DNA of 64,000 nucleotides. It comes from Verrucomicrobiaceae bacterium (GTDB lineage: Bacteria > Verrucomicrobiota > Verrucomicrobiia > Verrucomicrobiales > Akkermansiaceae). Shown here piece after piece: positions 1 to 64,000 of the stretch. A program made the translations under genes and the position numbers. The notes beneath the pieces are model-generated. The model made no database searches, was not told the DNA's origin, and was given only the letters and a program-made list of their open reading frames with translations. Location of the stretch: contig JAIXWR010000012.1 in assembly GCA_027491155.1 (NCBI GenBank), forward strand, positions 1 through 64,000, written 5' to 3'. Each line of letters opens with the position of its first letter. Positions within the stretch are counted from its first letter, which is position 1.

Positions 1-91
1 CCACCATCCACCATCCACCATCCACCATCCACCATCCACCATCCACCATCCACCATCCACCATCCACCATCCACCATCCACCATCCACCAT
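1..91. repeat. Heptamer tandem repeat (CCACCAT)x13
   Basis: Thirteen perfect copies of CCACCAT run from the first base of the window to base 91 and stop one base before the stop codon of the minus-strand gene that follows. The array may continue beyond the window edge. It lies 3' of that gene, so it is not in its promoter. A perfect short repeat of this kind is prone to slippage, so copy number may vary between isolates; no function can be read from it. Confidence 0.97.
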
Positions 92-92
92 C

Positions 93-2069
93 TCACCGCA
101 GCGGCCGGTAGTGCTCGACGTAGCCGATCATCATCTCGTCGTAGGTCTGGTCGCCCCAGCGCACGGTCTTCCCCGGGTCCGGGTTCGCGGGGTTGCCGCT
201 GCTGTTGTCGAAGACCGCGGTGATGGTCATCGTGCTGCCGCGCGGGACGAACTTCGGCTGCGCGAGGTCATACTGGAGCTGCCAGTTGAAATCGTAGCGC
301 GGGATGTCGAGCAGCGTCTCGGTCTTGCCGTCGGGCGTGGTCAGCTCGTACTTGAAGCTCTTTCCCCGGACGTGCATGTGGGCCATGAAGGCGGTGAGGT
401 TCATGTTCACCGGGATCACCTGGCGCTTGGTCTCGACGTGGTTGGCCTCGCCCGGCGGGATGTTCAGCCGCGGCTGCGCGACGGCGGCGACGTGGACTTC
501 GTTTCGAGGCGGCTCTTTCGCGAAGATCAGCCCGATCTTCAACTGGTCCGAGGTCGCCTTGCCGTTCGGCGTGTAGTGAATCTGGAAGCTGAGGCGCGCT
601 CCCGCAGGCAGGCGCTTGGCAAAACCCGGTGGCAGCATCCGGCGGCTGTTGCCCGGCACGTAGGCGGCGAAGAATCCTTCCTCGCCTTCGCCCCTCTCGC
701 GGATCGCCGAGCCCTTCGGATGCACCTTCACGATCACGTGATGCACCACCTCCGGCGCGGTCGGCAGGATCTCGTAGCCCTGCACCCAGCGGTCTTCGGC
801 GAAGGTCGTATCCACCACCCGGTTCTGGTAACGCATCGTGCCTTCCGCCTGGATCGCGACCGGTTCCGGGATCTGGAACACCGCGTCGGGCGTCCCGACC
901 GTCCAACCGGCGGGGAATCTCCGCGGCAAGGGTGCCTCGGCCGGATCCCCGGGAGGGCGGCCGGACTTGAGCCAGGCCAGCAGCGCGGCCTTGTCGGACT
1001 CCGGCAGCGAGCGGTCGTTGGCGAAGACCGCGTGAGCTCCCGGCGCGGCGAACCACGGCGGCATCGCCCCGCGTTCCACCTGCTTGCGGATCATCCCGGC
1101 GTGTTCCTCAAGGTCCTCCAGGCTTTCCAGCGAAAACGGCCCGAGCCCGCCCTCGCGATGGCATTCGACGCAATGGGCCTGCATGATCCGGCTGATCTCG
1201 CGATGATAGGTCGGCGTCGCCGCGGTGGCCGGCAGAGGCTCCTCCAATTCCAGCGCGCAGCCCGGTGCCGTGATGGCTTCGACCGGCGGGCGTTCGCCGC
1301 GCAGCACCGCGTCGAGCGCGTCGCGGAGGTAGTGCTGCGTCGCCGCCGGCTTGCTGTAGCCGAGGCCATACTGGTCGTTTACCGCCCCGCGGAAGACCAG
1401 CGTCCGCGCGGCATCGAGCACGAAGACTTCCGTCGTGGTCGTCGGCCGCAGCGCGCCGGCCAGACCGTTCTTTGTCCCGGCGACGACCGGCGAGGCCAAG
1501 CCATGGGTCTTCGCGAAATCGCGGAGGTCCTCGTTCTTCACGCCGTCCAGCGGACACCAGAACACGAAGCCGGCCTCCTTCCCGACATACTCCTTCTCCA
1601 GCCGCGCCAGCTCCGGGCCGAGCTTGCGGCTGATCGGACAGGAGGCGCCGAAGCACACGACCACCGTCGCCTTGCTCCCCGCGGCGGGCTTCACGTCCTT
1701 TCCGGCGATGTCTTCCAGCGGGACCTCCGGCACCCGCCGTCCGATCCCGTGATCCGCCGCTTTCAGCACCTGCGGCTGCTCCTTCAGCGACTCGTCCGGC
1801 GGCGGAACGTCCGGCTCGGGAACGCCGTGCTTCTCGACCAGCGCCGACAGCCGCCGGACCGCCTCGTCGAGCGTGAGCTGCCCGTCCCGGTTCTCGTCGC
1901 CGCGATCGAACCACCTCGCGTTGCCGGACTCCTCGCGCGTCACCTTGCCGTTCCCGTCGCGGTCGAGGCGCTTGAAAGACACGCCGATCTTCTCCGCGGC
2001 CGACTGCGAACGGACGGCGGGAAGCAGCAGCACCAAAGGCAGGGCGATCAGCAGGAGGCGTCGTTTCAT
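93..2069 (-). CDS. Secreted redoxin / cytochrome c / copper monooxygenase-like fusion protein
   Basis: The start is placed at the ATG giving [17 protein letters not shown], a clear signal peptide; the open frame runs 16 codons further upstream. About 658 residues. In order: two EF-hand-like calcium loops (DRDGNGKVT and DENRDGQLT, residues 35-70), a thioredoxin-fold redoxin domain with a CPIS motif (about 115-255), a haem c site CVECH (about 300), and a C-terminal half with histidine motifs HHVIVKVHP and AHMHVRG typical of copper type II ascorbate-dependent monooxygenase-like folds. This architecture is common in Planctomycetes and Verrucomicrobia, where it is usually annotated as redoxin domain-containing protein. 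It probably acts outside the cytoplasm in electron transfer or oxidation; the substrate is unknown. It is divergent from hemL with about 120 bases between the starts. Confidence 0.85.
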
Positions 2070-2191
2070 GGGATCCGGTCGATGGTACGGGCGCGGGGCG
2101 GGCCGGGTTACAAACAAACAACCTTCCCGATGCCGGAGAGTCGCGCCAATTCGGGGTTGGCCCCCCGCGCCGCAGCGTCCATCTTCCCCGC

Positions 2192-3487
2192 GTGACCGGC
2201 CCGCTTTCCCAGAAACTCTTCGCCGCCGCCAAGGAAAAGATCCCCGGCGGCGTGAACTCCCCCGTCCGCGCCTTCCGCAATGTCGGCGGCGAACCCTTCT
2301 TCGTCCGCCGCGCCAAGGGCAGCCGGATCGAGGATGTCGACGGCAAGACCTACATCGACTACATCGGCTCCTGGGGCCCCAACATCCTGGGCCACGCGCC
2401 GGCGGTGATCACCAACACCATCCACGAGGTCGCCAAGAACGGCATCTCCTTCGGCATCCCGAATCCCTACGAGGTCAAGATGGCGCAAACCATCTGCGAC
2501 TGGGTGCCCTCGGTCGAAAAGGTCCGCATGACCTCCTCCGGCACCGAGGCCACGATGTCGGCGATCCGCCTCGCCCGCGGCTTCACCAAGCGCGATTTCA
2601 TCGTGAAGTTCGACGGCTGCTACCACGGTCATAGTGATTCGCTGCTCGTCGCCGCCGGTTCCGGCGCGCTGACCCATGGCGAGCCCGATTCCGCCGGCGT
2701 CCCCAAGGCTTTCGCCGAAAAGACGATTGTCCTGCCCTACAACCACCCGGAAGCGCTCGAAGCCGTCTTCGCCGCCCGCGGGGAAGAGATCGCCGCGATC
2801 ATCGTCGAGTCCTACCCCGCCAATGCCGGCCTCGTCTTCCCGAAACCGGGCTACCTCGACCTGCTCGTTTCCATCACAAAGAAGCACGGCGCATTGCTCA
2901 TCTTCGACGAGGTGATGACCGGCTTCCGCCTCGGCAAAGCCGGGGTGCAGGGCATCGAGAATCTCACTCCCGACCTCAGTTGCTTCGGCAAGGTCATCGG
3001 CGGCGGCCTCCCGGTCGGCGCCTTTGGCGGCCGCGCCGACGTGATGGACCTGCTCGCCCCGATCGGTCCCGTCTATCAGGCCGGCACCCTCTCCGGCAAC
3101 CCGCTCGCCATGGCCGCCGGACTCGCGCAGCTCAAGCAGCTCGCCGGCACCGATGGCATGCCGAACGGCTACGACCGCCTCGAACAACTCGGCGCCCACT
3201 TCGAAGCCGGCCTCCACACGGTCATGCAGGCCAAGGGCATCCCCTACCGCTTCCACCGCACCGGCTCGATGTTCTGCCTCTACTTCACCGACCGCGAGAT
3301 CGTGAACGTCGACGACGTGATGAAGCAGGACCTCGAGTTGTTTAAGAAGTTCTTCTGGGGCTGCCTCGACAAGGGCATCTACCTCGCGCCCAGCCCCTAC
3401 GAAACCGGCTTCCTCAGCCTCGCCCACACCGAGGCGGATCTCGACGACACGGTGACGGTGTTCGGGGAAGTGCTGTCGCGGATCTGA
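2192..3487 (+). CDS. hemL: Glutamate-1-semialdehyde 2,1-aminomutase
   Basis: Converts glutamate-1-semialdehyde to 5-aminolevulinate, the second step of the C5 route to haem, in the cytoplasm with PLP. The 431 residues match the usual length. The start is GTG (MTGPLSQKLFAAAKEKIPGG). The family signature PGGVNSPVRAF lies near the N-terminus, SSGTEATMSAIRLAR in the PLP-phosphate region, and the PLP lysine in CFGKVIGGG near residue 267. HemA, which makes its substrate, is encoded about 20 kb away in this window, so the C5 route is split over two loci. The next gene starts 3 bases after the stop, which suggests co-transcription. Confidence 0.97.
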   Translation: MTGPLSQKLFAAAKEKIPGGVNSPVRAFRNVGGEPFFVRRAKGSRIEDVDGKTYIDYIGSWGPNILGHAPAVITNTIHEVAKNGISFGIPNPYEVKMAQTICDWVPSVEKVRMTSSGTEATMSAIRLARGFTKRDFIVKFDGCYHGHSDSLLVAAGSGALTHGEPDSAGVPKAFAEKTIVLPYNHPEALEAVFAARGEEIAAIIVESYPANAGLVFPKPGYLDLLVSITKKHGALLIFDEVMTGFRLGKAGVQGIENLTPDLSCFGKVIGGGLPVGAFGGRADVMDLLAPIGPVYQAGTLSGNPLAMAAGLAQLKQLAGTDGMPNGYDRLEQLGAHFEAGLHTVMQAKGIPYRFHRTGSMFCLYFTDREIVNVDDVMKQDLELFKKFFWGCLDKGIYLAPSPYETGFLSLAHTEADLDDTVTVFGEVLSRI

Positions 3488-3490
3488 ACG

Positions 3491-5629
3491 ATGAAGACAT
3501 TCTTGCCAGGGTTTGGAGCGGCATTTCTGGTTCTGGCTGCACGTTTGCTTGGGAGCGAGATCGTCGCGCAAGATCCCCGGATGGTGCCCACAAACGACTT
3601 GGCATTGTCCGATGACGGCCGGTTCGTGGTCACTTTGGGCATGAGGGGACAACTCTCCGTGTGGGACTCGCGCTCGGGAAGCCTCCTCGAAACCTTGGAA
3701 GGCCAGGCTCTTTCGTGGCAATCAGACCTCGCATTCACACCCGACAACCGCTACGTGAGTTACGTTTCCACCTACGGCGCGGTGGTTTGGGACTGGTTGC
3801 ACCGGCGGATCGCATGGACCCGCGGCGAACATGGCGTCACGGCGCTGGCAGTCGATCCCGCCCGCGGCAGGATCCATGCGGCGGGCAAGAGCGAGGTTTC
3901 GCAGTATTCCCTTGCGGATGGCAAGGAACTCGCCCGGACACCCCTCGGCGAAGTGGATATCGACACCATCTCGCTCACGGACAAGGGCACGCTGCTGATC
4001 CTTTGCAAAAGGACAGGGCTTCTCTTCCTCGATCCCGAAACCCGTCAGGTGACGCGGAGGATCGATCTCGGGTATCCCCGGGTTTCCCATTTCACTCCCG
4101 AACAAATCGAAAAGAAGCCGGAACTGGCCAAGCTCACGACCATCGCGGGCCGCCCCTTTGGCAGGATGGACCGAAGCCGTTCACGATTCAGGGTTTTCTT
4201 TTCTGGCAAGAAGCCCACGGACTCCTGGTTCCGGACCTTTGGGACCGATGGCGCGGTGGCCTCGGGAGAATATCCCATCCAACTCTTCCCGAACACGTCG
4301 CCATGGTTCGGAGACACGGGGAGAATGTTGTGGCTGCGGGACAACCAGCATGTCGAGGTGCTCGATCCATCCGATCCTTCCCGAAGGGATCCACTTCCGA
4401 TCTCGTTCGCAGGAAGAGCCGTCACACGAATCGACACCGACCGATCCGGAGGTCTCATCGCGGTTTCCACCGACAAGGGCTGGTTCTGCTTTGAAGGCAG
4501 TCCCGACGACCACCAATCCTGGAAACCCCGGCAACTTCCATCGGTGCCACCTGTCGTGACCGTGCGAAGCCCGCACCCGGACGGGAAGACGATGCTCTAC
4601 GGTTCGACGTCCGGAACGATTGGCGGGGTTGCCTTTGAACCGGGCCTCCCTCACCGCTTGCTTGGCAAGATGGACGAGGAAGTCCTGCTGATCGCGACTT
4701 TTCCGGACGGCAGGCTACTGGCGAGCACCGAATCCGATCACGCGATCTTCGAGGAAGGCCTGCCTCCCCTTTTCAAAGGCAAGGGAGAAACCCATGCCAC
4801 CTGGAACTGCCGGGATTTCATCCTGCGGAATGCCCCGGACGCAAGGCTTGGCAACGCGAAGATCGAAGTGATTCGCTCGGATGGCGGAGTCCTCGATTCG
4901 TTCACCGACAAGGAAGGATGGCCGGAGGTCGACCCGGTGAAGTCGCTCGTGTTGTATCGCTCCGCCACCCTCGAAAGCGCGCGCTACAGGCTCGGGGAGA
5001 TCACGGAGGCCGGGAAGTTCAGAATCCGTCACGAATTCGAACGCGCCGACGACAGAGGATATCTGGCGATACCGGAGAGCACCGACTCCGCCCTGCTGTT
5101 TTCGATGGACGGTGAGCTTTACCGCATCGATGCCCGGAGCAAGAAGAGCGTAAAGCTAAGGGATGGCCTGCCGGATGAGATCGGAGAAGTCCATCCATCG
5201 GCAGACGGCAAGCATTTGACAGTTTTGCTCGAGGAAGAGCCGCGGGGCTTCCTGGTTCCTCTGGACTCCAAAAAGCCATGCATCGAACTCGCGATGACCA
5301 AGTCGGAATTCGGTACCGGCATTCGCAACTGGGTTGGATTCACCCCCAATCAACGCGGGGTCTGGTTCGATGACCATTCACACCTGAGCGAGCTCGCCCA
5401 ATCTTACGCGGGCTTGTGGGACAGCGGCACCGGCAAGCTGGTGGCCCGCCTTCGCGTTCATGAAAACGGTGCCGCGCTGATCCTCCTTCCGGACGGGCGC
5501 TGCCATTTCAACCCCGAGGCCACCGGTATGGTGATGCGGCGAAAGGCGGGCGAAACCACGCTGTCTCCGGTGGAGTCCAGTCCCGACGTCTTCAAGTCGC
5601 TTGAGCCTTACCTCGGAAAGCCCAGGTAA
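3491..5629 (+). CDS. Secreted WD40/quinoprotein-like beta-propeller protein
   Basis: 712 residues starting MKTFLPGFGAAFLVLAARLLG, which looks like a signal peptide. Repeated blade-like segments follow, for example LSDDGRFVVTLGMRGQLSVW and FTPDNRYVSYVSTYGAVVW, matching the SPDGRxLA...VWD pattern of WD40/YVTN propellers; later blades are degenerate. I see no catalytic motif. It begins 3 bases after hemL, so it is probably co-transcribed, but nothing links it to haem synthesis. Codon use looks somewhat less GC-biased than hemL. It is probably a periplasmic or surface scaffold protein; the specific role is unknown. Confidence 0.7.
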   Translation: MKTFLPGFGAAFLVLAARLLGSEIVAQDPRMVPTNDLALSDDGRFVVTLGMRGQLSVWDSRSGSLLETLEGQALSWQSDLAFTPDNRYVSYVSTYGAVVWDWLHRRIAWTRGEHGVTALAVDPARGRIHAAGKSEVSQYSLADGKELARTPLGEVDIDTISLTDKGTLLILCKRTGLLFLDPETRQVTRRIDLGYPRVSHFTPEQIEKKPELAKLTTIAGRPFGRMDRSRSRFRVFFSGKKPTDSWFRTFGTDGAVASGEYPIQLFPNTSPWFGDTGRMLWLRDNQHVEVLDPSDPSRRDPLPISFAGRAVTRIDTDRSGGLIAVSTDKGWFCFEGSPDDHQSWKPRQLPSVPPVVTVRSPHPDGKTMLYGSTSGTIGGVAFEPGLPHRLLGKMDEEVLLIATFPDGRLLASTESDHAIFEEGLPPLFKGKGETHATWNCRDFILRNAPDARLGNAKIEVIRSDGGVLDSFTDKEGWPEVDPVKSLVLYRSATLESARYRLGEITEAGKFRIRHEFERADDRGYLAIPESTDSALLFSMDGELYRIDARSKKSVKLRDGLPDEIGEVHPSADGKHLTVLLEEEPRGFLVPLDSKKPCIELAMTKSEFGTGIRNWVGFTPNQRGVWFDDHSHLSELAQSYAGLWDSGTGKLVARLRVHENGAALILLPDGRCHFNPEATGMVMRRKAGETTLSPVESSPDVFKSLEPYLGKPR

Positions 5630-5820
5630 ACCGACACGGCAACGGGGTCGACCTGCAGCTTCCCTAAAACGGCCCCGGAGCGGTCGTTTGACCGTAGGGA
5701 GAAAACAACACAGACCGACGAATTCCCGATTGCCGGAGCCCTGCAGCTGATGCGGACTGCGCGCGATTGAACCGATTCTCAGGGATCGACCTCTCCCTCG
5801 GACCGCCCCACACTCCGGGC

Positions 5821-6099
5821 ATGCTCTTCCCCACCAAAGGCCTCAAGGCGATCAACCACCGCGACACCCACTACCGCTGGATCTTCCGCAACCGCGCGGG
5901 CAAGAACGAGCTGTGGGTGGAAATGAGCGCCTCGGCCGCCGGGCAATTCCTCATCGCCGACGTCCCGCGGGTGGTGAACCACGAGATGGTGCCGCTGGCG
6001 ATCGATTACGCCCGGGCCAACGGCTGGGACCCGCTGAAATCCGCCCCGCCTTTCCGCTGCCGTTACCTCAAGGGGAAGTTCGTAGCGCTGGAAGATTGA
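5821..6099 (+). CDS. Conserved hypothetical protein, 92 aa
   Basis: The start is taken at the ATG giving MLFPTKGLKAINHRDTHYRW; an upstream ATG at 5767 would add 18 residues rich in Gly/Pro that look like leader DNA. The protein is compact and mixed alpha/beta in character, with HYRWIFRNRAGKNELWVEMS and ARANGWDPL, no signal peptide and no membrane segment. I do not recognise the family. The next gene starts 15 bases downstream, so the two probably form a transcription unit. Confidence 0.6.
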   Translation: MLFPTKGLKAINHRDTHYRWIFRNRAGKNELWVEMSASAAGQFLIADVPRVVNHEMVPLAIDYARANGWDPLKSAPPFRCRYLKGKFVALED

Positions 6100-6114
6100 T
6101 CCTCCCGCCCGCTC

Positions 6115-7239
6115 ATGCAGTTCGACATCCACACCTCCGACGCGACGCCGGCATTCCCGCCGGAGCAAACCTTAAAACGGCGTGTCGTCGCGTTCTGGGA
6201 ATGGTTTGCCGGGGAAGCGGACCGGTTTCACGGGCACTATGAAGGCACGGCCCGGGTGGAAAACCTCACCGACGAGGTGAGCGATCAGGTCGACGAATTG
6301 CTGCCCGGCATGGCCTGGGTCTTCGGACCCGGCGGGAAACCCGGAGAGCATTCCTTCACGCTTTCCGGCGAGGGCATCGCGTTCAAGCAGATGCTCGCCC
6401 GCTACTGGCTCGAGCAGGCACCGGAGATCCCCGGCTGGTGCTTCCATTCCGAACGCGTGGCTTCGCCGGATCCCGGGCACTTCTCGCTGCGCTTCGGCGA
6501 GTTGGAGTTCAAGGTGATGGAATTCTGGGTCACGCCCGAGGTGGACGAGGAAAACGAGTGCATCGATCTCACCGTCTGGCATCCGCTGGCGGACCGGATC
6601 GACAAGGGCCAATGCCAGACCGCGCTCTTCCTTGTCCTCGACGAGATCCTCGGCGAAACCGGCACCGGCCACTGGATCGGGGAGATGGAATTCAGCCGCA
6701 AGAAGCTGGGAGCATCGATGCCCATCCTCGAGCTGAAGGAATTCCTGGAAGTCACCCGCGCCGACCGGGGGTGGAAGTTCATCCACCCGTGCGACACCTG
6801 GACCAGCTACGGCATTCCGGCGGAAAAGCGGGGCGAGAAGCCGCGCTTCGACACCATCGCGGGCACTTCGCGGGGCTGGAGAGTCCTCAGGTCTTACCTC
6901 GACAAGCCCGACGGCTTCACCGACCCCTTCCGGGAGGCGGGCGCGCAGTGGGTTTACCTCAGTTTTCCCTCTTCCCTGCTTCCCGACGGACGACAGGTCG
7001 ACGCCCGCGGCGAGATGGAAGAAATCATCGAGGCCGCTCTGGCCGGAGAACGGAGCGGGATCCCGCTCGGCGGTGCGATCGGGAACCGGAACGCCTACCT
7101 CGACTTCCTGATCTTCGACGGCGAGCGCAGCCTTGCCCTGATCCGCGAGGCCGCCCGGAACGCCGGCGTCCCCGCCGAAACCCGGCTGGAGTTCCTGGAT
7201 TCGCGCTCTCCCGGCAGGCCGCTCTTCCCTGGAACCTGA
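6115..7239 (+). CDS. Hypothetical cytoplasmic protein, 374 aa
   Basis: Starts MQFDIHTSDATPAFPPEQTL. It is acidic, aromatic-rich and soluble, without signal peptide or membrane segments. The N-terminal third (FWEWFAGEADRFHG ... VDELLPGMAWVFGPG) and the acidic block WVTPEVDEENECIDLTVWHP read like a two-domain alpha/beta protein, and a similar FDGERSLALIREAARNAG segment occurs near the C-terminus. I cannot assign a family. It follows the 92-aa gene by 15 bases. Confidence 0.65.
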   Translation: MQFDIHTSDATPAFPPEQTLKRRVVAFWEWFAGEADRFHGHYEGTARVENLTDEVSDQVDELLPGMAWVFGPGGKPGEHSFTLSGEGIAFKQMLARYWLEQAPEIPGWCFHSERVASPDPGHFSLRFGELEFKVMEFWVTPEVDEENECIDLTVWHPLADRIDKGQCQTALFLVLDEILGETGTGHWIGEMEFSRKKLGASMPILELKEFLEVTRADRGWKFIHPCDTWTSYGIPAEKRGEKPRFDTIAGTSRGWRVLRSYLDKPDGFTDPFREAGAQWVYLSFPSSLLPDGRQVDARGEMEEIIEAALAGERSGIPLGGAIGNRNAYLDFLIFDGERSLALIREAARNAGVPAETRLEFLDSRSPGRPLFPGT

Positions 7240-7287
7240 GGGCCAATGGCAAAATCCGGCCACTTTTCCACAAGCGACGCCTTGCTG

Positions 7288-7304
7288 TTGCGACGAATTC
7301 GCAA
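7288..7304. promoter_or_regulatory. Perfect 6+5+6 palindrome (possible operator)
   Basis: TTGCGA-CGAAT-TCGCAA is a perfect inverted repeat with a 5-base spacer, ending 12 bases before the ATG of the regulator-like gene at 7317. The size and spacing resemble a dimeric repressor site, and its position between RBS and promoter region would allow autoregulation. The binding protein is unknown. Confidence 0.4.
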
Positions 7305-7316
7305 TAATGGTGAGGC

Positions 7317-7898
7317 ATGTTTGAATGCTGGTGGCAGAACGAAGGATTCGAGGCTTGGCGGCTCCGCGGCGACCTGCGGGGCGCTTCCCGGCGCTGGCAG
7401 CACCGCCTTCACGACGAACTCTGGCTGTGGATCAACGCTTCCGGTGAAGGAGTCGTCTGGGGCAAGGACCACCGGATCTTCCTGAAACCCGGCCTCTTCG
7501 GCTGCTTCGGCGGACAGGAGAGCGAGGACTGGAAATGGACCCGCCTGCCGGGGCACCACGAGGCGGAAATCCTGATCATCCCGCGCGAACACCTCGTCCG
7601 GCACTTCGGTGAAGCCGCCGCCGCCAGGAACACTCCCTTCGCCCGCTGGCTGCGGGGCGAGCAGGGCGTCTCCTTCACCGGTCTCGCCGGTCGCGAGGAA
7701 AAGAAGCTCGCCGCCCTGCTGGCCGCCGGCTGGCGCTCGAAGTCGATGCCCGCCGCCGTTCAACGGGCGCTCGGACGCTGGGTCGAGCGGATCCTCGGCG
7801 CGACTCAGGACCTCATGCCCCTCGCCTCGGCAAAGGGCCGCAAGCGCAGGCCCAAGACGGTCAGGACCAAAAACACCACGTCATACCAAATCCAGTGA
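7317..7898 (+). CDS. AraC-like regulator sensor domain without HTH, probably truncated
   Basis: 193 residues starting MFECWWQNEGFEAWRLRGDLRG. The first ~150 residues resemble the N-terminal cupin-type sensor part of AraC-family regulators from Verrucomicrobia (aromatic-rich, LHDELWLWINASGEGVVWG, then HEAEILIIPREHL). The two C-terminal helix-turn-helix motifs expected for AraC are missing. The last ~30 residues (KGRKRRPKTVRTKNTTSYQIQ) are read from DNA antisense to the following minus-strand gene, with about 94 bases of overlap, as expected when a frame runs past its original end. I infer a 3'-truncated regulator; the family assignment is from memory of similar proteins and should be tested. 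GAGG precedes the ATG closely. Confidence 0.5.
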   Translation: MFECWWQNEGFEAWRLRGDLRGASRRWQHRLHDELWLWINASGEGVVWGKDHRIFLKPGLFGCFGGQESEDWKWTRLPGHHEAEILIIPREHLVRHFGEAAAARNTPFARWLRGEQGVSFTGLAGREEKKLAALLAAGWRSKSMPAAVQRALGRWVERILGATQDLMPLASAKGRKRRPKTVRTKNTTSYQIQ

Positions 7899-8287
7899 TC
7901 CGGCGGGATGAGGTAGCCGCCGAGGATGTCCGTCCGCCACGGCCTTAGCCAGGGGATCCCGCCGGCCACCGCGTCCGCCGCGAGGTGCAGTGCCGCCGCC
8001 AGCCAGCAGGCGATGGCCAGTTTCCACCGCCCGTCCCTTTCGAAGAACACCGCCGTCATCGCGCACAGCGGCAGCAGCACGCCGAGAAACCACAAGGTGT
8101 GCGACCAACTGGAATACCTCGCCGCCAGCGACAGGTGCGGCGAGCACAGGTCCGGCAAAGCCCCGAAAAATCCGATCGCCGCCAGCCCCCACCGCGGAAA
8201 GACATGGCCGCGCCCGGTGGCGAGCGAGACATTCTCCGCAGCCAGCCCGAGGCAAACAGGCAGCAGGGTGTGGGTGACGATGAACAT
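7805..8287 (-). CDS. DUF457/YdjM-like inner-membrane metal-dependent hydrolase
   Basis: The start is set at the ATG giving MFIVTHTLLPVCLGLAAE (160 aa); the upstream extension to 8434 runs through a repeat element and is not credible. About four hydrophobic segments carry the family's histidine/aspartate pattern: THTLLP near the N-terminus, GALPDLCSPH, SWSHTL and ALHLAADAV. These are the hallmarks of the DUF457 (YdjM-like, LexA-regulated in E. coli) family, whose substrate is unknown. The 3' end overlaps the convergent regulator-like gene. A second, larger family member lies at 62807-63910. Confidence 0.75.
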   Translation of the reverse strand: MFIVTHTLLPVCLGLAAENVSLATGRGHVFPRWGLAAIGFFGALPDLCSPHLSLAARYSSWSHTLWFLGVLLPLCAMTAVFFERDGRWKLAIACWLAAALHLAADAVAGGIPWLRPWRTDILGGYLIPPDHWIWYDVVFLVLTVLGLRLRPFAEARGMRS

Positions 8288-8350
8288 CCGCCGTTGTTCT
8301 CGCAAAGTTCTGACACCCGGGCAATCCGCCCCGCAGGCATCCGCCAAATA

Positions 8351-8460
8351 GGTAGCGGAAGGTCTGCGACCTTCCGGCGGGGTCCGTGCCGCAGGATCAT
8401 CCCCGCATTGAATCTCCCTTCCAGCCGCCCCCATCGGAACGACGCAGTCGTCCCGCTACC
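8351..8460. repeat. REP/MITE-like inverted-repeat element, family 1 copy A
   Basis: 110 bp bounded by GGTAGCGG and CCGCTACC. Hairpin 1 is GGAAGGTC-TGC-GACCTTCC at 8357-8375; hairpin 2 near the right end is GGAACGAC-GCA-GTCGTCCC. The same two ends, in the same order and with a similar interior, occur at 36404-36510, and a lone hairpin 1 at 13049. The element ends 7 bases from the stop codon of the DUF1287 gene, so transcripts of that gene would carry it. Confidence 0.85.
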
Positions 8461-8466
8461 TCCGCC

Positions 8467-9033
8467 CTACTTCCACCGGTAATGCCCCGTCAGCGGGTAG
8501 GTGAAGAGCACGTCCTCCTCCCGCGCCCCGCGGCCGATGTTGTGGATCACCAGCGGCACGCCTTCGGCGGACTTCTTGTCGCTCACGATCATGATGTGCG
8601 GCAAATGCGGCGGCACGGTGCAGGTCACCAGGTCGCCCGGCCGGAAGCGTGTGGCCACCTTCTTGACCGGCAGGATCATCCCCTTGCGCTTGAAATAGGT
8701 CTTCAAGTTCGGCACGCGGCGGTGGTCGATGTTCTTGTCCGGCCGCGACAGCCCCCAGTTCTTCGGATAGGCGGCAAAGTCCGCCTTCATGTCCTCGTGC
8801 ACCAGCTTCTGCAGATCCTGGCCGAGCCCGTCGCGCAGCGCCCGGATCACCACATCGGTGCAGACGCCCTTCTCCCGCGGCAGGTCGCCGCCGGGATACT
8901 TCAGGGCGACATAGGCGGGATCGTAGGAAAGCGTGACGCCGACCTGCTTGCGGGCGGCCTCGACAATCTTCGCCCCGCTTTCCTGAGCCGCCACAGGAAG
9001 CACCATCATCGCCAAGGCCATCATCCATCTCAT
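8467..9033 (-). CDS. DUF1287 domain-containing secreted protein (YijF-like)
   Basis: 188 residues with a short signal peptide (MRWMMALAMMVLPVAA). The body matches the DUF1287 family: AARKQVGVTLSYDPAYVALKYPGGD, then CTDVVIRALR with a cysteine in the position of a possible nucleophile, RPDKNIDHRRVPNL, FRPGDLVTC and HIMIVSD. The layout (Cys-Thr-Asp, then GDLV, then a His strand) resembles NlpC/P60-like papain folds, so a cell-wall peptidase role is possible, but the family is uncharacterised. A REP-like element follows the stop at once. Confidence 0.85.
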   Translation of the reverse strand: MRWMMALAMMVLPVAAQESGAKIVEAARKQVGVTLSYDPAYVALKYPGGDLPREKGVCTDVVIRALRDGLGQDLQKLVHEDMKADFAAYPKNWGLSRPDKNIDHRRVPNLKTYFKRKGMILPVKKVATRFRPGDLVTCTVPPHLPHIMIVSDKKSAEGVPLVIHNIGRGAREEDVLFTYPLTGHYRWK

Positions 9034-9112
9034 GGCAGGGATACTCGCCGGGACTCCCGCCTCGTTTCAATTCCCTTCAAGGGGAAGCATCCTTCTCGCT
9101 CAAGCACGCACC

Positions 9113-9194
9113 CCGGGAGCGCCGGTCCTCAGACCGGCATCTTCGCGGCGGCACCAAGGGACCCTCCGGGCCGGGTGCAGACCGGCGCTCCCGG
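9113..9194. repeat. Inverted-repeat element, family 2 copy D
   Basis: 82 bp bounded by perfect 15-bp inverted repeats CCGGGAGCGCCGGTC / GACCGGCGCTCCCGG. The left arm forms GCCGGTC-CTCA-GACCGGC. It lies between the start of the DUF1287 gene and the stop of the acetylesterase gene at 9210, 15 bases 3' of that stop. The same ends recur at 62681-62801. Confidence 0.85.
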
Positions 9195-9209
9195 AAGGTT
9201 CGTCCCGGC

Positions 9210-10049
9210 TCAGGGCTCCTCCTTCAAACAGCCTCCCAGCGGATCCCCCGGCAGCGCCTTCATCCCGTCGATCACCGCCTTCGCGTTGAAGCGCGCTCCG
9301 GCCGCGTTGGTGTGCGTCCCCTTGTCCGCGAAAAACGCTTCCACCTCGCCGGGCGGCAGGGCCGCGTAGCGCCCGGCGATGATCCCGCAGAGATCGAGGA
9401 AAGCCACGCCCTCCGCTTCGGCACAGGCCTGCACCCAGGGCCGCCACTCCTTCCAGTCCCCGTCGAACTTCTTGTGCGGCACCGGCGAACACAACACCAC
9501 CGCCGCGCCCTTCGCCTTGGCACTACGGGCGTAGTATTTCAAATACCAGCCGTAGCTGCGCACCGTCTCCACGCTGCCGTCGGGCTTCTTCACGGCTTCG
9601 GTCTCGTCGCCGGTTCCCTTGACCGAACCGCGGAACTTCCCGCGCTCGTCCAGCGGGCCGACATCGTTGTGGCCGAACTGGACCAGCACCAGATCGCCGG
9701 CCTTGATCTCCTTCAGCATCGCGTCCCAGCGGCCCTCGGTGAAAAAAGTCCGCGCCGACCGACCGCCGATCGCCCGGTTGACGACCCGGATCTTCGACCC
9801 GTCCAGAAAGCCCGCCAATTCCTCGCCCCAGCCGCGCATCTCGCCCTGGCCGTTGCGGACGGTCGAGTCCCCCGCAAGCCACAAGGTCCTCACCCCCGCC
9901 ACGGGAGCTTCCTTCTTCTCCGCCGCATCCGCCACCACCGGCCGCTCGTCGGCGGCCGGGGCCAGCCCGATGGCGATCAGCGGAAGCAGGAAACGGAATA
10001 GGCGCGGGATCACGGAGCGCAGCCTAGCAGAAACGCGCGGGCTTCCCAT
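9210..10049 (-). CDS. Rhamnogalacturonan acetylesterase-like SGNH/GDSL hydrolase
   Basis: The start is placed at the ATG giving MGSPRVSARLRSVIPRLFRF, with a hydrophobic signal segment LLPLIAIGLAPAA; the frame opens 8 codons earlier. SGNH blocks are present: WLAGDSTVRNG (catalytic Ser), NRAIGGRSARTFF (Gly), LVQFGHNDVG (Asn) and DKGTHTNAAGA (Asp/His). The order and wording match rhamnogalacturonan acetylesterases (RgaE/YesT type), which remove acetyl groups from pectin side regions. It is probably secreted. It is transcribed away from a second GDSL esterase gene, with about 53 bases between the starts. Confidence 0.88.
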   Translation of the reverse strand: MGSPRVSARLRSVIPRLFRFLLPLIAIGLAPAADERPVVADAAEKKEAPVAGVRTLWLAGDSTVRNGQGEMRGWGEELAGFLDGSKIRVVNRAIGGRSARTFFTEGRWDAMLKEIKAGDLVLVQFGHNDVGPLDERGKFRGSVKGTGDETEAVKKPDGSVETVRSYGWYLKYYARSAKAKGAAVVLCSPVPHKKFDGDWKEWRPWVQACAEAEGVAFLDLCGIIAGRYAALPPGEVEAFFADKGTHTNAAGARFNAKAVIDGMKALPGDPLGGCLKEEP

Positions 10050-10102
10050 TGCCCCGAACGGGTAGTCTGGCAAGCCGGCCGCCGGCCCTTCATGATGCCG
10101 CC

Positions 10103-11293
10103 GTGAGAGCGCCTCTGCTGTTGTCCCTCCTCGCCGCCACCGCCACGCTCCAGGCCGGCAGCGGCCCGTGGAAATTCGACTTCGGCAGCGGCCCGCCCGC
10201 CCGCGGATTCACCGCCGTGAAGGCCGGCGACCGCTACGATGCGGCCAAAGGCCACGGCTTCGACCTCGCCGGATCGCCGGCCGATGCTGCCGGCCACGTC
10301 ACCGGCCGCGGCGGATACTATTTCTCCCTCGCCGTGCCGGAGGGCTGCTACCGCGTCACCGTCACCCCCGCGAAGGGCGCGGACCTCGCGGTGAAAGCCG
10401 AGTCCCGGCGGCTGATGCTGTCACGGGCGACCGGAACGGAAAGCTTCACCGTCCACGTCCGCCGCCCCGAATTCCCCGGCGGCGCGGTGCGGCTGAAGGA
10501 CCGCGAAAAACCCTACCTCCATTGGGACGACAAGCTGACCCTCGAGTTCAACGGACCGGCACCGGACCTCGACCGCCTCGAGATCCAAGCCGTGGACGTG
10601 CCGGTCGTCCATCTGCTCGGCGACTCGACCGTCACCGACCAGCCCTACGAACCGTGGAACTCCTGGGGCCAGATGCTGCCCTGCTTTTTCGGTCCGGAAA
10701 TCGCGATCGCGAACCACGCGGAGTCCGGCGAATCGACCCGCAGCTCGCTTTCGGCGAAGCGCTTCGAGAAGGTCTATCGTTCGCTGAAGAAGGGCGATCA
10801 CGTCCTGCTCCAGTTCGGCCACAACGACATGAAGGACCAGTCGCCGGACGCCCTCGCCATCTACCGCTCCAACCTCGTCGCCATCGTGAAGGAAGTCCGC
10901 AAGCTCGGCGGGAACCCGGTGCTGCTCACTTCGGTGGAACGCTCGGGCGGCGTGAAGAAGGAGACGCTCGGCGGCTACCCCGATGCCGTCCGCTCGGTCG
11001 CGGCGGAACTCGATGTGCCTTTGATCGACCTCCACGCGATGAGCCGCGTCTTCTACCAGGCGCTCGGCGACCGCCTGATGCTCGCCTTTCAGGACGGCAC
11101 CCATCACAACAACTACGGCAGCTACGAACTGGCGAAGTGCGTGGTGGAAGGCATCCGCACCAAGGTCCCGGACCTCGCGAAGAAGCTCCGGCCCGAAGTG
11201 AAGCCCTTCGACCCGGCCAAGCCCGACCCGCCGGAGGACTTCATCTATCCGGCAAGCCCCGTAAAGGACCTGACCAAGCCGGACGGAGACTGA
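10103..11293 (+). CDS. Rhamnogalacturonan acetylesterase-like protein with N-terminal beta-sandwich domain
   Basis: The GTG start gives MRAPLLLSLLAATATLQAG, a signal peptide; an upstream ATG would add residues overlapping the divergent gene. Residues ~20-170 (KFDFGSGPPARGFTAV ... GYYFSLAVPEGCYRVTVT) form a carbohydrate-binding-like beta-sandwich known from YesT-type esterases. The SGNH domain follows: VHLLGDSTVTD, AIANHAESGESTRSS, LLQFGHNDMKD and the Asp-His block FQDGTHHNNYGSYEL. Function is inferred as deacetylation of pectin-type polysaccharide outside the cytoplasm. Its domain layout differs from the divergent neighbour, so the two are probably not a recent duplication. Confidence 0.87.
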   Translation: MRAPLLLSLLAATATLQAGSGPWKFDFGSGPPARGFTAVKAGDRYDAAKGHGFDLAGSPADAAGHVTGRGGYYFSLAVPEGCYRVTVTPAKGADLAVKAESRRLMLSRATGTESFTVHVRRPEFPGGAVRLKDREKPYLHWDDKLTLEFNGPAPDLDRLEIQAVDVPVVHLLGDSTVTDQPYEPWNSWGQMLPCFFGPEIAIANHAESGESTRSSLSAKRFEKVYRSLKKGDHVLLQFGHNDMKDQSPDALAIYRSNLVAIVKEVRKLGGNPVLLTSVERSGGVKKETLGGYPDAVRSVAAELDVPLIDLHAMSRVFYQALGDRLMLAFQDGTHHNNYGSYELAKCVVEGIRTKVPDLAKKLRPEVKPFDPAKPDPPEDFIYPASPVKDLTKPDGD

Positions 11294-11295
11294 GC

Positions 11296-12471
11296 CTACG
11301 CTTTCGGCAGCGGCTTCGCGGCATCCAACAAGGCCTGCCGCTCCCGCAGCGAATCGAGGCAGGAATCCACCAACCCCTCGTCCAGCGCGTGGACATCCTG
11401 GCCGATGCCCGCCTCGCGCAGCAGCAAAACCGTCAGCTCGCCGCCTAGGTGCTCGCGGAATTCCTCCAAGCCCTCATGGACCCGCCGCCGCCCGGAGGCA
11501 TCGCGGAGGTCGAGCGCCGGATGCCACAGCGGCAGCTTGAGGCCGGAAATCACGTCGATCACCCGCTCGGCCACGCTTTCGCGCAGCAGCCCGCAGCGTG
11601 CGGAGTAAAGCGTGTCCAGCGCCGCACCGATCGCCACCGCGTGGGCATGGCTCAAGGCGAAGCCGCTGAGCTGCTCGAGCTTGTGGGCGGCCCAGTGGCC
11701 GAAATCGAGCGGACGGCTGCTGCCGGTCTCGAAAGGATCGCCGCCCTGCGCGATGTGCCGGGCATGGAGCAGCGCGGATTGCTCGACGCATTCTTCCAAG
11801 GCGTCCGGCACCAGCGCCGCGAGCTCGTCCACCCGCTTCTCGATCCACTCGAAGAACGCGCCGTCCTTCACCAGCGAAACCTTCACCGCCTCGATCAAAC
11901 CCGCCCGGCGGGTCTCCTCGTCCTGGCTGTGGAGGAAGGCGAAATCGTTGATCACCGCGAATGGCACCGCGAAGGCGCCGATCCAGTTCTTCTTGCCGAA
12001 GCCGTTAATCGCGCACTTCACGCCCACGCCGCTGTCGTCCTGCGACAAGGTCGTGGTCGGGAAACGCACCAGCCGCACCCCGCGGTGCGCGGTCGCCGCG
12101 GCGTAGCCCACGGCATCGAGAAAGGCCCCGCCGCCGATGACCAGCAGGTAGGAATGGCGGTCGATGTGCTGGCGGTCGATGCTTTCCCAGATCCGCCGCA
12201 CCAGCGCGTCGTCGCGCTTCACCGCCTCGCCGCCGGGCAGCACCTGGAGGCCGCGCCAGTCGAAGCCGAGATCCGCGAAGTAGGTCTCGATCTGCCGGGT
12301 CAGCTCCGGCCAGGCCTTCGCCACGCTTTCCTCGACCGCCACCAGCACCCGCCGGCCGCCGCCTTCGGCGAGGATCTCGCCGAGCAGCGGGTTGCCGGCG
12401 CCGAAGGCATCGCGGGTAAAGCAAACGCGGTGCTTGAAGGTGACCGGAATCTGGAAATCGTGGCGCGACAT
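11296..12471 (-). CDS. 3-dehydroquinate synthase-family sugar-phosphate cyclase (AroB or EboD type)
   Basis: 391 residues, longer than the ~360 of typical AroB. NAD-binding region VIGGGAFLDAVGYAAATAHRG. The three metal ligands of the family are present: Glu in GLIEAVKVSLVKDG, and His in FGHWAAHKLE and SHAHAVAIG. The block PTTTLSQDDSGVGVKCAINGFGKKNWIG differs from housekeeping AroB (usually DSSVGGKTGVN) and is like the EboD subgroup found in ebo/edb clusters. No other ebo gene is nearby. It could serve the shikimate pathway or make another cyclised sugar; the sequence alone does not decide. It converges with the esterase gene, with 2 bases between stops. Confidence 0.8.
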   Translation of the reverse strand: MSRHDFQIPVTFKHRVCFTRDAFGAGNPLLGEILAEGGGRRVLVAVEESVAKAWPELTRQIETYFADLGFDWRGLQVLPGGEAVKRDDALVRRIWESIDRQHIDRHSYLLVIGGGAFLDAVGYAAATAHRGVRLVRFPTTTLSQDDSGVGVKCAINGFGKKNWIGAFAVPFAVINDFAFLHSQDEETRRAGLIEAVKVSLVKDGAFFEWIEKRVDELAALVPDALEECVEQSALLHARHIAQGGDPFETGSSRPLDFGHWAAHKLEQLSGFALSHAHAVAIGAALDTLYSARCGLLRESVAERVIDVISGLKLPLWHPALDLRDASGRRRVHEGLEEFREHLGGELTVLLLREAGIGQDVHALDEGLVDSCLDSLRERQALLDAAKPLPKA

Positions 12472-12526
12472 CGTGGCGGGTGAAAAGTGCCCTCAATACG
12501 CCCCCGCGCCAACCTTTCTTCACCCA

Positions 12527-13045
12527 ATGACGGAACCCGAGACCCTCTTCGAAACCCGCTGGCTGGGCCTTTACCGCATCGGCCACTGGGACTTCGTCCG
12601 GCGCCCGAACGCCGACGCCTGCGTCGGGATCCTCGCGCTCACCCCGGACGACGAGGTCGTGCTGATCGAGCAATTCCGCGTCCCCGTGCAGCAAAAGGTC
12701 ATCGAAATCCCCGCCGGGCTGGTCGGCGACGAGGAGGAATTCCGCGGCGAAGCCCTGTCCGCCACCGCCGCCCGCGAGCTGTTGGAGGAAACCGGCTACC
12801 GCGCCGGGAAGATCGAACTGCTGCTCGCCTCCCCCACGTCCGCCGGGATGACCCAGGAAATCACCCACCTCTTCCACGCCACCGGTCTCGTGAAGCAGCA
12901 CGACGGCGGCGGCACCGAGCACGAGGAGATCCACGTGCACCTCGTCCCGCGGACTGACCTCCGCGCCTGGCTCAAAGCGAAGGAAGCGGACGGCTACCTC
13001 GTCGACTTCAAGATCCACGCCGCCCTCTGGGCCGCGGGGATCTGA
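12527..13045 (+). CDS. Nudix hydrolase, ADP-ribose pyrophosphatase type
   Basis: The start is the ATG giving MTEPETLFETRWLGLYRIG (172 aa); the longer frame from 12392 is antisense to the cyclase gene. The Nudix box reads EALSATAARELLEETGY, with the catalytic REL-EE core intact although the leading glycine is displaced. Upstream, VVLIEQFRVPVQQKVIEIPAGLV is the strand typical of ADP-ribose pyrophosphatases (NudF-like). Likely a cytosolic nucleoside-diphosphate-sugar hydrolase. It is divergent from the cyclase, with about 55 bases between starts. A half REP-like hairpin starts 3 bases after the stop. Confidence 0.88.
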   Translation: MTEPETLFETRWLGLYRIGHWDFVRRPNADACVGILALTPDDEVVLIEQFRVPVQQKVIEIPAGLVGDEEEFRGEALSATAARELLEETGYRAGKIELLLASPTSAGMTQEITHLFHATGLVKQHDGGGTEHEEIHVHLVPRTDLRAWLKAKEADGYLVDFKIHAALWAAGI

Positions 13046-13048
13046 AGC

Positions 13049-13073
13049 GTAGCGGAAGGTCTGCGACCTTCCG
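13049..13073. repeat. Solitary hairpin of family 1 (copy B)
   Basis: GTAGCGGAAGGTCTGCGACC followed by TTCCG is identical to the left end of the elements at 8351 and 36404. I find no matching right end within the next 250 bases, so this is a half element. It starts 3 bases after the Nudix stop codon and could work as a transcript-end hairpin. Confidence 0.8.
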
Positions 13074-13297
13074 CGTCTCGCGGGTCCGCCGGCACCCGGC
13101 AGCACTCGCCGCCTGAAGGCAAACCTCGAGGAGCCTCCCCTCCGCCCGTTCCCCTTTGCGCTTCTCAACCACCGCGCCTCCTGCCGTCGTCCGGACTTCA
13201 TCAAGCTCCAAAATCCACGCCTTCCACAACTTTCTTCTTTGAATTCCAGCTTTCATGGCCGCCGGTCCGGTGCTCTAAAACGCTCGCTAAAGAAACC

Positions 13298-14050
13298 ATG
13301 TGGAATCGCCTCATAGTAATTCTCACGCTCGGTGCCACCGCTGGAATCTTCGTGATCCCGCTCAATCCGGTTAATAGCAAGATCCTTAAGCTTGCGTTCC
13401 TGGGTTGCATGATCGGAGCGTGGATTGGACTCACGATTCTCGGGTGGAAGCGCAAGCCTTTGAGGATCGCTGCCTTGATACTCCCATTCATAGGGCTGAC
13501 CCCGTTCATTCTTCCGAGTGGTGATATCGATGCCGAAGAGCTGAGGCAGGATTACGTTCGGCGGATGAACGAGTTCGAGGGGACGAAGTATTTTTGGGGA
13601 GGCGAGAGTTCCCGTGGAATCGATTGCTCAGGGTTACCTCGACGCGCTTTTCGGGATGCACTGCTGGCATACGGAATCAAGCACTTCAACGGACGAGCAT
13701 TTCGCGCATACATCGACCAGTGGTGGTTTGATGCCAGCGCAAAGGCGCTTGGTGAGGGATATCGGAGTTACACCAGCCCGATCGGAACGAGTGGAACGAT
13801 TCAGAAGATGGACTACACATCGTTGGCGCCGGGAGACTTGGCCGTCACCACGAATGGAGTTCATATTCTCGCATACGCGGGCGACGGTCAGTGGATTCAA
13901 GCCGATCCTGATATCGGAGCGGTAGCAACTTTAGATGGTCGCACGGATGACAACGGCTGGTTTGGCACGCCAGTCACAACACACCGCTGGCAGCTTCTCG
14001 CGCCAGACAAAGGCACCAGCGAACAAGACGCGGATAGCACCCCCCACTAG
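13298..14050 (+). CDS. Membrane-anchored NlpC/P60-like cell-wall hydrolase
   Basis: 250 residues starting MWNRLIVILTLGATAGIFVIP, with about three hydrophobic segments in the first 75 residues. The catalytic domain follows: KYFWGGESSRGIDCSGLPRRAF carries the catalytic cysteine in the DCSG motif, LAPGDLAVTTNGVHILAYAG the histidine strand, and QADP the third polar position. These are NlpC/P60 hallmarks, so it probably cleaves peptidoglycan peptides on the outer face of the membrane. The base composition is clearly less GC-rich than the neighbours, with more A/T at third positions, which suggests later acquisition. Confidence 0.8.
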   Translation: MWNRLIVILTLGATAGIFVIPLNPVNSKILKLAFLGCMIGAWIGLTILGWKRKPLRIAALILPFIGLTPFILPSGDIDAEELRQDYVRRMNEFEGTKYFWGGESSRGIDCSGLPRRAFRDALLAYGIKHFNGRAFRAYIDQWWFDASAKALGEGYRSYTSPIGTSGTIQKMDYTSLAPGDLAVTTNGVHILAYAGDGQWIQADPDIGAVATLDGRTDDNGWFGTPVTTHRWQLLAPDKGTSEQDADSTPH

Positions 14051-14163
14051 CTCCTTCTTCAGGTCGATGCCGTCGCGCAACTACAACCTCAACCCCGCGT
14101 TCAGCACTGCCCCCCGCTAGTGGGTTTGCCAGCGCTCGGAGGTTCACTTTTCCGCCGCCACCC

Positions 14164-15117
14164 TCACTTCCCCTCCCACTCCCCGAACGCCCGGAACTTC
14201 GCATACCGCGCATCCCGGAGCTGGTCGACCGTCAGCTTTCCGAGCTCGTCGAGGTTCGAAAGGATGGCCTCCTTCAAGGCCGCGGCCGTGCCGGGGTGGT
14301 CGTGGTGCGCGCCGCCGGTGGGCTCGGCGATCACGCCGTCGACCAGGCCGAGCTTCAGGAGATCGGGGGCGGCCAGCTTCATCGCTTCCGCGGCTTCCGG
14401 CGCGTGTTTGCGGTGCTTCCAGAGGATGGCCGCGCAGCCTTCCGGGCTGATCACGGAGTAGTAGGCGTTTTCCATCATCAGCACCCGGTCGGCGACGCCG
14501 ATCCCGAGGGCCCCGCCGGAGCCGCCTTCGCCGAGCACGATCGCGATGACCGGGACTTTCAGCAGCATCATCTCGCGCAGGTTGTGGGCGATGGCTTCCG
14601 CGATGTTCCGCTCTTCCGCGCCGATGCCGGGGTAGGCGCCGGGGGTGTCGATCAGCGCGATGACCGGCAGGCCGAACTTCTCGGCGAGCTTCATCAGGCG
14701 CATCGCCTTGCGGTAGCCTTCCGGATGGGCGCTGCCGAAGTTGCGCTTGAGGTTTTCCTTGGTGTCGCGGCCCTTCTGGTGGCCGATCACGACCACCCGC
14801 CGGCCGCCGATGCGGGCGAAGCCGCCGGGCATCGAGTGGTCGTCGCCGATCCGGCGGTCGCCGTGCAGCTCGCAGAAATCGGAGAACGCGTGGGCGATGT
14901 AATCGAGCATGAAAGGCCGCTGGGTATGACGGGCGATCTGCACGCGCTGCCAAGGGGTCAGGTTTTCGTAGGTCAGCTGGCGGGTTTCGGCCAGCTTGGC
15001 CTCCATGCTGGCGATATCGCCCGACATGTCGATCCCCTGTGAAGCGGACTTGGCGCGGAGTTTCTCGAGCTCGCGTTCGAGTTCGGCGATCGGCTTTTCG
15101 AATTCCAGCAGTTGCAT
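14164..15117 (-). CDS. accA: Acetyl-CoA carboxylase carboxyltransferase subunit alpha
   Basis: 317 residues, the normal AccA length. Starts MQLLEFEKPIAELERELEKL with the N-terminal coiled segment, then PWQRVQIARHTQRPFMLDYI, QKGRDTKENLKRNFG, PVIALIDTPGAYPGIGAEE and GEGGSGGALGIGVADRVLMME, all strongly conserved AccA blocks. With AccD it moves the carboxyl group from biotin to acetyl-CoA to make malonyl-CoA for fatty acids. accD is not in the window. It follows the LysM protein gene by about 45 bases and is probably in the same operon; acpP, another fatty-acid gene, is 1.6 kb upstream. Confidence 0.97.
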   Translation of the reverse strand: MQLLEFEKPIAELERELEKLRAKSASQGIDMSGDIASMEAKLAETRQLTYENLTPWQRVQIARHTQRPFMLDYIAHAFSDFCELHGDRRIGDDHSMPGGFARIGGRRVVVIGHQKGRDTKENLKRNFGSAHPEGYRKAMRLMKLAEKFGLPVIALIDTPGAYPGIGAEERNIAEAIAHNLREMMLLKVPVIAIVLGEGGSGGALGIGVADRVLMMENAYYSVISPEGCAAILWKHRKHAPEAAEAMKLAAPDLLKLGLVDGVIAEPTGGAHHDHPGTAAALKEAILSNLDELGKLTVDQLRDARYAKFRAFGEWEGK

Positions 15118-15162
15118 GGGTCGTGTCGTGGAAAGGTGGGTGTCCCGGAGGCGTGCGTCAGG

Positions 15163-16068
15163 CTAGGGTCCCGGCGCGCGGATTTCCACTTCATTCCCCG
15201 GGCGGAGGAGAAGGGCGAGTTCCTCGATGTCCTCGACGGCCAGGTGGAAGCCGGCGCCGGGCGAAAGGTCCGCGCCGTCCGCCGCCTCCGCTTCCGGCGG
15301 CAGGGCGCGGATCTGGAGCGGGGATTTCTCCAGCGCGAACATCTTGGCGGAGTTCCGGTAGTCCTTCATCCCCGGGGTCACGCGGCGGTTGCCGACGAGG
15401 CCGGATTTCGAGGCGATCTTCGTCCGCAGCGCGCCTTTCAGGCCGGCCAGGTCCATCGCCCGCAGCGGGTATTCCTTCACGAAGCGCCCGCCGTCCCAGA
15501 GGGAAAGCACCTTGCGCGCGGGGTCGACCTGCACCCGCAGTTCCAGCGGCATCACGATCAGCTCCTCGCCGGGGTGCAGGCCCTTGAGGTCGAGCAGGCC
15601 GTTGAGGTGCATGATGCAGTCGAGCGTCGTGTTGTGCTGGGCCGCGATGCCGAGGAACGACTCGCCGGAGCGCACGACGTGGACCGCCTTGCCTTCCATC
15701 CGGGAGGCGGAAAGCAGGTCGTCGAGGTTCATCTCGCCGACGATCCGGCGGGCTTCCGGCGCGGCCTTGGAGCGGGGATAGACGCTGACGACCGTCCGCA
15801 GCTTCTCGCGGGCGCCGGCGAGGTCGCCAATGGCGATCAGCTCGCGCGCCTTTTCAAAGACCTTCGCGCCGGGATCGATTTCCGGCAGCGTGGCATCGGC
15901 CTGCGGCAGGTTGACGACCGGCTGGGGATCGAACTGCACCGGCACCAGCTCCGAGAAGATCCCGCCGAGCGGTTCCTGCTGGACGTGCCAGACCAGCATC
16001 ACGGTGAAGACGGTGACCCCGAGGACCACCGCACCCGCCACCAGCTTGATCAAAGTCCAAAGTCGCAT
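15163..16068 (-). CDS. LysM protein with degenerate L,D-transpeptidase-like C-terminus
   Basis: 301 residues with an N-terminal membrane anchor (LIKLVAGAVVLGVTVFTVMLVW), a helical TPR-like stretch (KVFEKARELIAIGDLAGAREKL), a LysM domain at about 128-172 (HVVRSGESFLGIAAQHNTTL ... LHPGEELIV), and a C-terminal domain opening LRVQVDPARKVLSLWDGGRF as YkuD domains do. Where active L,D-transpeptidases have HG...SxGCxR, this protein reads SPGAGFHLAVEDIEELALLL, with no cysteine. It therefore looks like a catalytically dead YkuD relative that binds peptidoglycan. It lies between a conserved hypothetical gene (16-base gap) and accA. Confidence 0.75.
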   Translation of the reverse strand: MRLWTLIKLVAGAVVLGVTVFTVMLVWHVQQEPLGGIFSELVPVQFDPQPVVNLPQADATLPEIDPGAKVFEKARELIAIGDLAGAREKLRTVVSVYPRSKAAPEARRIVGEMNLDDLLSASRMEGKAVHVVRSGESFLGIAAQHNTTLDCIMHLNGLLDLKGLHPGEELIVMPLELRVQVDPARKVLSLWDGGRFVKEYPLRAMDLAGLKGALRTKIASKSGLVGNRRVTPGMKDYRNSAKMFALEKSPLQIRALPPEAEAADGADLSPGAGFHLAVEDIEELALLLRPGNEVEIRAPGP

Positions 16069-16084
16069 CCGCGGCGGGGTTGTA

Positions 16085-16621
16085 TCAGAGCAGGCCGCGC
16101 CGGTGGAAGTCGAAGCGGTTGATCGGCCACGATTGGCGGATCATTTCGAAGGCGAACTTGAAGACGGAGACTTCCCAGGCGTCGTCGACGCCCTCGATCA
16201 CCGCCCGTGCGGGATTCCCGGCGCGCCGGGCGTCCTCGAGCACCCGCTCGCGGACGGCCTCCATCGTGTCGTGGATGATTTCCTCGTGGACCTTCCCGCT
16301 GCGGAAACGGAAGCCGTAGCGGAGGAAGGCGAGGTCCTTGCCCTCCGCCTTCAGTTTTTCGATCAGCGCGTCCATCCGCTCGCGGGCCTTGTCGCCGAAG
16401 CCTTCGAGCTCGATTTCCTGCATCGACTCCGGGCGCAGGATCCGCGGCCGCATGGCTTCCACCTCGCCGCTGCGGACCCGCACTTCGCCGGTCCGGTCCA
16501 TCAGCTCGCTGAGGAGCAGGAACTCGAAGCGGGTGTCGCCGAAGGTGTCGATCCGGCGGTCCGGCTCCAGGAGAACCCGGGTGGTCTCCATCGCGTACTG
16601 GATGTTGTCGGGCGAGTGCAT
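16085..16621 (-). CDS. Conserved hypothetical protein, 178 aa
   Basis: The start is the ATG giving MHSPDNIQYAMETTRVLLEP; the longer frame runs through the acpP terminator. The protein is charged, soluble and mostly helical in its second half (DKARERMDALIEKLKAEGKDL), ending WEVSVFKFAFEMIRQSWPIN. There is no signal peptide or recognisable catalytic motif. I do not recognise the family. It is first in a probable operon with the LysM protein and accA, which hints at an envelope or lipid-related role without proving it. Confidence 0.65.
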   Translation of the reverse strand: MHSPDNIQYAMETTRVLLEPDRRIDTFGDTRFEFLLLSELMDRTGEVRVRSGEVEAMRPRILRPESMQEIELEGFGDKARERMDALIEKLKAEGKDLAFLRYGFRFRSGKVHEEIIHDTMEAVRERVLEDARRAGNPARAVIEGVDDAWEVSVFKFAFEMIRQSWPINRFDFHRRGLL

Positions 16622-16659
16622 GATCGGCGGACAGCCTCGGCCACCCCGGCAAAAGTGCG

Positions 16660-16695
16660 AAAAAAAAGGCAGACCCACCCGGAGTCCGCCTTTTT
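16660..16695 (-). terminator. Rho-independent terminator of acpP
   Basis: On the minus strand GGCGGAC pairs with GTCTGCC (one G-U pair) around a 9-base loop, followed by eight T. It begins about 30 bases after the acpP stop codon. The other strand also has five T but contains an A-C mismatch, so minus-strand use is favoured. Confidence 0.85.
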
Positions 16696-16724
16696 CTCAA
16701 ATGCTCCCGGGAGCGGCGGAAAAA

Positions 16725-16964
16725 TCAGCTCTGGCTCGTGATGTAGGTGACGACGTCGCCGACGGACTGGAGCTTTTCGGCTTCCTCGTCGGGGACTTCG
16801 ATTTCGAACTCCTCTTCGAACGCCATGACGAGCTCGACGGTGTCAAGGGAGTCGGCACCGAGGTCTTCGATGAACTTGGCCTCCAGGGTCACCTGGTCGG
16901 CGTTGACGCCGAGCTGGTCGACGATGATGTCCTTAACGCGGTCTTCGATGCTCTTGTCAGACAT
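16725..16964 (-). CDS. acpP: Acyl carrier protein
   Basis: 79 residues starting [20 protein letters not shown]; the frame opens 20 codons earlier in non-coding sequence. The phosphopantetheine serine lies in [20 protein letters not shown], exactly the AcpP signature, and the acidic helix [17 protein letters not shown] is present. It carries acyl chains during fatty-acid synthesis. It is followed by a strong terminator and stands without fabF or fabD beside it. Confidence 0.97.
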
Positions 16965-17054
16965 TGGTGTGCTAGGTGGTTGAAGCTGGAGGGAGGGATT
17001 ACCGCCCGCACCGGGGCTTGGCAACCCCGAAAAGCGACCTGTTTCGCGAGGGTT

Positions 17055-17897
17055 TCAGGAGCCCGCCGGCGCACCGGCCCCGGGTTCGGCGGTCTCGGTC
17101 ACGTACTCGATCACCTCGCCGGTGAAATTCTCCCGGAGGCGCTTCATCAGTTGCTCCGCGGGCTCGCTTTCCTCCTTCTTGAATCCGCCGTAGGTCAGGC
17201 CGTCGATCCGGAGCTTCCGCTCGCCGCCGTCCGCGGTTTTCGCCCAGGCGAAGGCCAGCCCCTTGGTGTCCCATTTCCGCAGGTCCAGCCGGACCAGGTC
17301 GGCAAAGGGCACCTTGCCGCCGCCGGCCGGGTAGAAGGCCTGGCCGTCGATCGCCAGGCTGCGGCCCATCGTCCGCAGCAGGACCACCACGGTCCCGAGA
17401 CTCAGCACCAGGCAGATCCAGAAGACCACCCACTGCTCGTGGATTTTCCGGGCGGGAAAGGGCTGCTCCGGCGCGTCCTTCTTGATCCCCGCCTCCAGCC
17501 GGTAGTCGTTGAAAAGCTTCTGCGAATCCTGGTCAAGCGAGGCTTTCAGGGCCTCGTAATCGTGCAGCACCGGCGGCCAGGGCATCGGAACCGCGGTGCC
17601 CACCGGCACCGGGACCTGCTCGGGCTCCTCGTCTTCCGAATCGCGGTGGAGGAAATCGATCTTCTGCGCCGCCGCGAACTCGCGCCAGGCTTCGGGAGAA
17701 ATGGTGTCCTTCTTCGCCTTGAACTCCTGGGTCGCCTGCTCGAAGGACTTCGAGAGGTAGTAGGCGAGGTTCTTCTCCCGGTAGCCCCACTTGCCGTCGA
17801 CGAAGAACAGCACGGTGAACACGCCGAACATCAGCAGCATCGCCGCCGCGCGGAGCAGGAACCATTGGGTGGGTTTGCAGACGAGGCGCTCGCTCAT
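17055..17897 (-). CDS. Membrane protein of unknown function, 280 aa
   Basis: The start is the ATG giving MSERLVCKPTQWFLLRAAAM; the much longer frame upstream is antisense to thiH. One transmembrane helix lies at about 13-33 (LLRAAAMLLMFGVFTVLFFV) and another at about 147-167 (VVFWICLVLSLGTVVVLL), separated by a charged, probably periplasmic segment of about 110 residues. A C-terminal cytoplasmic domain of about 105 residues follows, with PH-like beta strands (SLAIDGQAFYPAGGGKVPFADLV). Family unknown. It is divergent from thiH and lies about 90 bases upstream of acpP. Confidence 0.7.
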   Translation of the reverse strand: MSERLVCKPTQWFLLRAAAMLLMFGVFTVLFFVDGKWGYREKNLAYYLSKSFEQATQEFKAKKDTISPEAWREFAAAQKIDFLHRDSEDEEPEQVPVPVGTAVPMPWPPVLHDYEALKASLDQDSQKLFNDYRLEAGIKKDAPEQPFPARKIHEQWVVFWICLVLSLGTVVVLLRTMGRSLAIDGQAFYPAGGGKVPFADLVRLDLRKWDTKGLAFAWAKTADGGERKLRIDGLTYGGFKKEESEPAEQLMKRLRENFTGEVIEYVTETAEPGAGAPAGS

Positions 17898-17987
17898 GGG
17901 TCCGGGGTTGCCCCAGAGGAAAGACGCCGGATCCTGTCTTGGCAAGCCCGGGCGGATCCCGCTTTGACGAGCCGCCGCCCGGGCCCC

Positions 17988-19136
17988 ATGCTCCCGCCGC
18001 CCGTGAGCTTCTCCGCCCATTTCGCCGACGCCCTTGAACGGAAATCCCCGCTGCTGCGCCGCTTCGAGCGCCTGATCGCGCCTGCCTCCGACCGGGACCT
18101 GGAGGCCTTGGCCCGCGAGAGCCAGCGGCTGACCCGCCGCCATTTCGGCCGCACCATGCGCCTGTTCGCGCCGCTCTACGTCTCCAACGAGTGCGTCAAC
18201 AACTGCTCCTACTGCGGCTTTTCCCGCGACAACGGGATCCTGCGGGTGACGCTGACCGTCGACCAGGTGGTCCGCGAAGGCCGCCATCTCCACGACCTCG
18301 GCTTCCGCAACGTCCTGCTCGTCGCCGGGGAGCACCCGAAGTTCGTCTCCGAAGGCTACCTGCAGGAGTGCATCGACGCGCTGAAAGGGATGTTCCCGAC
18401 CATCGGCATCGAGGTCGGGCCGATGGAGGACGGCCAGTATGCCGAGATCGTCCGCCACGGCGCGGAGGGCCTGGTGGTGTATCAGGAAACCTACCATCGC
18501 GAAACTTACGGCCGCCTGCACACCGCGGGTCCGAAGAAGAACTTCGACTGGCGGCTGGACTGCCCGGAGCGCGCCTACGCCGGCGGCTTCCGCCGCATCG
18601 GGATCGGCGCGCTGTTCGGCCTGGCCGATTGGAAACACGAGGCGCTCGCGCTGGCCGCCCACCTCGAATATCTCTACAAGCACTGCTGGAAGGCCCAGTT
18701 CACCGTCGCCTTCCCGCGGATGCGGCCCTATGCCGGCAACTACCAGTACGAGCCGGACCCCGACCTTTTCCTGTCCGACCGCGCCCTGGTCCAGCTCGCC
18801 TGCGCCTTCCGCGCCTGCTTCCCGCAGGTCGGGATCGTGCTCTCGACCCGCGAACCCGCCGCCTTGCGCGACGCCATGGCGCCACTTTGCATCACCCACA
18901 TGTCCGCCGGTGCCCGCACCGAGCCCGGCGGCTACACCGGGGCCGGCAGCGACGACCTTCACCTCACCGTCAAGGGCCGCCGGGTCGAACTGGAGAAAAG
19001 CACCGGCTGCGAGAAGGCGACCGAGCAGTTCAAGATCGACGACACCCGCAGCGCCGCCGAAGTCGCGGCGATGTTGAAATCCAAGCAGCTCGATCCGGTG
19101 TGGAAAGACTGGGACGAAGCGATCCTGGCCCACTGA
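17988..19136 (+). CDS. thiH: 2-iminoacetate synthase (radical SAM)
   Basis: 382 residues. The radical-SAM cluster motif CVNNCSYCGF (CxxxCxxC) lies at about residues 68-77, followed by the SAM-binding region VLLVAGEHPKFVS and the ThiH-typical PRMRPYAGNYQYEPDP and STREPAALRD. ThiH cleaves tyrosine to dehydroglycine, a precursor of the thiazole ring of thiamine. A GTG at 18003 is an alternative start. A membrane protein gene and thiS follow on the same strand; thiG is not in the window. Using ThiH rather than the oxidase ThiO fits low-oxygen tolerance. Confidence 0.95.
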   Translation: MLPPPVSFSAHFADALERKSPLLRRFERLIAPASDRDLEALARESQRLTRRHFGRTMRLFAPLYVSNECVNNCSYCGFSRDNGILRVTLTVDQVVREGRHLHDLGFRNVLLVAGEHPKFVSEGYLQECIDALKGMFPTIGIEVGPMEDGQYAEIVRHGAEGLVVYQETYHRETYGRLHTAGPKKNFDWRLDCPERAYAGGFRRIGIGALFGLADWKHEALALAAHLEYLYKHCWKAQFTVAFPRMRPYAGNYQYEPDPDLFLSDRALVQLACAFRACFPQVGIVLSTREPAALRDAMAPLCITHMSAGARTEPGGYTGAGSDDLHLTVKGRRVELEKSTGCEKATEQFKIDDTRSAAEVAAMLKSKQLDPVWKDWDEAILAH

Positions 19137-19138
19137 CC

Positions 19139-19864
19139 ATGCTGCGGAAAATCCTCATCGCCCTCCACCTCGCCGGTGCCGTCGTGTCGGTCACTCTGCT
19201 GGTCTCCACTTTCCTCGCGAAGGGGATCATCACCTCGAAAGCGCGGCAGATCGCGGTCGACAGATCCCGCGGCCTCTCTGACCCGCTTGCCGCGAAGGTG
19301 CAGGAAACCCTCGACCGGCCGATGCTGGGAAAACTGATCCCGGGTAAAGCCCGCGAACGACTGGAGTCGGAACTCGCCGACTACCGGACCGCACCCGATG
19401 CCTGGTTGATCGAACTCGCCGAAGGTGGGGCGGGGCGGGCAAAGGCGTTCGACTTCCCGGAGATCGAAAGCCCTCTCGCCCGCAAGGCCGTCGACTTGCT
19501 CACGAAAGGAGTCTCCGATCTCAAGGAACACGTGGAAAAGAGCTACCGCGACCTGATCGCCGACATCCGGCTGTTTGCAGCAACGAACATCGTCGCTTTC
19601 GGCCTCGCCGCCTGGCTTGCGTGGATCGCCCGCACCCCGCGGAGCCGTCACTGGCTGCTCGCCTTTTCGGGCATGATGCTGGTGGTGTTCGCGCTTTCCA
19701 TCAGCGCGTATTTCGACCGGAACTGGACTTGGACGATCCTCACCGGGAGTTACATGGGGTGGGGTTATCCCGTGTTCCTCGGGATCCTCACGTTTTCCTC
19801 AATCGCGAAAATCTCCCCCGACCTGGCGCAGACCGATCCGGGCAACAACCCCGCAACGCCATGA
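19139..19864 (+). CDS. Membrane protein between thiH and thiS, 241 aa
   Basis: Starts MLRKILIALHLAGAVVSVTL 2 bases after the thiH stop, and its TGA overlaps the ATG of thiS (ATGA). One transmembrane helix is at the N-terminus, followed by a ~120-residue soluble helical region (LSDPLAAKVQETLDRPMLG ... GVSDLKEHVEKSYRDLIADI), then three more hydrophobic helices (NIVAFGLAAWLAWIA, LLAFSGMMLVVFALSI, YPVFLGILTFSSI). I do not recognise the family. The tight packing says it is translated with thiH and thiS; a role in thiamine synthesis is only positional inference. Confidence 0.7.
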   Translation: MLRKILIALHLAGAVVSVTLLVSTFLAKGIITSKARQIAVDRSRGLSDPLAAKVQETLDRPMLGKLIPGKARERLESELADYRTAPDAWLIELAEGGAGRAKAFDFPEIESPLARKAVDLLTKGVSDLKEHVEKSYRDLIADIRLFAATNIVAFGLAAWLAWIARTPRSRHWLLAFSGMMLVVFALSISAYFDRNWTWTILTGSYMGWGYPVFLGILTFSSIAKISPDLAQTDPGNNPATP

Positions 19865-20064
19865 CCCTCACCCTCAACGGCAGCACCCGCAGCTTCGAAG
19901 CGGAGACCCACAGTGTCGCCACCCTGCTCGACGCCCTCGGCCTCGGCGGCAAGCCGGTGGTCGTCGAACTCGACCGCGAGCCGGTTTTCCCCGCCGACTA
20001 CGCCACGACGGCGGTGCGCGACGGCGCCAACGTGGAGATCGTCACCATCGCGGCGGGCGGATAG
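19861..20064 (+). CDS. thiS: Sulfur carrier protein ThiS
   Basis: 67 residues, starting MTLTLNGSTRSFEAETHSVA and ending IVTIAAGG. The C-terminal Gly-Gly is what ThiF adenylates and ThiG uses; VATLLDALGLGGKPVVVELDREPV matches the ubiquitin-like core. It donates sulfur to the thiamine thiazole. The start overlaps the stop of the upstream membrane protein by 4 bases. It converges on the haem operon, with only 28 bases between the stops and no visible terminator. Confidence 0.95.
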   Translation: MTLTLNGSTRSFEAETHSVATLLDALGLGGKPVVVELDREPVFPADYATTAVRDGANVEIVTIAAGG

Positions 20065-20092
20065 CCGCGACGCCTCCGGAAGGGCATCCGCT

Positions 20093-21604
20093 TCAAGCCC
20101 CCGCCCACTTCCGCACCGCGGCGATCAGGCCGGGGATGTCGCTCGGCTTCGCCTCGAAGGCCGGGGTCACCCCGTGCTTCTTCAGCGCCTCGCTGGTCAC
20201 CGGGCCGATGCTTCCGGCGGCGCAGCCTTCCGGCCAGGGCAGGCCGAGCTTGAAGAAGTTCTCGACGGTCGAGGCGGAGGTGAAAGTGATCAGGTCCGCA
20301 CCCTCTTCCCGGATGCGGGCGGCGGCACCGGTCGGATCTTCCGTCTCAGGCTCGGTCTTGTAAGCCACGCACTCGTCGACGATCGCGCCGAGCGCGGTGA
20401 GGCCTTCGTGGATCACGTCGCGGGCCTCGGCACCGCGCACCCAGAGCATCGTCAGGTTCTCGATCGAGTCGCCCTTGGCAAACGCTTCCACCAGGCCTTC
20501 CGCCACGAACTTCTCGGGGATCAGGTCGACGCCGAAGCGGTACTCGCGGACCTTCTTCGCCGTGCCCTCGCCGATCACCGCGATCCGCGGGTTGCCCAAA
20601 CTACGGGCATCCTCGTAGGTGGCGAAGAACGCGTCGAAGAAGCGCTCGACGCCGTTAGGGCTGGTGAAGACGAGCCAGTCGTATTCGTGCGCGTGGGTCA
20701 CCATCTCGGCGAACTCGCGTTTGTCGTCGGGCGGCCCGATCCGGATGGTCGGCAGCTCCACCACGTCGGCCCCGAGCCCGGCCAGGCCGCGGCTCAGCTC
20801 GCCGGCCTGCTCGCGGGTGCGGGTGACCACGATGCGCTTGCCGAAGAGCGGGCGCTTCTCGAACCAGTTGATCTTCTCCCGCTCCTTTACCACGTCGCCG
20901 ATCACCGCGACCGCCGGCGAGCCGAAGTTCGCCGCCTCCGCGATGCCGGCGATGTCCGCCAGCGTGCCGGTGATGGTTTTCTGCGAGCCGGTGGTGGCCC
21001 AGCGGACCAGCGCGAACGGAGTCGCGGGGTCGGCCCCGCCTTCGATCAGGGCACCGGTGATCTCGCGCAAGCGGGCGACGCCCATCACGAAGACCTTGGT
21101 CCCCGGCGTCTTGGCCAGATGCGCGTAGTCGATCGAGCTCTCGCCCTTGGTCGGGTCCTCGTGGCCGGTGAAAATCGTGAGCTGCGAGCAATGGTCGCGG
21201 TGGGTCACCGGGATGCCGGCGTAGGCCGGGCCGCCGATGGTCGAACTGATGCCGGGCACGATCTCGAAGGCCACGCCGGCCGCCGCGAGTTCCGCCGCTT
21301 CCTCGCCGCCGCGGCCGAAGATCATCGGGTCGCCGCCCTTCAGCCGCACCACCTTCTTGCCCGCCTGCGTCCGCTCGACGATCAGCGCGTTGATGCCGTC
21401 CTGGGAAAGCTTGTGGTCCTTCGCCCGCTTGCCGACGTTGACCATCTCGCAGCCCTTCTTCGCCCAGCGGAGGATTTCCGGGCTACTAAGGGCATCGTAG
21501 ACGAGCACGTCCGCCATCTCCACGCACTCCCTGGCGCGCAGGGTGACGAGGCCGAGGTCGCCGGGACCGGCGCCGACGAGGTAGCAGATTCCGGAAGTGC
21601 TCAT
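20093..21604 (-). CDS. cobA-hemD: Fused uroporphyrinogen-III C-methyltransferase / uroporphyrinogen-III synthase
   Basis: 503 residues. N-terminal ~250: SAM-dependent uroporphyrinogen-III methyltransferase, with YLVGAGPGDLGLVTLRA, VRLKGGDPMIFGRGGEE and GIPVTHRDH. C-terminal ~250: HemD, with RPLFGKRIVVTRTREQAGEL, YDWLVFTSPNGVERFF and ITFTSASTVENFF. One polypeptide closes the tetrapyrrole ring and then methylates it towards sirohaem or cobalamin. Such CobA-HemD fusions are known in several phyla. Its ATG overlaps the hemC stop (ATGA), so it is translationally coupled as the last gene of the operon. Confidence 0.95.
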   Translation of the reverse strand: MSTSGICYLVGAGPGDLGLVTLRARECVEMADVLVYDALSSPEILRWAKKGCEMVNVGKRAKDHKLSQDGINALIVERTQAGKKVVRLKGGDPMIFGRGGEEAAELAAAGVAFEIVPGISSTIGGPAYAGIPVTHRDHCSQLTIFTGHEDPTKGESSIDYAHLAKTPGTKVFVMGVARLREITGALIEGGADPATPFALVRWATTGSQKTITGTLADIAGIAEAANFGSPAVAVIGDVVKEREKINWFEKRPLFGKRIVVTRTREQAGELSRGLAGLGADVVELPTIRIGPPDDKREFAEMVTHAHEYDWLVFTSPNGVERFFDAFFATYEDARSLGNPRIAVIGEGTAKKVREYRFGVDLIPEKFVAEGLVEAFAKGDSIENLTMLWVRGAEARDVIHEGLTALGAIVDECVAYKTEPETEDPTGAAARIREEGADLITFTSASTVENFFKLGLPWPEGCAAGSIGPVTSEALKKHGVTPAFEAKPSDIPGLIAAVRKWAGA

Positions 21605-22539
21605 GCGAGGGTGTCGAAAAGTTGTCGGGCGACCTGGAGCGGATCGGTCCCGCGGGCCACGCTGCAGCGCGGCTGTCCGCCGCCGTCCGGAAACACGCGG
21701 GCATCCATCGTGAGATTGCCGCCGGAGAGCGACGAAAAGACCCCGACCGGCGTGCTGCATCCACCTTCCAGCAGGCGCAGGAACTCGCGTTCGGCGCGGA
21801 CCCGGGTGAAAGCTTCTTCGTCGCGGATGGCGGCGACCAGGGCGGCGGCGGCCTCGTCGCCCGTGCGGATTTCCAACCCGATCGCGCCCTGGCCGGCGGC
21901 CGGGAAAAAGTAGTCCTCCTCCAGCGGGGCGAAATGCAGCGGCACCCCGAGCACGGTGGCCGGCTGCGACATCCGGTAGCCCAGCCGGACCAGCCCGGCC
22001 TCGGCCAGCAGGATGGCATCGCAGGAGCCCCCGGCCAGCTTGCCGAGACGGGTCGGGACATTGCCGCGGAGGTCGGCCACCTTCAGGTCCGGCCGAAGCC
22101 ATTGGAGCTGGTGAGCCCGCCGCACGCTGCTGGTGCCGATCACCGATCCTGCAGGCATGGTGTCCAGGCCGCCGGGCTGGAGCGAAACCAGCACGTCGCG
22201 GACCGGGGCCCGCCGCAGCACGCCGGCGATCTCGAAGGCCTCGTCGACCACCGTCGGCACGTCCTTGAGCGAATGCACGGCAATGTCGATCTCGCCGGCC
22301 CGCAGCGCTTCCTCGAGTTCCTTGGTGAAGATCCCCTTGTCGGTGCCTTCCGCCTTGGCGACTTCCGCCAGCGCCACGTCGGTGCGGCGGTCGCCGGTGG
22401 TACGGATCACCTTGCGGAACAGCCGCAGGTCGGGAAAGGCGAGCGACAGGTTGCGCTCCACGGCGGCGGCCTGCACCAGCGCGAGGTCGCTGCCGCGGGT
22501 ACCGATGACGGTCTTCTGGAATTCTTCGCTCACGTTCAC
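21601..22539 (-). CDS. hemC: Hydroxymethylbilane synthase
   Basis: About 312 residues. The start is a GTG that overlaps the hemA stop (GTGA); a second GTG two codons later is an alternative. Family blocks: VIGTRGSDLALVQA, GIFTKELEEALRAGEIDIAVHSLKDVP, IGTSSVRR, LRGNVPTRLGKL, and the dipyrromethane cofactor cysteine in LEGGCSTPVG near residue 260. It polymerises four porphobilinogens into hydroxymethylbilane, the substrate of the HemD domain next door. The longer frame upstream reads into hemA and was rejected. Confidence 0.96.
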   Translation of the reverse strand: MNVSEEFQKTVIGTRGSDLALVQAAAVERNLSLAFPDLRLFRKVIRTTGDRRTDVALAEVAKAEGTDKGIFTKELEEALRAGEIDIAVHSLKDVPTVVDEAFEIAGVLRRAPVRDVLVSLQPGGLDTMPAGSVIGTSSVRRAHQLQWLRPDLKVADLRGNVPTRLGKLAGGSCDAILLAEAGLVRLGYRMSQPATVLGVPLHFAPLEEDYFFPAAGQGAIGLEIRTGDEAAAALVAAIRDEEAFTRVRAEREFLRLLEGGCSTPVGVFSSLSGGNLTMDARVFPDGGGQPRCSVARGTDPLQVARQLFDTLA

Positions 22540-23540
22540 GTGCCGGGTAGATTCAGCTTTTTGAGTTCTTCGTCGATGATGCGGTCGCACTCGATGATCT
22601 GCCTTTCGCGCCGCGTGCGGGCCTCGTCGGCGAGCTGCTCGAGCGTGTCGATGTCGTAGAGATAGACCTCCTCGATGTCGCCGCAGGCCGGATCAATGTC
22701 GCGCGGGACGGCGATGTCGATCAGGAACAGGGGGCGGAATTTACGAACCCGCCGGACCGACTCGATGTGATGGGGCAGCACCACGGGGTGCGGCGCGGAG
22801 GTGGAGGAAATCACCACGTCCACCCCGGCGAGCACCGCCTGCCACTCGTCGAAGTGCACCGCGCGGCCGCCCATCTCGGCGGCGAGCTGCTCGGCCTTGT
22901 CGAAGGAGCGGTTGGTCACGAAAACGGAGGTCGCGCCGCGCGAGACCAGGGCCTGGGCCGTCTGGCGGCTCATGTCGCCGGCGCCGATCACGATCACGCG
23001 GCAGCCGGCCAGCTTGCCGAAGATTTTCTCCGCCAGCTCGACCGCCGCGCCGGCCACCGAGGTGGCGCCTTCCTGGATCCGGGTGTCGGTGCGGACTTTC
23101 TTGCCGACGCCGAAGGCGCGCTGGAAGAGCCGGTTGAGCACGCCGGAGGTCGCGCCGGCCTCGAGCGCCTGGCGGTAGGCTTCCTTCGCCTGGCCGAAGA
23201 TCTCGGTCTCGCCGAGCACCATCGAGTCCAGCCCGCTGACCACCCGGCACAGGTGCTTGGCCGCGGACATCCGATGATGTTCGTACCAGTACGGGTCCGA
23301 ATCCGCGCCGTGGGTCGCCGCAAGCCGACGCCGCAGTTCGGCGGCCGCCTGCTCCGCCTGCTCGCCGGCGAGGTAGAATTCGGTGCGGTTGCAGGTGGAA
23401 AGAACCACGCTTTCCGCGAGCCCTTCGATCGCCAGCAACTGCTTTGCCGATTCGCCCAGCTTTCCGGCCGGCACGGCGAAGCGCTCGCGGACCTCGACGG
23501 GCGCGGTGCGGTGATTGAGACCGACGCAGACGAGTTCCAT
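22536..23540 (-). CDS. hemA: Glutamyl-tRNA reductase
   Basis: 334 residues; the ATG gives MELVCVGLNHRTAPVEVRER and the open frame beyond it is antisense or foreign. The catalytic cysteine lies in VLSTCNRTEFY (about residue 50), the NADPH loop is VIVIGAGDMSRQTA, and GETEIFGQAKEAYR is also conserved. It reduces glutamyl-tRNA(Glu) to glutamate-1-semialdehyde, the first committed step of haem synthesis and the substrate of HemL. It is shorter than many HemA (~420 aa), with the C-terminal dimerisation region reduced. Its ATG shares one base with the stop of the upstream hemX. Confidence 0.96.
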   Translation of the reverse strand: MELVCVGLNHRTAPVEVRERFAVPAGKLGESAKQLLAIEGLAESVVLSTCNRTEFYLAGEQAEQAAAELRRRLAATHGADSDPYWYEHHRMSAAKHLCRVVSGLDSMVLGETEIFGQAKEAYRQALEAGATSGVLNRLFQRAFGVGKKVRTDTRIQEGATSVAGAAVELAEKIFGKLAGCRVIVIGAGDMSRQTAQALVSRGATSVFVTNRSFDKAEQLAAEMGGRAVHFDEWQAVLAGVDVVISSTSAPHPVVLPHHIESVRRVRKFRPLFLIDIAVPRDIDPACGDIEEVYLYDIDTLEQLADEARTRRERQIIECDRIIDEELKKLNLPGT

Positions 23541-24304
23541 CAGACCAGGGCGAAGACCGAAAGGGAGACCACGAACAGCAGCACCGCGACCGTCGCCGTC
23601 CGGCGACCGGTCAATCCCCTCACCTGCTTGACCGCGAGGAACCCGACATAGCTCGACCACACCGCGCAGGCCGCGATCAGGTGGGCCGTGCCGCCCTGCC
23701 GCGGCATCATGAAACCGGCGAAGACCCCGATGCTCAGGAGCGCCACCCCGAGCCAGAGCAGGCGGACCATCGACTTCAGCAGCTCCCGCACCGGCGGCAG
23801 GTTGCGGAACAGTCCCGATTGCAAGTGGTGGTCCTTCAATTGCCGGTCGAGCACCAGGAACATCACACCGGCCACCGCGGCCAGCGCCAGCGCGCCGTAG
23901 GAGAGCACCGACATCGCCGCATGGGTCTCGTGCCACGGATCCGTCCCCGGCACCCGCGGCGGATCCGCCACCAGTTGCCCGGGCAGGAGCGCGACGCTTT
24001 GGAAAATCACCACCACCGGCGCGGTGAAGACGCCGAGCAGGGAGATCCGGTAGGCCGGGCCGACGGCCAGGTAGAAAAACGTGAGCGACCATGCGAGGAA
24101 GGCGAGGATTTCCCCCAACCCGACCAGCGGGCAGGCCCCGCGCGCCTCGCCGCGGACCGACAGGAAGCCCATCTGCGCGAGGAAGGCGGCGATCATCCAG
24201 AGCACCGTCCAGCGGCTGCGGACGCCCTTGTGCACCGACCACATGCCGGCGACGCCGCCCACGGCAGCGAGGGCGGTCGCGGCGATCAGAAACCAGCGGT
24301 CCAC
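23540..24304 (-). CDS. hemX: HemX/CcsA-like cytochrome c assembly membrane protein
   Basis: 254 residues with about eight hydrophobic helices. WHETHAAMSVLSYGALALAAVAGVMFL resembles the haem-handling region of CcsA/HemX proteins, with the conserved His, and AGFMMPRQGG follows. In many bacteria hemX precedes hemA and affects HemA level; related CcsA proteins move haem for cytochrome c maturation. Here it is the first gene of hemX-hemA-hemC-cobA/hemD. The symbol rests on position and membrane topology more than on residue identity. Confidence 0.75.
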   Translation of the reverse strand: MDRWFLIAATALAAVGGVAGMWSVHKGVRSRWTVLWMIAAFLAQMGFLSVRGEARGACPLVGLGEILAFLAWSLTFFYLAVGPAYRISLLGVFTAPVVVIFQSVALLPGQLVADPPRVPGTDPWHETHAAMSVLSYGALALAAVAGVMFLVLDRQLKDHHLQSGLFRNLPPVRELLKSMVRLLWLGVALLSIGVFAGFMMPRQGGTAHLIAACAVWSSYVGFLAVKQVRGLTGRRTATVAVLLFVVSLSVFALV

Positions 24305-24355
24305 CCCCCTCCCTTGCCGTCCAAACGGGGTCCGCGCAAGGCCGGAATGGTGCGT

Positions 24356-24637
24356 TCAATCCGGGCGGTCCGACTGCCTCGTCCGGTCCGCAGGGTGGAG
24401 ATCGAGAATCTTGACGTGGCGATCGGCGGCATCTTCCCAGTATTTCACGGCGAAGCGTCAGGCAATGTGGATGCAAACCCTCCTCCCGTCGCTGTCCGGC
24501 TCGGAATAGCCCGAACAATGCTCGGGGCGCAGACGGATATTCTCGAGCGCATCGAGCAACCGGCTCCGTTCCACGGATCTCAACGCACGCAACTGCTCGA
24601 AAACCCGGATCTCAATGAATAGCCGGTATTCACTCAT
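24356..24637 (-). pseudogene. RelE/ParE-like toxin gene with internal stop
   Basis: Reading from the ATG at 24637: MSEYRLFIEIRVFEQLRALR, then LRPEHCSGYSEPDSDGRRVC, then IHIA and a TGA at 24460-24458. The same frame continues with RFAVKYWEDAADRHVKILDL. The two halves together (93 codons) match the RelE/ParE layout, in which the strand after the stop (FAVKYW...VKILDL) is essential. The simplest reading is one nonsense substitution at a codon that was probably Gly. The ATG overlaps the antitoxin remnant by 8 bases, as in toxin-antitoxin pairs. Sequencing error cannot be excluded. Confidence 0.7.
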
Positions 24638-24770
24638 CGGCAGCCAATCGCTTCATTGCTTCGTCGAGCGAAATCCAGTGGTCCGGATTCTTGTCGTCGA
24701 TTCGCGACGAAAGCTCGCGTCGGTAGGCCTCGTCGCCTCGGTCTTCCAAAGCAACAAGGAAGGCCTCTTC
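24630..24770 (-). pseudogene. Antitoxin remnant paired with the toxin
   Basis: The frame reads EEAFLVALEDRGDEAYRREL, then SSRIDDKNPDHWISLDEAMK and a short tail before TGA. The C-terminal pattern (YRREL...DDKNPDHWISLDEA) is that of small antitoxins encoded upstream of RelE-like toxins. In frame, a TGA at 24773-24771 immediately precedes it and there is no start codon; a nearby ATG (24778) is in another frame. So the N-terminus has been lost by frameshift or deletion. Confidence 0.6.
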
Positions 24771-24910
24771 TCAGTCATGGCAATCCCTGCCGGGAGATCG
24801 AACCGAGCGACCGCGTTCCGGTGGGACCGGGAAAGCCCGGCCGAACTTCAAGTTTGCCTCAGGGCATCCCGGTGCCGATGCCGGCCCGGGATGCCACGTG
24901 AAGGCGGACA

Positions 24911-27900
24911 TCAAGGCGTCACGCTGACGCTGCCGAACTGCGAGGTATTGAGCGTGCCGGTCGTGCCGCTGGCCACCACCAGGCCGATGTAGCAGTTCGC
25001 CGGGAAGCTGGCGGTCAAGCTGCCGACCTGGGTCCACGCCGTGCCGTCGGCACTCTTGAAGGCGGTGATCACGTTCCCGACGCGGGTCAGCCTCACCCAG
25101 GTGTTGGGCACGGTGCCGGTGCTGCTGTTGGTCGTGGAAGTGGTGCCGTTGGTGCTCGTGCGGCGCACCCAGCGGTAGGCATTGGTGCCGGTCAGGCCCA
25201 TGAAGACGTGTCGCGAGTTGCTCGCCAGCGTGTCACGGATCATCACGCCGACGCGCGACGAAGTGCCGGTGTTCTGGAGGCTGTTGATCCGGGCGATGAT
25301 CTCGCCGTCGCCACTGAGCGTCTGGTGGACGAAGTGGAAGGTGTCGTTCCGCCCGCTCAGAACTCCCGCTCCGGAAACCGTGAACACGCCCGAGGCATGG
25401 GTGGCCGAACCCGCCGCGATGCCGGTGCCGATGTCGCCGGAGACCCATGGCAAGGGCAACGAGGGACCGCTGACCTCGATGGTCAGCGCGGCTTCGTCGA
25501 AGGCCCCGGTGCCGTCGGTGACCCGCACGACGAAGGCATTCGAGCCGGCCGTTCCAAGTCCCGGGGTGCCGCCGAGGCTGCCGTTCGCCGCAACCGTGAG
25601 CCAGGACGGCCCGCTGATCTTGGAGAAGGTCAGGCTGTCGCCGGCGTCGGCATCGGCCGCGGTGCCGGCGAGACCGGTGCCGGTGTAAACCACCCCTTCG
25701 CTGCCGCTTTCCCGCACGATGGGATCGACCGTGAAGACCGGGGCGTCGTTGACGTTGGCGACCGCGATGTTCAGCACCGCCTCGTCGAAAGCCCCCGCCC
25801 CGTCGGTGACGCGGACGGTGAAGCTGTTAGGACCGACATCGGAGTTCGACGGCAGGCCGGACAGCGAGCCGTTCGAACCGACGACGAGCCAGGCCGGTCC
25901 ACCGACCTTCGTGAAGTTCAGGCTGTCGCCGGCATCGATGTCGCCGGCGGTCAGGCTGCCGGCATAAGCGGTGTCTTCCGTGGCGGCCGCGCCGGCGATC
26001 GGGTCGGCGGCGAAGGCGGGAGCGTCGTTGACGTTGATCACGGTGACGTTCAAGACCGCTTCATCGGTCAGGCCGCCGCCGTCGGTGACCCGGACGGTGA
26101 AGCTGTTAGGCCCGACGTTGCCGTTGCCCGGGGTCCCGGAAAGCGCGCCGTTGGAAGCGACGTTGAGCCACGCGGGACCGTTGACCTTCGAGTAGCTGAG
26201 CGTGTCGCCGGCATCCACGTCCGAAGCCGTGCCGGCAAGGGTGCCGCTGTAGGCGCTGTCCTCGGTCGCGTTGCCGCCATTCATCGGATCGGCGGCGAAG
26301 GCGGGGGCATCGTTGACGTTGATCACGGTGACGTTGAAGGCCGCCTCATCGGTCAGCCCGCCGCCGTCGGTGACGCGGACGACGAAGCTGTTCGACCCGA
26401 CGTTGCCGTTGCCCGGCGTGCCGGAGAGCGCGCCGTTGGCGGCGACATTGAGCCAGGCGGGACCGCTGACCTTCGAGTAGCTCAGCGTGTCGCCGGCATC
26501 CACGTCCGAAGCCGTGCCGGCCAGGGTGCCGCTGTAGGCGCTGTCCTCGGTCGCATTTCCTCCGGACATCGGATCGGCGGCGAAGACCGGGGCGTCGTTG
26601 GCGTTCGTCACGGTGATCGAAAGCGCGGCGTCGTCGCTCAGGCCGGCGGCGTCGGTGACGCGGACGGTGAAGCTGTTCGATCCGACGTCGGAGTTCGAGG
26701 GCGTGCCCGAAAGCGTTCCATCCGTCGCGACCGCCAACCAGGAAGGCCCGCTGACTTTCGCGAAGGTCCGGGTGTCGCCGAAGTCGGGATCCGTGGCATC
26801 GGCCGCGAGGCTGCCGGCATAGGCGGCGTCCTCGGTGGCGGCCGCCTTGACGATGGGATCCGCGGTGAAGGCGGGCGCGCGGTTCGGCACGAGGGCGCCG
26901 TGCAGGCCGTCGATTTCACCGGAAGTCAAAGCGCGCTCGTAGATGCGGACATCGTCGATTCCGCCGTCGAAGCGCTTGTTGAGGTCGCGGTGGTCGTAGC
27001 CGATGGACACGGCGCGCGATAGGAGCGACTGGACGGCTCCGCTGCCGGACGCGGCTTCGACGCCGTCGATGTAAATCCTGCCGGTCGTGCCTTGGCGCAG
27101 CGCGGTGATGTGGCGCCACTGGCCGTCGTTCACCGCGGCGGTGGTGGTCAGGTCGAACTGGAAGGCGCTGGTTCCGTAAACAAAGAAGTTCACCGTGCCG
27201 TCCGCGTTCACGTTGAGCATGTATTCCCCCTGATAGCCCGTCGCACCGGGCTCACGCTGCTGGATCACGGTGCCGGTGGGCGAGCCGGGATCGACCTTGA
27301 CCCAGGCGCTCAGCGAGAAGTCGCCTGTGCCGAGCAAGGCGGCGGAACTGCCGACCAGCACGCCGTCGTCGGTGCCGTCGAAATCGAGCGCGCCACCGCT
27401 AATGCCGCTGTTCCATGCCGCACCGCTCACCGCACCGTCCTGGGCGCGGCCAGTGGTGTCGTCGGCATTGCTGCCGCTGCCGTCGTCGAGTTTCCACCAG
27501 GCGCGGAGACCGGCGTAGATCGCCGGGGGTTGCGAGGCGTTGGATTCCGGATCGGTGCCGAGCGCGAGTTCGAGCCCGGTGGTGAAGCCGTCGCCGTCCG
27601 GATCCGCGCCCGGATCGGTGTTTTCCACGGTGATGGAAACACCCGCGGAGCTCACCCCGCCGCCGCTGTAGATGGCCCGGGCGGTGAGGACGTGATTCCC
27701 TGCCACGGCACCGGTCCAAGTCACGCCGTAGGGCGCGCTCGGGTCGGAGCCGATCAAGGTGGAGCCGCGGTAGAACTCGACGGCGGTCACAGGCAGCGAG
27801 CCGCCGACGACATTGGCAGCGAGCACGACGTCATCGCCGGCATCGAAGACCGAGCCCGCGCCCGGCGAGGTGAGCGCGAGCACCGGAGGCTGCGGAGCAG

Positions 27901-30900
27901 TGCCGAAGCCGCTCGGGAACAAGGCGCTGGCCGGGATGGCGGTGCGGCCGGCCACCGGCGTCTGCCAAGCGACCGAGGCATGGTCGCCGCCGCCGCCTTC
28001 CTGATGCTGGACTTCCAGCCAGTAAACCTGACCGGCCACCAGTTGAACCGGCGCGGAACGCTGCGAGGCATTGGCATCCCAGGACTGGAAGCTGGTGTAG
28101 CCGCTGACCGAGGCGATCTGCACCTTGTTCGCCTCCTGGGCATTCGTGCTGAGGAAGAGGCGGCTGGCATCGTCCGAAGCGATCCAGAACGTGTATTCGC
28201 CGCTGACCGTCGGCTGGAGGTAGCCGATCAGACGGCGCGAGTAGTTGTCGGCGACGTTCTGGGCGGTGGTGAAGGTGGCGAGCGTGCCGCTGTAGTTCGT
28301 CGTGCCGGTCCAGTTCTGGGTGTTGTAGGCGGTGGCTCCGGCCCAGCGCTGCTCGGACACGCCGGTGAAGGCCGGCGGATTGCAGACGATGTTCACGGTC
28401 CCGTCGCCGGTGGACCCCGCGCTGTCGGTGGCGCGCACGACCAGCTGGCGCGGCCCCGGATTCGGCAAGGCGGCGGGGATGAGCACGCTGACCTGTCCCG
28501 CGGCGTTGATGGCGAACACGTTCCCCTCGTTTCCTGCGACGATGGTCCAGCCCGCGACGCTGCGACCGGAGGCGACCGTGGCGTTCACGGTGCCGATCAC
28601 CGTGCCGGCGCTCATCGCGGAGGTGGCGGTGAATTGTGCCGTGGCGATTGCAGGCGCATCGGCATCGCGCACGGTGATCACGTGGCTGGAAGGCGAGACG
28701 ATCTGGGCACCCGAGGGATTGGCAAGGCCGACCACGATGGCCTCCGGCATTTCACCGATGCCGTCCGCCACCAGCGCGAGCGGCAGCGGCTTGACCAGCT
28801 CGCCCGGGGCGAAGGTCAGCGTGCCGGGAGCCAGCGTGTAGTCGCTGCCAGCGGTCGCGGTGCCGCCGACGGTAAGATCCACGGTGACCGCCGTACTTCC
28901 GGCCGGGCGGTCGAGCATGACCATGAGCAGCGGATCGCCGCCATCGGCCTCCGTGAGCGACGACGAGGCGACGGCGAAACGGACGGTGCGGGGCGAGTTG
29001 TCCTCAGCCTCGAAGCTGATCGGACGGCGGGTGAAGCCGGGACCTTCCCAGGCGACGGAAAGGTGGTCGCCACCGCCGCCCTCCTGCTGCTGGGCTTCCA
29101 TGTAGTAGGACTGTCCAGCCACCAGCGAGATGTTGCCTGAAGCCTGCGAGGCATTGGCATCCCATGCCTGGAAATTGGTCCAGCCCGAAACGCTTCCAAT
29201 CTGCACCTTGTTCGCGGCCGACGAGGTGGTGCTCAAGTAAAGCCGCGAGGCATCGTCGGAGGCGACCCAGAAACGGTAGGTCCCGGTCGCCGGCGCGACG
29301 ATCTGCCCGACCACGCGGCGCGAGTAGTTGTCGGCGACGTTCTGCTGCGTGGTGAATCCGGGAAGCACGCCGGTGTAGATCGGCGTGTTGCTGCTCCAGG
29401 TCTGGTTGGTGTAAACCGTGCCGCCGCTCCACCTTTCCTCGGTGGCGAAAGTCGGCGTCACGGTATCGGCGATCCATACGCTGTGGCGGTTCTTGTTCGC
29501 GGTCAGCGAGGCACCGTTCGGTGCGCGAAGTTCGAGAACGGCGGTCTCCATGGGCTCGGAGAAGCCGTCGTTCTTCACCCGGATGCGGACAATGCGGGAC
29601 GTTTCGCCCGGGGCGAAGACAAGCGTCGGCGAGGCGACGACCGCGTTGCCGTTGCCGGGATCGACAAAGACCCAGTCGATGTCATCGCCCGAAGCCGTCG
29701 CGCCTGAAGCGCCGACACAGGCGACGGTCACCGGCGAAGCCGCGGCGGCGGAGAGCACCACTGAGATATCGCGGAACTGGCCGTTCGCGCCGGGCTGCTC
29801 GTTCGTGACGGTGTCGTTGGCGGCGAAGCCGACGGTGACGGCGGTGGCGTCGTTGTCGTTGATTTCCACCGTGGCGGACGAAGGCAGGTCCACGCTGTAG
29901 CCGGTGCCAGCGGTGACGGTGACGACGACCGTTTCCGTGCCTTCGCCGGTGGTGTCATTGGTCGGCGTGACATTGACCACCACGCCGGAAGCGGTGTCGG
30001 GAATCACGCAGGTGCCGGTCAGCGCGGTGTAGTCGTCACCATTCGTCGCATTACCGGAAACGCTGTAGTTCACCGTCAGCTCGCCGGTGGTGCCGGGCCG
30101 GGAGAAGTAGAATTGCCCGTCCGAACCACCTTCTGTCGCGGCGGTGTGGTAGGCGGAGACGGCCACCCGCTCGGCACCGCTGTCATTGTCGCGGATCAGG
30201 GCGGTGGCCGTGCCGTCGTTGTAGATCTGGTAGCTGGCTCCGGGAGTGATCGTGACCACCACCGACTCGGTGCCTTCGGGCAGGGTGTCATTGGTCACGG
30301 GAATCGTGACGCTGACATCGGACGGGCCGGTCGCCGGCACGGTGACGCTGCCGGAAAGGGCGGTGTAGTCGCTGCCCGCGGTGGCGGTGCCGCTCACGGT
30401 GTAGTTCACCGTCACATTGCCCGGCGCGGAACCCATCGAACGGAAGGTGATCGCGGGGTTCGTGCCGCCCTCGGCGCCGATGGATCCGGCGCGGACGGCG
30501 ATGACGGGAATGTCGGCATTGTCGATGATGGAGACGGTGGCCTGATAGTTTTCTCCCAGGCTGTAGGCGTTATTGTAGGTGGCCAGGCCGAGCGTGACGT
30601 TTTCCACGCCTTCGCCCTGGCTGTCGTCATACGGCGTGATGACCACCGGCGCGCTGGAGGCACCCGCGGGGATGACGACTTCGCCGTTGAGCTGGCGGAA
30701 GTCGGTACCGTGCGAGGCGCTGCCGGAAAGCCCGTAGTAAACCTTCAGCGCGGAGGTCGTGGAACCCGTGCGATGGATGAGGAAAACGGCGGTGTCCGAG
30801 CCGGCTTCCGAGGCGCTCGCGTCCGGCGTGGTGACGGTGACATACGGCGTGTCGTCATCGCTCAAGGTCACCGTCGCGGTGGTCGCCGCGCTGTCGCGGA

Positions 30901-33900
30901 CGTAGGCGGCATTGGTGCTGATGGTGGCGATGATGTCCTCGGGAATTTCCGCCGCGCTGTCATTGAGCACGGTCACCGGCACCGCGACCGATGCCTGGCC
31001 GGCGGGGATGACGACGGTTGCGGGCAGGGTCTGGTAATCGCTGCCGTTGGTCGCACCGCCGCTCCATGCCACGGCGATGTTCAGCGACGAGGCGGTCGAG
31101 CCGGTGCGGGTGAACAGGAAGCCGCCGGGATCGCTCGCTTCGAAGGCTTCGGGATCGGGCGCGGTCACGGCGACTTGCGGCAACGTGGTGTCGTTGTCGA
31201 TCAAGCTCATCACCACCGAGTTCGCGGAGCCGGACCAGTAGCCGGCCCCGGAGACCAATTGAAGGGCGATCGTTTCCGGACCCTCCTGCGCGGTATCGTT
31301 CACCGCGGCGACGGCGATATCGAGCGTGGCCGAGCCGGCCGGGATGGTGAAGGTGTTGGACACGACATCCGGCGCGAGGGTGTAGTCGGTGGTCTTCGTC
31401 GCGGTGCCGGTGATGGCGGCGACGGAAACGGCGAGCGCGGCGGTGGTGTCGCCGCTGCGGGTCAGGCGGAAGTTCCCGTTCGTCCCGCCTTCGGTGGCAT
31501 CGGCGGTTTTCTGCAAGGTGACGAAGGTCGAGCCGGCGGCGGTCCAATCGGCGGCGGTGACGCTCGAGGAAACGGTGACCGGATTCGTGAAAAGCGGGGT
31601 GAAGGCGTAGCCGGCCAGCGATGCCGAAAGCGTGCGGGTGCCGGTGCCGACATTCGCCAGCGTGTAGGTGCCGTCGCTGCCGGTGTAGCAGTTGTTGGAG
31701 CCCTCGCTGACCAGCACGCCGGCGAGCGGCGCGGTGCCGTCGGTGATCGTCCCGCTGATCGTCCGGGTGGCCGGCGCGCCGGCCGTGACCGTCACCGAGC
31801 GGCGGACGCTGCCGCCTTTCATGTCCGAGACCGTGAGCATGGCCGTGACGTGGGCGGCGGAGCCGAAGCTGCGGGTCACGACCGCGCTGTTCTGGCCGGT
31901 GGTGCCGTCGCTGAACTGCCAGTGGTAGGCGAGCGCGTCGCCATCGGCATCATTCGCGGTGGCGGTGAAGGTCACGCTGCCGCCGACTGCCACCGAAGTC
32001 GCGCTCGCGGCGAGGGTCGCGGTGGGCGCCGTGTTTCCCGGGAAGGGCCCGCGCTGGTAGGCGAGGTCGATGGACGGCGGGCTGGTGGGATTGATCGAAA
32101 GCAGGGTGAAATGCTGGTCCGACTCCGGATCGGAATAGGTGCGGCCGAGCTGGATGCCGCCGTCGTTCTTGCCGCCGGAGCTGCCCGGCGTGGTATCGAT
32201 CAGGCGGCTGCCGTAAAGGACGAGCGCCTGGTTCGACAGCGTGGCGTTGGTCGCGTGATACTCGATGTCGTAGGAGATCGAGTTGTTCTTCGCGACGCTG
32301 AAGGAATAGCGCTTCCCTTCTTCGAGCCGCGGATGGTCGAAGGCATGGATGCGATAGACGCCGTTGGTTCTCGGGAAATGGACGTAGTTGTTAGGCAGCC
32401 AGCCGAGATTGCGCTTCACCCGACTGTTGTAATGCGCCGCGAAGCCGCCGCCGCCGCCCATGACGTCGAAGGGATTGCCGTATTCCTGGTTCGCTCCGTT
32501 GCCGTAGGGCGTGCCGTCGGTGGTGCTCCAGTAGTTCGCATGTCCCACGCCGAGCGAGTGGCCGATCTCGTGATTGATCACGTCCATTCCGCCCCAGCCG
32601 AGCCAGACGCTGTCGCCGCCGCCCCAGGACGCGCCGCTTCGCAGGCCGCCATTCACGCGGAGGATGATGCAGTTGTATTGGTTCGAGTCGTATCCGAGCT
32701 TGCGCGCCTCGGCCCGGGCCTGGTTGTGGATCACGCCGAGACCGTCGACCTCGCTGTCCTTGTCCTGGTACCATTTCAAGCTCTGCGGCAGCACGATGAG
32801 CGGCGTGACGGTGTAGGTGGAGGTCAGCTTGCCGTAGGAGTTTTCCAGATAGAAGCGGGCGTTGTTCTGCATGTCCGCCAGCGCCTGGTCCTCGGTGTTC
32901 GGCGCGGCCATCTGGTCGGGATAAGTCGCGCGGATGTAGAGGCAGCGCAGGTTGCCGATCGCTTCGGCGGAAGTGCCGGGATGCGCGTCCATGAAGAACG
33001 AACTGCCCGAACCGGCCGCCTGGACCAGTACCCGGTATTTTTCATCGACGACCGTGACGTGGCTGCCGTTGCAAAGGGTGATCACCCGCTCGCCGACCTC
33101 GATCGTGGGAGTTTCCTCGGTCACCGGCTCACCGCTCGCGACCGCTTCGGTGGTCTCCTCGGAAACCGGGCAGACATCCTCGACCACGGTGCCGGCCGGG
33201 ATGCGCTCGCCGATTTCCAGCGGCCGCACCGGGCTCTCCGCGATCGCGAATTCGCGGTCGATCGCCACCCCGCGCATCGGGATCTGCTTGGCGGACATCA
33301 GCGGCTCGAGTTCGCCATAGACGCGGGCCTTGTAGCTCGTGCCCCGGGCCTCGAAGTAGCGCAGCGTGAGGCCTTCCGGCGGCAGCGGCATTCCCGGGGC
33401 GGGGCGGCCTTTGTAAACGTTGAGATCACCCGTCGCGGAGACCGGGGTTTCGAGTTCGGCCACGATGGCCGCCGGCAGATCCTGCCGCACCACGCGGGCC
33501 ACCGACCGCTCCAAGGCCTGCCGCGGATCCGAGGCGATCAGCGCCTTGAACTCCGCCCGGCGCTCCGCCGCGAGACGCTTTCCTTCGCCCGCCATCGCCG
33601 CCCTTTCCTCGGGCGAAGCCGCCTTCCACGCCTCGACCCAGCCCTCGAAGGCCTCGATCTTCGCGAAATCCGGCTCCGGCGGCGGCTCCATCGCCCAAGC
33701 ACCGAAATCGGCGGACCGCTCTTCCTGTGGAGCCGGGTCCGCGCGCATTTCAAGCGGAGGACCGGCAACAACCGGGGCGGCGGACGGGAGGGTTCCGGGC
33801 AGCGCATCCACGGCACTCGGCTCGGGACTGCTTGCAAGGAACCAGCTGATCACCGGTGCAAGACCCAGCACGACAAGGCCGGTCCGCGCGAAATAACGAC

Positions 33901-33910
33901 GGGTTTTCAT
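24911..33910 (-). CDS. Giant secreted metzincin-type metalloprotease with PKD, Calx-beta, PA14-like, LamG and cadherin-like modules
   Basis: 2999 residues. The start is set at MKTRRYFARTGLVVLGLAPV, a signal peptide; 22 upstream codons are ignored. Approximate layout: propeptide-like region to ~300; protease with the zinc motif HEIGHSLGVGH near 446-456; PKD domain ~627-713; carboxypeptidase-regulatory-like domain ~717-777; a run of Calx-beta repeats ~790-1475; PA14-like domain ~1480-1640; another Calx-beta ~1640-1755; second PA14-like ~1855-2005; Ig-like segment; LamG-like domain ~2127-2340 (ALTSGEIDGLHG at its end); five cadherin/He_PIG-like repeats ~2343-2813; and a beta-sandwich C-terminus. 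There is no PEP-CTERM or T9SS tail that I can see. It is likely exported and acts on extracellular protein or polysaccharide. Confidence 0.85.
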   Translation of the reverse strand: MKTRRYFARTGLVVLGLAPVISWFLASSPEPSAVDALPGTLPSAAPVVAGPPLEMRADPAPQEERSADFGAWAMEPPPEPDFAKIEAFEGWVEAWKAASPEERAAMAGEGKRLAAERRAEFKALIASDPRQALERSVARVVRQDLPAAIVAELETPVSATGDLNVYKGRPAPGMPLPPEGLTLRYFEARGTSYKARVYGELEPLMSAKQIPMRGVAIDREFAIAESPVRPLEIGERIPAGTVVEDVCPVSEETTEAVASGEPVTEETPTIEVGERVITLCNGSHVTVVDEKYRVLVQAAGSGSSFFMDAHPGTSAEAIGNLRCLYIRATYPDQMAAPNTEDQALADMQNNARFYLENSYGKLTSTYTVTPLIVLPQSLKWYQDKDSEVDGLGVIHNQARAEARKLGYDSNQYNCIILRVNGGLRSGASWGGGDSVWLGWGGMDVINHEIGHSLGVGHANYWSTTDGTPYGNGANQEYGNPFDVMGGGGGFAAHYNSRVKRNLGWLPNNYVHFPRTNGVYRIHAFDHPRLEEGKRYSFSVAKNNSISYDIEYHATNATLSNQALVLYGSRLIDTTPGSSGGKNDGGIQLGRTYSDPESDQHFTLLSINPTSPPSIDLAYQRGPFPGNTAPTATLAASATSVAVGGSVTFTATANDADGDALAYHWQFSDGTTGQNSAVVTRSFGSAAHVTAMLTVSDMKGGSVRRSVTVTAGAPATRTISGTITDGTAPLAGVLVSEGSNNCYTGSDGTYTLANVGTGTRTLSASLAGYAFTPLFTNPVTVSSSVTAADWTAAGSTFVTLQKTADATEGGTNGNFRLTRSGDTTAALAVSVAAITGTATKTTDYTLAPDVVSNTFTIPAGSATLDIAVAAVNDTAQEGPETIALQLVSGAGYWSGSANSVVMSLIDNDTTLPQVAVTAPDPEAFEASDPGGFLFTRTGSTASSLNIAVAWSGGATNGSDYQTLPATVVIPAGQASVAVPVTVLNDSAAEIPEDIIATISTNAAYVRDSAATTATVTLSDDDTPYVTVTTPDASASEAGSDTAVFLIHRTGSTTSALKVYYGLSGSASHGTDFRQLNGEVVIPAGASSAPVVITPYDDSQGEGVENVTLGLATYNNAYSLGENYQATVSIIDNADIPVIAVRAGSIGAEGGTNPAITFRSMGSAPGNVTVNYTVSGTATAGSDYTALSGSVTVPATGPSDVSVTIPVTNDTLPEGTESVVVTITPGASYQIYNDGTATALIRDNDSGAERVAVSAYHTAATEGGSDGQFYFSRPGTTGELTVNYSVSGNATNGDDYTALTGTCVIPDTASGVVVNVTPTNDTTGEGTETVVVTVTAGTGYSVDLPSSATVEINDNDATAVTVGFAANDTVTNEQPGANGQFRDISVVLSAAAASPVTVACVGASGATASGDDIDWVFVDPGNGNAVVASPTLVFAPGETSRIVRIRVKNDGFSEPMETAVLELRAPNGASLTANKNRHSVWIADTVTPTFATEERWSGGTVYTNQTWSSNTPIYTGVLPGFTTQQNVADNYSRRVVGQIVAPATGTYRFWVASDDASRLYLSTTSSAANKVQIGSVSGWTNFQAWDANASQASGNISLVAGQSYYMEAQQQEGGGGDHLSVAWEGPGFTRRPISFEAEDNSPRTVRFAVASSSLTEADGGDPLLMVMLDRPAGSTAVTVDLTVGGTATAGSDYTLAPGTLTFAPGELVKPLPLALVADGIGEMPEAIVVGLANPSGAQIVSPSSHVITVRDADAPAIATAQFTATSAMSAGTVIGTVNATVASGRSVAGWTIVAGNEGNVFAINAAGQVSVLIPAALPNPGPRQLVVRATDSAGSTGDGTVNIVCNPPAFTGVSEQRWAGATAYNTQNWTGTTNYSGTLATFTTAQNVADNYSRRLIGYLQPTVSGEYTFWIASDDASRLFLSTNAQEANKVQIASVSGYTSFQSWDANASQRSAPVQLVAGQVYWLEVQHQEGGGGDHASVAWQTPVAGRTAIPASALFPSGFGTAPQPPVLALTSPGAGSVFDAGDDVVLAANVVGGSLPVTAVEFYRGSTLIGSDPSAPYGVTWTGAVAGNHVLTARAIYSGGGVSSAGVSITVENTDPGADPDGDGFTTGLELALGTDPESNASQPPAIYAGLRAWWKLDDGSGSNADDTTGRAQDGAVSGAAWNSGISGGALDFDGTDDGVLVGSSAALLGTGDFSLSAWVKVDPGSPTGTVIQQREPGATGYQGEYMLNVNADGTVNFFVYGTSAFQFDLTTTAAVNDGQWRHITALRQGTTGRIYIDGVEAASGSGAVQSLLSRAVSIGYDHRDLNKRFDGGIDDVRIYERALTSGEIDGLHGALVPNRAPAFTADPIVKAAATEDAAYAGSLAADATDPDFGDTRTFAKVSGPSWLAVATDGTLSGTPSNSDVGSNSFTVRVTDAAGLSDDAALSITVTNANDAPVFAADPMSGGNATEDSAYSGTLAGTASDVDAGDTLSYSKVSGPAWLNVAANGALSGTPGNGNVGSNSFVVRVTDGGGLTDEAAFNVTVINVNDAPAFAADPMNGGNATEDSAYSGTLAGTASDVDAGDTLSYSKVNGPAWLNVASNGALSGTPGNGNVGPNSFTVRVTDGGGLTDEAVLNVTVINVNDAPAFAADPIAGAAATEDTAYAGSLTAGDIDAGDSLNFTKVGGPAWLVVGSNGSLSGLPSNSDVGPNSFTVRVTDGAGAFDEAVLNIAVANVNDAPVFTVDPIVRESGSEGVVYTGTGLAGTAADADAGDSLTFSKISGPSWLTVAANGSLGGTPGLGTAGSNAFVVRVTDGTGAFDEAALTIEVSGPSLPLPWVSGDIGTGIAAGSATHASGVFTVSGAGVLSGRNDTFHFVHQTLSGDGEIIARINSLQNTGTSSRVGVMIRDTLASNSRHVFMGLTGTNAYRWVRRTSTNGTTSTTNSSTGTVPNTWVRLTRVGNVITAFKSADGTAWTQVGSLTASFPANCYIGLVVASGTTGTLNTSQFGSVSVTP
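25470..26880 (-). repeat. Five tandem cadherin/He_PIG-like coding repeats (about 285 bp each)
   Basis: Five units inside the giant protease gene follow the pattern ADP...ATEDxAYxGxL...DxDAGDxLxxxKVxGPxWL...NGxLSGxPxNxxVGxNSFxVRVTD. The two middle units are nearly identical at DNA level, with a period of exactly 285 bases between the matching points 26004, 26289 and 26574. The others have diverged, so the middle pair is a recent duplication or has been homogenised. Confidence 0.9.
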
Positions 33911-34214
33911 GACGAGGGTTTTTCGAATCTCTGCGGCGGGATGATTGAAACGCAGTTTCCGGAAGAAAGTTGGCACTTTACGACAGGATTCGCGGATATT
34001 AGCGACTCCATGGGCCTCCGGTCAATGGGTAATTCTACCAACGGGATTCGAAATATGAAACCGGCAGAACCGGGAACGGAAGAATCGATCAGTGCCGCAA
34101 GGTCGTCCTGTCCGGTTCGGGCCATTCCCGGGTGACCAAGTTTCGGAGCGGGGGCGATGCACCGCCGAAGTCCCCACTCCATCCTTGGCCCGCCGCCTGC
34201 ATTGGCCTACCTCC
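33911..34214. other. Intergenic region between divergent giant protease and apt genes
   Basis: About 300 bases, less GC-rich than the surroundings in 33940-34080. It must hold the promoters of the minus-strand protease gene and plus-strand apt. I could not identify convincing -35/-10 pairs, a riboswitch or a credible small gene; the frames that cross it have no family resemblance. Confidence 0.6.
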
Positions 34215-34748
34215 ATGGCCATGCCTTCCGCCGATTCCCTCCGCGCCGCGATCCGTGACGTCGTCGATTTCCCGAAACCCGGCATCGTCTTCAAGGACAT
34301 CACGCCGATCCTCGCGGACGGCGCGCTGTTCCACGATGCCATCACGCTGCTCTGCGAAGCAGCCGGCGGGCGGAAGATCGACAAGGTGGTCGGCATTGAC
34401 GCCCGCGGCTTCATCTTCGCCGCCGCGGTGGCCGACCGGCTCGGCGCGGGCTTCGTCCCGGTGCGCAAAAAGGGCAAGCTGCCGTGGAAAACCCGCCAGG
34501 TAGCCTATTCGCTGGAATACGGCGAATCGGTGGTCGAGCTCCACGACGACGCCGTTTCCCCCGGCGAAACCGTCCTGCTGGTCGACGACCTCCTCGCCAC
34601 CGGGGGCACCGCCGGCGCGGCGTTGGAGCTGCTCGACGGCCTCGGCGCGAACGTGGTCGGCGTGGCCTTCCTGATCGAACTCGCTTTCCTCGGCGGCCGC
34701 GAAAAGCTCGGCGACCACCGGATCGAGTCCATCCTCATCTTCGATTAG
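34215..34748 (+). CDS. apt: Adenine phosphoribosyltransferase
   Basis: 177 residues from the ATG giving [20 protein letters not shown]; the second ATG two codons on is equally possible. Blocks: [52 protein letters not shown] and the PRPP loop [18 protein letters not shown] at about 120-137. It salvages adenine to AMP using PRPP. pgi begins about 90 bases downstream on the same strand. Confidence 0.96.
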
Positions 34749-34839
34749 CCGGGCCGATGCCTCCGATGAATCCGGGTGCCGCCGGGTGACAATCGCGCCG
34801 CTTGCCCTGACCGCCCGCCTTTCCCAAGCTCCGCCCGCC

Positions 34840-36390
34840 ATGTCCTGGTCCACCTACGCCTCATCCCTGATCCGTTACCCGCAATTCGGCTTCTCGCTCG
34901 ATACCTCCCTGATGGACCTCGACGAGGCCTTCTTCGCGAAGATGGCGCCGAAGGTGGAAAAAGCCCACGCCGACATCGCCGCGCTCGAGGCCGGCGCGAT
35001 CGCCAACCCCGACGAAGGCCGCATGGTCGGCCACTACTGGCTGCGCAACGCCGCCCTGGCCCCGACCCCGGAGCTTCGCGACGCCATCACCAAGCCCCTC
35101 GCCGCGCTCAAGGACTTCGCCGAGAAAGTCCACACCGGCCAGATCAAGCCGCTCAGCGGCGGACACTTCCAGCGCATCCTGCTGATCGGCATCGGCGGCT
35201 CGGCGCTCGGCCCGCAGCTCGTCACCGAGGCGATCGGCCACGGCGCGCGGATGCCCATCCATTTCTTCGACAACACCGACCCCGCCGGCATCGACCGCGT
35301 GCTGTCCGACATCGGCGCGGCCGGCCTTGCCTCCACCCTCGTGGTGGTGATCTCCAAGTCCGGCGGCACCGCGGAAACCCGCAACGGCATGGTCGAGGCC
35401 AAGGCCGCCTACGACGCCGCCGGCCTGCATTTCGGCAAGCACGCCGTGGCCGTGACCGGCGAAGGCTCGAAGCTCGACCAGTTCGCGACCAAGGAAGGCT
35501 TCCTCGCCCGCTTCCCGATGGAAGACTGGGTCGGCGGCCGCACTTCGGTGATGTCCACCGTCGGCCTGGTGCCCGCCGCCTTGCAGGGCATCGACATCGA
35601 CGCCTTCCTCGCCGGCGCCGCCGCGATGGATGCGGAAACCCGCAAGACCGGCCCGAACAACGCCTCGATGCGCCTGGCCCTGGCCTGGTATGCCTCCGGC
35701 AACGGCAAGGGCGAGAAGGACATGGTCGTCCTGCCTTACAAGGACTCGCTGGTCCTGTTCTCGAAGTATCTCCAGCAGCTCGTCATGGAGTCGCTCGGCA
35801 AGGAGCACGACCTCGACGGCAAGGTCGTCAACCAGGGCATCGCGGTTTACGGCAACAAGGGTTCCACCGACCAGCACGCCTACGTCCAGCAGCTCCGCGA
35901 CGGCGTTTCGAATTTCTTCGTCACCTTCATCGAGGTCCGCAAGGGCCGCAGCGGCGACTCGATCGAGGTCGAGCCCGGCAACAGCTCCGCCGACTACCTC
36001 CAGGGCTTCCTCCGCGGCACCCGCAAGGCGCTCTACGATTCCGGCCGCAAGTCGATCACGATCTCGATCCCGGAAGTCACGCCCTTCCAGCTCGGCGCGC
36101 TGATCGGACTCTTCGAGCGGGCCGTTTCTTTCTACGCCTCGCTGGTCAACATCAACGCCTACCACCAGCCCGGCGTGGAGGCCGGCAAGAAGGCCGCGTC
36201 GAACTTCCTCGAGCTGCTCGGCTCCGTCCGCAGCCGCCTTGTCTCGGAATCGAAGACCGCGGAGCAGATCGCCGCGTCGGTCGATGCCGATCCCGAGGAC
36301 GTCTATCACTGCCTGACCCACCTCGCCGCCAACGGCGAGGCGCAGATCTCGATCGGTGCCAATCCGGCGGAGGACAGCTTCTCGCTGTGA
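34840..36390 (+). CDS. pgi: Glucose-6-phosphate isomerase
   Basis: 516 residues from the ATG giving [20 protein letters not shown]; a GTG at 34786 would add 18 residues without family similarity. Conserved blocks: [42 protein letters not shown] (substrate phosphate binding) and [18 protein letters not shown]. It interconverts glucose-6-phosphate and fructose-6-phosphate in the cytoplasm. A REP-like element starts 13 bases after the stop. Confidence 0.95.
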
Positions 36391-36403
36391 TCATCACGCA
36401 CCC

Positions 36404-36510
36404 GTAGCGGAAGGTCTGCGACCTTCCGGCGGGGGACGTGCCCCCCGTGGAGCAGGCAGCATAGCCCCCCTCAAGCCGCTCCCGACGGAACGACGCAGTC
36501 GTCCCGCTAC
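36404..36510. repeat. REP/MITE-like inverted-repeat element, family 1 copy C
   Basis: 107 bp with the same ends as the element at 8351: left GTAGCGG plus hairpin GGAAGGTC-TGC-GACCTTCC, right GGAACGAC-GCA-GTCGTCCC plus GCTAC. Interior homology (CCGGCGGGG near the left, AGCCGC near the right) shows common descent. It sits 3' of pgi on one side and supplies the stop codon of the small minus-strand ORF on the other. Confidence 0.88.
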
Positions 36511-36749
36511 CTGGAGGAAGCCTCGACGAACACCTCCACCGTCAACTCCCCCTCCCGCAACAAGCTCGCGCGGCAATCGCCGCCGAGCAGCGTGGCGCAG
36601 GCCTTCACGATCGACATGCCGAGGCCCGAGTGATCGTGGCCACCGTGCGATTCGTCCTTCCGCCAGCCGGCGGAGGCGCAAGGAACGGAGAGGAAGCCCG
36701 CGGCGAGCAGCGGGACGAGGCAATGGCGAAAAGTCGGTGTCGTTTTCAT
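36507..36749 (-). pseudogene. Chimeric small ORF: signal peptide joined to histidine-kinase-like C-terminus
   Basis: 80 codons. Residues 1-27 are a signal peptide (MKTTPTFRHCLVPLLAAGFL), followed by a His-rich stretch (ESHGGHDH). From residue ~41 the sequence reads SGLGMSIVKACATLLGGDCR and ends in TVEVFVEAS, which looks like the last part (G2 box, final strand) of a histidine-kinase ATPase domain. A kinase end directly behind a secretion signal makes no functional sense, so I infer a deletion that joined two genes. The TAG stop lies in the REP-like element. It might instead be a small secreted protein resembling a kinase by chance. Confidence 0.45.
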
Positions 36750-36854
36750 GATGCGGGGCAGATGACACCCGCCTTATGGCACCCGAAGATGAGCGCAGGA
36801 TGATCGCGCGGCGGAAATCCGCGCCTCCGCCGGATGACCCCATATGGAACAGGT

Positions 36855-37064
36855 TCAGGGAAACAGCTTCTTCCCCAGCCGCGCGACCGCGGCCGCCATC
36901 GCCGCCTTTTCGAATTCCTGGCAGACCCGTTTGATGTTGGCCCGCGTGCTGTGCAGCTCCAGCGCCGCGTTGGCATACGAGCGCTCCTTGCAGGTCACGC
37001 TGAAGACCTCCAGTTGACGGCAGGTGATTCCCGGCAACGCCGCCGCGGACACCTCGCCTTTCAT
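36855..37064 (-). CDS. HTH-only LysR-like fragment or small DNA-binding protein
   Basis: 69 residues from MKGEVSAAALPGITCRQLEV (an upstream ATG at 37109 would give 84). ITCRQLEVFSVTCKERSYAN and the following ALELHSTRANIKRVCQEFEK have the spacing of a LysR-type winged helix-turn-helix (QLEVF...SxxxAA..L..S...I...I..FE). The effector-binding domain of LysR proteins is absent and the frame stops shortly after. It could be the 5' remnant of a regulator or a stand-alone HTH protein. It lies downstream of ftsW on the same strand. Confidence 0.5.
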   Translation of the reverse strand: MKGEVSAAALPGITCRQLEVFSVTCKERSYANAALELHSTRANIKRVCQEFEKAAMAAAVARLGKKLFP

Positions 37065-37181
37065 GATCGATGCGCCGTCCAAGGGCTGTCCCAAGCAAGC
37101 AGGGATCACGCGGGCAACAACCCCGAAATGGCGGATCCGCGGAAGGTGCCGGACCCATCCCGAACCCGGGCGGGCCGCGCC

Positions 37182-38330
37182 TTACAACTTCACCGCATAC
37201 GACTTCACCCCGGCCACCGGCAGCGGGCGCTCGTCGGTGATGCGGGAACGGCGGTGGATGCCGCAGAGCAGGCCGACCGCGCCGAGCGAGAAGACCAGGC
37301 TGGTGCCGCCGAAGCTGACGAAGGGCAGCGGCAGGCCGTCGTTCGGCAGGACGGCGGTGGTGACCGCGATGTTGACCATGGCCGGCACCACGATCACGCA
37401 GGTCAGGCCGAGCGCGAGGCAGCGGTCGAAGAGGTTCGACGCCTGCACCGCGATCGAGCAGCCGCTGACGGCGATGAGGACGTAGCAAAGGACGGTGCCG
37501 AGCGTGAAGGGCAGGCCGAGTTCCTCGCCGACGACCGGGAAGATGAAGTCGATGTGGGCGAAGGTCAGCGTGCCGAATTTCTCCGATCCGTTGCCGAGGC
37601 CGACGCCCATCGGGCCGCCGTTGCCGAAGGCGAGCAGGGCGCGCCACTGCTGCATGCCCTTGCCGAGCTGGTGGACGGGATCCTCGAGGTTCATCCAGGC
37701 GACGATGCGCGACCAGCGGTTCTCGTTGGAGTGGATGAACCACGCCGCGCCGGCCATGCCGGTCAGCGCGACGGGCACCATGTAGATCAGCCGGGTGCCG
37801 ACGCAGAAGAAGATCGCGGCGGCGGTGACGGCCAGCGCGAGGGCGGAGCCGACGTCGGTCTCGATCGCGATCAAGCCGAGCGGCAGGCCGATCAGCATGC
37901 CGGGCAGCACGAAGCCGCGCCAGAAGGTGTGGGTCTCGGTCTGCCAGCGGGCGAACCAGCCGGCCAGCGCGATCACTCCGACCATTTTCGCCAGCTCCGA
38001 AGGCTGGAACTGGCCGAGACCGGGCAGCTTGATCCAGCGCTTCGAGCCGAAGATTTCGACGCCGATGCCGGGCACGAAGCAGAGCGCCAGCAGGACGCAG
38101 GCGCCGGCGAGCGCCCAGGGCCAGCCGCGGCGCATCCAGATGGGATCGAGCCGCGCGAGCAGGCAGGCGCCGATCAAACCCACGCCGACCATCCAGCCCT
38201 GGCGGGTCAGGAAGTAATACGGGTCCTCCACGTTCTTCACCCAGGCGCTGGTGCTGGCCAGCATGATGAGGCCCAGCGTCACCAGGGCGGCGACGGCGGT
38301 GCAAAGGACGATGGAGGCGCTGCGGTTCAT
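37182..38330 (-). CDS. ftsW: SEDS-family peptidoglycan glycosyltransferase FtsW
   Basis: 382 residues with about ten transmembrane helices. SEDS signatures: GSKRWIKLPGLGQFQPSELAKM, AIETDVGSALALAVTA, RIVAWMNLEDPVHQLGKGMQQ, VVGEELGLPFTLG and LPLPFVSFGGTSLV near the C-terminus. It polymerises lipid II into glycan at the septum, working with FtsI encoded upstream in the same cluster. Position at the end of the dcw genes supports FtsW over RodA. murG and murC, common neighbours, are not adjacent here. Confidence 0.93.
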   Translation of the reverse strand: MNRSASIVLCTAVAALVTLGLIMLASTSAWVKNVEDPYYFLTRQGWMVGVGLIGACLLARLDPIWMRRGWPWALAGACVLLALCFVPGIGVEIFGSKRWIKLPGLGQFQPSELAKMVGVIALAGWFARWQTETHTFWRGFVLPGMLIGLPLGLIAIETDVGSALALAVTAAAIFFCVGTRLIYMVPVALTGMAGAAWFIHSNENRWSRIVAWMNLEDPVHQLGKGMQQWRALLAFGNGGPMGVGLGNGSEKFGTLTFAHIDFIFPVVGEELGLPFTLGTVLCYVLIAVSGCSIAVQASNLFDRCLALGLTCVIVVPAMVNIAVTTAVLPNDGLPLPFVSFGGTSLVFSLGAVGLLCGIHRRSRITDERPLPVAGVKSYAVKL

Positions 38331-38354
38331 CGGGAGGGGGGAAGTTCGGGTATT

Positions 38355-39188
38355 TCAGGGAATGACGAGGCTCATTCCGGGGCGGAGCTTCCGCGGGTCG
38401 GTGATGCGGTTGGCTTTCATCACCGCATCCGGCGAGGTGCCGTGGGCCTTGGCGATCTTCCAGAAGGTGTCGCCGTTCTTCACGGTGTACTTGGTGCCGC
38501 CGGCAGCGGGCGCGGTGGATCCGGCTTGCTCAACCGGGCGCTCGATGGAGGTCTCGCGGGTGACGTTCGGGCGGACGAGCTGGGCGGCAGCTTCGGTCTC
38601 GACCATCGGCGCGCTGCGGAGTTCGTCGGCGGGCAGGCTTTCGGCGATCTCGGCGGGGCTTTCCAGCACCACGCTGCCGTTGCGCAGGCGGACCAGTTCC
38701 TCGGGCTCGGTCGCGACCCAGGTCCGCTCGGGAATGCGGAGGATGATGCCGGCGTCCAGGTCGACGTGGTTGTTGGCCGCCTTGAGATCCGCCACCTCGA
38801 CGCCTTTCGCCTCGGCGATCTTCTCGTAGGTGTCGCCGGTCATGACGACGTGAGGTTCCTCGCCGGCGGCGATCTGCGGGAGGTTGGCGGCGGCTTTCGG
38901 CGCTTGCTTCGCGGGCTCGAGCAATTCCGGCCCCGCGGCGGTCGCGACGTCTTTCTCGAACAGGTGGCTGTGGGCGAAGATGCCGGCGATGGCGACGACG
39001 TGGATGATCAGGATGACCACCAGCGCGCGGGCGATCCCGAGGTTCGGCACGTCGCCTTCCACCTCCGGCATCGGCGGGGCGGCGGCGGTGGCGGCGCGGT
39101 GTTTCTTGCGCGCGACGTTCGCGAACAAGGTGCGGAAGGCGCCCTTCTTCACCGGGCGGCGTTTGACGGACAAGCTGGACAGTTTCAT
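38355..39188 (-). CDS. Membrane-anchored protein with two LysM domains
   Basis: 277 residues. A basic, cytoplasmic N-terminus (MKLSSLSVKRRPVKKGAFRT) precedes one transmembrane helix at about 52-72 (ARALVVILIIHVVAIAGIFA). LysM-like domain 1 lies at ~112-152 (HVVMTGDTYEKIAEAKGVEV), an Ala/Glu-rich linker follows, and LysM domain 2 at ~233-277 (YTVKNGDTFWKIAKAHGTSP) ends the protein. It probably tethers the membrane to peptidoglycan at the division site. It sits between murD (10-base gap) and ftsW, a placement I do not know from the E. coli-type dcw order. Confidence 0.85.
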   Translation of the reverse strand: MKLSSLSVKRRPVKKGAFRTLFANVARKKHRAATAAAPPMPEVEGDVPNLGIARALVVILIIHVVAIAGIFAHSHLFEKDVATAAGPELLEPAKQAPKAAANLPQIAAGEEPHVVMTGDTYEKIAEAKGVEVADLKAANNHVDLDAGIILRIPERTWVATEPEELVRLRNGSVVLESPAEIAESLPADELRSAPMVETEAAAQLVRPNVTRETSIERPVEQAGSTAPAAGGTKYTVKNGDTFWKIAKAHGTSPDAVMKANRITDPRKLRPGMSLVIP

Positions 39189-39197
39189 GGGTGCAAA

Positions 39198-40502
39198 TCA
39201 GCGAAGGTTGAGAACGAGTTCACGGAAGACATCCCCGCGCTGCTCGTAGCCGGAGAATTGGTCGAAGGAGGAAGTGCCGGGGGAAAGCAGGACGACGGAG
39301 CCGCGGGGCGCGAGGCGGCGGGCGGCGGCGACGGCTTCGGCGAGGGTGGTCACCCGCTCGGTTGGAACCGCCTCCGAGAAAGTCGCGGCGAGCGGTGCGG
39401 CGATCTGGCCGTAGGTGACCGCGGCGACGGCCTTCTTCGCGAGCAGCGGGACAACCGGCGTGTAGTCGAGGCCCTTTTCCTTGCCGCCGGCGATGAGCAC
39501 CACCGGGCGGGTCTGCGAACGCAGCGCGCTTTCCAAGGCGTGCAGGTTGGTGGCCTTCGAGTCGTTGAGGTATTCGACGCCGTCGAGGGTGCGGACCAGC
39601 TCGCAGCGGTGGAGCGGCGGCGCGTAGCCGTCGAGCGCCTTGCCCGCGACCTCGACCGGGATGCCGAGCGCCTCGCAGGCGGCGATGGCGGCCATCGCGT
39701 TCTCGGCGTTGTGCAAGCCGCGCATGCGGGTGGAGGCTTCGAGATCGAGCACCGTCACGCCGCGGCGGGTGATGATGCGGCCGTCGGAGAACCAGTCGGC
39801 GGAAGCGTCCTCGGTCGAGAAGGTGACCACGCGGGGCTTGAGCGGCGGCAGCTTTTCCCCGGCACGGACGACCGCGGTGTCGGCGGCGGTCTGGTAGTCG
39901 AAGATGTGCAGCTTCGCCTGGAAATAGGTCTCGACCGTCGGGTAGCGGTCCATGTGGTCGGGCGCGAAATTGAGCCAGACCGAGACGTCCGGGCGCAGCG
40001 TCGCGATCGTCTCGAGCTGGAAGGAGCTGAGCTCCAGCGAGATCGCGGTCGGCACGGGATCGCGCATCACCACTTCGCTGAGCGGCACGCCGTAGTTGCC
40101 GCAGGGCACGGAATCGTGGCCGCCGGCGCGGAGGATGCGGTCGACGAGTTCGGTGGTGGTGGTCTTGCCGTTGGTGCCGGTGATGCCGATGATACGACCT
40201 TTGTAGTAGCGGGAGGCGAACTCGGTTTCGCCGATGGTCTCGCCCGCGCCGGCCGAGTAGGCGGCGACCAGCGGGCCGTAGGTGTCGATGCCCGGGCTGA
40301 CGACCAGCAGGTCGCAGGTGGTGGCGCGACCGCTCGCCTCGTCGGCGGACGGGTGGAGCACGGTGCCTTCGGGCATGCCGGAGATCGAATCGGCGGCATC
40401 GTGGGCGTGCACGGCAGCGCCCTCGCGCAAGGCGAGCGCGGCGGCGGCGCGGCCGCTGCGGCCGGCACCGAGGACGACGACGGTTTTTCCAGCGAGGGTC
40501 AT
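39198..40502 (-). CDS. murD: UDP-N-acetylmuramoyl-L-alanine--D-glutamate ligase
   Basis: 434 residues starting MTLAGKTVVVLGAGRSGRAA (Rossmann-like N-terminal domain). The ATP loop GITGTNGKTTTTELV lies near residue 109; SLELSSFQLETI and YLNDSKATNLHALESAL are typical MurD blocks. It adds D-Glu to UDP-MurNAc-L-Ala in the cytoplasm. Its ATG shares one base with the mraY stop. Confidence 0.96.
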   Translation of the reverse strand: MTLAGKTVVVLGAGRSGRAAAALALREGAAVHAHDAADSISGMPEGTVLHPSADEASGRATTCDLLVVSPGIDTYGPLVAAYSAGAGETIGETEFASRYYKGRIIGITGTNGKTTTTELVDRILRAGGHDSVPCGNYGVPLSEVVMRDPVPTAISLELSSFQLETIATLRPDVSVWLNFAPDHMDRYPTVETYFQAKLHIFDYQTAADTAVVRAGEKLPPLKPRVVTFSTEDASADWFSDGRIITRRGVTVLDLEASTRMRGLHNAENAMAAIAACEALGIPVEVAGKALDGYAPPLHRCELVRTLDGVEYLNDSKATNLHALESALRSQTRPVVLIAGGKEKGLDYTPVVPLLAKKAVAAVTYGQIAAPLAATFSEAVPTERVTTLAEAVAAARRLAPRGSVVLLSPGTSSFDQFSGYEQRGDVFRELVLNLR

Positions 40503-41716
40503 CAGGCGATCTTGAGAAGGGCGAGGCCGAAGAGGGCGAGCATGATGGAGATGATCCAGAAGCGGATGATCACCTGGCTTTCATGCCAGCCGCGGAGTTC
40601 GAAGTGGTGGTGGATGGGCGCCATCGCGAAGATGCGCTTCCGGCGGAGCTTGAAGCTGCCGACCTGGAGCATCACCGAGAGCGCCTCCATCACGAAGACG
40701 CCGCCGATGATGACGAGCAGCAGTTCCTGCTTCACGCAGATCGCCGCGGTGCCGAGCGCGCCGCCGATGGCCAGCGAGCCGGTGTCGCCCATGAAGACCT
40801 TGGCCGGGTGGCAGTTGAACCAGAGGAAGCCGAAACCCGCGCCGGCCAGCGCCAGCACGAAGACGGTGAGCTCGTTGACGAAGCGGTTGTGCGGGATGAC
40901 CAGGTAATCGGTGGCCATGTAGAAGTGGCCGGCTAGGTAGGCGAGGATGCCGTAGGCGAGCGCGACGGTGATGGTGCAGCCGGTGGCGAGGCCGTCGAGA
41001 CCGTCGGTCAGGTTCACCGCGTTCGAGCAGCCAATGATCACCGCGGCGAAGAAGGGGATGCACAGCCAGCCGAGGTCGACGAGGGGGAACTTGAAGAGCG
41101 GAAAGCAGACCGAGCCGATGCCGATCGGCTCGCTGCCGAGGCGGAACCCGGCGAAGCCTTTCTGCAGTTCTTCCGGCGTCGCGCCGTAACCGGAGATCTC
41201 CTTCTTGAAGTAGATGAAGCAACCGGCGATCACCGCGACCACGAGCTGCCAGAAGAGCTTGGTCCGCGCGCTCACGCCGTCGGATTTCTTCTGCTTCACC
41301 TTCTTGTAGTCGTCGCAGAAGCCGAGCAGGCCGAGCGCGGTCATGGTGCAGGCGCAGACGGCGACGAAGGGATTGAGCGGGCGGGCGCAGACGAGCGTGG
41401 CGATGAGCACCGAGCCGATGATCAGGACGCCGCCCATCGTCGGCGTGCCGATCTTCCCGCCGTGGAGTTCGGCGAGCTTGTGAACCTCGGCGGCCGTGCG
41501 GATCGGTTGTCCGACCTTCAGCGAGATCAGGCGACGGATGACGCGCGGGCCGGCGATGATGCTGATCAGGAACGCCAGCAGGCAGCCGGCCGCGGCGCGG
41601 AAGGTGATGTACTGCAGCAGGTTGAAAAAGCTGAAGGTGTGCGCCCATTCCTGGACGCCCCGTGCTTTCTCGGCATCGAAGGCCGCCTGCCACCATTCGT
41701 AAATCAGATAGAGCAT
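40502..41716 (-). CDS. mraY: Phospho-N-acetylmuramoyl-pentapeptide transferase
   Basis: 404 residues, about ten transmembrane helices, starting MLYLIYEWWQAAFDAEKARG. Active-site blocks: GTPTMGGVLII, GFCDDYKKVKQKKSDGVS with the paired aspartates (~135), NAVNLTDGLDGLATG (~237), MGDTGSLAIGG and the cytoplasmic histidine loop MAPIHHHFELRGW near residue 367. It moves phospho-MurNAc-pentapeptide to undecaprenyl phosphate to make lipid I. One-base overlaps on both sides (murF stop, murD start) suggest tight translational coupling. Confidence 0.97.
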   Translation of the reverse strand: MLYLIYEWWQAAFDAEKARGVQEWAHTFSFFNLLQYITFRAAAGCLLAFLISIIAGPRVIRRLISLKVGQPIRTAAEVHKLAELHGGKIGTPTMGGVLIIGSVLIATLVCARPLNPFVAVCACTMTALGLLGFCDDYKKVKQKKSDGVSARTKLFWQLVVAVIAGCFIYFKKEISGYGATPEELQKGFAGFRLGSEPIGIGSVCFPLFKFPLVDLGWLCIPFFAAVIIGCSNAVNLTDGLDGLATGCTITVALAYGILAYLAGHFYMATDYLVIPHNRFVNELTVFVLALAGAGFGFLWFNCHPAKVFMGDTGSLAIGGALGTAAICVKQELLLVIIGGVFVMEALSVMLQVGSFKLRRKRIFAMAPIHHHFELRGWHESQVIIRFWIISIMLALFGLALLKIA

Positions 41717-43083
41717 CAGTCTTGGGAAGGGAACGCCTGGTGCATCACCCGCTCGATCGCGGCGCTGCGGCTGGCTTTGAAAAGGACGGCATCGCCCGGC
41801 TTGACCTGGCTCGAGAGCCAGGCGGCGGCGGCGGACCCGTCGGTGAAATGTTCGGCGTTGCCGGCGCCTTCGGCGATGCCTTCGGAGCCCTCGCCGACGG
41901 CCACCACGAGCAGCCCGCGCTCCGCGGCGAGACGGCCGACCTTGAGGTGGCCTTCGGCGGCGAAGGGTCCGAGCTCTCCCATCCGGCCGAGCACGGCGAA
42001 GCGGCGGCCGCTGCCGTCGCGCACGGGGGTTTCGGCGAGGGTCTCGATCGCCGCGGCCATCGATTCGGGATTGGCGTTGTAGGTGTCGTCGAAGACCGTG
42101 ACGCCGCCCGAAACGAAGCGGCGCAGGCGGCCGCTGGTCACGACGGAGGAGGAGAGCCCGGCGGCGATCTCGTCCGGGCTCATGCCGAGGAACCAGCCGG
42201 CGCCCGCGGCGAGCAGCGCGTTGGTCACCATGTGGCGGCCGGTGACGGGCAGGTCGACTTCGGCCGGCGCCTTGCCGTCGATCACCAGCGTGAAGCGGGA
42301 GCGCCCGTCTTCCTGGCGGAGGTTCTCGGCCCGGACCGCGCCGCGGCCGTTGCCCACGGCGATGACGCGGGCCTTGGTACGACGTTTGAAGTAGTCGTGG
42401 AAATCGCAGCCGGCGGGCACGAACAGCGCGCCGTCCTCCGGCAAGGAGCGGGCCAGGGCGCCCTTCTCCTCGGCGATCGCCTCGCGGCTGCCGAGGAACT
42501 CGATGTGGGCGGTTCCGATGTTGGTGATAATGCCGAGGTTCGGCTTGGCGATCTCGCACAGCGGGGCGATCTCGCCGGCGTGGTTCATGCCCATCTCGAT
42601 GACCGCGGCCCCGTGGGACTCCTCGAGGGAAAGCACGCTGAGCGGGACGCCGATGTGGTTGTTGAGGTTGCCGCGGGTGGCGCAGACGGAGTAGGCGCGG
42701 CCGAGCACGGCGGCGGTGAAGTCCTTGGTGCTGGTCTTGCCGTTGGAACCGGTGATGCCGACGACCGGGATTTCCCGCTGGCGGCGGTACCAGGCGGCGA
42801 AGCGCTGGAGAGCGGCAAGGCTGTCGGGGACGCGGATCACCGCAGCATTGCCGGGGTCCCCTCCGTTCCAGCGTTCCACCACGACGATCGAGGCCCCCGC
42901 GGAGATGGCCTGGGCGGCAAAGTCGTTCGCATCGAAGCGCTCGCCGCGCAGCGCGAAGAAGACCGAGCCCGCGGGGATGGTGCGGGTGTCGGTGGACACC
43001 GCGATCGCAAGCACGTCGCCGCGTCCGGCGGCGAGTTCGCCTCCGGCATGACGGGCCAGGGTGCTGGCATCGGTCGCGGTCAT
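41716..43083 (-). CDS. murF: UDP-N-acetylmuramoyl-tripeptide--D-alanyl-D-alanine ligase
   Basis: 455 residues. The substrate-binding N-terminal domain (VSTDTRTIPAGSVFFALRGE) is followed by the ATP loop GITGSNGKTSTKDF near residue 112, IEMGMNHAGEIAPL and FDDTYNANPESM. It adds D-Ala-D-Ala to complete the UDP-MurNAc pentapeptide. Its ATG overlaps the murE stop by 4 bases (ATGA). Confidence 0.96.
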   Translation of the reverse strand: MTATDASTLARHAGGELAAGRGDVLAIAVSTDTRTIPAGSVFFALRGERFDANDFAAQAISAGASIVVVERWNGGDPGNAAVIRVPDSLAALQRFAAWYRRQREIPVVGITGSNGKTSTKDFTAAVLGRAYSVCATRGNLNNHIGVPLSVLSLEESHGAAVIEMGMNHAGEIAPLCEIAKPNLGIITNIGTAHIEFLGSREAIAEEKGALARSLPEDGALFVPAGCDFHDYFKRRTKARVIAVGNGRGAVRAENLRQEDGRSRFTLVIDGKAPAEVDLPVTGRHMVTNALLAAGAGWFLGMSPDEIAAGLSSSVVTSGRLRRFVSGGVTVFDDTYNANPESMAAAIETLAETPVRDGSGRRFAVLGRMGELGPFAAEGHLKVGRLAAERGLLVVAVGEGSEGIAEGAGNAEHFTDGSAAAAWLSSQVKPGDAVLFKASRSAAIERVMHQAFPSQD

Positions 43084-44579
43084 CGTTTGCGGAGGGGTTC
43101 CTCGGGACGCTCGGCGAGGGCCCGGCGGGCTTCGCGGCGGTCGTCGAAGTCGATGGTCCGGTCGGCGAACTGCTGGTAGGTCTCGTGGCCCTTCCCGGCG
43201 ATCAGCACGATGTCGCCGCGGCCGGCGGCGTGGATGGCGATGCGGATCGCTTCGGCGCGGTCGGTCACCGTCTTGTAGCGGTCGCCCGCCATGCCGGCCT
43301 CGATGTCCTTGAGGATGGCTTCGGGATCCTCGCTACGAGGGTTGTCGGAGGTCAGGATGCAGGCGTCGCTGAGTTCCGACGCCGCCTTGCCCATCAGCGG
43401 GCGCTTGCCCTTGTCGCGGTCCCCGCCGCAGCCGAAGACCGTGATCAGGCGCTTGGGCTGGAGTTCCTTGAGGGTGCGGCAGGCGTTCTCCAGCGCATCC
43501 GGCGTGTGGGCATAGTCCACGAACACCGTGACCCCGTCGCGGGAGCCGCAGAGTTCCATCCGGCCGGGGACCTGCGGGGCGTCGGCCAGCGCGGCCACGG
43601 CATCGCGCAGGGGAATCTTCAGCGCGCTGGCGGCGGCGAGCGCGGCGAGCGAGTTGTAAACGTTGAAGCGGCCGATCAGCGGGGCGCGGACGAGATAACT
43701 CTTTCCTTTCGCGGCGAGTTCGAACTCCATGCCGCGGGCGCTTTGCCGGAAGTTGTTGGCGCGGAAGTCGCAGTGGACGTTGAAGCCGTAGCGGATCACC
43801 GGCAGGCCGTCACCAAGGAGCGCCACCAGCTTTTCACCGTGGCCGTCGTCGAAATTGATCACCGCCACCGGCTTCTTGCCGAGCGGGTCGGCGGCCAGCG
43901 CTTCGAACCAGGAGAACTTGGTCGCGGCGTAGGCTTCGAGCGTGCCGTGGTAGTCGAGGTGGTCCTGGGTGAGATTGGTGAAGATCGCGGCGTCGAACGC
44001 GATGCCGTCCACCCGCTTCTGGTCGATGCCGTGGGAGGACACTTCCATCGCCGCGCCGCGGCAGCCGTGGTCGGCCATGCGGGCGAGCAGGCCGTTGAGC
44101 TCGACCGGTCCCGGCGTGGTGTGGCTGGCGGGCTTGGACTCCTCGCCATCGTCGACCAGCACGGTGCCGATCACGCCGGCGCGGTGCCACGAGCGCTTCA
44201 TCAGGTGATGGAGCAGGAAGGCGGTGGTGGTCTTGCCGTTGGTGCCGGTGACGCCGGCGAGCTTGAGCTTGCGCGACGGTTCGCCGGCCAGCAGGCGGGC
44301 GAAGGCGGCGAGCGCGTGGCGGGTGTCGGCGACCTGGATGAAGGGGACCGATTCCGGATGCCCGCTTTCGGCAGCGGTGTCGGAAACGATGGCCGAAGCG
44401 CCGTTCTCGAGGGCCGCCGGGATGAACATCCTGCCGTCGCGGCTTTCGCCGCGGACCGCGACGAAGGCGGTGCCGGGGGTGACCAGGCGCGAATCGCCGG
44501 TGACGGCGCGGATCTCGACGTCGAGCGGCCCGACGGCGAGCGGGCGTTGGAGGGAGGCGATGAGATCGCGTAAAATCAC
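43080..44579 (-). CDS. murE: UDP-N-acetylmuramoyl-L-alanyl-D-glutamate--2,6-diaminopimelate ligase
   Basis: 499 residues. The GTG start gives MILRDLIASLQRPLAVG and overlaps the ftsI stop (GTGA); the longer upstream frame is antisense to nothing useful and lacks similarity. ATP loop GVTGTNGKTTTAFLL near 113; MEVSSHGIDQKRV; the substrate-selecting DNPRSEDP motif near 411, which marks the meso-diaminopimelate type rather than the lysine type. The cell wall is therefore predicted to be DAP-type. Confidence 0.96.
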   Translation of the reverse strand: MILRDLIASLQRPLAVGPLDVEIRAVTGDSRLVTPGTAFVAVRGESRDGRMFIPAALENGASAIVSDTAAESGHPESVPFIQVADTRHALAAFARLLAGEPSRKLKLAGVTGTNGKTTTAFLLHHLMKRSWHRAGVIGTVLVDDGEESKPASHTTPGPVELNGLLARMADHGCRGAAMEVSSHGIDQKRVDGIAFDAAIFTNLTQDHLDYHGTLEAYAATKFSWFEALAADPLGKKPVAVINFDDGHGEKLVALLGDGLPVIRYGFNVHCDFRANNFRQSARGMEFELAAKGKSYLVRAPLIGRFNVYNSLAALAAASALKIPLRDAVAALADAPQVPGRMELCGSRDGVTVFVDYAHTPDALENACRTLKELQPKRLITVFGCGGDRDKGKRPLMGKAASELSDACILTSDNPRSEDPEAILKDIEAGMAGDRYKTVTDRAEAIRIAIHAAGRGDIVLIAGKGHETYQQFADRTIDFDDRREARRALAERPEEPLRKR

Positions 44580-46522
44580 GGTTCCTGGGTTCCGGCGAGC
44601 TTGTCCTTGTCTTCCACCGGCTCGGTGGGGGTGAGGTTCATGTGGGCGGCGAGGCGGGCCCCGATCTTGCCGAAGACCGGCGCCGCGATGGTGCCGCCGT
44701 AGCGCTTCACCTTGTTGGTCAGCGGGTCGTCGATCACCACGATGCAGACGAAGGCGGGGTCCTCGGCAGGCAGCATGCCGGCGAAGGAGACCGTGTAATG
44801 GCCCGTCTGGTAGCGGCCGTCCTTGATGCGGATCGCGGTGCCGGTTTTCCCGCCGGCGCGGTAGCCGGGGACTTTGGCCAGCAGCGCGGTGCCCTTGATG
44901 TCGACCACCTTCTCCAGCGCCCCGCGCATCGCCTTCGCGGCCTCCGGGCGGAGGACGCTGCGCACCACCTCGGGCTCGAAGCGTTCGACCACGGTGCCGT
45001 CGCTGGCGATCACGGATTTGACGATCTGCGGCTTGCGCAGCTTGCCGTCGCCGGCGACCACGCAGTAGGCGGAGGCCATCTGCAGCGGCGTCACGGCCAC
45101 CGCGTAGCCGTAGGTCGCCCGGGAGAAATCGACCGGATTGCCGGAATCGCGGATCACCCCTCGGCTCTCGCCGCTGAGCAGGATGCCGGTCTTCACGCCG
45201 AAGCCCCAATGGTCCATGTAGTCGTAGAAGCGTTTGGAGCCGAGCTGGAGGCCGAGCTTGTAGGTCCCGATGTTGCTGGACTTCGCGAGCACCCCTTCGA
45301 CCGTGAGGTAGCCGTAGGGATGGTGGTCGGGCACCCGGATCTTGCCCTGCTGATAGTGTCCGTTGTGGCAGAAGATCGATGTCTGCGGGCTGACGAGGCG
45401 CTCGTTGATCGCCCCGCCGGCGGCGACGATCTTGATAGTACTACCCGGCTCGTAGTTCGCCTGGAGCGCGAAGTTCGCGGCGGTCTTGTCGAGATCCTCC
45501 AGCAGGTTGAGGTTGAAATCCGGCCGGCTGGCCATGCCGAGGATCTCGCCGGTCTTCGGATCCATGACGATCACGCAGCCGCGCTCGCTCTCGAACTCGG
45601 CAAGGCCGGCATCGAGCTCTTCCTCGATGATCGACTGGATGCCCATGTCGAGCGTGAGCTGGACGTTCAGGCCGGCGCGGGGCGGCTTGAGGCTGGAGGA
45701 GTCGCCCGGGATGCGGGCGCCGTTCGGGGCACGGCGGTGCTCCTGCCAGCCGTCGCTGCCCGCGAGGTAATCCTCGAGCGAGGCCTCGATGCCGAACTTT
45801 CCGACCTGGCGGAAGACCTTGCCGCCGTCCTCGTCGCGGCCCTCGACCTCGCCGGTGTAGCCGATCACGTGGGTCGCGAGGTCCGGCGAGGTGTACCAGC
45901 GCTTGGACGACTCGCGCAGGAAGAAGCCCTCGAGCCAGTGCTTCGCGATGAGCTCGCGCACGCCTTCCGCCGCGTCGGCCTTGAGATCCTTGACCAGGGC
46001 GAAATCCTGCACGCCGCCGTCGATCGCCTTCTTGATCCGCTCCCGCATGACCTCGCGCTTGAGGCCCAGCGGCCGGGCGAGGATGTTCACCGCCTGGGCC
46101 AGCGCTTTTTCAAAGACGGCCTCGGCCGGCATGTCCTCGAATTCCTTGAGCAGGACGCTGCGCTCGGCGAGGACGCGGCGCTTGCGGGCCTGGGGATCCA
46201 GCGACTCCCAGCCCGGATCGTGGCTCACCCGCTCGTGAGCCAGCGGATAGGAAATCACCAGCGGGTCGGTCAGGTGGTTGACGTTCACGTGGACCGTCGC
46301 GACCGGCATGCTCTTGGCCAGCACCTCCTCGTTGCGATCCACGATCTTGCCGCGCAGCCCGGGCAGGATCTCGCGGCGCTCGAAGGTCAGCCGTGCCTTG
46401 TCCGCATAGTGCTTGCGGTCCCAGGCCTGGATCTGGATCAGGCGGACCGAAAGCAAACTGAGCCCGGCCACCAGGCCCGAGCACAGCAGGAGACAGCGGG
46501 TTTGGAAGGCGCGGGAAGTCAT
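44576..46522 (-). CDS. ftsI: Peptidoglycan D,D-transpeptidase FtsI (penicillin-binding protein)
   Basis: 648 residues from the ATG giving MTSRAFQTRCLLLCSGLVAG. One N-terminal membrane anchor, a long non-catalytic domain (LRGKIVDRNEEVLAKSMPVA at its start), then the transpeptidase domain with all three motifs: STIK (PGSTIKIVAA, ~360), SSN (AKSSNIGTYK, ~416) and KTG (GGKTGTA, ~558). It crosslinks septal peptidoglycan with FtsW. The pedestal region is longer than in E. coli FtsI (588 aa). It overlaps ftsL by 4 bases (ATGA) and murE by 4. Confidence 0.95.
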   Translation of the reverse strand: MTSRAFQTRCLLLCSGLVAGLSLLSVRLIQIQAWDRKHYADKARLTFERREILPGLRGKIVDRNEEVLAKSMPVATVHVNVNHLTDPLVISYPLAHERVSHDPGWESLDPQARKRRVLAERSVLLKEFEDMPAEAVFEKALAQAVNILARPLGLKREVMRERIKKAIDGGVQDFALVKDLKADAAEGVRELIAKHWLEGFFLRESSKRWYTSPDLATHVIGYTGEVEGRDEDGGKVFRQVGKFGIEASLEDYLAGSDGWQEHRRAPNGARIPGDSSSLKPPRAGLNVQLTLDMGIQSIIEEELDAGLAEFESERGCVIVMDPKTGEILGMASRPDFNLNLLEDLDKTAANFALQANYEPGSTIKIVAAGGAINERLVSPQTSIFCHNGHYQQGKIRVPDHHPYGYLTVEGVLAKSSNIGTYKLGLQLGSKRFYDYMDHWGFGVKTGILLSGESRGVIRDSGNPVDFSRATYGYAVAVTPLQMASAYCVVAGDGKLRKPQIVKSVIASDGTVVERFEPEVVRSVLRPEAAKAMRGALEKVVDIKGTALLAKVPGYRAGGKTGTAIRIKDGRYQTGHYTVSFAGMLPAEDPAFVCIVVIDDPLTNKVKRYGGTIAAPVFGKIGARLAAHMNLTPTEPVEDKDKLAGTQEP

Positions 46523-46863
46523 GACGGGTCTCGGGCGGACGCCACCTCGGGCTCCGGTCGGGCGGGTTCCACTTCCTCGATGTCGGCCGGGGTCACCTCG
46601 ATCATCTGGGTGCCGTTCTCGCGGAGCCGTTCCCGCATGTCGAAGCGGTCCAGCAACTCGTCGGTGTTGACCTCGATCATGCGGATCTTGACCCGGGTCT
46701 GGTCGATCCGCTGCTCGGCCTGGTCGATCAACCGGGCGGTGCGCACCTGCGAGTTCTTGTAGACGGCGTGCATGACGCCGCCGGTGACCACCACCAGCGC
46801 GGCGAGGATCAGCGAGATGAAGACGGACGGGTGGGTCTTCGGTTCGGAGCGGAGTCGGTTCAT
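46519..46863 (-). CDS. ftsL: FtsL-like septal membrane protein
   Basis: 114 residues starting MNRLRSEPKTHPSVFISLIL. One transmembrane helix (~15-36), then a coiled coil (ARLIDQAEQRIDQTRVKIRM) and a Pro/Glu-rich tail. Sequence similarity to FtsL is always weak; the call rests on size, topology, coiled coil and location between rsmH and ftsI, which is where ftsL lies in most dcw clusters. It would bind FtsB/FtsQ-type partners and activate FtsWI. It overlaps both neighbours by 4 bases. Confidence 0.75.
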   Translation of the reverse strand: MNRLRSEPKTHPSVFISLILAALVVVTGGVMHAVYKNSQVRTARLIDQAEQRIDQTRVKIRMIEVNTDELLDRFDMRERLRENGTQMIEVTPADIEEVEPARPEPEVASARDPS

Positions 46864-47834
46864 CGGGGTGAAAGGGCGGGGTCCAGAAGCTCGGCGACCC
46901 GCAGTTTTGCACTGCGGGCCCGCGGGTTGACTCGGATCTCTTCGTCGCCGGCGGCGATCGCTTTTCGAACGGGAAGCCGGAAGCACCAGTCGGGGTTCGG
47001 CCGCGGTTCCGGCCAGCCGGGTTCGTCGAGGAAAGGCTTGGCCCGGTGCTGCATGAAGCGCTTCACCATCCGGTCCTCGAGGCTGTGGAAGGTGATCACC
47101 AGAAGGCGTCCGCCGGGTTTCAGGACATCGACCGATGCCTCCAGCGCACGCTCCAGCGAGCCGAGCTCGTCGTTCACCACCATGCGGATCGCCTGGAAGG
47201 CCTTGGTCGCGGGGTGGATGCGGCCGCTGCGGCCGATGGTTTTCTCAATGCAATCGGCGAGGTCGGTGGTGGTGTCGAAGGCGCGGGTCGCGCGGCGCTT
47301 GACGATGGCCGCGGCGATCCGGCGGGCGCGGGGTTCCTCGCCGAGTTCGCGGAAAATGCGGACGAGCTCCTCTTCCGGCCAGGTGTTGACCACTTCGGCC
47401 GCATCGAAGGGACAGGCCGGGCCCATCCGCATGTCGAGGGGGCCGGCGCCGCGGAACGAGAATCCCCGTTCCGCGGCGTCGAGTTGCCGGGACGAGACCC
47501 CGAGGTCCAAAAGCAGGCCATCGGCCCGCATTTCCCCCCGGACCTCGGGGATGTCCCGGAGATCGGCAAAATTTCCCTGCCAGGTGCGGAAGCGGTCGCC
47601 AAAGGCGGCCAGCCGCTTCGATGCGAAGGCCAGCGCCTCCGGATCGCGGTCGACGCCGAGCACCCGGGCACCGGCCTTCAGGAAGGCCTCGCTGTGACCG
47701 CCGCCGCCGAGCGTGCCGTCGATCAGCTCCTTGCCCTCGCCCGCCGCCATCCACTCGCTCACCTCGGAAGGGAGCACGGAGAGGTGGTAGCCGGAGGACT
47801 CGCCGGAGCCGGTGTTCGATTGAAAGCAATCCAA
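46860..47834 (-). CDS. rsmH: 16S rRNA (cytosine(1402)-N(4))-methyltransferase
   Basis: The conserved part begins YHLSVLPSEVSEWMAAGEGK, then the SAM site IDGTLGGGGHSEAFLKAG and LGVDRDPEALAFASKR, LLLDLGVSSRQLDAAERGFS and FQAIRMVVNDELGSLERAL. About 324 residues if it starts at the TTG at 47834, which is the first usable codon before the conserved region. The same frame stays open through the upstream tandem repeat to an ATG at 48464, 42 bases after mraZ; that start would add about 210 repetitive residues. It N4-methylates C1402 of 16S rRNA. The stop overlaps ftsL (ATGA). Confidence 0.9.
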   Translation of the reverse strand: MDCFQSNTGSGESSGYHLSVLPSEVSEWMAAGEGKELIDGTLGGGGHSEAFLKAGARVLGVDRDPEALAFASKRLAAFGDRFRTWQGNFADLRDIPEVRGEMRADGLLLDLGVSSRQLDAAERGFSFRGAGPLDMRMGPACPFDAAEVVNTWPEEELVRIFRELGEEPRARRIAAAIVKRRATRAFDTTTDLADCIEKTIGRSGRIHPATKAFQAIRMVVNDELGSLERALEASVDVLKPGGRLLVITFHSLEDRMVKRFMQHRAKPFLDEPGWPEPRPNPDWCFRLPVRKAIAAGDEEIRVNPRARSAKLRVAELLDPALSPR

Positions 47835-48376
47835 CGGCCGCCGCCCTGCCAACCAGCCATGGAATGCAGGTCGGACGGCCGTTTGGGAATGAACGGAAGG
47901 GAGCGCTGTCCCGAGTGCTCCGGTCCGTTCGCATGGAGAATGTCCCGGGGCCCGTGCAGGCAACCAGCCAGAAGCTGCACGGACCACCGAGTTGAGAAGC
48001 GAAAGGGGTACTGTCCCGAGTGACCCCATCCGCCCAGCCAGGAAAACCAGCGGCCGCCGCCCTGCCAACCAGCCATGGAATGCAGGTCGGACGGCCGTTT
48101 GGGAATGAACGGAAGGGAGCGCTGTCCCGAGTGCTCCGGTCCGTTCGCATGGAAAATGTCCCGGGGCCCGTGCAGGCAACCAGCCAGAAGCTGCACGGAC
48201 CACCGAGTTGAAAAGCGAAAGGGATACTGTCCCGAGTGACCCCTTCCGCCCAGCCAGGAAAATCTCCGGCCGCCGTCCTGCCAACCAGCCATGGAATGCA
48301 GGACGGACAGCCGTCTTGAAGTGAACGGAGCGGCACGCTGTCCCGAGTGCGCCGGTCCGTTCGGATTGGAAAATGA
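47835..48376. repeat. Nested 216-bp tandem repeat between mraZ and rsmH
   Basis: About 2.5 copies of an exact 216-bp period (CCATGGAATGCAG recurs at 47857, 48073 and 48289). Each period contains two diverged sub-units; the core CTGTCCCGAGTG occurs at 47906, 48011, 48122, 48227 and 48338, spaced 105, 111, 105, 111. Copies 1 and 2 differ at only a few bases; copy 3 is more diverged. All spacings are multiples of three, and the three minus-strand frames stay open. Confidence 0.93.
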
Positions 48377-48505
48377 TGCCCAACTCCCGCACCGAACCGT
48401 GCGCCGCGATGGGTGTCGCGGTGCTGGCCTGTGCCGGTGAGGGAGTTGGTTGGGCGAACAGCATGTTGTCGCTTCTTATCAGGTGTGGGCGGGTGAAATC
48501 TTTGC

Positions 48506-48958
48506 TTAGAGGACGCCGAGGTCGCCGTCGTCCATGCCGAGCTCGATCTGCTTGATGCGCTCGAAGGTGTCCGGAGTGCAGATCATGTAGAAGGGTCCGC
48601 GGCCGGCGAGGATGACCTGGCCTTCCGATTGGATGCCGACTTGCTCGCTCCAGTCCTTCGGCACCGTCAGCTTCCCCTGGTTGCTGACGAAGGCCTTCTT
48701 CGACATCATCCGCAGGTGACCGACGATCTGCTGCTTCTTGGCGGGAGTCAGGTCGCTGTTGGCCACCTGCTCGAACTTCAGGTCGAACTCCTCCTCGCTG
48801 TAGACCTTGATGACCGGCAGCTCGTGCTCCTTGGAAAGCTGCAGCCGGATCGCCGTCTCCTCCGTCGCCGGGCGCCACTCGACCGGGATGGAAACCCGGA
48901 ATTTCGGGTCCATCTTGTAGTCGAAATGACTCTCGTGAACTTTGGAGGAGGAAGGCAT
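48506..48958 (-). CDS. mraZ: Transcriptional regulator MraZ
   Basis: 150 residues starting MPSSSKVHESHFDYKMDPKF, with two SpoVT/AbrB-like halves: DPKFRVSIPVEWRP and NQGKLTVPKDWSEQVGIQSE, each carrying the strand pattern of the MraZ swapped-hairpin fold. MraZ forms a ring that binds direct repeats in its own promoter and controls the dcw operon. It is the first gene of the cluster; a promoter-like sequence lies 32 bases upstream of its ATG. Between it and rsmH lies a 670-base gap with tandem repeats, unusual for this gene pair. Confidence 0.92.
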   Translation of the reverse strand: MPSSSKVHESHFDYKMDPKFRVSIPVEWRPATEETAIRLQLSKEHELPVIKVYSEEEFDLKFEQVANSDLTPAKKQQIVGHLRMMSKKAFVSNQGKLTVPKDWSEQVGIQSEGQVILAGRGPFYMICTPDTFERIKQIELGMDDGDLGVL

Positions 48959-49260
48959 CGGATGCGGTCAAGCCGCTGGAGTGCCTCGAACTACACCAAA
49001 GTACACCGGAATCGTCAATTTAAAATCAGGCGCTGCTTAATAAAATTTTAAATTACTGATTTCCAGTGATTTACATTTCATCTAGGAAGCAATTCCCACG
49101 AGTTTGATTTCAAATTTTAAACAATTTCAGCCGAAGCATCGGGGCAAAATCGGCCGAAATTGGGTCGATCTGGCCCCTCGGAGGCAAAATGGTAGCATCG
49201 AGTGCACTTGAAGTCCACCAAGTGTTCTCCGGTGTACTAAACGGGGCCGATCGAGCCCGT
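48959..49260. other. A/T-rich intergenic region upstream of mraZ
   Basis: About 300 bases with no credible gene. The stretch 49015-49135 is markedly A/T-rich against a GC-rich background and is followed on the minus strand by the dcw promoter. The 10-mer TCCGGTGTAC occurs on the minus strand at 49010-49001 and on the plus strand at 49228-49237, forming an inverted pair around the A/T-rich block. Confidence 0.7.
48990..49018 (-). promoter_or_regulatory. Probable mraZ/dcw promoter with overlapping direct repeats
   Basis: On the minus strand TTGACG and TGTAGT are separated by 17 bases, placing a start of transcription about 25 bases before the mraZ ATG. The bases just upstream are A/T-rich (ATTTTAAA), like an UP element. 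GGTGTA occurs twice, 10 bases apart, within the spacer and -10 region; MraZ operators are known to be short direct repeats with 10-base phasing, so this may be the autoregulatory site. Confidence 0.5.
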
Positions 49261-49261
49261 T
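49239..49261 (-). terminator. Possible terminator of the secreted hypothetical gene
   Basis: On the minus strand AACGGGC and GCCCCGTTT can pair with one bulge around a short loop directly at the stop codon of the gene ending at 49261, followed by only three T. The structure is weak. Confidence 0.35.
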
Positions 49262-50067
49262 CAGCGGGCCTTGATCACGAAGCGGCCCTTGCCCTCGGGA
49301 TCTTTTGCGGCGTCGGACCGCCAGCCCAGGGTGAAGCCCTCCATCAAGGCGCCGTTCCCGCTGTTCCAAAACTCGAAGGCGGCGTCCTTGCCGGCGTCGA
49401 GATCGAAGCGGAGCCCCCTGTGACCCGCGATGTCGATCCGCGCTTGGGCGATGCCCGGGCCGTTGTGCTCCGCGGACTCGGCGTCAAGCGGGGTCATCAG
49501 GTCGAGCTTCAGCTTCTTGCCGTCGGTGCGGAGGAGATCGATGCGGTCCTTCTTGGCCTTTTCGGCCTTTTTGCCGGCGTCCTTATCGTAATAATACGCG
49601 TCCGGCACCTGAAAGCGGATCACGAAGCGCGGGTTGGCCAAGGTCCCCTTCTCCAGCAAGCGGCCACCCACGCTGATCTGGTCCCCGTCGAACTCGAGCT
49701 TCACCTCGAAGCGCGCCCCGCCCGTGACGGTGCCGCGGTAAACCACGGATTCCGGATCGACGGCTGCCGGAGTGACCGCCTCCCAGCCGTCGTCCTGCGC
49801 CGCCCTGGCAACAATCTGGCCGCTTGGCAGGACATCCTCGACCACCGGCCGGATCCGGATCGAAACCCGGCTGTTCAAGGGGGAACCCTTCTCGCTCATC
49901 GGGGAAAGCATGCACTCGCCCGAGCTGCCGACCGTGAAATGGAAGTTCCGCCGCTCGTAACCGGTGTAATACCCAATCCAGGGGTTTTCCTTGAGCTGGG
50001 GAAGTTCACCGGCCGGGAGAGGAAGGACCGGCAGCACGCCGAGGACGAGCAGGAGGGGTTTGGTCAT
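49261..50067 (-). CDS. Secreted hypothetical protein, 268 aa
   Basis: The ATG gives MTKPLLLVLGVLPVLPLPAG, a signal peptide; the frame upstream belongs to antisense of the 100-aa gene. The mature part is beta-rich, with NPWIGYYTGYERRNFHFTVG near the start, RVSIRIRPVVEDVLPSGQIV, a Lys-rich loop (DKDAGKKAEKAKKDRIDLL) and a final domain RIDIAGHRGLRFDLDAGKDA. No known catalytic motif. I do not recognise the family; periplasmic or outer surface location is inferred. Confidence 0.65.
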   Translation of the reverse strand: MTKPLLLVLGVLPVLPLPAGELPQLKENPWIGYYTGYERRNFHFTVGSSGECMLSPMSEKGSPLNSRVSIRIRPVVEDVLPSGQIVARAAQDDGWEAVTPAAVDPESVVYRGTVTGGARFEVKLEFDGDQISVGGRLLEKGTLANPRFVIRFQVPDAYYYDKDAGKKAEKAKKDRIDLLRTDGKKLKLDLMTPLDAESAEHNGPGIAQARIDIAGHRGLRFDLDAGKDAAFEFWNSGNGALMEGFTLGWRSDAAKDPEGKGRFVIKAR

Positions 50068-50121
50068 GACAGGGTTCAAGAAAGACGAATGTTCCCGGCT
50101 TTGCCAGTGGTTTCTCGATCC

Positions 50122-50424
50122 ATGGACGCCGCCGCCCTTGCCGAATCCGCCCGCCGCGACGCCGCACCGCCCGCCGCACTGACGCCGGCGCAGCGGGTCC
50201 TCTGGCTGGCGCGGGCCGGGCGTTGGCACGAGGCGCACGATGCCTGCCAGGATCTGCCCGACCCCGCCGGTGCCTGGATCCATGCATGGCTCCACCGGGA
50301 AGAGGGCGACTTCGGCAATGCCTCCTATTGGTATGCGAGGGCCGGGAAGCCCGTTCCTGCCCGCAGCCTGCCCTTGGATCAGGAATGGCTGGCTATCGCC
50401 CGGGAACTCTCGCCGTCGCATTGA
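50122..50424 (+). CDS. Small conserved protein, 100 aa
   Basis: Starts MDAAALAESARRDAAPPAAL and contains ARAGRWHEAHDACQDLPDPA followed by GAWIHAWLHREEGDFGNASY and WYARAGKPVP. This wording (WxEAHDxxQDLxDPxxAWxHAxLHxxEGDxxNAxYWYxRA) is shared, from memory, by a family of short proteins of unknown function in many proteobacteria and others. Two helical hairpins resemble TPR units. It is divergent from the secreted hypothetical gene with about 55 bases between starts. Confidence 0.75.
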   Translation: MDAAALAESARRDAAPPAALTPAQRVLWLARAGRWHEAHDACQDLPDPAGAWIHAWLHREEGDFGNASYWYARAGKPVPARSLPLDQEWLAIARELSPSH

Positions 50425-50555
50425 GACGCCGGGTCACCCGCAGGCCGGCCCGGGGCCGATGACAAGGCCCGGCAATCGCCGATTCGGAATGCCGAGACGT
50501 CACCAAAATGCGCTGATTCACGCATTGACCGAAGAATCCCCTCCCAGGGATGTCT

Positions 50556-50583
50556 TTGATTGTCATTTATCGAGCCATAAAAC
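50556..50583 (+). promoter_or_regulatory. Possible promoter of the first beta-helix giant gene
   Basis: TTGATT and TAAAAC with a 16-base spacer lie in a locally A/T-rich stretch about 60 bases upstream of the ATG at 50646. The match to the sigma-70 consensus is moderate; no other candidate in this 220-base gap looks better. Confidence 0.35.
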
Positions 50584-50645
50584 CATTTCATTTGCATGAA
50601 AAGAGAGAGAACGGCACGTTTCCTGCGACCTTGACCTCGTTCCTC

Positions 50646-53600
50646 ATGAAAAGACCTAATTCCAATCTTCGAAAGACACTGCTCAATACTGCTGTCTTCA
50701 CCGCCATCGCCCAAGGACCCGCGCTCCAAGCTGCGAACCTTTACTGGGACGTCAATGGTGCCACTCCGGGCGCCGGGACCGCGGGAGGGACTTGGGACAG
50801 CGGAACCAACTGGAGCGCCGACTCCACGGGCTCCTCGGCCACCACGGGTTGGACCAATGGCGAGTCGGCGGTCTTCTCGGCCAGCACCGATGCCACCGCT
50901 GCCAAAACCGTGACCATCGCGGGCACGGTGGCCACGCCGTCGATCCTGCTCGAGGAAAACGGCCTCGTAACCCTGTCCGGCGGCAGCATCGACATCACCG
51001 GCGGGTCGGTTTTCAACACCGCTGTCCTCGGCGCGGCGGGCGGACGCTCCCTGACCTGGAACCCTGTCATCACCGGCACCGGCAACCTCACGCTCGCCGC
51101 CCACGGCGACCTTTCCAACACCGGCGGCGGCTCCGACACCATCTTCAACCTGACGGGAGCGAACACCTTCACCGGAGACGTCACCATCACCTCGGGCATC
51201 GTCTCAGCCGCCGCCAACTTCGGCGATCCCGCCAACAAGGTGATCCTCAACGGCGGTGGCATCGTCGACCCCAACCTCAACCTCGCCTTCGGCCGCAACC
51301 TGGAGATCGGCGCTTCCGGCGGCGTGATCCGCAATTACGGCAGCGTCAACAATTTCCGCCTGCAGGGCACCCTCTCCGGGACCGGCGAACTCCGCCGGAC
51401 CGACGGCGGCAACACCGTGCTCACCGGCGACGGCAGCGGCTTCACCGGCACCTTCAACGTGCAGCGCGGCACGATGCAAATCGGCAACGGCACGACCACC
51501 GCGAACCTCGTTCCCAACGCCACCGGGATCACCGTGGGCGACGCCACCGGCGGTGGCACCTTCCGCTACCAGCTCGACACCTCGATCACCCTGGCCACCC
51601 CGGTGACTTTCGCCAACGCAGGCGGGGTGCTCCAGTGGCAGGGAACCGGCGCCGACGATGTGATGACCGTCAACTCGGTCCTCGGCACCGACAACTCGCT
51701 CGGCAACCTGAGGGCTGGCTCGGGCGCGATCACCCTTGCTTCCGGCGCCAACGTCAACGTCGGCAACCTGACACTGACCTCCACCCCGGCCAACTCCGCC
51801 ACCGCCTTGATCGGCACCTTGAACATTGAGGCCGGCGCGGAGATCGCCACCCGCTACTTCAACATCGGCGACGGCAACCAAACCTCCGGCACGGTGAACC
51901 AGACCGGAGGCACCGCCACCGTCGCCGCCGGCGGCAACGGCTTCCGCCTCGGCCACTGGAACAACGGTCTCACCCCGGGCTCCATCTACAACCTGTCCGG
52001 CGGCACCCTTGACGGCACCCCCGCTTCGGGCAACGCCGCCGCCGATGCCCAGCTCATTGCCGTCGGCTGGGACGGCCAGGGCCTCATGACCGTGGGCGGA
52101 GGCGCCGGAACGGCCACCCTGAAGGCGGTCGGCGTGATGCTCGACCGGAACCGGGCCGGCACCGCGAACTTCGCGGCGAGCCTCACCGTTTCGCCGAACG
52201 GCGTGGTCGAGATCGGCAGCCGCGGCACCATCGGAAGCCTCGGAAACGATGCCATCATTCTCAACGGCGGCACCCTCAAGTCCACCGCCAACGCGAACTG
52301 GCTCGCCACCATGAATGCCGGCGTCGCGACCACGCTCGACATCAACGGCTTCAATCCCAACCTCGGCGGCATCATCACCGGGACCGCGGCGATCAACGTG
52401 ACCGATACCTTCGGCGGCGGGACTCTGGGACTCGGCGGGGGCACCGCGACCACCACCATCTCGGCCGCGCTCTCCGGCTCCGTGCCGATTTTCAAGACCG
52501 GCACCGGCACCGTCACCCTTACCGGCACCAGCCCCTACACCGGCAATCTGACCGTCAGCGCCGGAATTCTCGCCATCACCGGATCCTTCGGCGGCAATGT
52601 CGTGTCGGAAGACGCCGGCACCCTCTCCGGGGAAGGCGGCATCGGCGGCAACCTGACCCTCGGCAGCGCCACCGGCACCCGCCTGCTGGTCGATCCCTCG
52701 ACCGCCGGCAGCCTCACCGTCACCGGCTCCGTCACCCTTGCCGGCACCAGCATTGTCAACCTGACCACGCCGCTCACGACCGTGGATCCGGTGATCGAGG
52801 TGCTCAAGTATGGCACGCTCAGCGGAAGCCCCGCTTCAGGCCTCACGATGGCCGGCCAGGCTTCCTACCGCAGCGCCACCTTCACTGACGACGCCTTCAA
52901 CGCCCGCGTTCTCCTCAGCATCGACACCAAGTCCCTCGTCTGGGTCGGGACCGGCGGCCTTTGGGACGTCAGCTCCTCCTCGAACTGGAGCGACGGCGCG
53001 GCGTCGAGCTTCTTCTGGGGCGACCAGGTGACCTTCGACGACACCTCCGCCGTCACCAACGTCGGCCTCTTCGGCGAACTTCAGCCCGGCCAGATCATCG
53101 TTGATTCGGACACCAACAACTACGTCTTCAACAACGCCGGCCAGGCCCAGGTGGAAACCGCGCTCGCCCTCGGCAACGCGGCCGCCGATGGACAGGTCGT
53201 GGTCACCATCACCAGCGCCGATCTCCCCGGCTCGCCTCTCGCCATACCGGTTGCCATCCTCACCGGCGACACCGCCATCACCTGGGCAGGCAAGGTGCGC
53301 ACCGCTCTCGGTGCCAATCTGGCCGTGAGCGCGCTGTTCACCGTCGGCGGCACCAACGACAGCGTCGTGCTGACCCGCAGGACCGACGCCAACGGCCGCT
53401 TCGTCGCCAACGACCCGACCCTCAACATCGCCTTCTCCAATGGCAGCCCGGATCCCGGCATCACGGCGAATCCGACCAGTGCGGACACCACCGCGGGTTA
53501 TCCGACCTCCTTCATCGGCGGCAGTGGCAATCTGGTGAAGAGAGGCACCTCGATCCTCACGATCAACACGCCGAACACCTACACCGGCGGCACCGTCATC

Positions 53601-55802
53601 AGCGAAGGCACCATCAACATCCGCCGCGCCGACGCGCTCGGCACCGGGACCACGACCCTGGGCGACGCCTCCACCGGCGCCGCGAACGTATCGCTCTACC
53701 TCGACACCAACCGCGTCAACTTCGGCCGCCCGGTCGTGGTGTCCAACAACGGCACCGGAACCGCCACCCTCGGCAGCCGCGCGACGGTCACCGGCACCGG
53801 CGACAACAACCAGTTCACCAACATCGTGCTCCAGCGCGACGTGGTGTTCGATTCCAACGCCAACGACCGCACCGACTTTGAAAACATCACCGGGACCGGC
53901 AACATCACCGTGACGGGAACCAATCGCTCGGTCTTCCCCACCACCCCGGCCACTTGGACCGGCAATCTGACCGTCTCGACCACCGGTGCCAACGGCTCGC
54001 TCCAGATCGGTGTCGCCAGCACCGCCGGCGACCGCATCCCGGACGCCAGCAATGTGACCGTGACTTCGGGCGGCCTGCTCCGCCTTTCGACCACGGCGGA
54101 AACCATCGCCGGCCTCTTTGGCGCGGGAACCGTGAACACCAACGCCCCGAGCGGCGGCACGGCCACCCTCACGGTCGGCTTCGGCGGAGCGAACGGCAAC
54201 TTCTCGGGTCTCCTGACCGGAAACGTTGCCAGCAACATCCTCGCCCTGACCAAAACCGGTGCCGGCACCCAGATCATCAGCGGCAACAGCACTTACAGCG
54301 GAGCCACCGCGATCACCGGCGGCACCCTGCAGGTCGGTAGTGGCGGTGCATCCGGCGACCTCGGCACCGGTGCGGTCACGCTGTCGGCCGGGACCACCCT
54401 TGCCTACAACCGGACCGGCGCGGTGATCCAGGAAGGCGCCCTCAACAGCGCCGCGGTCGGAAACGGCATCCTCACGGTCGGCGGCGACGCCACCACCGCG
54501 GTCACCCTCAACGCCGGCGGGAGCTTCTCCGGCGTGGTGAACATCAACCAGGGAAGCCTCGTCTTCGGTGCCACCAACCCGACCGGCACCGCGGCCAATT
54601 CCCCGGTGATGAACATCGCCGCGGGTGCCACCCTGACCAATACCGGCACCAGCACCCACGCCCACATCGGCACCCTCAACCTGACCGGCGGCGCCACCGT
54701 GACCACGGGCACCGGCACCGGCAGCTACAACGGGGAAAACTACCAGCTCAACGGCAACGTGACGGTTTCCGGCGGCACCACCGCCGCCGTGATCACCCGC
54801 GAGGCTTCCCGGACCAACGCCAACAGCGGCCTGGCCCTCGGCATCCTCAACGGTGCCAAGGTCTTCACCGTCGCCGACGTGACCGGCAGCCCCGCCGCGG
54901 ACCTGGTGGTTTCCACCGAACTGGAAAACCCGGACAACGGAACCGGCGCCCTCACCAAGGCCGGCCCGGGCACGATGCAGCTCGCGGGCGGGATCACCCA
55001 CTCCTTCACCGGTGCCACCACGGTGTCCGAAGGCGTGCTGGTCGCTTCCGGCTCGGTCGCCGGCACCCTGGCGGTCGCAAGTAGCGCCACCCTTGCACCC
55101 GGAACCGCCGCCGGCTCCTTCGCCGCCGGTGCCTCGACCATCGACGGCACCTACGCCTGCGAAATCGATGGCGCCACTGCCGACAGCTTGGCCGTCACCG
55201 GCAACCTCACCCTTGGCGTGGCCAGCACCCTGGCCGTCACGACCCTGGGTGGCGGTGCCACCTTGCCGACCTACATCATCGCCACCTACACCGGCACCCG
55301 CAGCGGCTCCTTCGCGACCGTCACCGGGCTCCCCTCCGGCTACTACGTGAACTATGACGATACCAACAAGCGGATCGAGATCACCAACGTGGTCGCCGAT
55401 CCCTACGCCTCGTGGGAAACCGCCAACGGCATCACCGGTGCCGGCTCGAACGTCGACTCCGACGGCGACGGCATCCCGAACGGCATCGAGTTCGTGATCG
55501 GCGGCGATCCCTCGGGCCCGGCATCGGCTTCCAACAGCCTGCTGCCGACCGCCACCACCGACGCCACCTACCTGAACTTCGTGTTCCGCCGCACCGACGA
55601 ATCCGCCGCCTACGATCCCTTCGTGGAATACAGCTCGTCGCTCGGCACCTGGACCGAGGCCCAGGCCGGGGTCGGCGGGGTGATCGTCAACGAGGACGAC
55701 GACTTCTTCGGAACCGACATCGACCGGGTCACCGTGCGCATCCCGCTCGCGCTGGCCACCGGCTCCAGGCTGTTCGCCCGCCTTGGTGTCGATGTTCCCT
55801 GA
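50646..55802 (+). CDS. Giant secreted beta-helix protein with autotransporter-type strand repeats
   Basis: 1718 residues. The ATG gives MKRPNSNLRKTLLNTAVFTA, a signal peptide. The mature protein begins ANLYWDVNGATPGAGTAGGT, followed by long right-handed beta-helix repeats of the autotransporter-associated strand type, e.g. LTKTGAGTQIISGNSTYSGA and GTGTVTLTGTSPYTGNLTVS. Near the C-terminus is a calcium-binding-like loop DSDGDGIPNGIEFVIGGDP and a beta-rich end finishing LFARLGVDVP. There is no PEP-CTERM tail and no clear barrel. Probably a surface or extracellular adhesin or matrix protein. A strong terminator follows. It is a paralogue of the next gene. Confidence 0.85.
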   Translation: MKRPNSNLRKTLLNTAVFTAIAQGPALQAANLYWDVNGATPGAGTAGGTWDSGTNWSADSTGSSATTGWTNGESAVFSASTDATAAKTVTIAGTVATPSILLEENGLVTLSGGSIDITGGSVFNTAVLGAAGGRSLTWNPVITGTGNLTLAAHGDLSNTGGGSDTIFNLTGANTFTGDVTITSGIVSAAANFGDPANKVILNGGGIVDPNLNLAFGRNLEIGASGGVIRNYGSVNNFRLQGTLSGTGELRRTDGGNTVLTGDGSGFTGTFNVQRGTMQIGNGTTTANLVPNATGITVGDATGGGTFRYQLDTSITLATPVTFANAGGVLQWQGTGADDVMTVNSVLGTDNSLGNLRAGSGAITLASGANVNVGNLTLTSTPANSATALIGTLNIEAGAEIATRYFNIGDGNQTSGTVNQTGGTATVAAGGNGFRLGHWNNGLTPGSIYNLSGGTLDGTPASGNAAADAQLIAVGWDGQGLMTVGGGAGTATLKAVGVMLDRNRAGTANFAASLTVSPNGVVEIGSRGTIGSLGNDAIILNGGTLKSTANANWLATMNAGVATTLDINGFNPNLGGIITGTAAINVTDTFGGGTLGLGGGTATTTISAALSGSVPIFKTGTGTVTLTGTSPYTGNLTVSAGILAITGSFGGNVVSEDAGTLSGEGGIGGNLTLGSATGTRLLVDPSTAGSLTVTGSVTLAGTSIVNLTTPLTTVDPVIEVLKYGTLSGSPASGLTMAGQASYRSATFTDDAFNARVLLSIDTKSLVWVGTGGLWDVSSSSNWSDGAASSFFWGDQVTFDDTSAVTNVGLFGELQPGQIIVDSDTNNYVFNNAGQAQVETALALGNAAADGQVVVTITSADLPGSPLAIPVAILTGDTAITWAGKVRTALGANLAVSALFTVGGTNDSVVLTRRTDANGRFVANDPTLNIAFSNGSPDPGITANPTSADTTAGYPTSFIGGSGNLVKRGTSILTINTPNTYTGGTVISEGTINIRRADALGTGTTTLGDASTGAANVSLYLDTNRVNFGRPVVVSNNGTGTATLGSRATVTGTGDNNQFTNIVLQRDVVFDSNANDRTDFENITGTGNITVTGTNRSVFPTTPATWTGNLTVSTTGANGSLQIGVASTAGDRIPDASNVTVTSGGLLRLSTTAETIAGLFGAGTVNTNAPSGGTATLTVGFGGANGNFSGLLTGNVASNILALTKTGAGTQIISGNSTYSGATAITGGTLQVGSGGASGDLGTGAVTLSAGTTLAYNRTGAVIQEGALNSAAVGNGILTVGGDATTAVTLNAGGSFSGVVNINQGSLVFGATNPTGTAANSPVMNIAAGATLTNTGTSTHAHIGTLNLTGGATVTTGTGTGSYNGENYQLNGNVTVSGGTTAAVITREASRTNANSGLALGILNGAKVFTVADVTGSPAADLVVSTELENPDNGTGALTKAGPGTMQLAGGITHSFTGATTVSEGVLVASGSVAGTLAVASSATLAPGTAAGSFAAGASTIDGTYACEIDGATADSLAVTGNLTLGVASTLAVTTLGGGATLPTYIIATYTGTRSGSFATVTGLPSGYYVNYDDTNKRIEITNVVADPYASWETANGITGAGSNVDSDGDGIPNGIEFVIGGDPSGPASASNSLLPTATTDATYLNFVFRRTDESAAYDPFVEYSSSLGTWTEAQAGVGGVIVNEDDDFFGTDIDRVTVRIPLALATGSRLFARLGVDVP

Positions 55803-55830
55803 AGTGGAATCCTGCAGTTCCATGCCGTCA

Positions 55831-55865
55831 GGCCGCCCGGGCTTTCCCGGGCGGCCTTTTGTTTT
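55831..55865 (+). terminator. Strong rho-independent terminator
   Basis: GGCCGCCCGGG-CTTT-CCCGGGCGGCC, an 11-bp perfect stem with a 4-base loop, followed by TTTTGTTTT. It lies 28 bases after the stop of the first beta-helix gene and separates it transcriptionally from the second. Confidence 0.95.
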
Positions 55866-56022
55866 CAGGAGCCCCATGGACAGCCTCATACCGCCAAATG
55901 ACAGATAGCCCGCCGAAAGATGCCAAATCGTGGCGGCAATCAGGCAAAATCGTTACCTAATCCTCAAATTTCTTCTTCAAAAGGAGTTTCTCGCACTCAA
56001 ACTGCTCCCGACTTTCCCCAAA

Positions 56023-59000
56023 ATGACCCCGAATCTCCGTCGCTCCCATTTGCTTCGTGTCGCCCTGCTGACCGCGACCGCCTCCGCGCTGTCCGCCCGC
56101 GCCGGAACCCTCTACTGGGACACCAATGGCACCGGCACGGGCTCCGGAAACGCCGGAGGAACCTGGGACAGCGGCACCAACTGGACGATTGATCCCACCG
56201 GTGCCCTCGCGGGCGTCGCCTGGACCAACGGGGAATCGGTGGTTTTTTCCGCCGGCACCGACGGCCTCGCAACCCGCACCATCACCATCGCCGGCACCGT
56301 CGCCACCCCGTCGATCCTGCTTGAGGAAACCGGCCCGGTGAACCTCACCGGCGGCTCCATCGACATCACGGGCGGCTCCATCTTCAACAGCTCTGCCCTC
56401 GGTGCCGCCAGCGGCCGCTCGATGACATGGACCTCGGCCATCATCGGCACCGGCAATCTCACGCTCGCCGTGAACGGCGACACCTCGGCCGGCGGCAACG
56501 GCTCGAATACCGTCTTCGCCCTCACCGGGACCAACACCTTCACCGGCGACGTCACCATCACCTCCGGCGTCGTCAGCACCGCCTCGAACTTCGGCAACGC
56601 CGCCAACAAGATCATCCTCAACGGCGGCGGACTGGTCGATCCCAACCTCAACTCCGCCATCGCCCGCGACATCGAGATCGGCGTCAACGGCGGGGTCATC
56701 CGCAACTACGGCAGCGTCTCCAACCTCCGCCTCCAGGGAGCCCTCACCGGCAGTGGCGAACTCCGCCGCACCGACGGCGGCACCACCGTGCTCACCGGCA
56801 GCGGCAGCGGCTTCACCGGGGCCTTGAACGTGCAGCGCGGCACGATGCAAATCGGCGACGGCACGCAAACCACGAACCTCCTCGCCAACACCTCCGGGAT
56901 CACCTTGGGCGACTCCCTCGGCGCCGGAACCGTCCGCTACCGGCTCGACTCCTCGTTCACCCTCGCCACTCCGGTCACCTTCGGCAACGCCGGTTCCTCC
57001 TTCCAATGGCAGGGCACCGGCAACGACGACGTCCTCACCATCAATTCCGCCCTCGGGTCCAACTCCTCCACCGGCAACCTCACCGTCCATTCGGGCGGCG
57101 TCACCCTCGCCTCCGGAGCGAATGTCCAGGTCGGCTCGGTGAGCCTCCTCAGCACCCCGGCCAACAACGCCGCCGGTATCATCGGCACGCTCAACATCGG
57201 CAGCGGGGCCAGCTTGACCACCAGGTTCCTCGGCCTCGGCGACGTGAACCAGACCTCCGGCATCGTCAACCAGACCGGCGGCACCGTCACCGTGGAAGCC
57301 GGCGGCAACGGCGTCCGCATCGGCCACTGGGGCAACGGACTGAGCCCCGGCAGCGTCTACAACATCTCCGGCGGAACCTTCGACGTCTCCGCCGCCAACA
57401 CCGCGCTCAATGTCGGCTGGGACGGCGCCGGCACCCTCAATGTCAGCGGCACCGGCCTCGTGAAAGCTTGGCGGCTCTACGTCGATGCTGCCGGTGCGGA
57501 CCTTCCCGGCATCGTCAATCTCACCGGCGGCACCATCGAGGTCGGCGCGGGTGGCACTCTCAACGACGGCACGACCGGCAGTCAGATCAATCTCGGCGGC
57601 GGCACCCTCAGGTCGGTGGCCACTTCAACCTGGGCGTCGCGGATGAACGCGAACGCCGCCACCACCTCCACCCTCAACTCCGCCACCGGGACCACCACCA
57701 CGATCAGCGGCCTTCTCACGGGTTCCGGCACGATCAACCAGACCGGCACCGGCGAGTTCGCCTACACCGGAAACAGCACCGGCTTCACCGGCACCCTCTC
57801 GGTCAGCGGCGGCACGATCTCCGGCACCGGCGCGATCGCCGGAAACGTCACCATCGATACCATCGTCGCCGCGGGCACCACTTCGGCCATCGGAAACGTC
57901 GGCACCCTCACCCTCGGCGATTCCGGTGCGGCCACCACCACCGCCACGCTCAACGGCAGCGCGGTGTTCGATCTCAACGGAGCCTCGACCGCCACCGGCA
58001 ACGACCGCATCGCGGTCAACGACAACCTGACTTTCGGCGCCTCCTCCACCGTCGCCGCCAACATCTACGGCGGAGCCCCGGTCAGCGGCAGCACCTACAC
58101 GCTCTTCACCTACACCGGCACCGTCACCGGCGCGCCGACCCTCGACAGCACCTTCACCTCGTCCTACCGCCAGACCTTCGCCCTCAGCACCGCCACCGCC
58201 GGACAGGTGAACCTCACGGTCACCGGTTCCGCCGGCAACGTGGTCTGGACCGGCGACGGCACCACCAATGCGTGGAACGTCAACGGCACCGCCAACTGGA
58301 ACAACGGCGGCTCGCCCGACAAGTTCTACCAGACCGACGGCGTCTCCTTCACCGACGCCGGCGACAACACCGTGCCGGTCGCCGTCTCCGGCACCGTCCT
58401 CACCGGAGCCGTCACGGTCAACGCCACCAAGAACTACACCTTCACGGGCGGTGCGGTCGCCGGCGGCGGCGCGTTCACCAAGTCCGGCACTGGCACCTTC
58501 ACCGTCCTCAACGAATTCACGCCCGGCGCGATGAACATCACCGGCGGCTCGGTCGTGGTCGGCAATGGCGGCACCACCGGCAGCCTGCTCGGCACCGGCA
58601 CCATCACCCTCGCCGCCGGCACCTCGCTCACCCTCGACCGCTCCGATGCCACCACCCTGCCCCGGGCCTTCGCCGCCACCAGCGCCGGAACCCTGATCAA
58701 GGAAGGCGCGGGCAACCTCTCGACCTCGGGTGGCTTCAACCTCCTTCCCACCAACGTCACCATCCAGGAAGGCACCCTCACCCTCAACAACGGCGGTTTC
58801 GGCGGCAACCGCATGGTCGGCAGCGGGGTCATGACCGTGAATAACGGCGGCACCCTGGTCATCAACGCCGCCCACGCCGTCGGCGGCGACAACGGCACCA
58901 TGACCGAGTCGCTCGTCGTGAACGGCGGCACCGTGACCTTCAACAGCGAGCAGTACTTCGCCAACATGACCCTGAGCAACGGGGCCACGCTCAACGGCCC

Positions 59001-61080
59001 CAGCGAAGTGCGCGCCACCAACAGCACCAACTGGCAGGTCACCGGCACCAGCGCTTCCACCGTCGCGGTTCGGACCTCCCTGATCGGAAACGCCTCTTGG
59101 AACGTCTCCGACGTGACCTCCAGCTCCGCCGCCGACCTGGTCGTCAGCGGCCAGATCACCGGCGGCGGTGCCGTCGCCAAGTCCGGCGCCGGAACCCTCC
59201 AGGCCACCGGCAACAACAACTTCACCGGCAGCCTCACGATCAGCAACGGCACCTTCGTCGCCGGCAACAACAACGCCCTCGGCTTCGGCGGAGCCATCGG
59301 CAACGCCGCTCTCAACGGCACCACCGTCAGCGGCGGCGCCTCGCTCGACATCAGCGGCGTGACCGTCAACGAAGTGATCACCCTGAACGGCGGCAAGCTG
59401 GTGAACGACAACACCACCACCGCCGGCACCCTCGCCAGCGGCCTCGCCGGCATCCGCGTCACGGCGGCCGGCACCGGCTACACCTCCGCCCCCACCCTCA
59501 CCATCTCCGGCACCGGCGGCGCCACCGCCACCACGGCGCTGTCGGGTGCGACCCTCGGCTCGATCACCACCACCGCCGCCGGCAGCGGCTACACCTCCGC
59601 TCCCACCGTCACCGTCACCGGCGGCGCGGGCACCGGAGCCACCGCCACCGCCATCATTTCCTCGCTCACCCTCACCGGCACCTCCAACGAGATCGGCGGG
59701 GCCGGCAACCTCAACCTTAACGCCGTCGTCACCAGCACCGGCGGATTCACCAAGACCGGCACCGGCATCCTCAGCATGGGCAACGCCGGCAGCAACTACT
59801 CCGGCGGCACCGTCCTCTCCACCGGCCAGATCAACGCCCGCGCCGGAGCCGCCTTCGGCACCGGGGCCGTCACCCTCGGCAACGCCGCCACCGGCTCGTC
59901 CAACATCGGGCTCTACCTCGACGGTGCCCGCTCCTCGGTCGGCAACGCCATCACCGTCTCCAGCACCGCCCTCGGCACCGTCACCCTCGGCAGCCGCAAC
60001 ACGGTCACCGGCAGCGGCGACAATAACCAGTTCACGAACATCACCCTCCAGCGGGACGTGATCTTCGATTCCAACGCCGCCGACCGCACCGACTACGAAA
60101 ACATCTCCGGCACCGGCAACATCACCCTCACCGGCTCTGGACGCAGCATCTTCATCACCGCGAACAGCTTCACCGGTAACCTGCTGGTCGACCCCTCCGG
60201 AACGGGAGGCCATTTCCAGATCGGCACCGCCACCACCTCGCTCACCAACTACATCCCCGACGCCTCGAACCTGACCGTCAACAATTTCACCGGAGCCACC
60301 CAGGCGGAATTCCGCCTCTCCAGCCAGGGGGAATCGATCAACGCCCTGAACGGCAACGGGACCATCGACGTCAACAGCATCAACGGCACGCTCACCGTCG
60401 GTGCCAACGGCGGCGGCGGGAACTTCAGCGGCACGATGCAGAACGCCGGCGGCAGCATCCTCGGCTTCACCAAGACCGGTGCCGGCACCCAGATCCTCTC
60501 CGGCACCAACACCTACACCGGCGCCACCACCGTCAACGGCGGCACCCTGGTGGTCAACGGCTCGATCGGCAACAGCGCGGTCGGCGTCGGCATCAACGGC
60601 ACCCTCGCCGGCGGCACCGCCACCCCGGGCACGATCGGCGGCAACGTCACCGTCGACGGCACCCTCGCCCCCGGCAGCAGCCCCGGCACCCTTTCCCTCG
60701 CCAACAACCTGCTCCTCAACAGCACGGCCACCCTGCTCTGGGAAATCGATGCCTCCGCCCCGCTCACCGTCGGCCTCGGCGTGAACGACCTCGTCACCGT
60801 CGGCGGCAGCCTCACCCTCGACGGCGTGCTGAACGTCACCGGCACCGGCTCCTTCACCGGCCTCGCCAACGGGACCTCCTGGACCCTGATGACCTACAGC
60901 GGCGCGCTCACCGACAACCTCCTCACCCTCGGCAGCATGCCCAGCCTCGACGCCGGCTCGTCGTGGAAACTCGACACCGCCACCGCCGGCCAGGTCAACC
61001 TGACCATCATCCCCGAACCCCGCGCCGCCCTGCTCGGCGGCATCGGCCTCCTCCTCATCCTGCGCCGCCGCCGCCACTGA
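56023..61080 (+). CDS. Giant beta-helix protein with PEP-CTERM anchor
   Basis: 1685 residues. The ATG gives MTPNLRRSHLLRVALLTATA with a signal peptide; 31 upstream codons are ignored. N-terminus GTLYWDTNGTGTGSGNAGGT and the first several hundred residues closely follow the upstream paralogue (e.g. TITIAGTVATPSILLEETGP, GGGLVDPNLNSAIARDIEIG). Autotransporter-associated strand repeats fill the middle; YTSAPT repeats occur around residues 1145-1200. The C-terminus is IIPEPRAALLGGIGLLLILR followed by Arg residues and His: PEP motif, hydrophobic helix, basic end, as in exosortase-sorted proteins. It is therefore expected to be processed by an exosortase encoded elsewhere. Confidence 0.9.
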   Translation: MTPNLRRSHLLRVALLTATASALSARAGTLYWDTNGTGTGSGNAGGTWDSGTNWTIDPTGALAGVAWTNGESVVFSAGTDGLATRTITIAGTVATPSILLEETGPVNLTGGSIDITGGSIFNSSALGAASGRSMTWTSAIIGTGNLTLAVNGDTSAGGNGSNTVFALTGTNTFTGDVTITSGVVSTASNFGNAANKIILNGGGLVDPNLNSAIARDIEIGVNGGVIRNYGSVSNLRLQGALTGSGELRRTDGGTTVLTGSGSGFTGALNVQRGTMQIGDGTQTTNLLANTSGITLGDSLGAGTVRYRLDSSFTLATPVTFGNAGSSFQWQGTGNDDVLTINSALGSNSSTGNLTVHSGGVTLASGANVQVGSVSLLSTPANNAAGIIGTLNIGSGASLTTRFLGLGDVNQTSGIVNQTGGTVTVEAGGNGVRIGHWGNGLSPGSVYNISGGTFDVSAANTALNVGWDGAGTLNVSGTGLVKAWRLYVDAAGADLPGIVNLTGGTIEVGAGGTLNDGTTGSQINLGGGTLRSVATSTWASRMNANAATTSTLNSATGTTTTISGLLTGSGTINQTGTGEFAYTGNSTGFTGTLSVSGGTISGTGAIAGNVTIDTIVAAGTTSAIGNVGTLTLGDSGAATTTATLNGSAVFDLNGASTATGNDRIAVNDNLTFGASSTVAANIYGGAPVSGSTYTLFTYTGTVTGAPTLDSTFTSSYRQTFALSTATAGQVNLTVTGSAGNVVWTGDGTTNAWNVNGTANWNNGGSPDKFYQTDGVSFTDAGDNTVPVAVSGTVLTGAVTVNATKNYTFTGGAVAGGGAFTKSGTGTFTVLNEFTPGAMNITGGSVVVGNGGTTGSLLGTGTITLAAGTSLTLDRSDATTLPRAFAATSAGTLIKEGAGNLSTSGGFNLLPTNVTIQEGTLTLNNGGFGGNRMVGSGVMTVNNGGTLVINAAHAVGGDNGTMTESLVVNGGTVTFNSEQYFANMTLSNGATLNGPSEVRATNSTNWQVTGTSASTVAVRTSLIGNASWNVSDVTSSSAADLVVSGQITGGGAVAKSGAGTLQATGNNNFTGSLTISNGTFVAGNNNALGFGGAIGNAALNGTTVSGGASLDISGVTVNEVITLNGGKLVNDNTTTAGTLASGLAGIRVTAAGTGYTSAPTLTISGTGGATATTALSGATLGSITTTAAGSGYTSAPTVTVTGGAGTGATATAIISSLTLTGTSNEIGGAGNLNLNAVVTSTGGFTKTGTGILSMGNAGSNYSGGTVLSTGQINARAGAAFGTGAVTLGNAATGSSNIGLYLDGARSSVGNAITVSSTALGTVTLGSRNTVTGSGDNNQFTNITLQRDVIFDSNAADRTDYENISGTGNITLTGSGRSIFITANSFTGNLLVDPSGTGGHFQIGTATTSLTNYIPDASNLTVNNFTGATQAEFRLSSQGESINALNGNGTIDVNSINGTLTVGANGGGGNFSGTMQNAGGSILGFTKTGAGTQILSGTNTYTGATTVNGGTLVVNGSIGNSAVGVGINGTLAGGTATPGTIGGNVTVDGTLAPGSSPGTLSLANNLLLNSTATLLWEIDASAPLTVGLGVNDLVTVGGSLTLDGVLNVTGTGSFTGLANGTSWTLMTYSGALTDNLLTLGSMPSLDAGSSWKLDTATAGQVNLTIIPEPRAALLGGIGLLLILRRRRH

Positions 61081-61095
61081 AGGCCGGCCCGCCCC

Positions 61096-61482
61096 TCACT
61101 CGAAAAACCCGCGGCGCTCCTCCAGGGCGCGGCGGTTTTTCTTGGTCGGGCGACCCTGGTCACCGACCAGCCGCTGCGACCGCGCCTCGCTCCAGAGCTT
61201 CCGCTGCTCGACCACTTCTTCCGGCGTGACCTCCTCGCAGGCCGCCCGCGCTTCCGGCGCGCCCACCCGCTTGTCGATCAGCCCGAGCACCCGCACGATC
61301 CGGGTCCCCGGCCCGTCGGGAAAGGGCAGCTCCAGCAGCTCGCCGCCGCGGAGTTCGGTCGAAGCCTTGAACACCCTCTCCCCCGCGCGCACCCGCCCGC
61401 TTTCGCAGGCCTTCGCCGCCAGGCCGCGGGTCTTAAACAGCCGCACCGCCCACATCCACTTGTCGACGCGCACGGAGTCCAT
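61096..61482 (-). CDS. hslR: S4-domain RNA-binding protein, Hsp15 type
   Basis: 128 residues. The S4 domain MDSVRVDKWMWAVRLFKTRG...AAKACESGRVRAGERVFKAS is at the N-terminus, followed by a basic tail (DQGRPTKKNRRALEERRG) as in E. coli Hsp15. Hsp15 binds 50S subunits with stalled nascent chains and returns them to the cycle. It converges on the PEP-CTERM gene, with 15 bases between stops; its last codons lie in a terminator-like hairpin. Confidence 0.9.
   Translation of the reverse strand: MDSVRVDKWMWAVRLFKTRGLAAKACESGRVRAGERVFKASTELRGGELLELPFPDGPGTRIVRVLGLIDKRVGAPEARAACEEVTPEEVVEQRKLWSEARSQRLVGDQGRPTKKNRRALEERRGFFE
61103..61140 (+). terminator. Terminator-like hairpin at convergent gene ends
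   Basis: AAAAACC-CGCGGCGC pairs with GCGCGGCG-GTTTTT with one G-G mismatch around a 9-base loop and ends in five T on the plus strand. It begins 22 bases after the PEP-CTERM gene stop, inside the 3' coding end of hslR. Both strands carry T-runs, so it may serve both genes. Confidence 0.5.
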
Positions 61483-61634
61483 CAGGCCGGGATTCGCTTC
61501 ATCGACCCCGAGGGAAGAAAGCCCGCGCCCGCCTGTCGAGCGGTTTTCCGGCGGCCGCGGAAAAGAAAAACCACCCGCCGGACACCGATGCGCAGATGCC
61601 CGGGGGTGGCCCTACAATCCAGCCGAAAGGATCT

Positions 61635-62585
61635 TCAGAAGCGCCAGACGGCGTCGAGCGTGAAGCGGTCTTCCATGATGCCGTCCTCCTTGTTGGTCAG
61701 CGGCAGTTCATAGGCGAAGCCCAGGTCGATGTCCTCCGTGATGCGCGAGCGGAAGCCCAGCGCGGCGGTCACGAAATCGCGGTTCTGGGAGGCGTTCGAC
61801 GCGCCGAAGTTGAGCAGGTCCACGCCTTCGAAAGCCGCGACCACCGGCACCCCGCCGCCGGCCTGGTTGAAGAAGTTCGGACGGCCGTTGCCGGCTTCCA
61901 GCACGTGGTGCCAGTTGACTTCCAGCAGCGGGATGAACCAGCGGTTCACTTCGTAGCTCACGTGGCCGCTCATGAAGGACGTCATCGCCATCTGGCCGTC
62001 GAAGGGGATATGCACACCGGCACCGCCCGCGACCTGGAGCTCGTCCCACATCTTCAAGCCGGAGACGATCAGGTTCGCCGCGCCGTCGCCTTCACCCTGG
62101 AAGACGTCGTGGTTCCCGGTCGGGAATTCGAAGGTCAGCGTGCCGCTCACCGCCGTGGCGCTCGCCGGATCGTAGATGAAGGCATACTTGAGGCCGCCCG
62201 CGATGTTCGCGAAGCCGGACTGGTCGGACCACAGCGGCTGGGTGTCGGGATTGATGTCCACGTAGCCGTCCTTGGTCGCCACGATCGACAGCCGCTCGTT
62301 CAGCGCGATCTCGAACTGCAGCGCGTACACCTGCACGTCGCCGCCCATCGGCAGCGGGCCCGCGGTGGAGTTCACGAAGTCCGGCAGGCGATGATACATC
62401 ACGATCGGGTGGATGTTGGTCGAGGGGAGCGCGAGATCGAACAAGGTCGGGTTGCTGATCGGGCGGCGGGCGTTCTCGAAGCCGGTGGTGGACACGGAAG
62501 GCGCCGCGGCGGGTTCGGTGACGATCGTGCCGGCCATCGCGGTGCCAAGCAGGGCGGACAGGGAGACAAGGGTTGCTGCTTTCAT
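61635..62585 (-). CDS. Predicted outer-membrane beta-barrel protein
   Basis: 316 residues from the ATG giving MKAATLVSLSALLGTAMAGT, a signal peptide; the frame extends much further upstream without similarity. The mature protein has alternating amphipathic strands (VQVYALQFEIALNERLSIVA, LTFEFPTGNHDVFQGEGDGA, FVTAALGFRSRITEDIDLGF) and ends FTLDAVWRF, with the terminal aromatic typical of BAM-inserted barrels. Function unknown; the FEFPTGN block resembles transporter-like or MetA-pathway phenol-degradation-type barrels, but I would not assign a substrate. The gene upstream is separated by a REP-like element. Confidence 0.75.
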   Translation of the reverse strand: MKAATLVSLSALLGTAMAGTIVTEPAAAPSVSTTGFENARRPISNPTLFDLALPSTNIHPIVMYHRLPDFVNSTAGPLPMGGDVQVYALQFEIALNERLSIVATKDGYVDINPDTQPLWSDQSGFANIAGGLKYAFIYDPASATAVSGTLTFEFPTGNHDVFQGEGDGAANLIVSGLKMWDELQVAGGAGVHIPFDGQMAMTSFMSGHVSYEVNRWFIPLLEVNWHHVLEAGNGRPNFFNQAGGGVPVVAAFEGVDLLNFGASNASQNRDFVTAALGFRSRITEDIDLGFAYELPLTNKEDGIMEDRFTLDAVWRF

Positions 62586-62680
62586 GGTTCGTTTGGTTGG
62601 AACGCCCGCAGCCTCCCCGAAATCCCCGGAGCGATCTAACCGCCCTCCCCGCGACTCTGCGCATATTTTGCTTTCCCCAC

Positions 62681-62801
62681 CCCGGGACCGCCGGTCTGCG
62701 ACCGGCCCTACGGTCCCCGAACACCCGCCCCGTCTCCCGGCCCGCATCGCCGGATCGCAAGCACCCCGTCCCTCGGCCGGTCGCAGACCGGCGCTCCCGG
62801 G
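62681..62801. repeat. Inverted-repeat element, family 2 copy E
   Basis: 121 bp. The left end CCCGGGACCGCCGGTC continues as TGCGACCGG; the right end is its inverse with one mismatch over about 27 bases. Each arm contains its own hairpin CCGGTC-TGC-GACCGG. Ends match the element at 9113. It finishes 5 bases from the stop codon of the DUF457 gene at 62807, so it is 3' of that gene. Confidence 0.88.
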
Positions 62802-62806
62802 AGACC

Positions 62807-63910
62807 TCACCGCTGCTCCGGCAGATACTCCTGCAAGGCCAGGAAGGCGCCGATCAACCTCGGGTTCGCTTCCCACGCGTGGGTCTCCCCGCTGATGCGG
62901 CGGCCCATCCGCCGCATCGTCTCCCCCGCGCCCCGCGCCTGCGGACCGTGCTGCCGCAGCCGGTCCTTCTTGCCGGCGGGATCGTAGGTCCAGACGAACG
63001 ACGGCCGCAGCGCGACGCCGCGATCGTCCCAGTTCCGCACCTCGCCAAAACGCAAGTCCGCCAGCCACAACCCGTCCGCCGATTCCCGCGCGATCCACCA
63101 GCCTTTCGAGAACCACTGCACCGTCTTCACCTCGCTCGCCTCGGCATGCTTCGCCGCGATCTCCTCGCCTTTCGCCACCACCGTCCAGCGCACCGGCAGC
63201 TCCGGTTTGTCGAAGACCGAACGGTAGCCGATCCAGATCTCGCCCGGCCGGTCGACCAGCACCCGCCAGAACAGGATGTTGAACGGCGTCGGTGCCTCCA
63301 TCCGCCGCTCCCACGATATCCCGCGGCGGACCAGATCGGCCTCCACCGCCTTGCTGACCGAGTGCTTCGCCCAGAAGCTGAGCAGCACGTAGCACGAGCT
63401 GATCCCCAGGCACCACGCCGCCGACCGCACGCCCTTGCCCTTCTTCCAGTCCTTCGGCTTCACGAAGAGGCCGATGACCACCGCGACCAGCAGCGGCAGG
63501 GTGAAGACGGGATCGATGATGAAGAGATTGTCAAAGGACAGCCGTGGGCCGGGAAAGGGATCGAACACGCCGGTGCCGTACACCGTGAAGACATCGATCA
63601 GCACGTGGGTGCTCCACGCGAGGAAGACGAACATCGCCGCCCGCTGCGGCGTCACCTTGTCCTTCTTCCAGCGCTTCGCCAGCGGCTTGGCCAGCAGCCA
63701 GGTCAGCAGGGCGATCAGCAGCAGCGAATGCGAGAAGCCCCGGTGCATCCGCAGGTCCCACGCGGTCGGCAGCAGCCAGGTGAAGATCACGTCGAGGTCC
63801 GGCAGCGTGCCGAACAGCGCGCCCCACGCGATCGCCCGCCGGCCGAGCTGGCGGCCGAGCACCAGTTCGCCGGTCACCGCGCCGAGCGCCGCCTGGGTGA
63901 GCGAATCCAC
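62807..63910 (-). CDS. DUF457-family inner-membrane metal-dependent hydrolase
   Basis: 367 residues starting MDSLTQAALGAVTGELVLGR. The N-terminal ~190 residues have about five hydrophobic segments and the family's His/Asp set: SLTQAALGA, LFGTLPDLDVIF, MHRGFSHSLLL and STHVLIDVFTVYG. Residues ~190-330 form a soluble domain (IWIGYRSVFDKPELPVRWTV). Family members are YbcI/YfhO-like predicted hydrolases of unknown substrate. The last 90 bases of the window lie upstream of it and hold nothing I can identify. Confidence 0.85.
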   Translation of the reverse strand: MDSLTQAALGAVTGELVLGRQLGRRAIAWGALFGTLPDLDVIFTWLLPTAWDLRMHRGFSHSLLLIALLTWLLAKPLAKRWKKDKVTPQRAAMFVFLAWSTHVLIDVFTVYGTGVFDPFPGPRLSFDNLFIIDPVFTLPLLVAVVIGLFVKPKDWKKGKGVRSAAWCLGISSCYVLLSFWAKHSVSKAVEADLVRRGISWERRMEAPTPFNILFWRVLVDRPGEIWIGYRSVFDKPELPVRWTVVAKGEEIAAKHAEASEVKTVQWFSKGWWIARESADGLWLADLRFGEVRNWDDRGVALRPSFVWTYDPAGKKDRLRQHGPQARGAGETMRRMGRRISGETHAWEANPRLIGAFLALQEYLPEQR

Positions 63911-64000
63911 GGCCGGAGAAACCGCCGGGACCGCCGGAATGCCAAGCGGGAATTTCCCGGATGGAGATTTTCCGCGCCGGGCCGGCCGCCGTCTGATAGA

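Follow-up and report, generated by a model that had tools for sequence, protein, structure and literature searches.

The window (the whole stretch of DNA analysed, 64,000 nt from one contig of a Verrucomicrobiaceae bacterium) contains on its minus strand an mraZ gene (48958–48506), followed by a tandem repeat array, rsmH, and ftsL-like and ftsI-like frames, a gene order which agrees with the position between mraZ and rsmH, inside the operon, proposed in the initial annotation. The mraZ, ftsL and ftsI genes were named by eye and rsmH by domain profile matches, with residues 226–525 of its frame passing the TIGR00006 equivalog cut-off (306.8 bits vs 154.3). The end of mraZ also lies upstream of the array in related loci whose contig includes the upstream side. 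In the features listed below, H1 and H2 are the two predicted hairpins of a repeat unit, and R1 and R2 are covariance models built from the alignments of A-type and B-type units, respectively.

48506–48958, minus strand: mraZ open reading frame (ORF; named by eye), upstream of the array
46860–48464, minus strand: extended rsmH ORF, 534 aa in translation, start ATG-CTG-TTC (MLFA), stop codon at 46860–46862
48380–48449, minus strand: leader hairpin preceding the first unit, an inverted repeat with 15-nt arms that are 93% complementary
48263–48363, minus strand: unit 1, A type (H1+H2), R1 113.0 bits, covariation in the A-type alignment
48158–48252, minus strand: unit 2, B type, R2 103.3 bits and R1 41.2 bits, covariation in the B-type alignment
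48047–48147, minus strand: unit 3, A type, R1 116.5 bits
47942–48036, minus strand: unit 4, B type, R2 102.7 bits and R1 42.4 bits
47831–47931, minus strand: unit 5, A type, R1 117.3 bits
46890–47789, minus strand: RsmH methyltransferase domain, ORF residues 226–525, TIGR00006 E 1.9e-91 and PF01795 E 7e-98

A long hairpin at the leader position was also present in the folds of loci L001 (the locus described here), L003, L005, L011, L013 and L016. Just upstream of mraZ, two GGTGTA elements form a direct repeat on the minus strand (48990–49009), resembling operator repeats of the MraZ type.

Tandem Repeats Finder reported 2.5 copies of a 216-bp period at 47831–48375 (93% matches) with a 105-bp row inside it (47961–48291), confirming the presence of a nested tandem repeat, in which five sub-units are arranged in a 216-bp higher-order period. 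The two 216-nt copies (47828–48043 and 48044–48259) are 97% identical, as close as had been claimed. A 12-nt core, CTGTCCCGAGTG, has five matches in the window, all of them exact, whereas 100 shuffles with one mismatch allowed averaged 0.60 matches and never exceeded 3, and the core-to-core distances (111, 105, 111 and 105) are all multiples of three, again as first noted. A search of the own genome for this core, as the initial annotation suggested, gave exactly five matches in 5.7 Mb (46 contigs), all located in the array, and a dispersed genome repeat was rejected on this basis.

The array had been viewed as filling the gap between mraZ and rsmH, but the RsmH frame is open and in-frame throughout, leaving no spacer. 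Of 34 loci from the own genus (g1), a second genus (g13) and named relatives, 32 keep this frame open across the array; L014 was dropped from the set because its rsmH is off the contig, as were the truncated or duplicate loci L017, L018, L057–L062, L068 and L103 (L063–L065 probably represent one species). The two breaks are in L112, at a run of N marking an assembly gap, and in L066, a metagenome-assembled genome of 2.3× coverage, and ribosome bypassing or frameshifting was rejected on these counts. Within L001–L018, 15 loci could be read from the MLF start to the domain, the remaining three being cut by contig ends, and these 15 had no stop codon in frame 0, whereas the two alternative frames contained 36 and 27. 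Fourteen of them begin with ATG-CTG-TTC and L013 with ATG-TTG-TTC; outside g1 the MLF start is not universal, with other beginnings in L104, L107, L067 and L069. In five of the 15 loci the nearest in-frame ATG is at least 200 codons upstream of the domain, and this ATG is the MLFA start itself in four, and lies 24 codons after MLFA in L003.

Parsimony on a 14-locus tree without G029 gave 1121 changes, with 27.7 stop-creating changes expected in frame 0, a figure that ignores structural constraint, and none seen. Of 106 spacings between H2 copies (60–260 nt), 105 are divisible by three, the exception being in L066, as are 89 of 96 between H1 copies. H1 is read in another frame in six units with the nonamer intact, and in L005 and L008 a −1 shift before H1 is compensated by a +1 shift after it. 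The pattern of substitutions and spacings shows that a stop-free frame into RsmH is kept by selection, separately from the putative RNA structure, and we infer that the extension is translated. It spans 109–317 residues across loci. At the locus itself, residues 1–223 had a pLDDT below 50 in an AlphaFold2 model based on an alignment of only 14 rows, with the domain mostly confident, and the 223-residue extension is accordingly predicted to be disordered; a Pfam search of it returned no domain above cut-off.

The repeat had been described as a nested tandem repeat of DNA, but the repeated unit corresponds to a predicted RNA structure with conserved, covarying hairpins. Each unit reads, in order, U-run, H1 with loop UCGGGACAG, linker, H2 with loop GGCUGGUU, and a second U-run, and both loops are near-invariant. 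From 18 loci, 78 units were extracted, and 72 of these (42 A-type and 30 B-type) were aligned, the remaining six being the five A-type units from G029 and the fifth unit of L001. In the A-type alignment 92.7% of cells are paired and 20 of 28 pairs show double changes, with 120 double-change cells compared with 32.7 in shuffled alignments (reached in 0/500) and at most 46 when the partner was slid. The B-type alignment has 92.1% of cells paired, double changes in 15 of 29 pairs, and 87 double-change cells vs 27.9 shuffled (0/500) and at most 25 when slid, with the number of double-changed pairs reached by 4/500 shuffles and the number of pair types by 7/500. In both alignments the structures were derived from the very sequences tested, giving them an advantage over the slid controls, and related rows are counted several times. 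There were 141 G-U cells vs 25 A-C cells, an excess which indicates that the mRNA-sense strand folds. Over the first 634 nt of the ORF the folding z-score is −10.3, and over an equal stretch of the domain it is −1.7 (20 shuffles each). Together the alignments show the repeat to be a tandem array of five copies of a predicted two-hairpin RNA element of about 105 nt.

The flanking U-runs were likewise conserved, with TTT present 20–48 nt past the start of the H2 loop in 131 of 137 units (fraction of control windows, 0.17), and TTTC or TTCC 12–36 nt before the CGGGACA of H1 in 135 of 139 (control fraction, 0.21). By eye, the U-run lies about 4–8 nt from the stem in most host units, weaker than in a textbook terminator, and a terminator consensus scan of both strands gave three terminator-like sites, compared with 2.1 in shuffles. 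Plain terminators would also leave the near-invariant loops unexplained. Kissing of the H1 and H2 loops was considered and rejected, since just 3–4 weak pairs were found by eye and the columns are invariant and so cannot inform on covariation. The upstream UUCC may, by eye, pair with the GGGA of the H1 loop.

Among eight close genomes, pairwise differences at the first, second and third codon positions were 0.177/0.181/0.237 in the extension, and 0.108/0.073/0.344 in the RsmH part. Third positions in the extension still change somewhat more, which leaves room for some coding constraint. In 15 loci, 59 of 70 [LIFV]GT motifs are encoded as CTC-GGG-ACA, whereas ACA is used for only five of the 180 Thr codons in the RsmH part. 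The near-flat codon-position bias, the fixed rare ACA, and the loops which stay intact where the frame slips show selection acting mainly on the putative RNA structure and its loops, and weakly on the amino acids.

Searching 57 genomes at the DNA level identified the array in 17 of the 18 genomes of g1 and in one further genome, G029, of g13 in the same family; in the eighteenth g1 genome (G010, 72% complete) only a distant RsmH-like gene was found. With the covariance models, run on genomes with stricter filters, R1 matched 24 of 239 genomes of the order (2/48 genera) and R2 matched 10 of 387 genomes of the phylum (2/197 genera), in one place per genome except in G014, where the array is split over contig ends. 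A pattern search of the 387 phylum genomes yielded eight genomes, all with arrays already known, and in other genera R1 detected no unit at any of 15 rsmH loci (best E 0.11), where the RsmH frames without internal stop measure 296–422 aa between stop codons. The array or its end is also present in the named relatives Luteolibacter marinus, Haloferula rosea and Haloferula sp. BvORR071, one of the two array-bearing genera holding Luteolibacter and Haloferula. Among the sampled genomes, the array is thus confined to two genera of one family, at rsmH. In the own genome there is a second RsmH-like gene, 38% identical to RsmH (G000:C28:114385–115260), and comparable second copies occur in many of the 57 relatives searched.

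The comparison with related genomes proposed in the initial annotation did reveal copy-number change, from 1 to 8 units between loci. The suggested origin by unequal exchange held in part: near-identical copies exist here (units 2 and 4 of L001, 96.6%) and in L011 (units 2 and 4, 94.9%), but across nine own-genus loci the units are scarcely more alike within than between genomes. Similarity of A units was 0.815 within a genome (n=27) vs 0.811 for the same position between genomes (n=108), and that of B units 0.839 (n=9) vs 0.812 (n=72), which suggests that homogenisation of units is sporadic.

Single units were also found in phages. A pattern scan of IMG/VR gave 66 stretches, mostly chance as judged by folding; R1, run on all 66, retained five below E 1e-4, and R2, run on 16 of these and 10 further viral stretches, retained the same five. 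Three of the five are one virus, leaving three distinct tailed-phage contigs with a single H1+H2 unit each (L191, L165 and L200). These units start 5–13 nt past a stop codon and are not within an ORF: that of L191 lies behind a small tail-fibre-like gene with TTTTT directly after H2, that of L165 separates a gene of an unknown/protease-like family from the major head protein gene, and that of L200 lies behind the portal gene. The L191 terminase has relatives in 10 of 97 genomes, of which the closest two (54 and 47% identical) belong to the own genus and the third (45%) comes from elsewhere in the order. The prophage-like region of G011 that is home to the closest relative carries an H2-like hairpin directly behind a stop codon (L324 2748–2837, G011:C6:103247–103336), with a T-rich stretch following it and without a recognisable H1. 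Twelve non-array matches to the H2 loop were folded, and only this prophage-like one lay in an H2 hairpin, which speaks against the H2 loop being a genus-wide terminator loop; two more non-array matches, in G007, had no assigned locus. Among new viral stretches, R1 (10 stretches) gave only an H2-only match in L221 (E 0.072) and R2 (52 stretches) gave none; a weak R1 match in L190 lay away from its pattern (E 0.083), and three short matches at E 3 in INPHARED phage records were taken as chance. The phage copies lie outside ORFs, which suggests the RNA instead of the peptide as the functional component, and they lie at gene ends, which argues for an effect on the elongation or the ends of transcripts.

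Comparison with described RNAs did not yield an identity. With Rfam 15, nothing at 47000–49300 of the window exceeded threshold (best sub-threshold E 0.26), and only sub-threshold matches were obtained in four homologous loci (MIR169_6, E 0.36 in L013) and five phage loci (Ref64, E 0.24 in L165/L199/L214). The mraW RNA motif (RF01746) is a single 5′ UTR element. Like the array, it is a candidate structured RNA tied by name to mraW, which is rsmH, and it is listed for Actinomycetales (PMC2864571). A cmscan of 47000–49300 at E≤5 did not detect RF01746. The pan and STAXI motifs are tandem RNA motifs located upstream of or near genes (PMC2864571); the array resembles them in being tandem, but it lies in an ORF and has no Rfam match above threshold. 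In the open-access literature on this gene, these genera and hairpin arrays we found nothing relevant.

In leader-peptide attenuators, such as those of trp and his, the movement of the ribosome over a translated leader decides which hairpin is formed. Here the leader would instead be fused in frame to the enzyme and consist of similar tandem units, and no run of control codons was seen in the extension. By description, the nearest mechanistic analogue may be the put RNA of phage HK022, a phage cis RNA of about 70 nt with two stem-loops (PMC9378689). As transcripts, the predicted units of L191, L165 and L200 would share with put the two adjacent stem-loops. The mark of the put-type class is that RNA polymerase ignores downstream terminators through direct RNA binding. 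In contrast to put, which lies near early promoters, the host element is tandem and inside an open frame.

Most likely the array is translated and, as RNA, regulates rsmH and the genes downstream of it (ftsL–ftsI) in cis, and an effect on rsmH–ftsI expression, raised in the initial annotation, stands as a possibility. The tandem host form in an open frame suggests a cis array whose folding would be ribosome-dependent. Each unit would act on transcription elongation, with H2 and its U-run resembling an attenuator or pause hairpin, and the near-invariant loops would be where RNA polymerase or a factor docks. As ribosomes translate the extension they would unfold the units, allowing well-translated transcripts to read through, and poorly translated transcripts would stop or slow before the division genes, with additive copies. 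The final unit has the TTT in 30 of 34 loci, which we count against this mechanism, and since the phage copies are outside ORFs, ribosome gating cannot apply to them. A translated cis-regulatory array with a translation-gated effect on transcription elongation is nevertheless the best explanation of the whole, if a tentative one. A more general version may be proposed, with some doubt: a two-hairpin module shared by this lineage and phages would act directly on transcription elongation, in the terminator/antiterminator class, and in the host would have been multiplied in tandem within the translated start of rsmH, where its copies would add up and, gated by ribosomes, regulate cell-wall and division genes.

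The same location in two related genera and the single phage copies make it probable that this is a new kind of gene switch, and not a simple DNA repeat. Searches for conserved RNA structures in bacteria mostly target intergenic regions, and here 1 to 8 copies are found inside an ORF, where selection on RNA appears to have removed nearly all of the usual codon signature without closing the frame. If the translated array is real, this coding sequence was picked for its RNA shape, and its protein product need hardly be more than stop-free. Such an array would represent a new RNA family and a regulatory module that could be traced through the phages and hosts sharing it, explain an RsmH extension otherwise annotated as protein, and provide a testable link between translation and expression of a conserved cell-division operon.

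Nearly as likely as the ribosome-gated cis array, though still doubtful in its own right, is that the units are tandem sites for a host RNA-binding protein or a small-RNA partner which controls translation or mRNA stability of rsmH, with phages borrowing single sites and the in-frame position being incidental. Two near-invariant loops on covarying stems, the variable copy number and the single copies behind phage genes would all fit such sites. CsrA is the obvious binder of GGA loops. A CsrA/RsmA site array was rejected, however, as PF02599 was found in 0 of 57 genomes, including the own genome, while the same search was positive in 3 of 14 controls. Mimicry of or complementarity to rRNA was likewise unsupported in the 16S and the contig-end-cut part of the 23S rRNA; two GCTGGTT matches in the partial 23S, and the presence of GGCTGGAT at the 3′ end of the 16S, concern short words and were taken as chance.

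It is improbable that the extension works as a protein, that is, as a basic, repeat-containing RsmH N-terminus in which the hairpins are a by-product of repeated GC-rich codons. The conserved MLF start, the G-W, R and G-T residues that do not vary across 14 aligned proteins, a net charge of +8 to +19 in 15 loci and the slightly higher third-position change do agree with this, but the nearly flat codon-position rates, the covariation of the stems, the predicted disorder, the loops kept in a second frame and the non-coding phage copies do not. Equally improbable is that RsmH starts past the array, which would then be a non-coding leader in a frame open by chance. In 10 of 15 loci an in-frame ATG, GTG or TTG does occur after the last H2 loop and ahead of the domain, and the phage units are non-coding, but L015 and L016 have no such codon whatsoever, and in L004, L006 and L007 the nearest candidate is the TTG of the loop itself; the absence of stops where about 28 were expected and the compensated −1/+1 shifts around H1 also argue against a downstream start. 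Slightly less probable still is autoregulation, in which ribosomes without RsmH methylation would cross the hairpins differently and the array would report RsmH activity; complete arrays are found at rsmH only, in an open frame, but the phage units have no visible link to RsmH. A neutral or selfish tandem repeat, or the assembly artefact considered in the initial annotation, is very improbable despite the 97% identity of copies 1 and 2, given the recurrence of the array at this locus in 24 of 239 genomes searched in the order and in two genera, the covariation, and the five H2 copies at the same place in each of the single-contig relatives G002 and G009, which make an artefact unlikely.

Elsewhere in the window, a 285-bp tandem repeat of 3.3 copies is located at 25795–26715, and 13.7 copies of the heptamer CCACCAT occupy positions 1–97, which is also the contig start. 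On the plus strand, an ORF of 1750 aa at 50550–55802 is rich in Gly and Thr and, by eye, resembles a large secreted beta-repeat protein.
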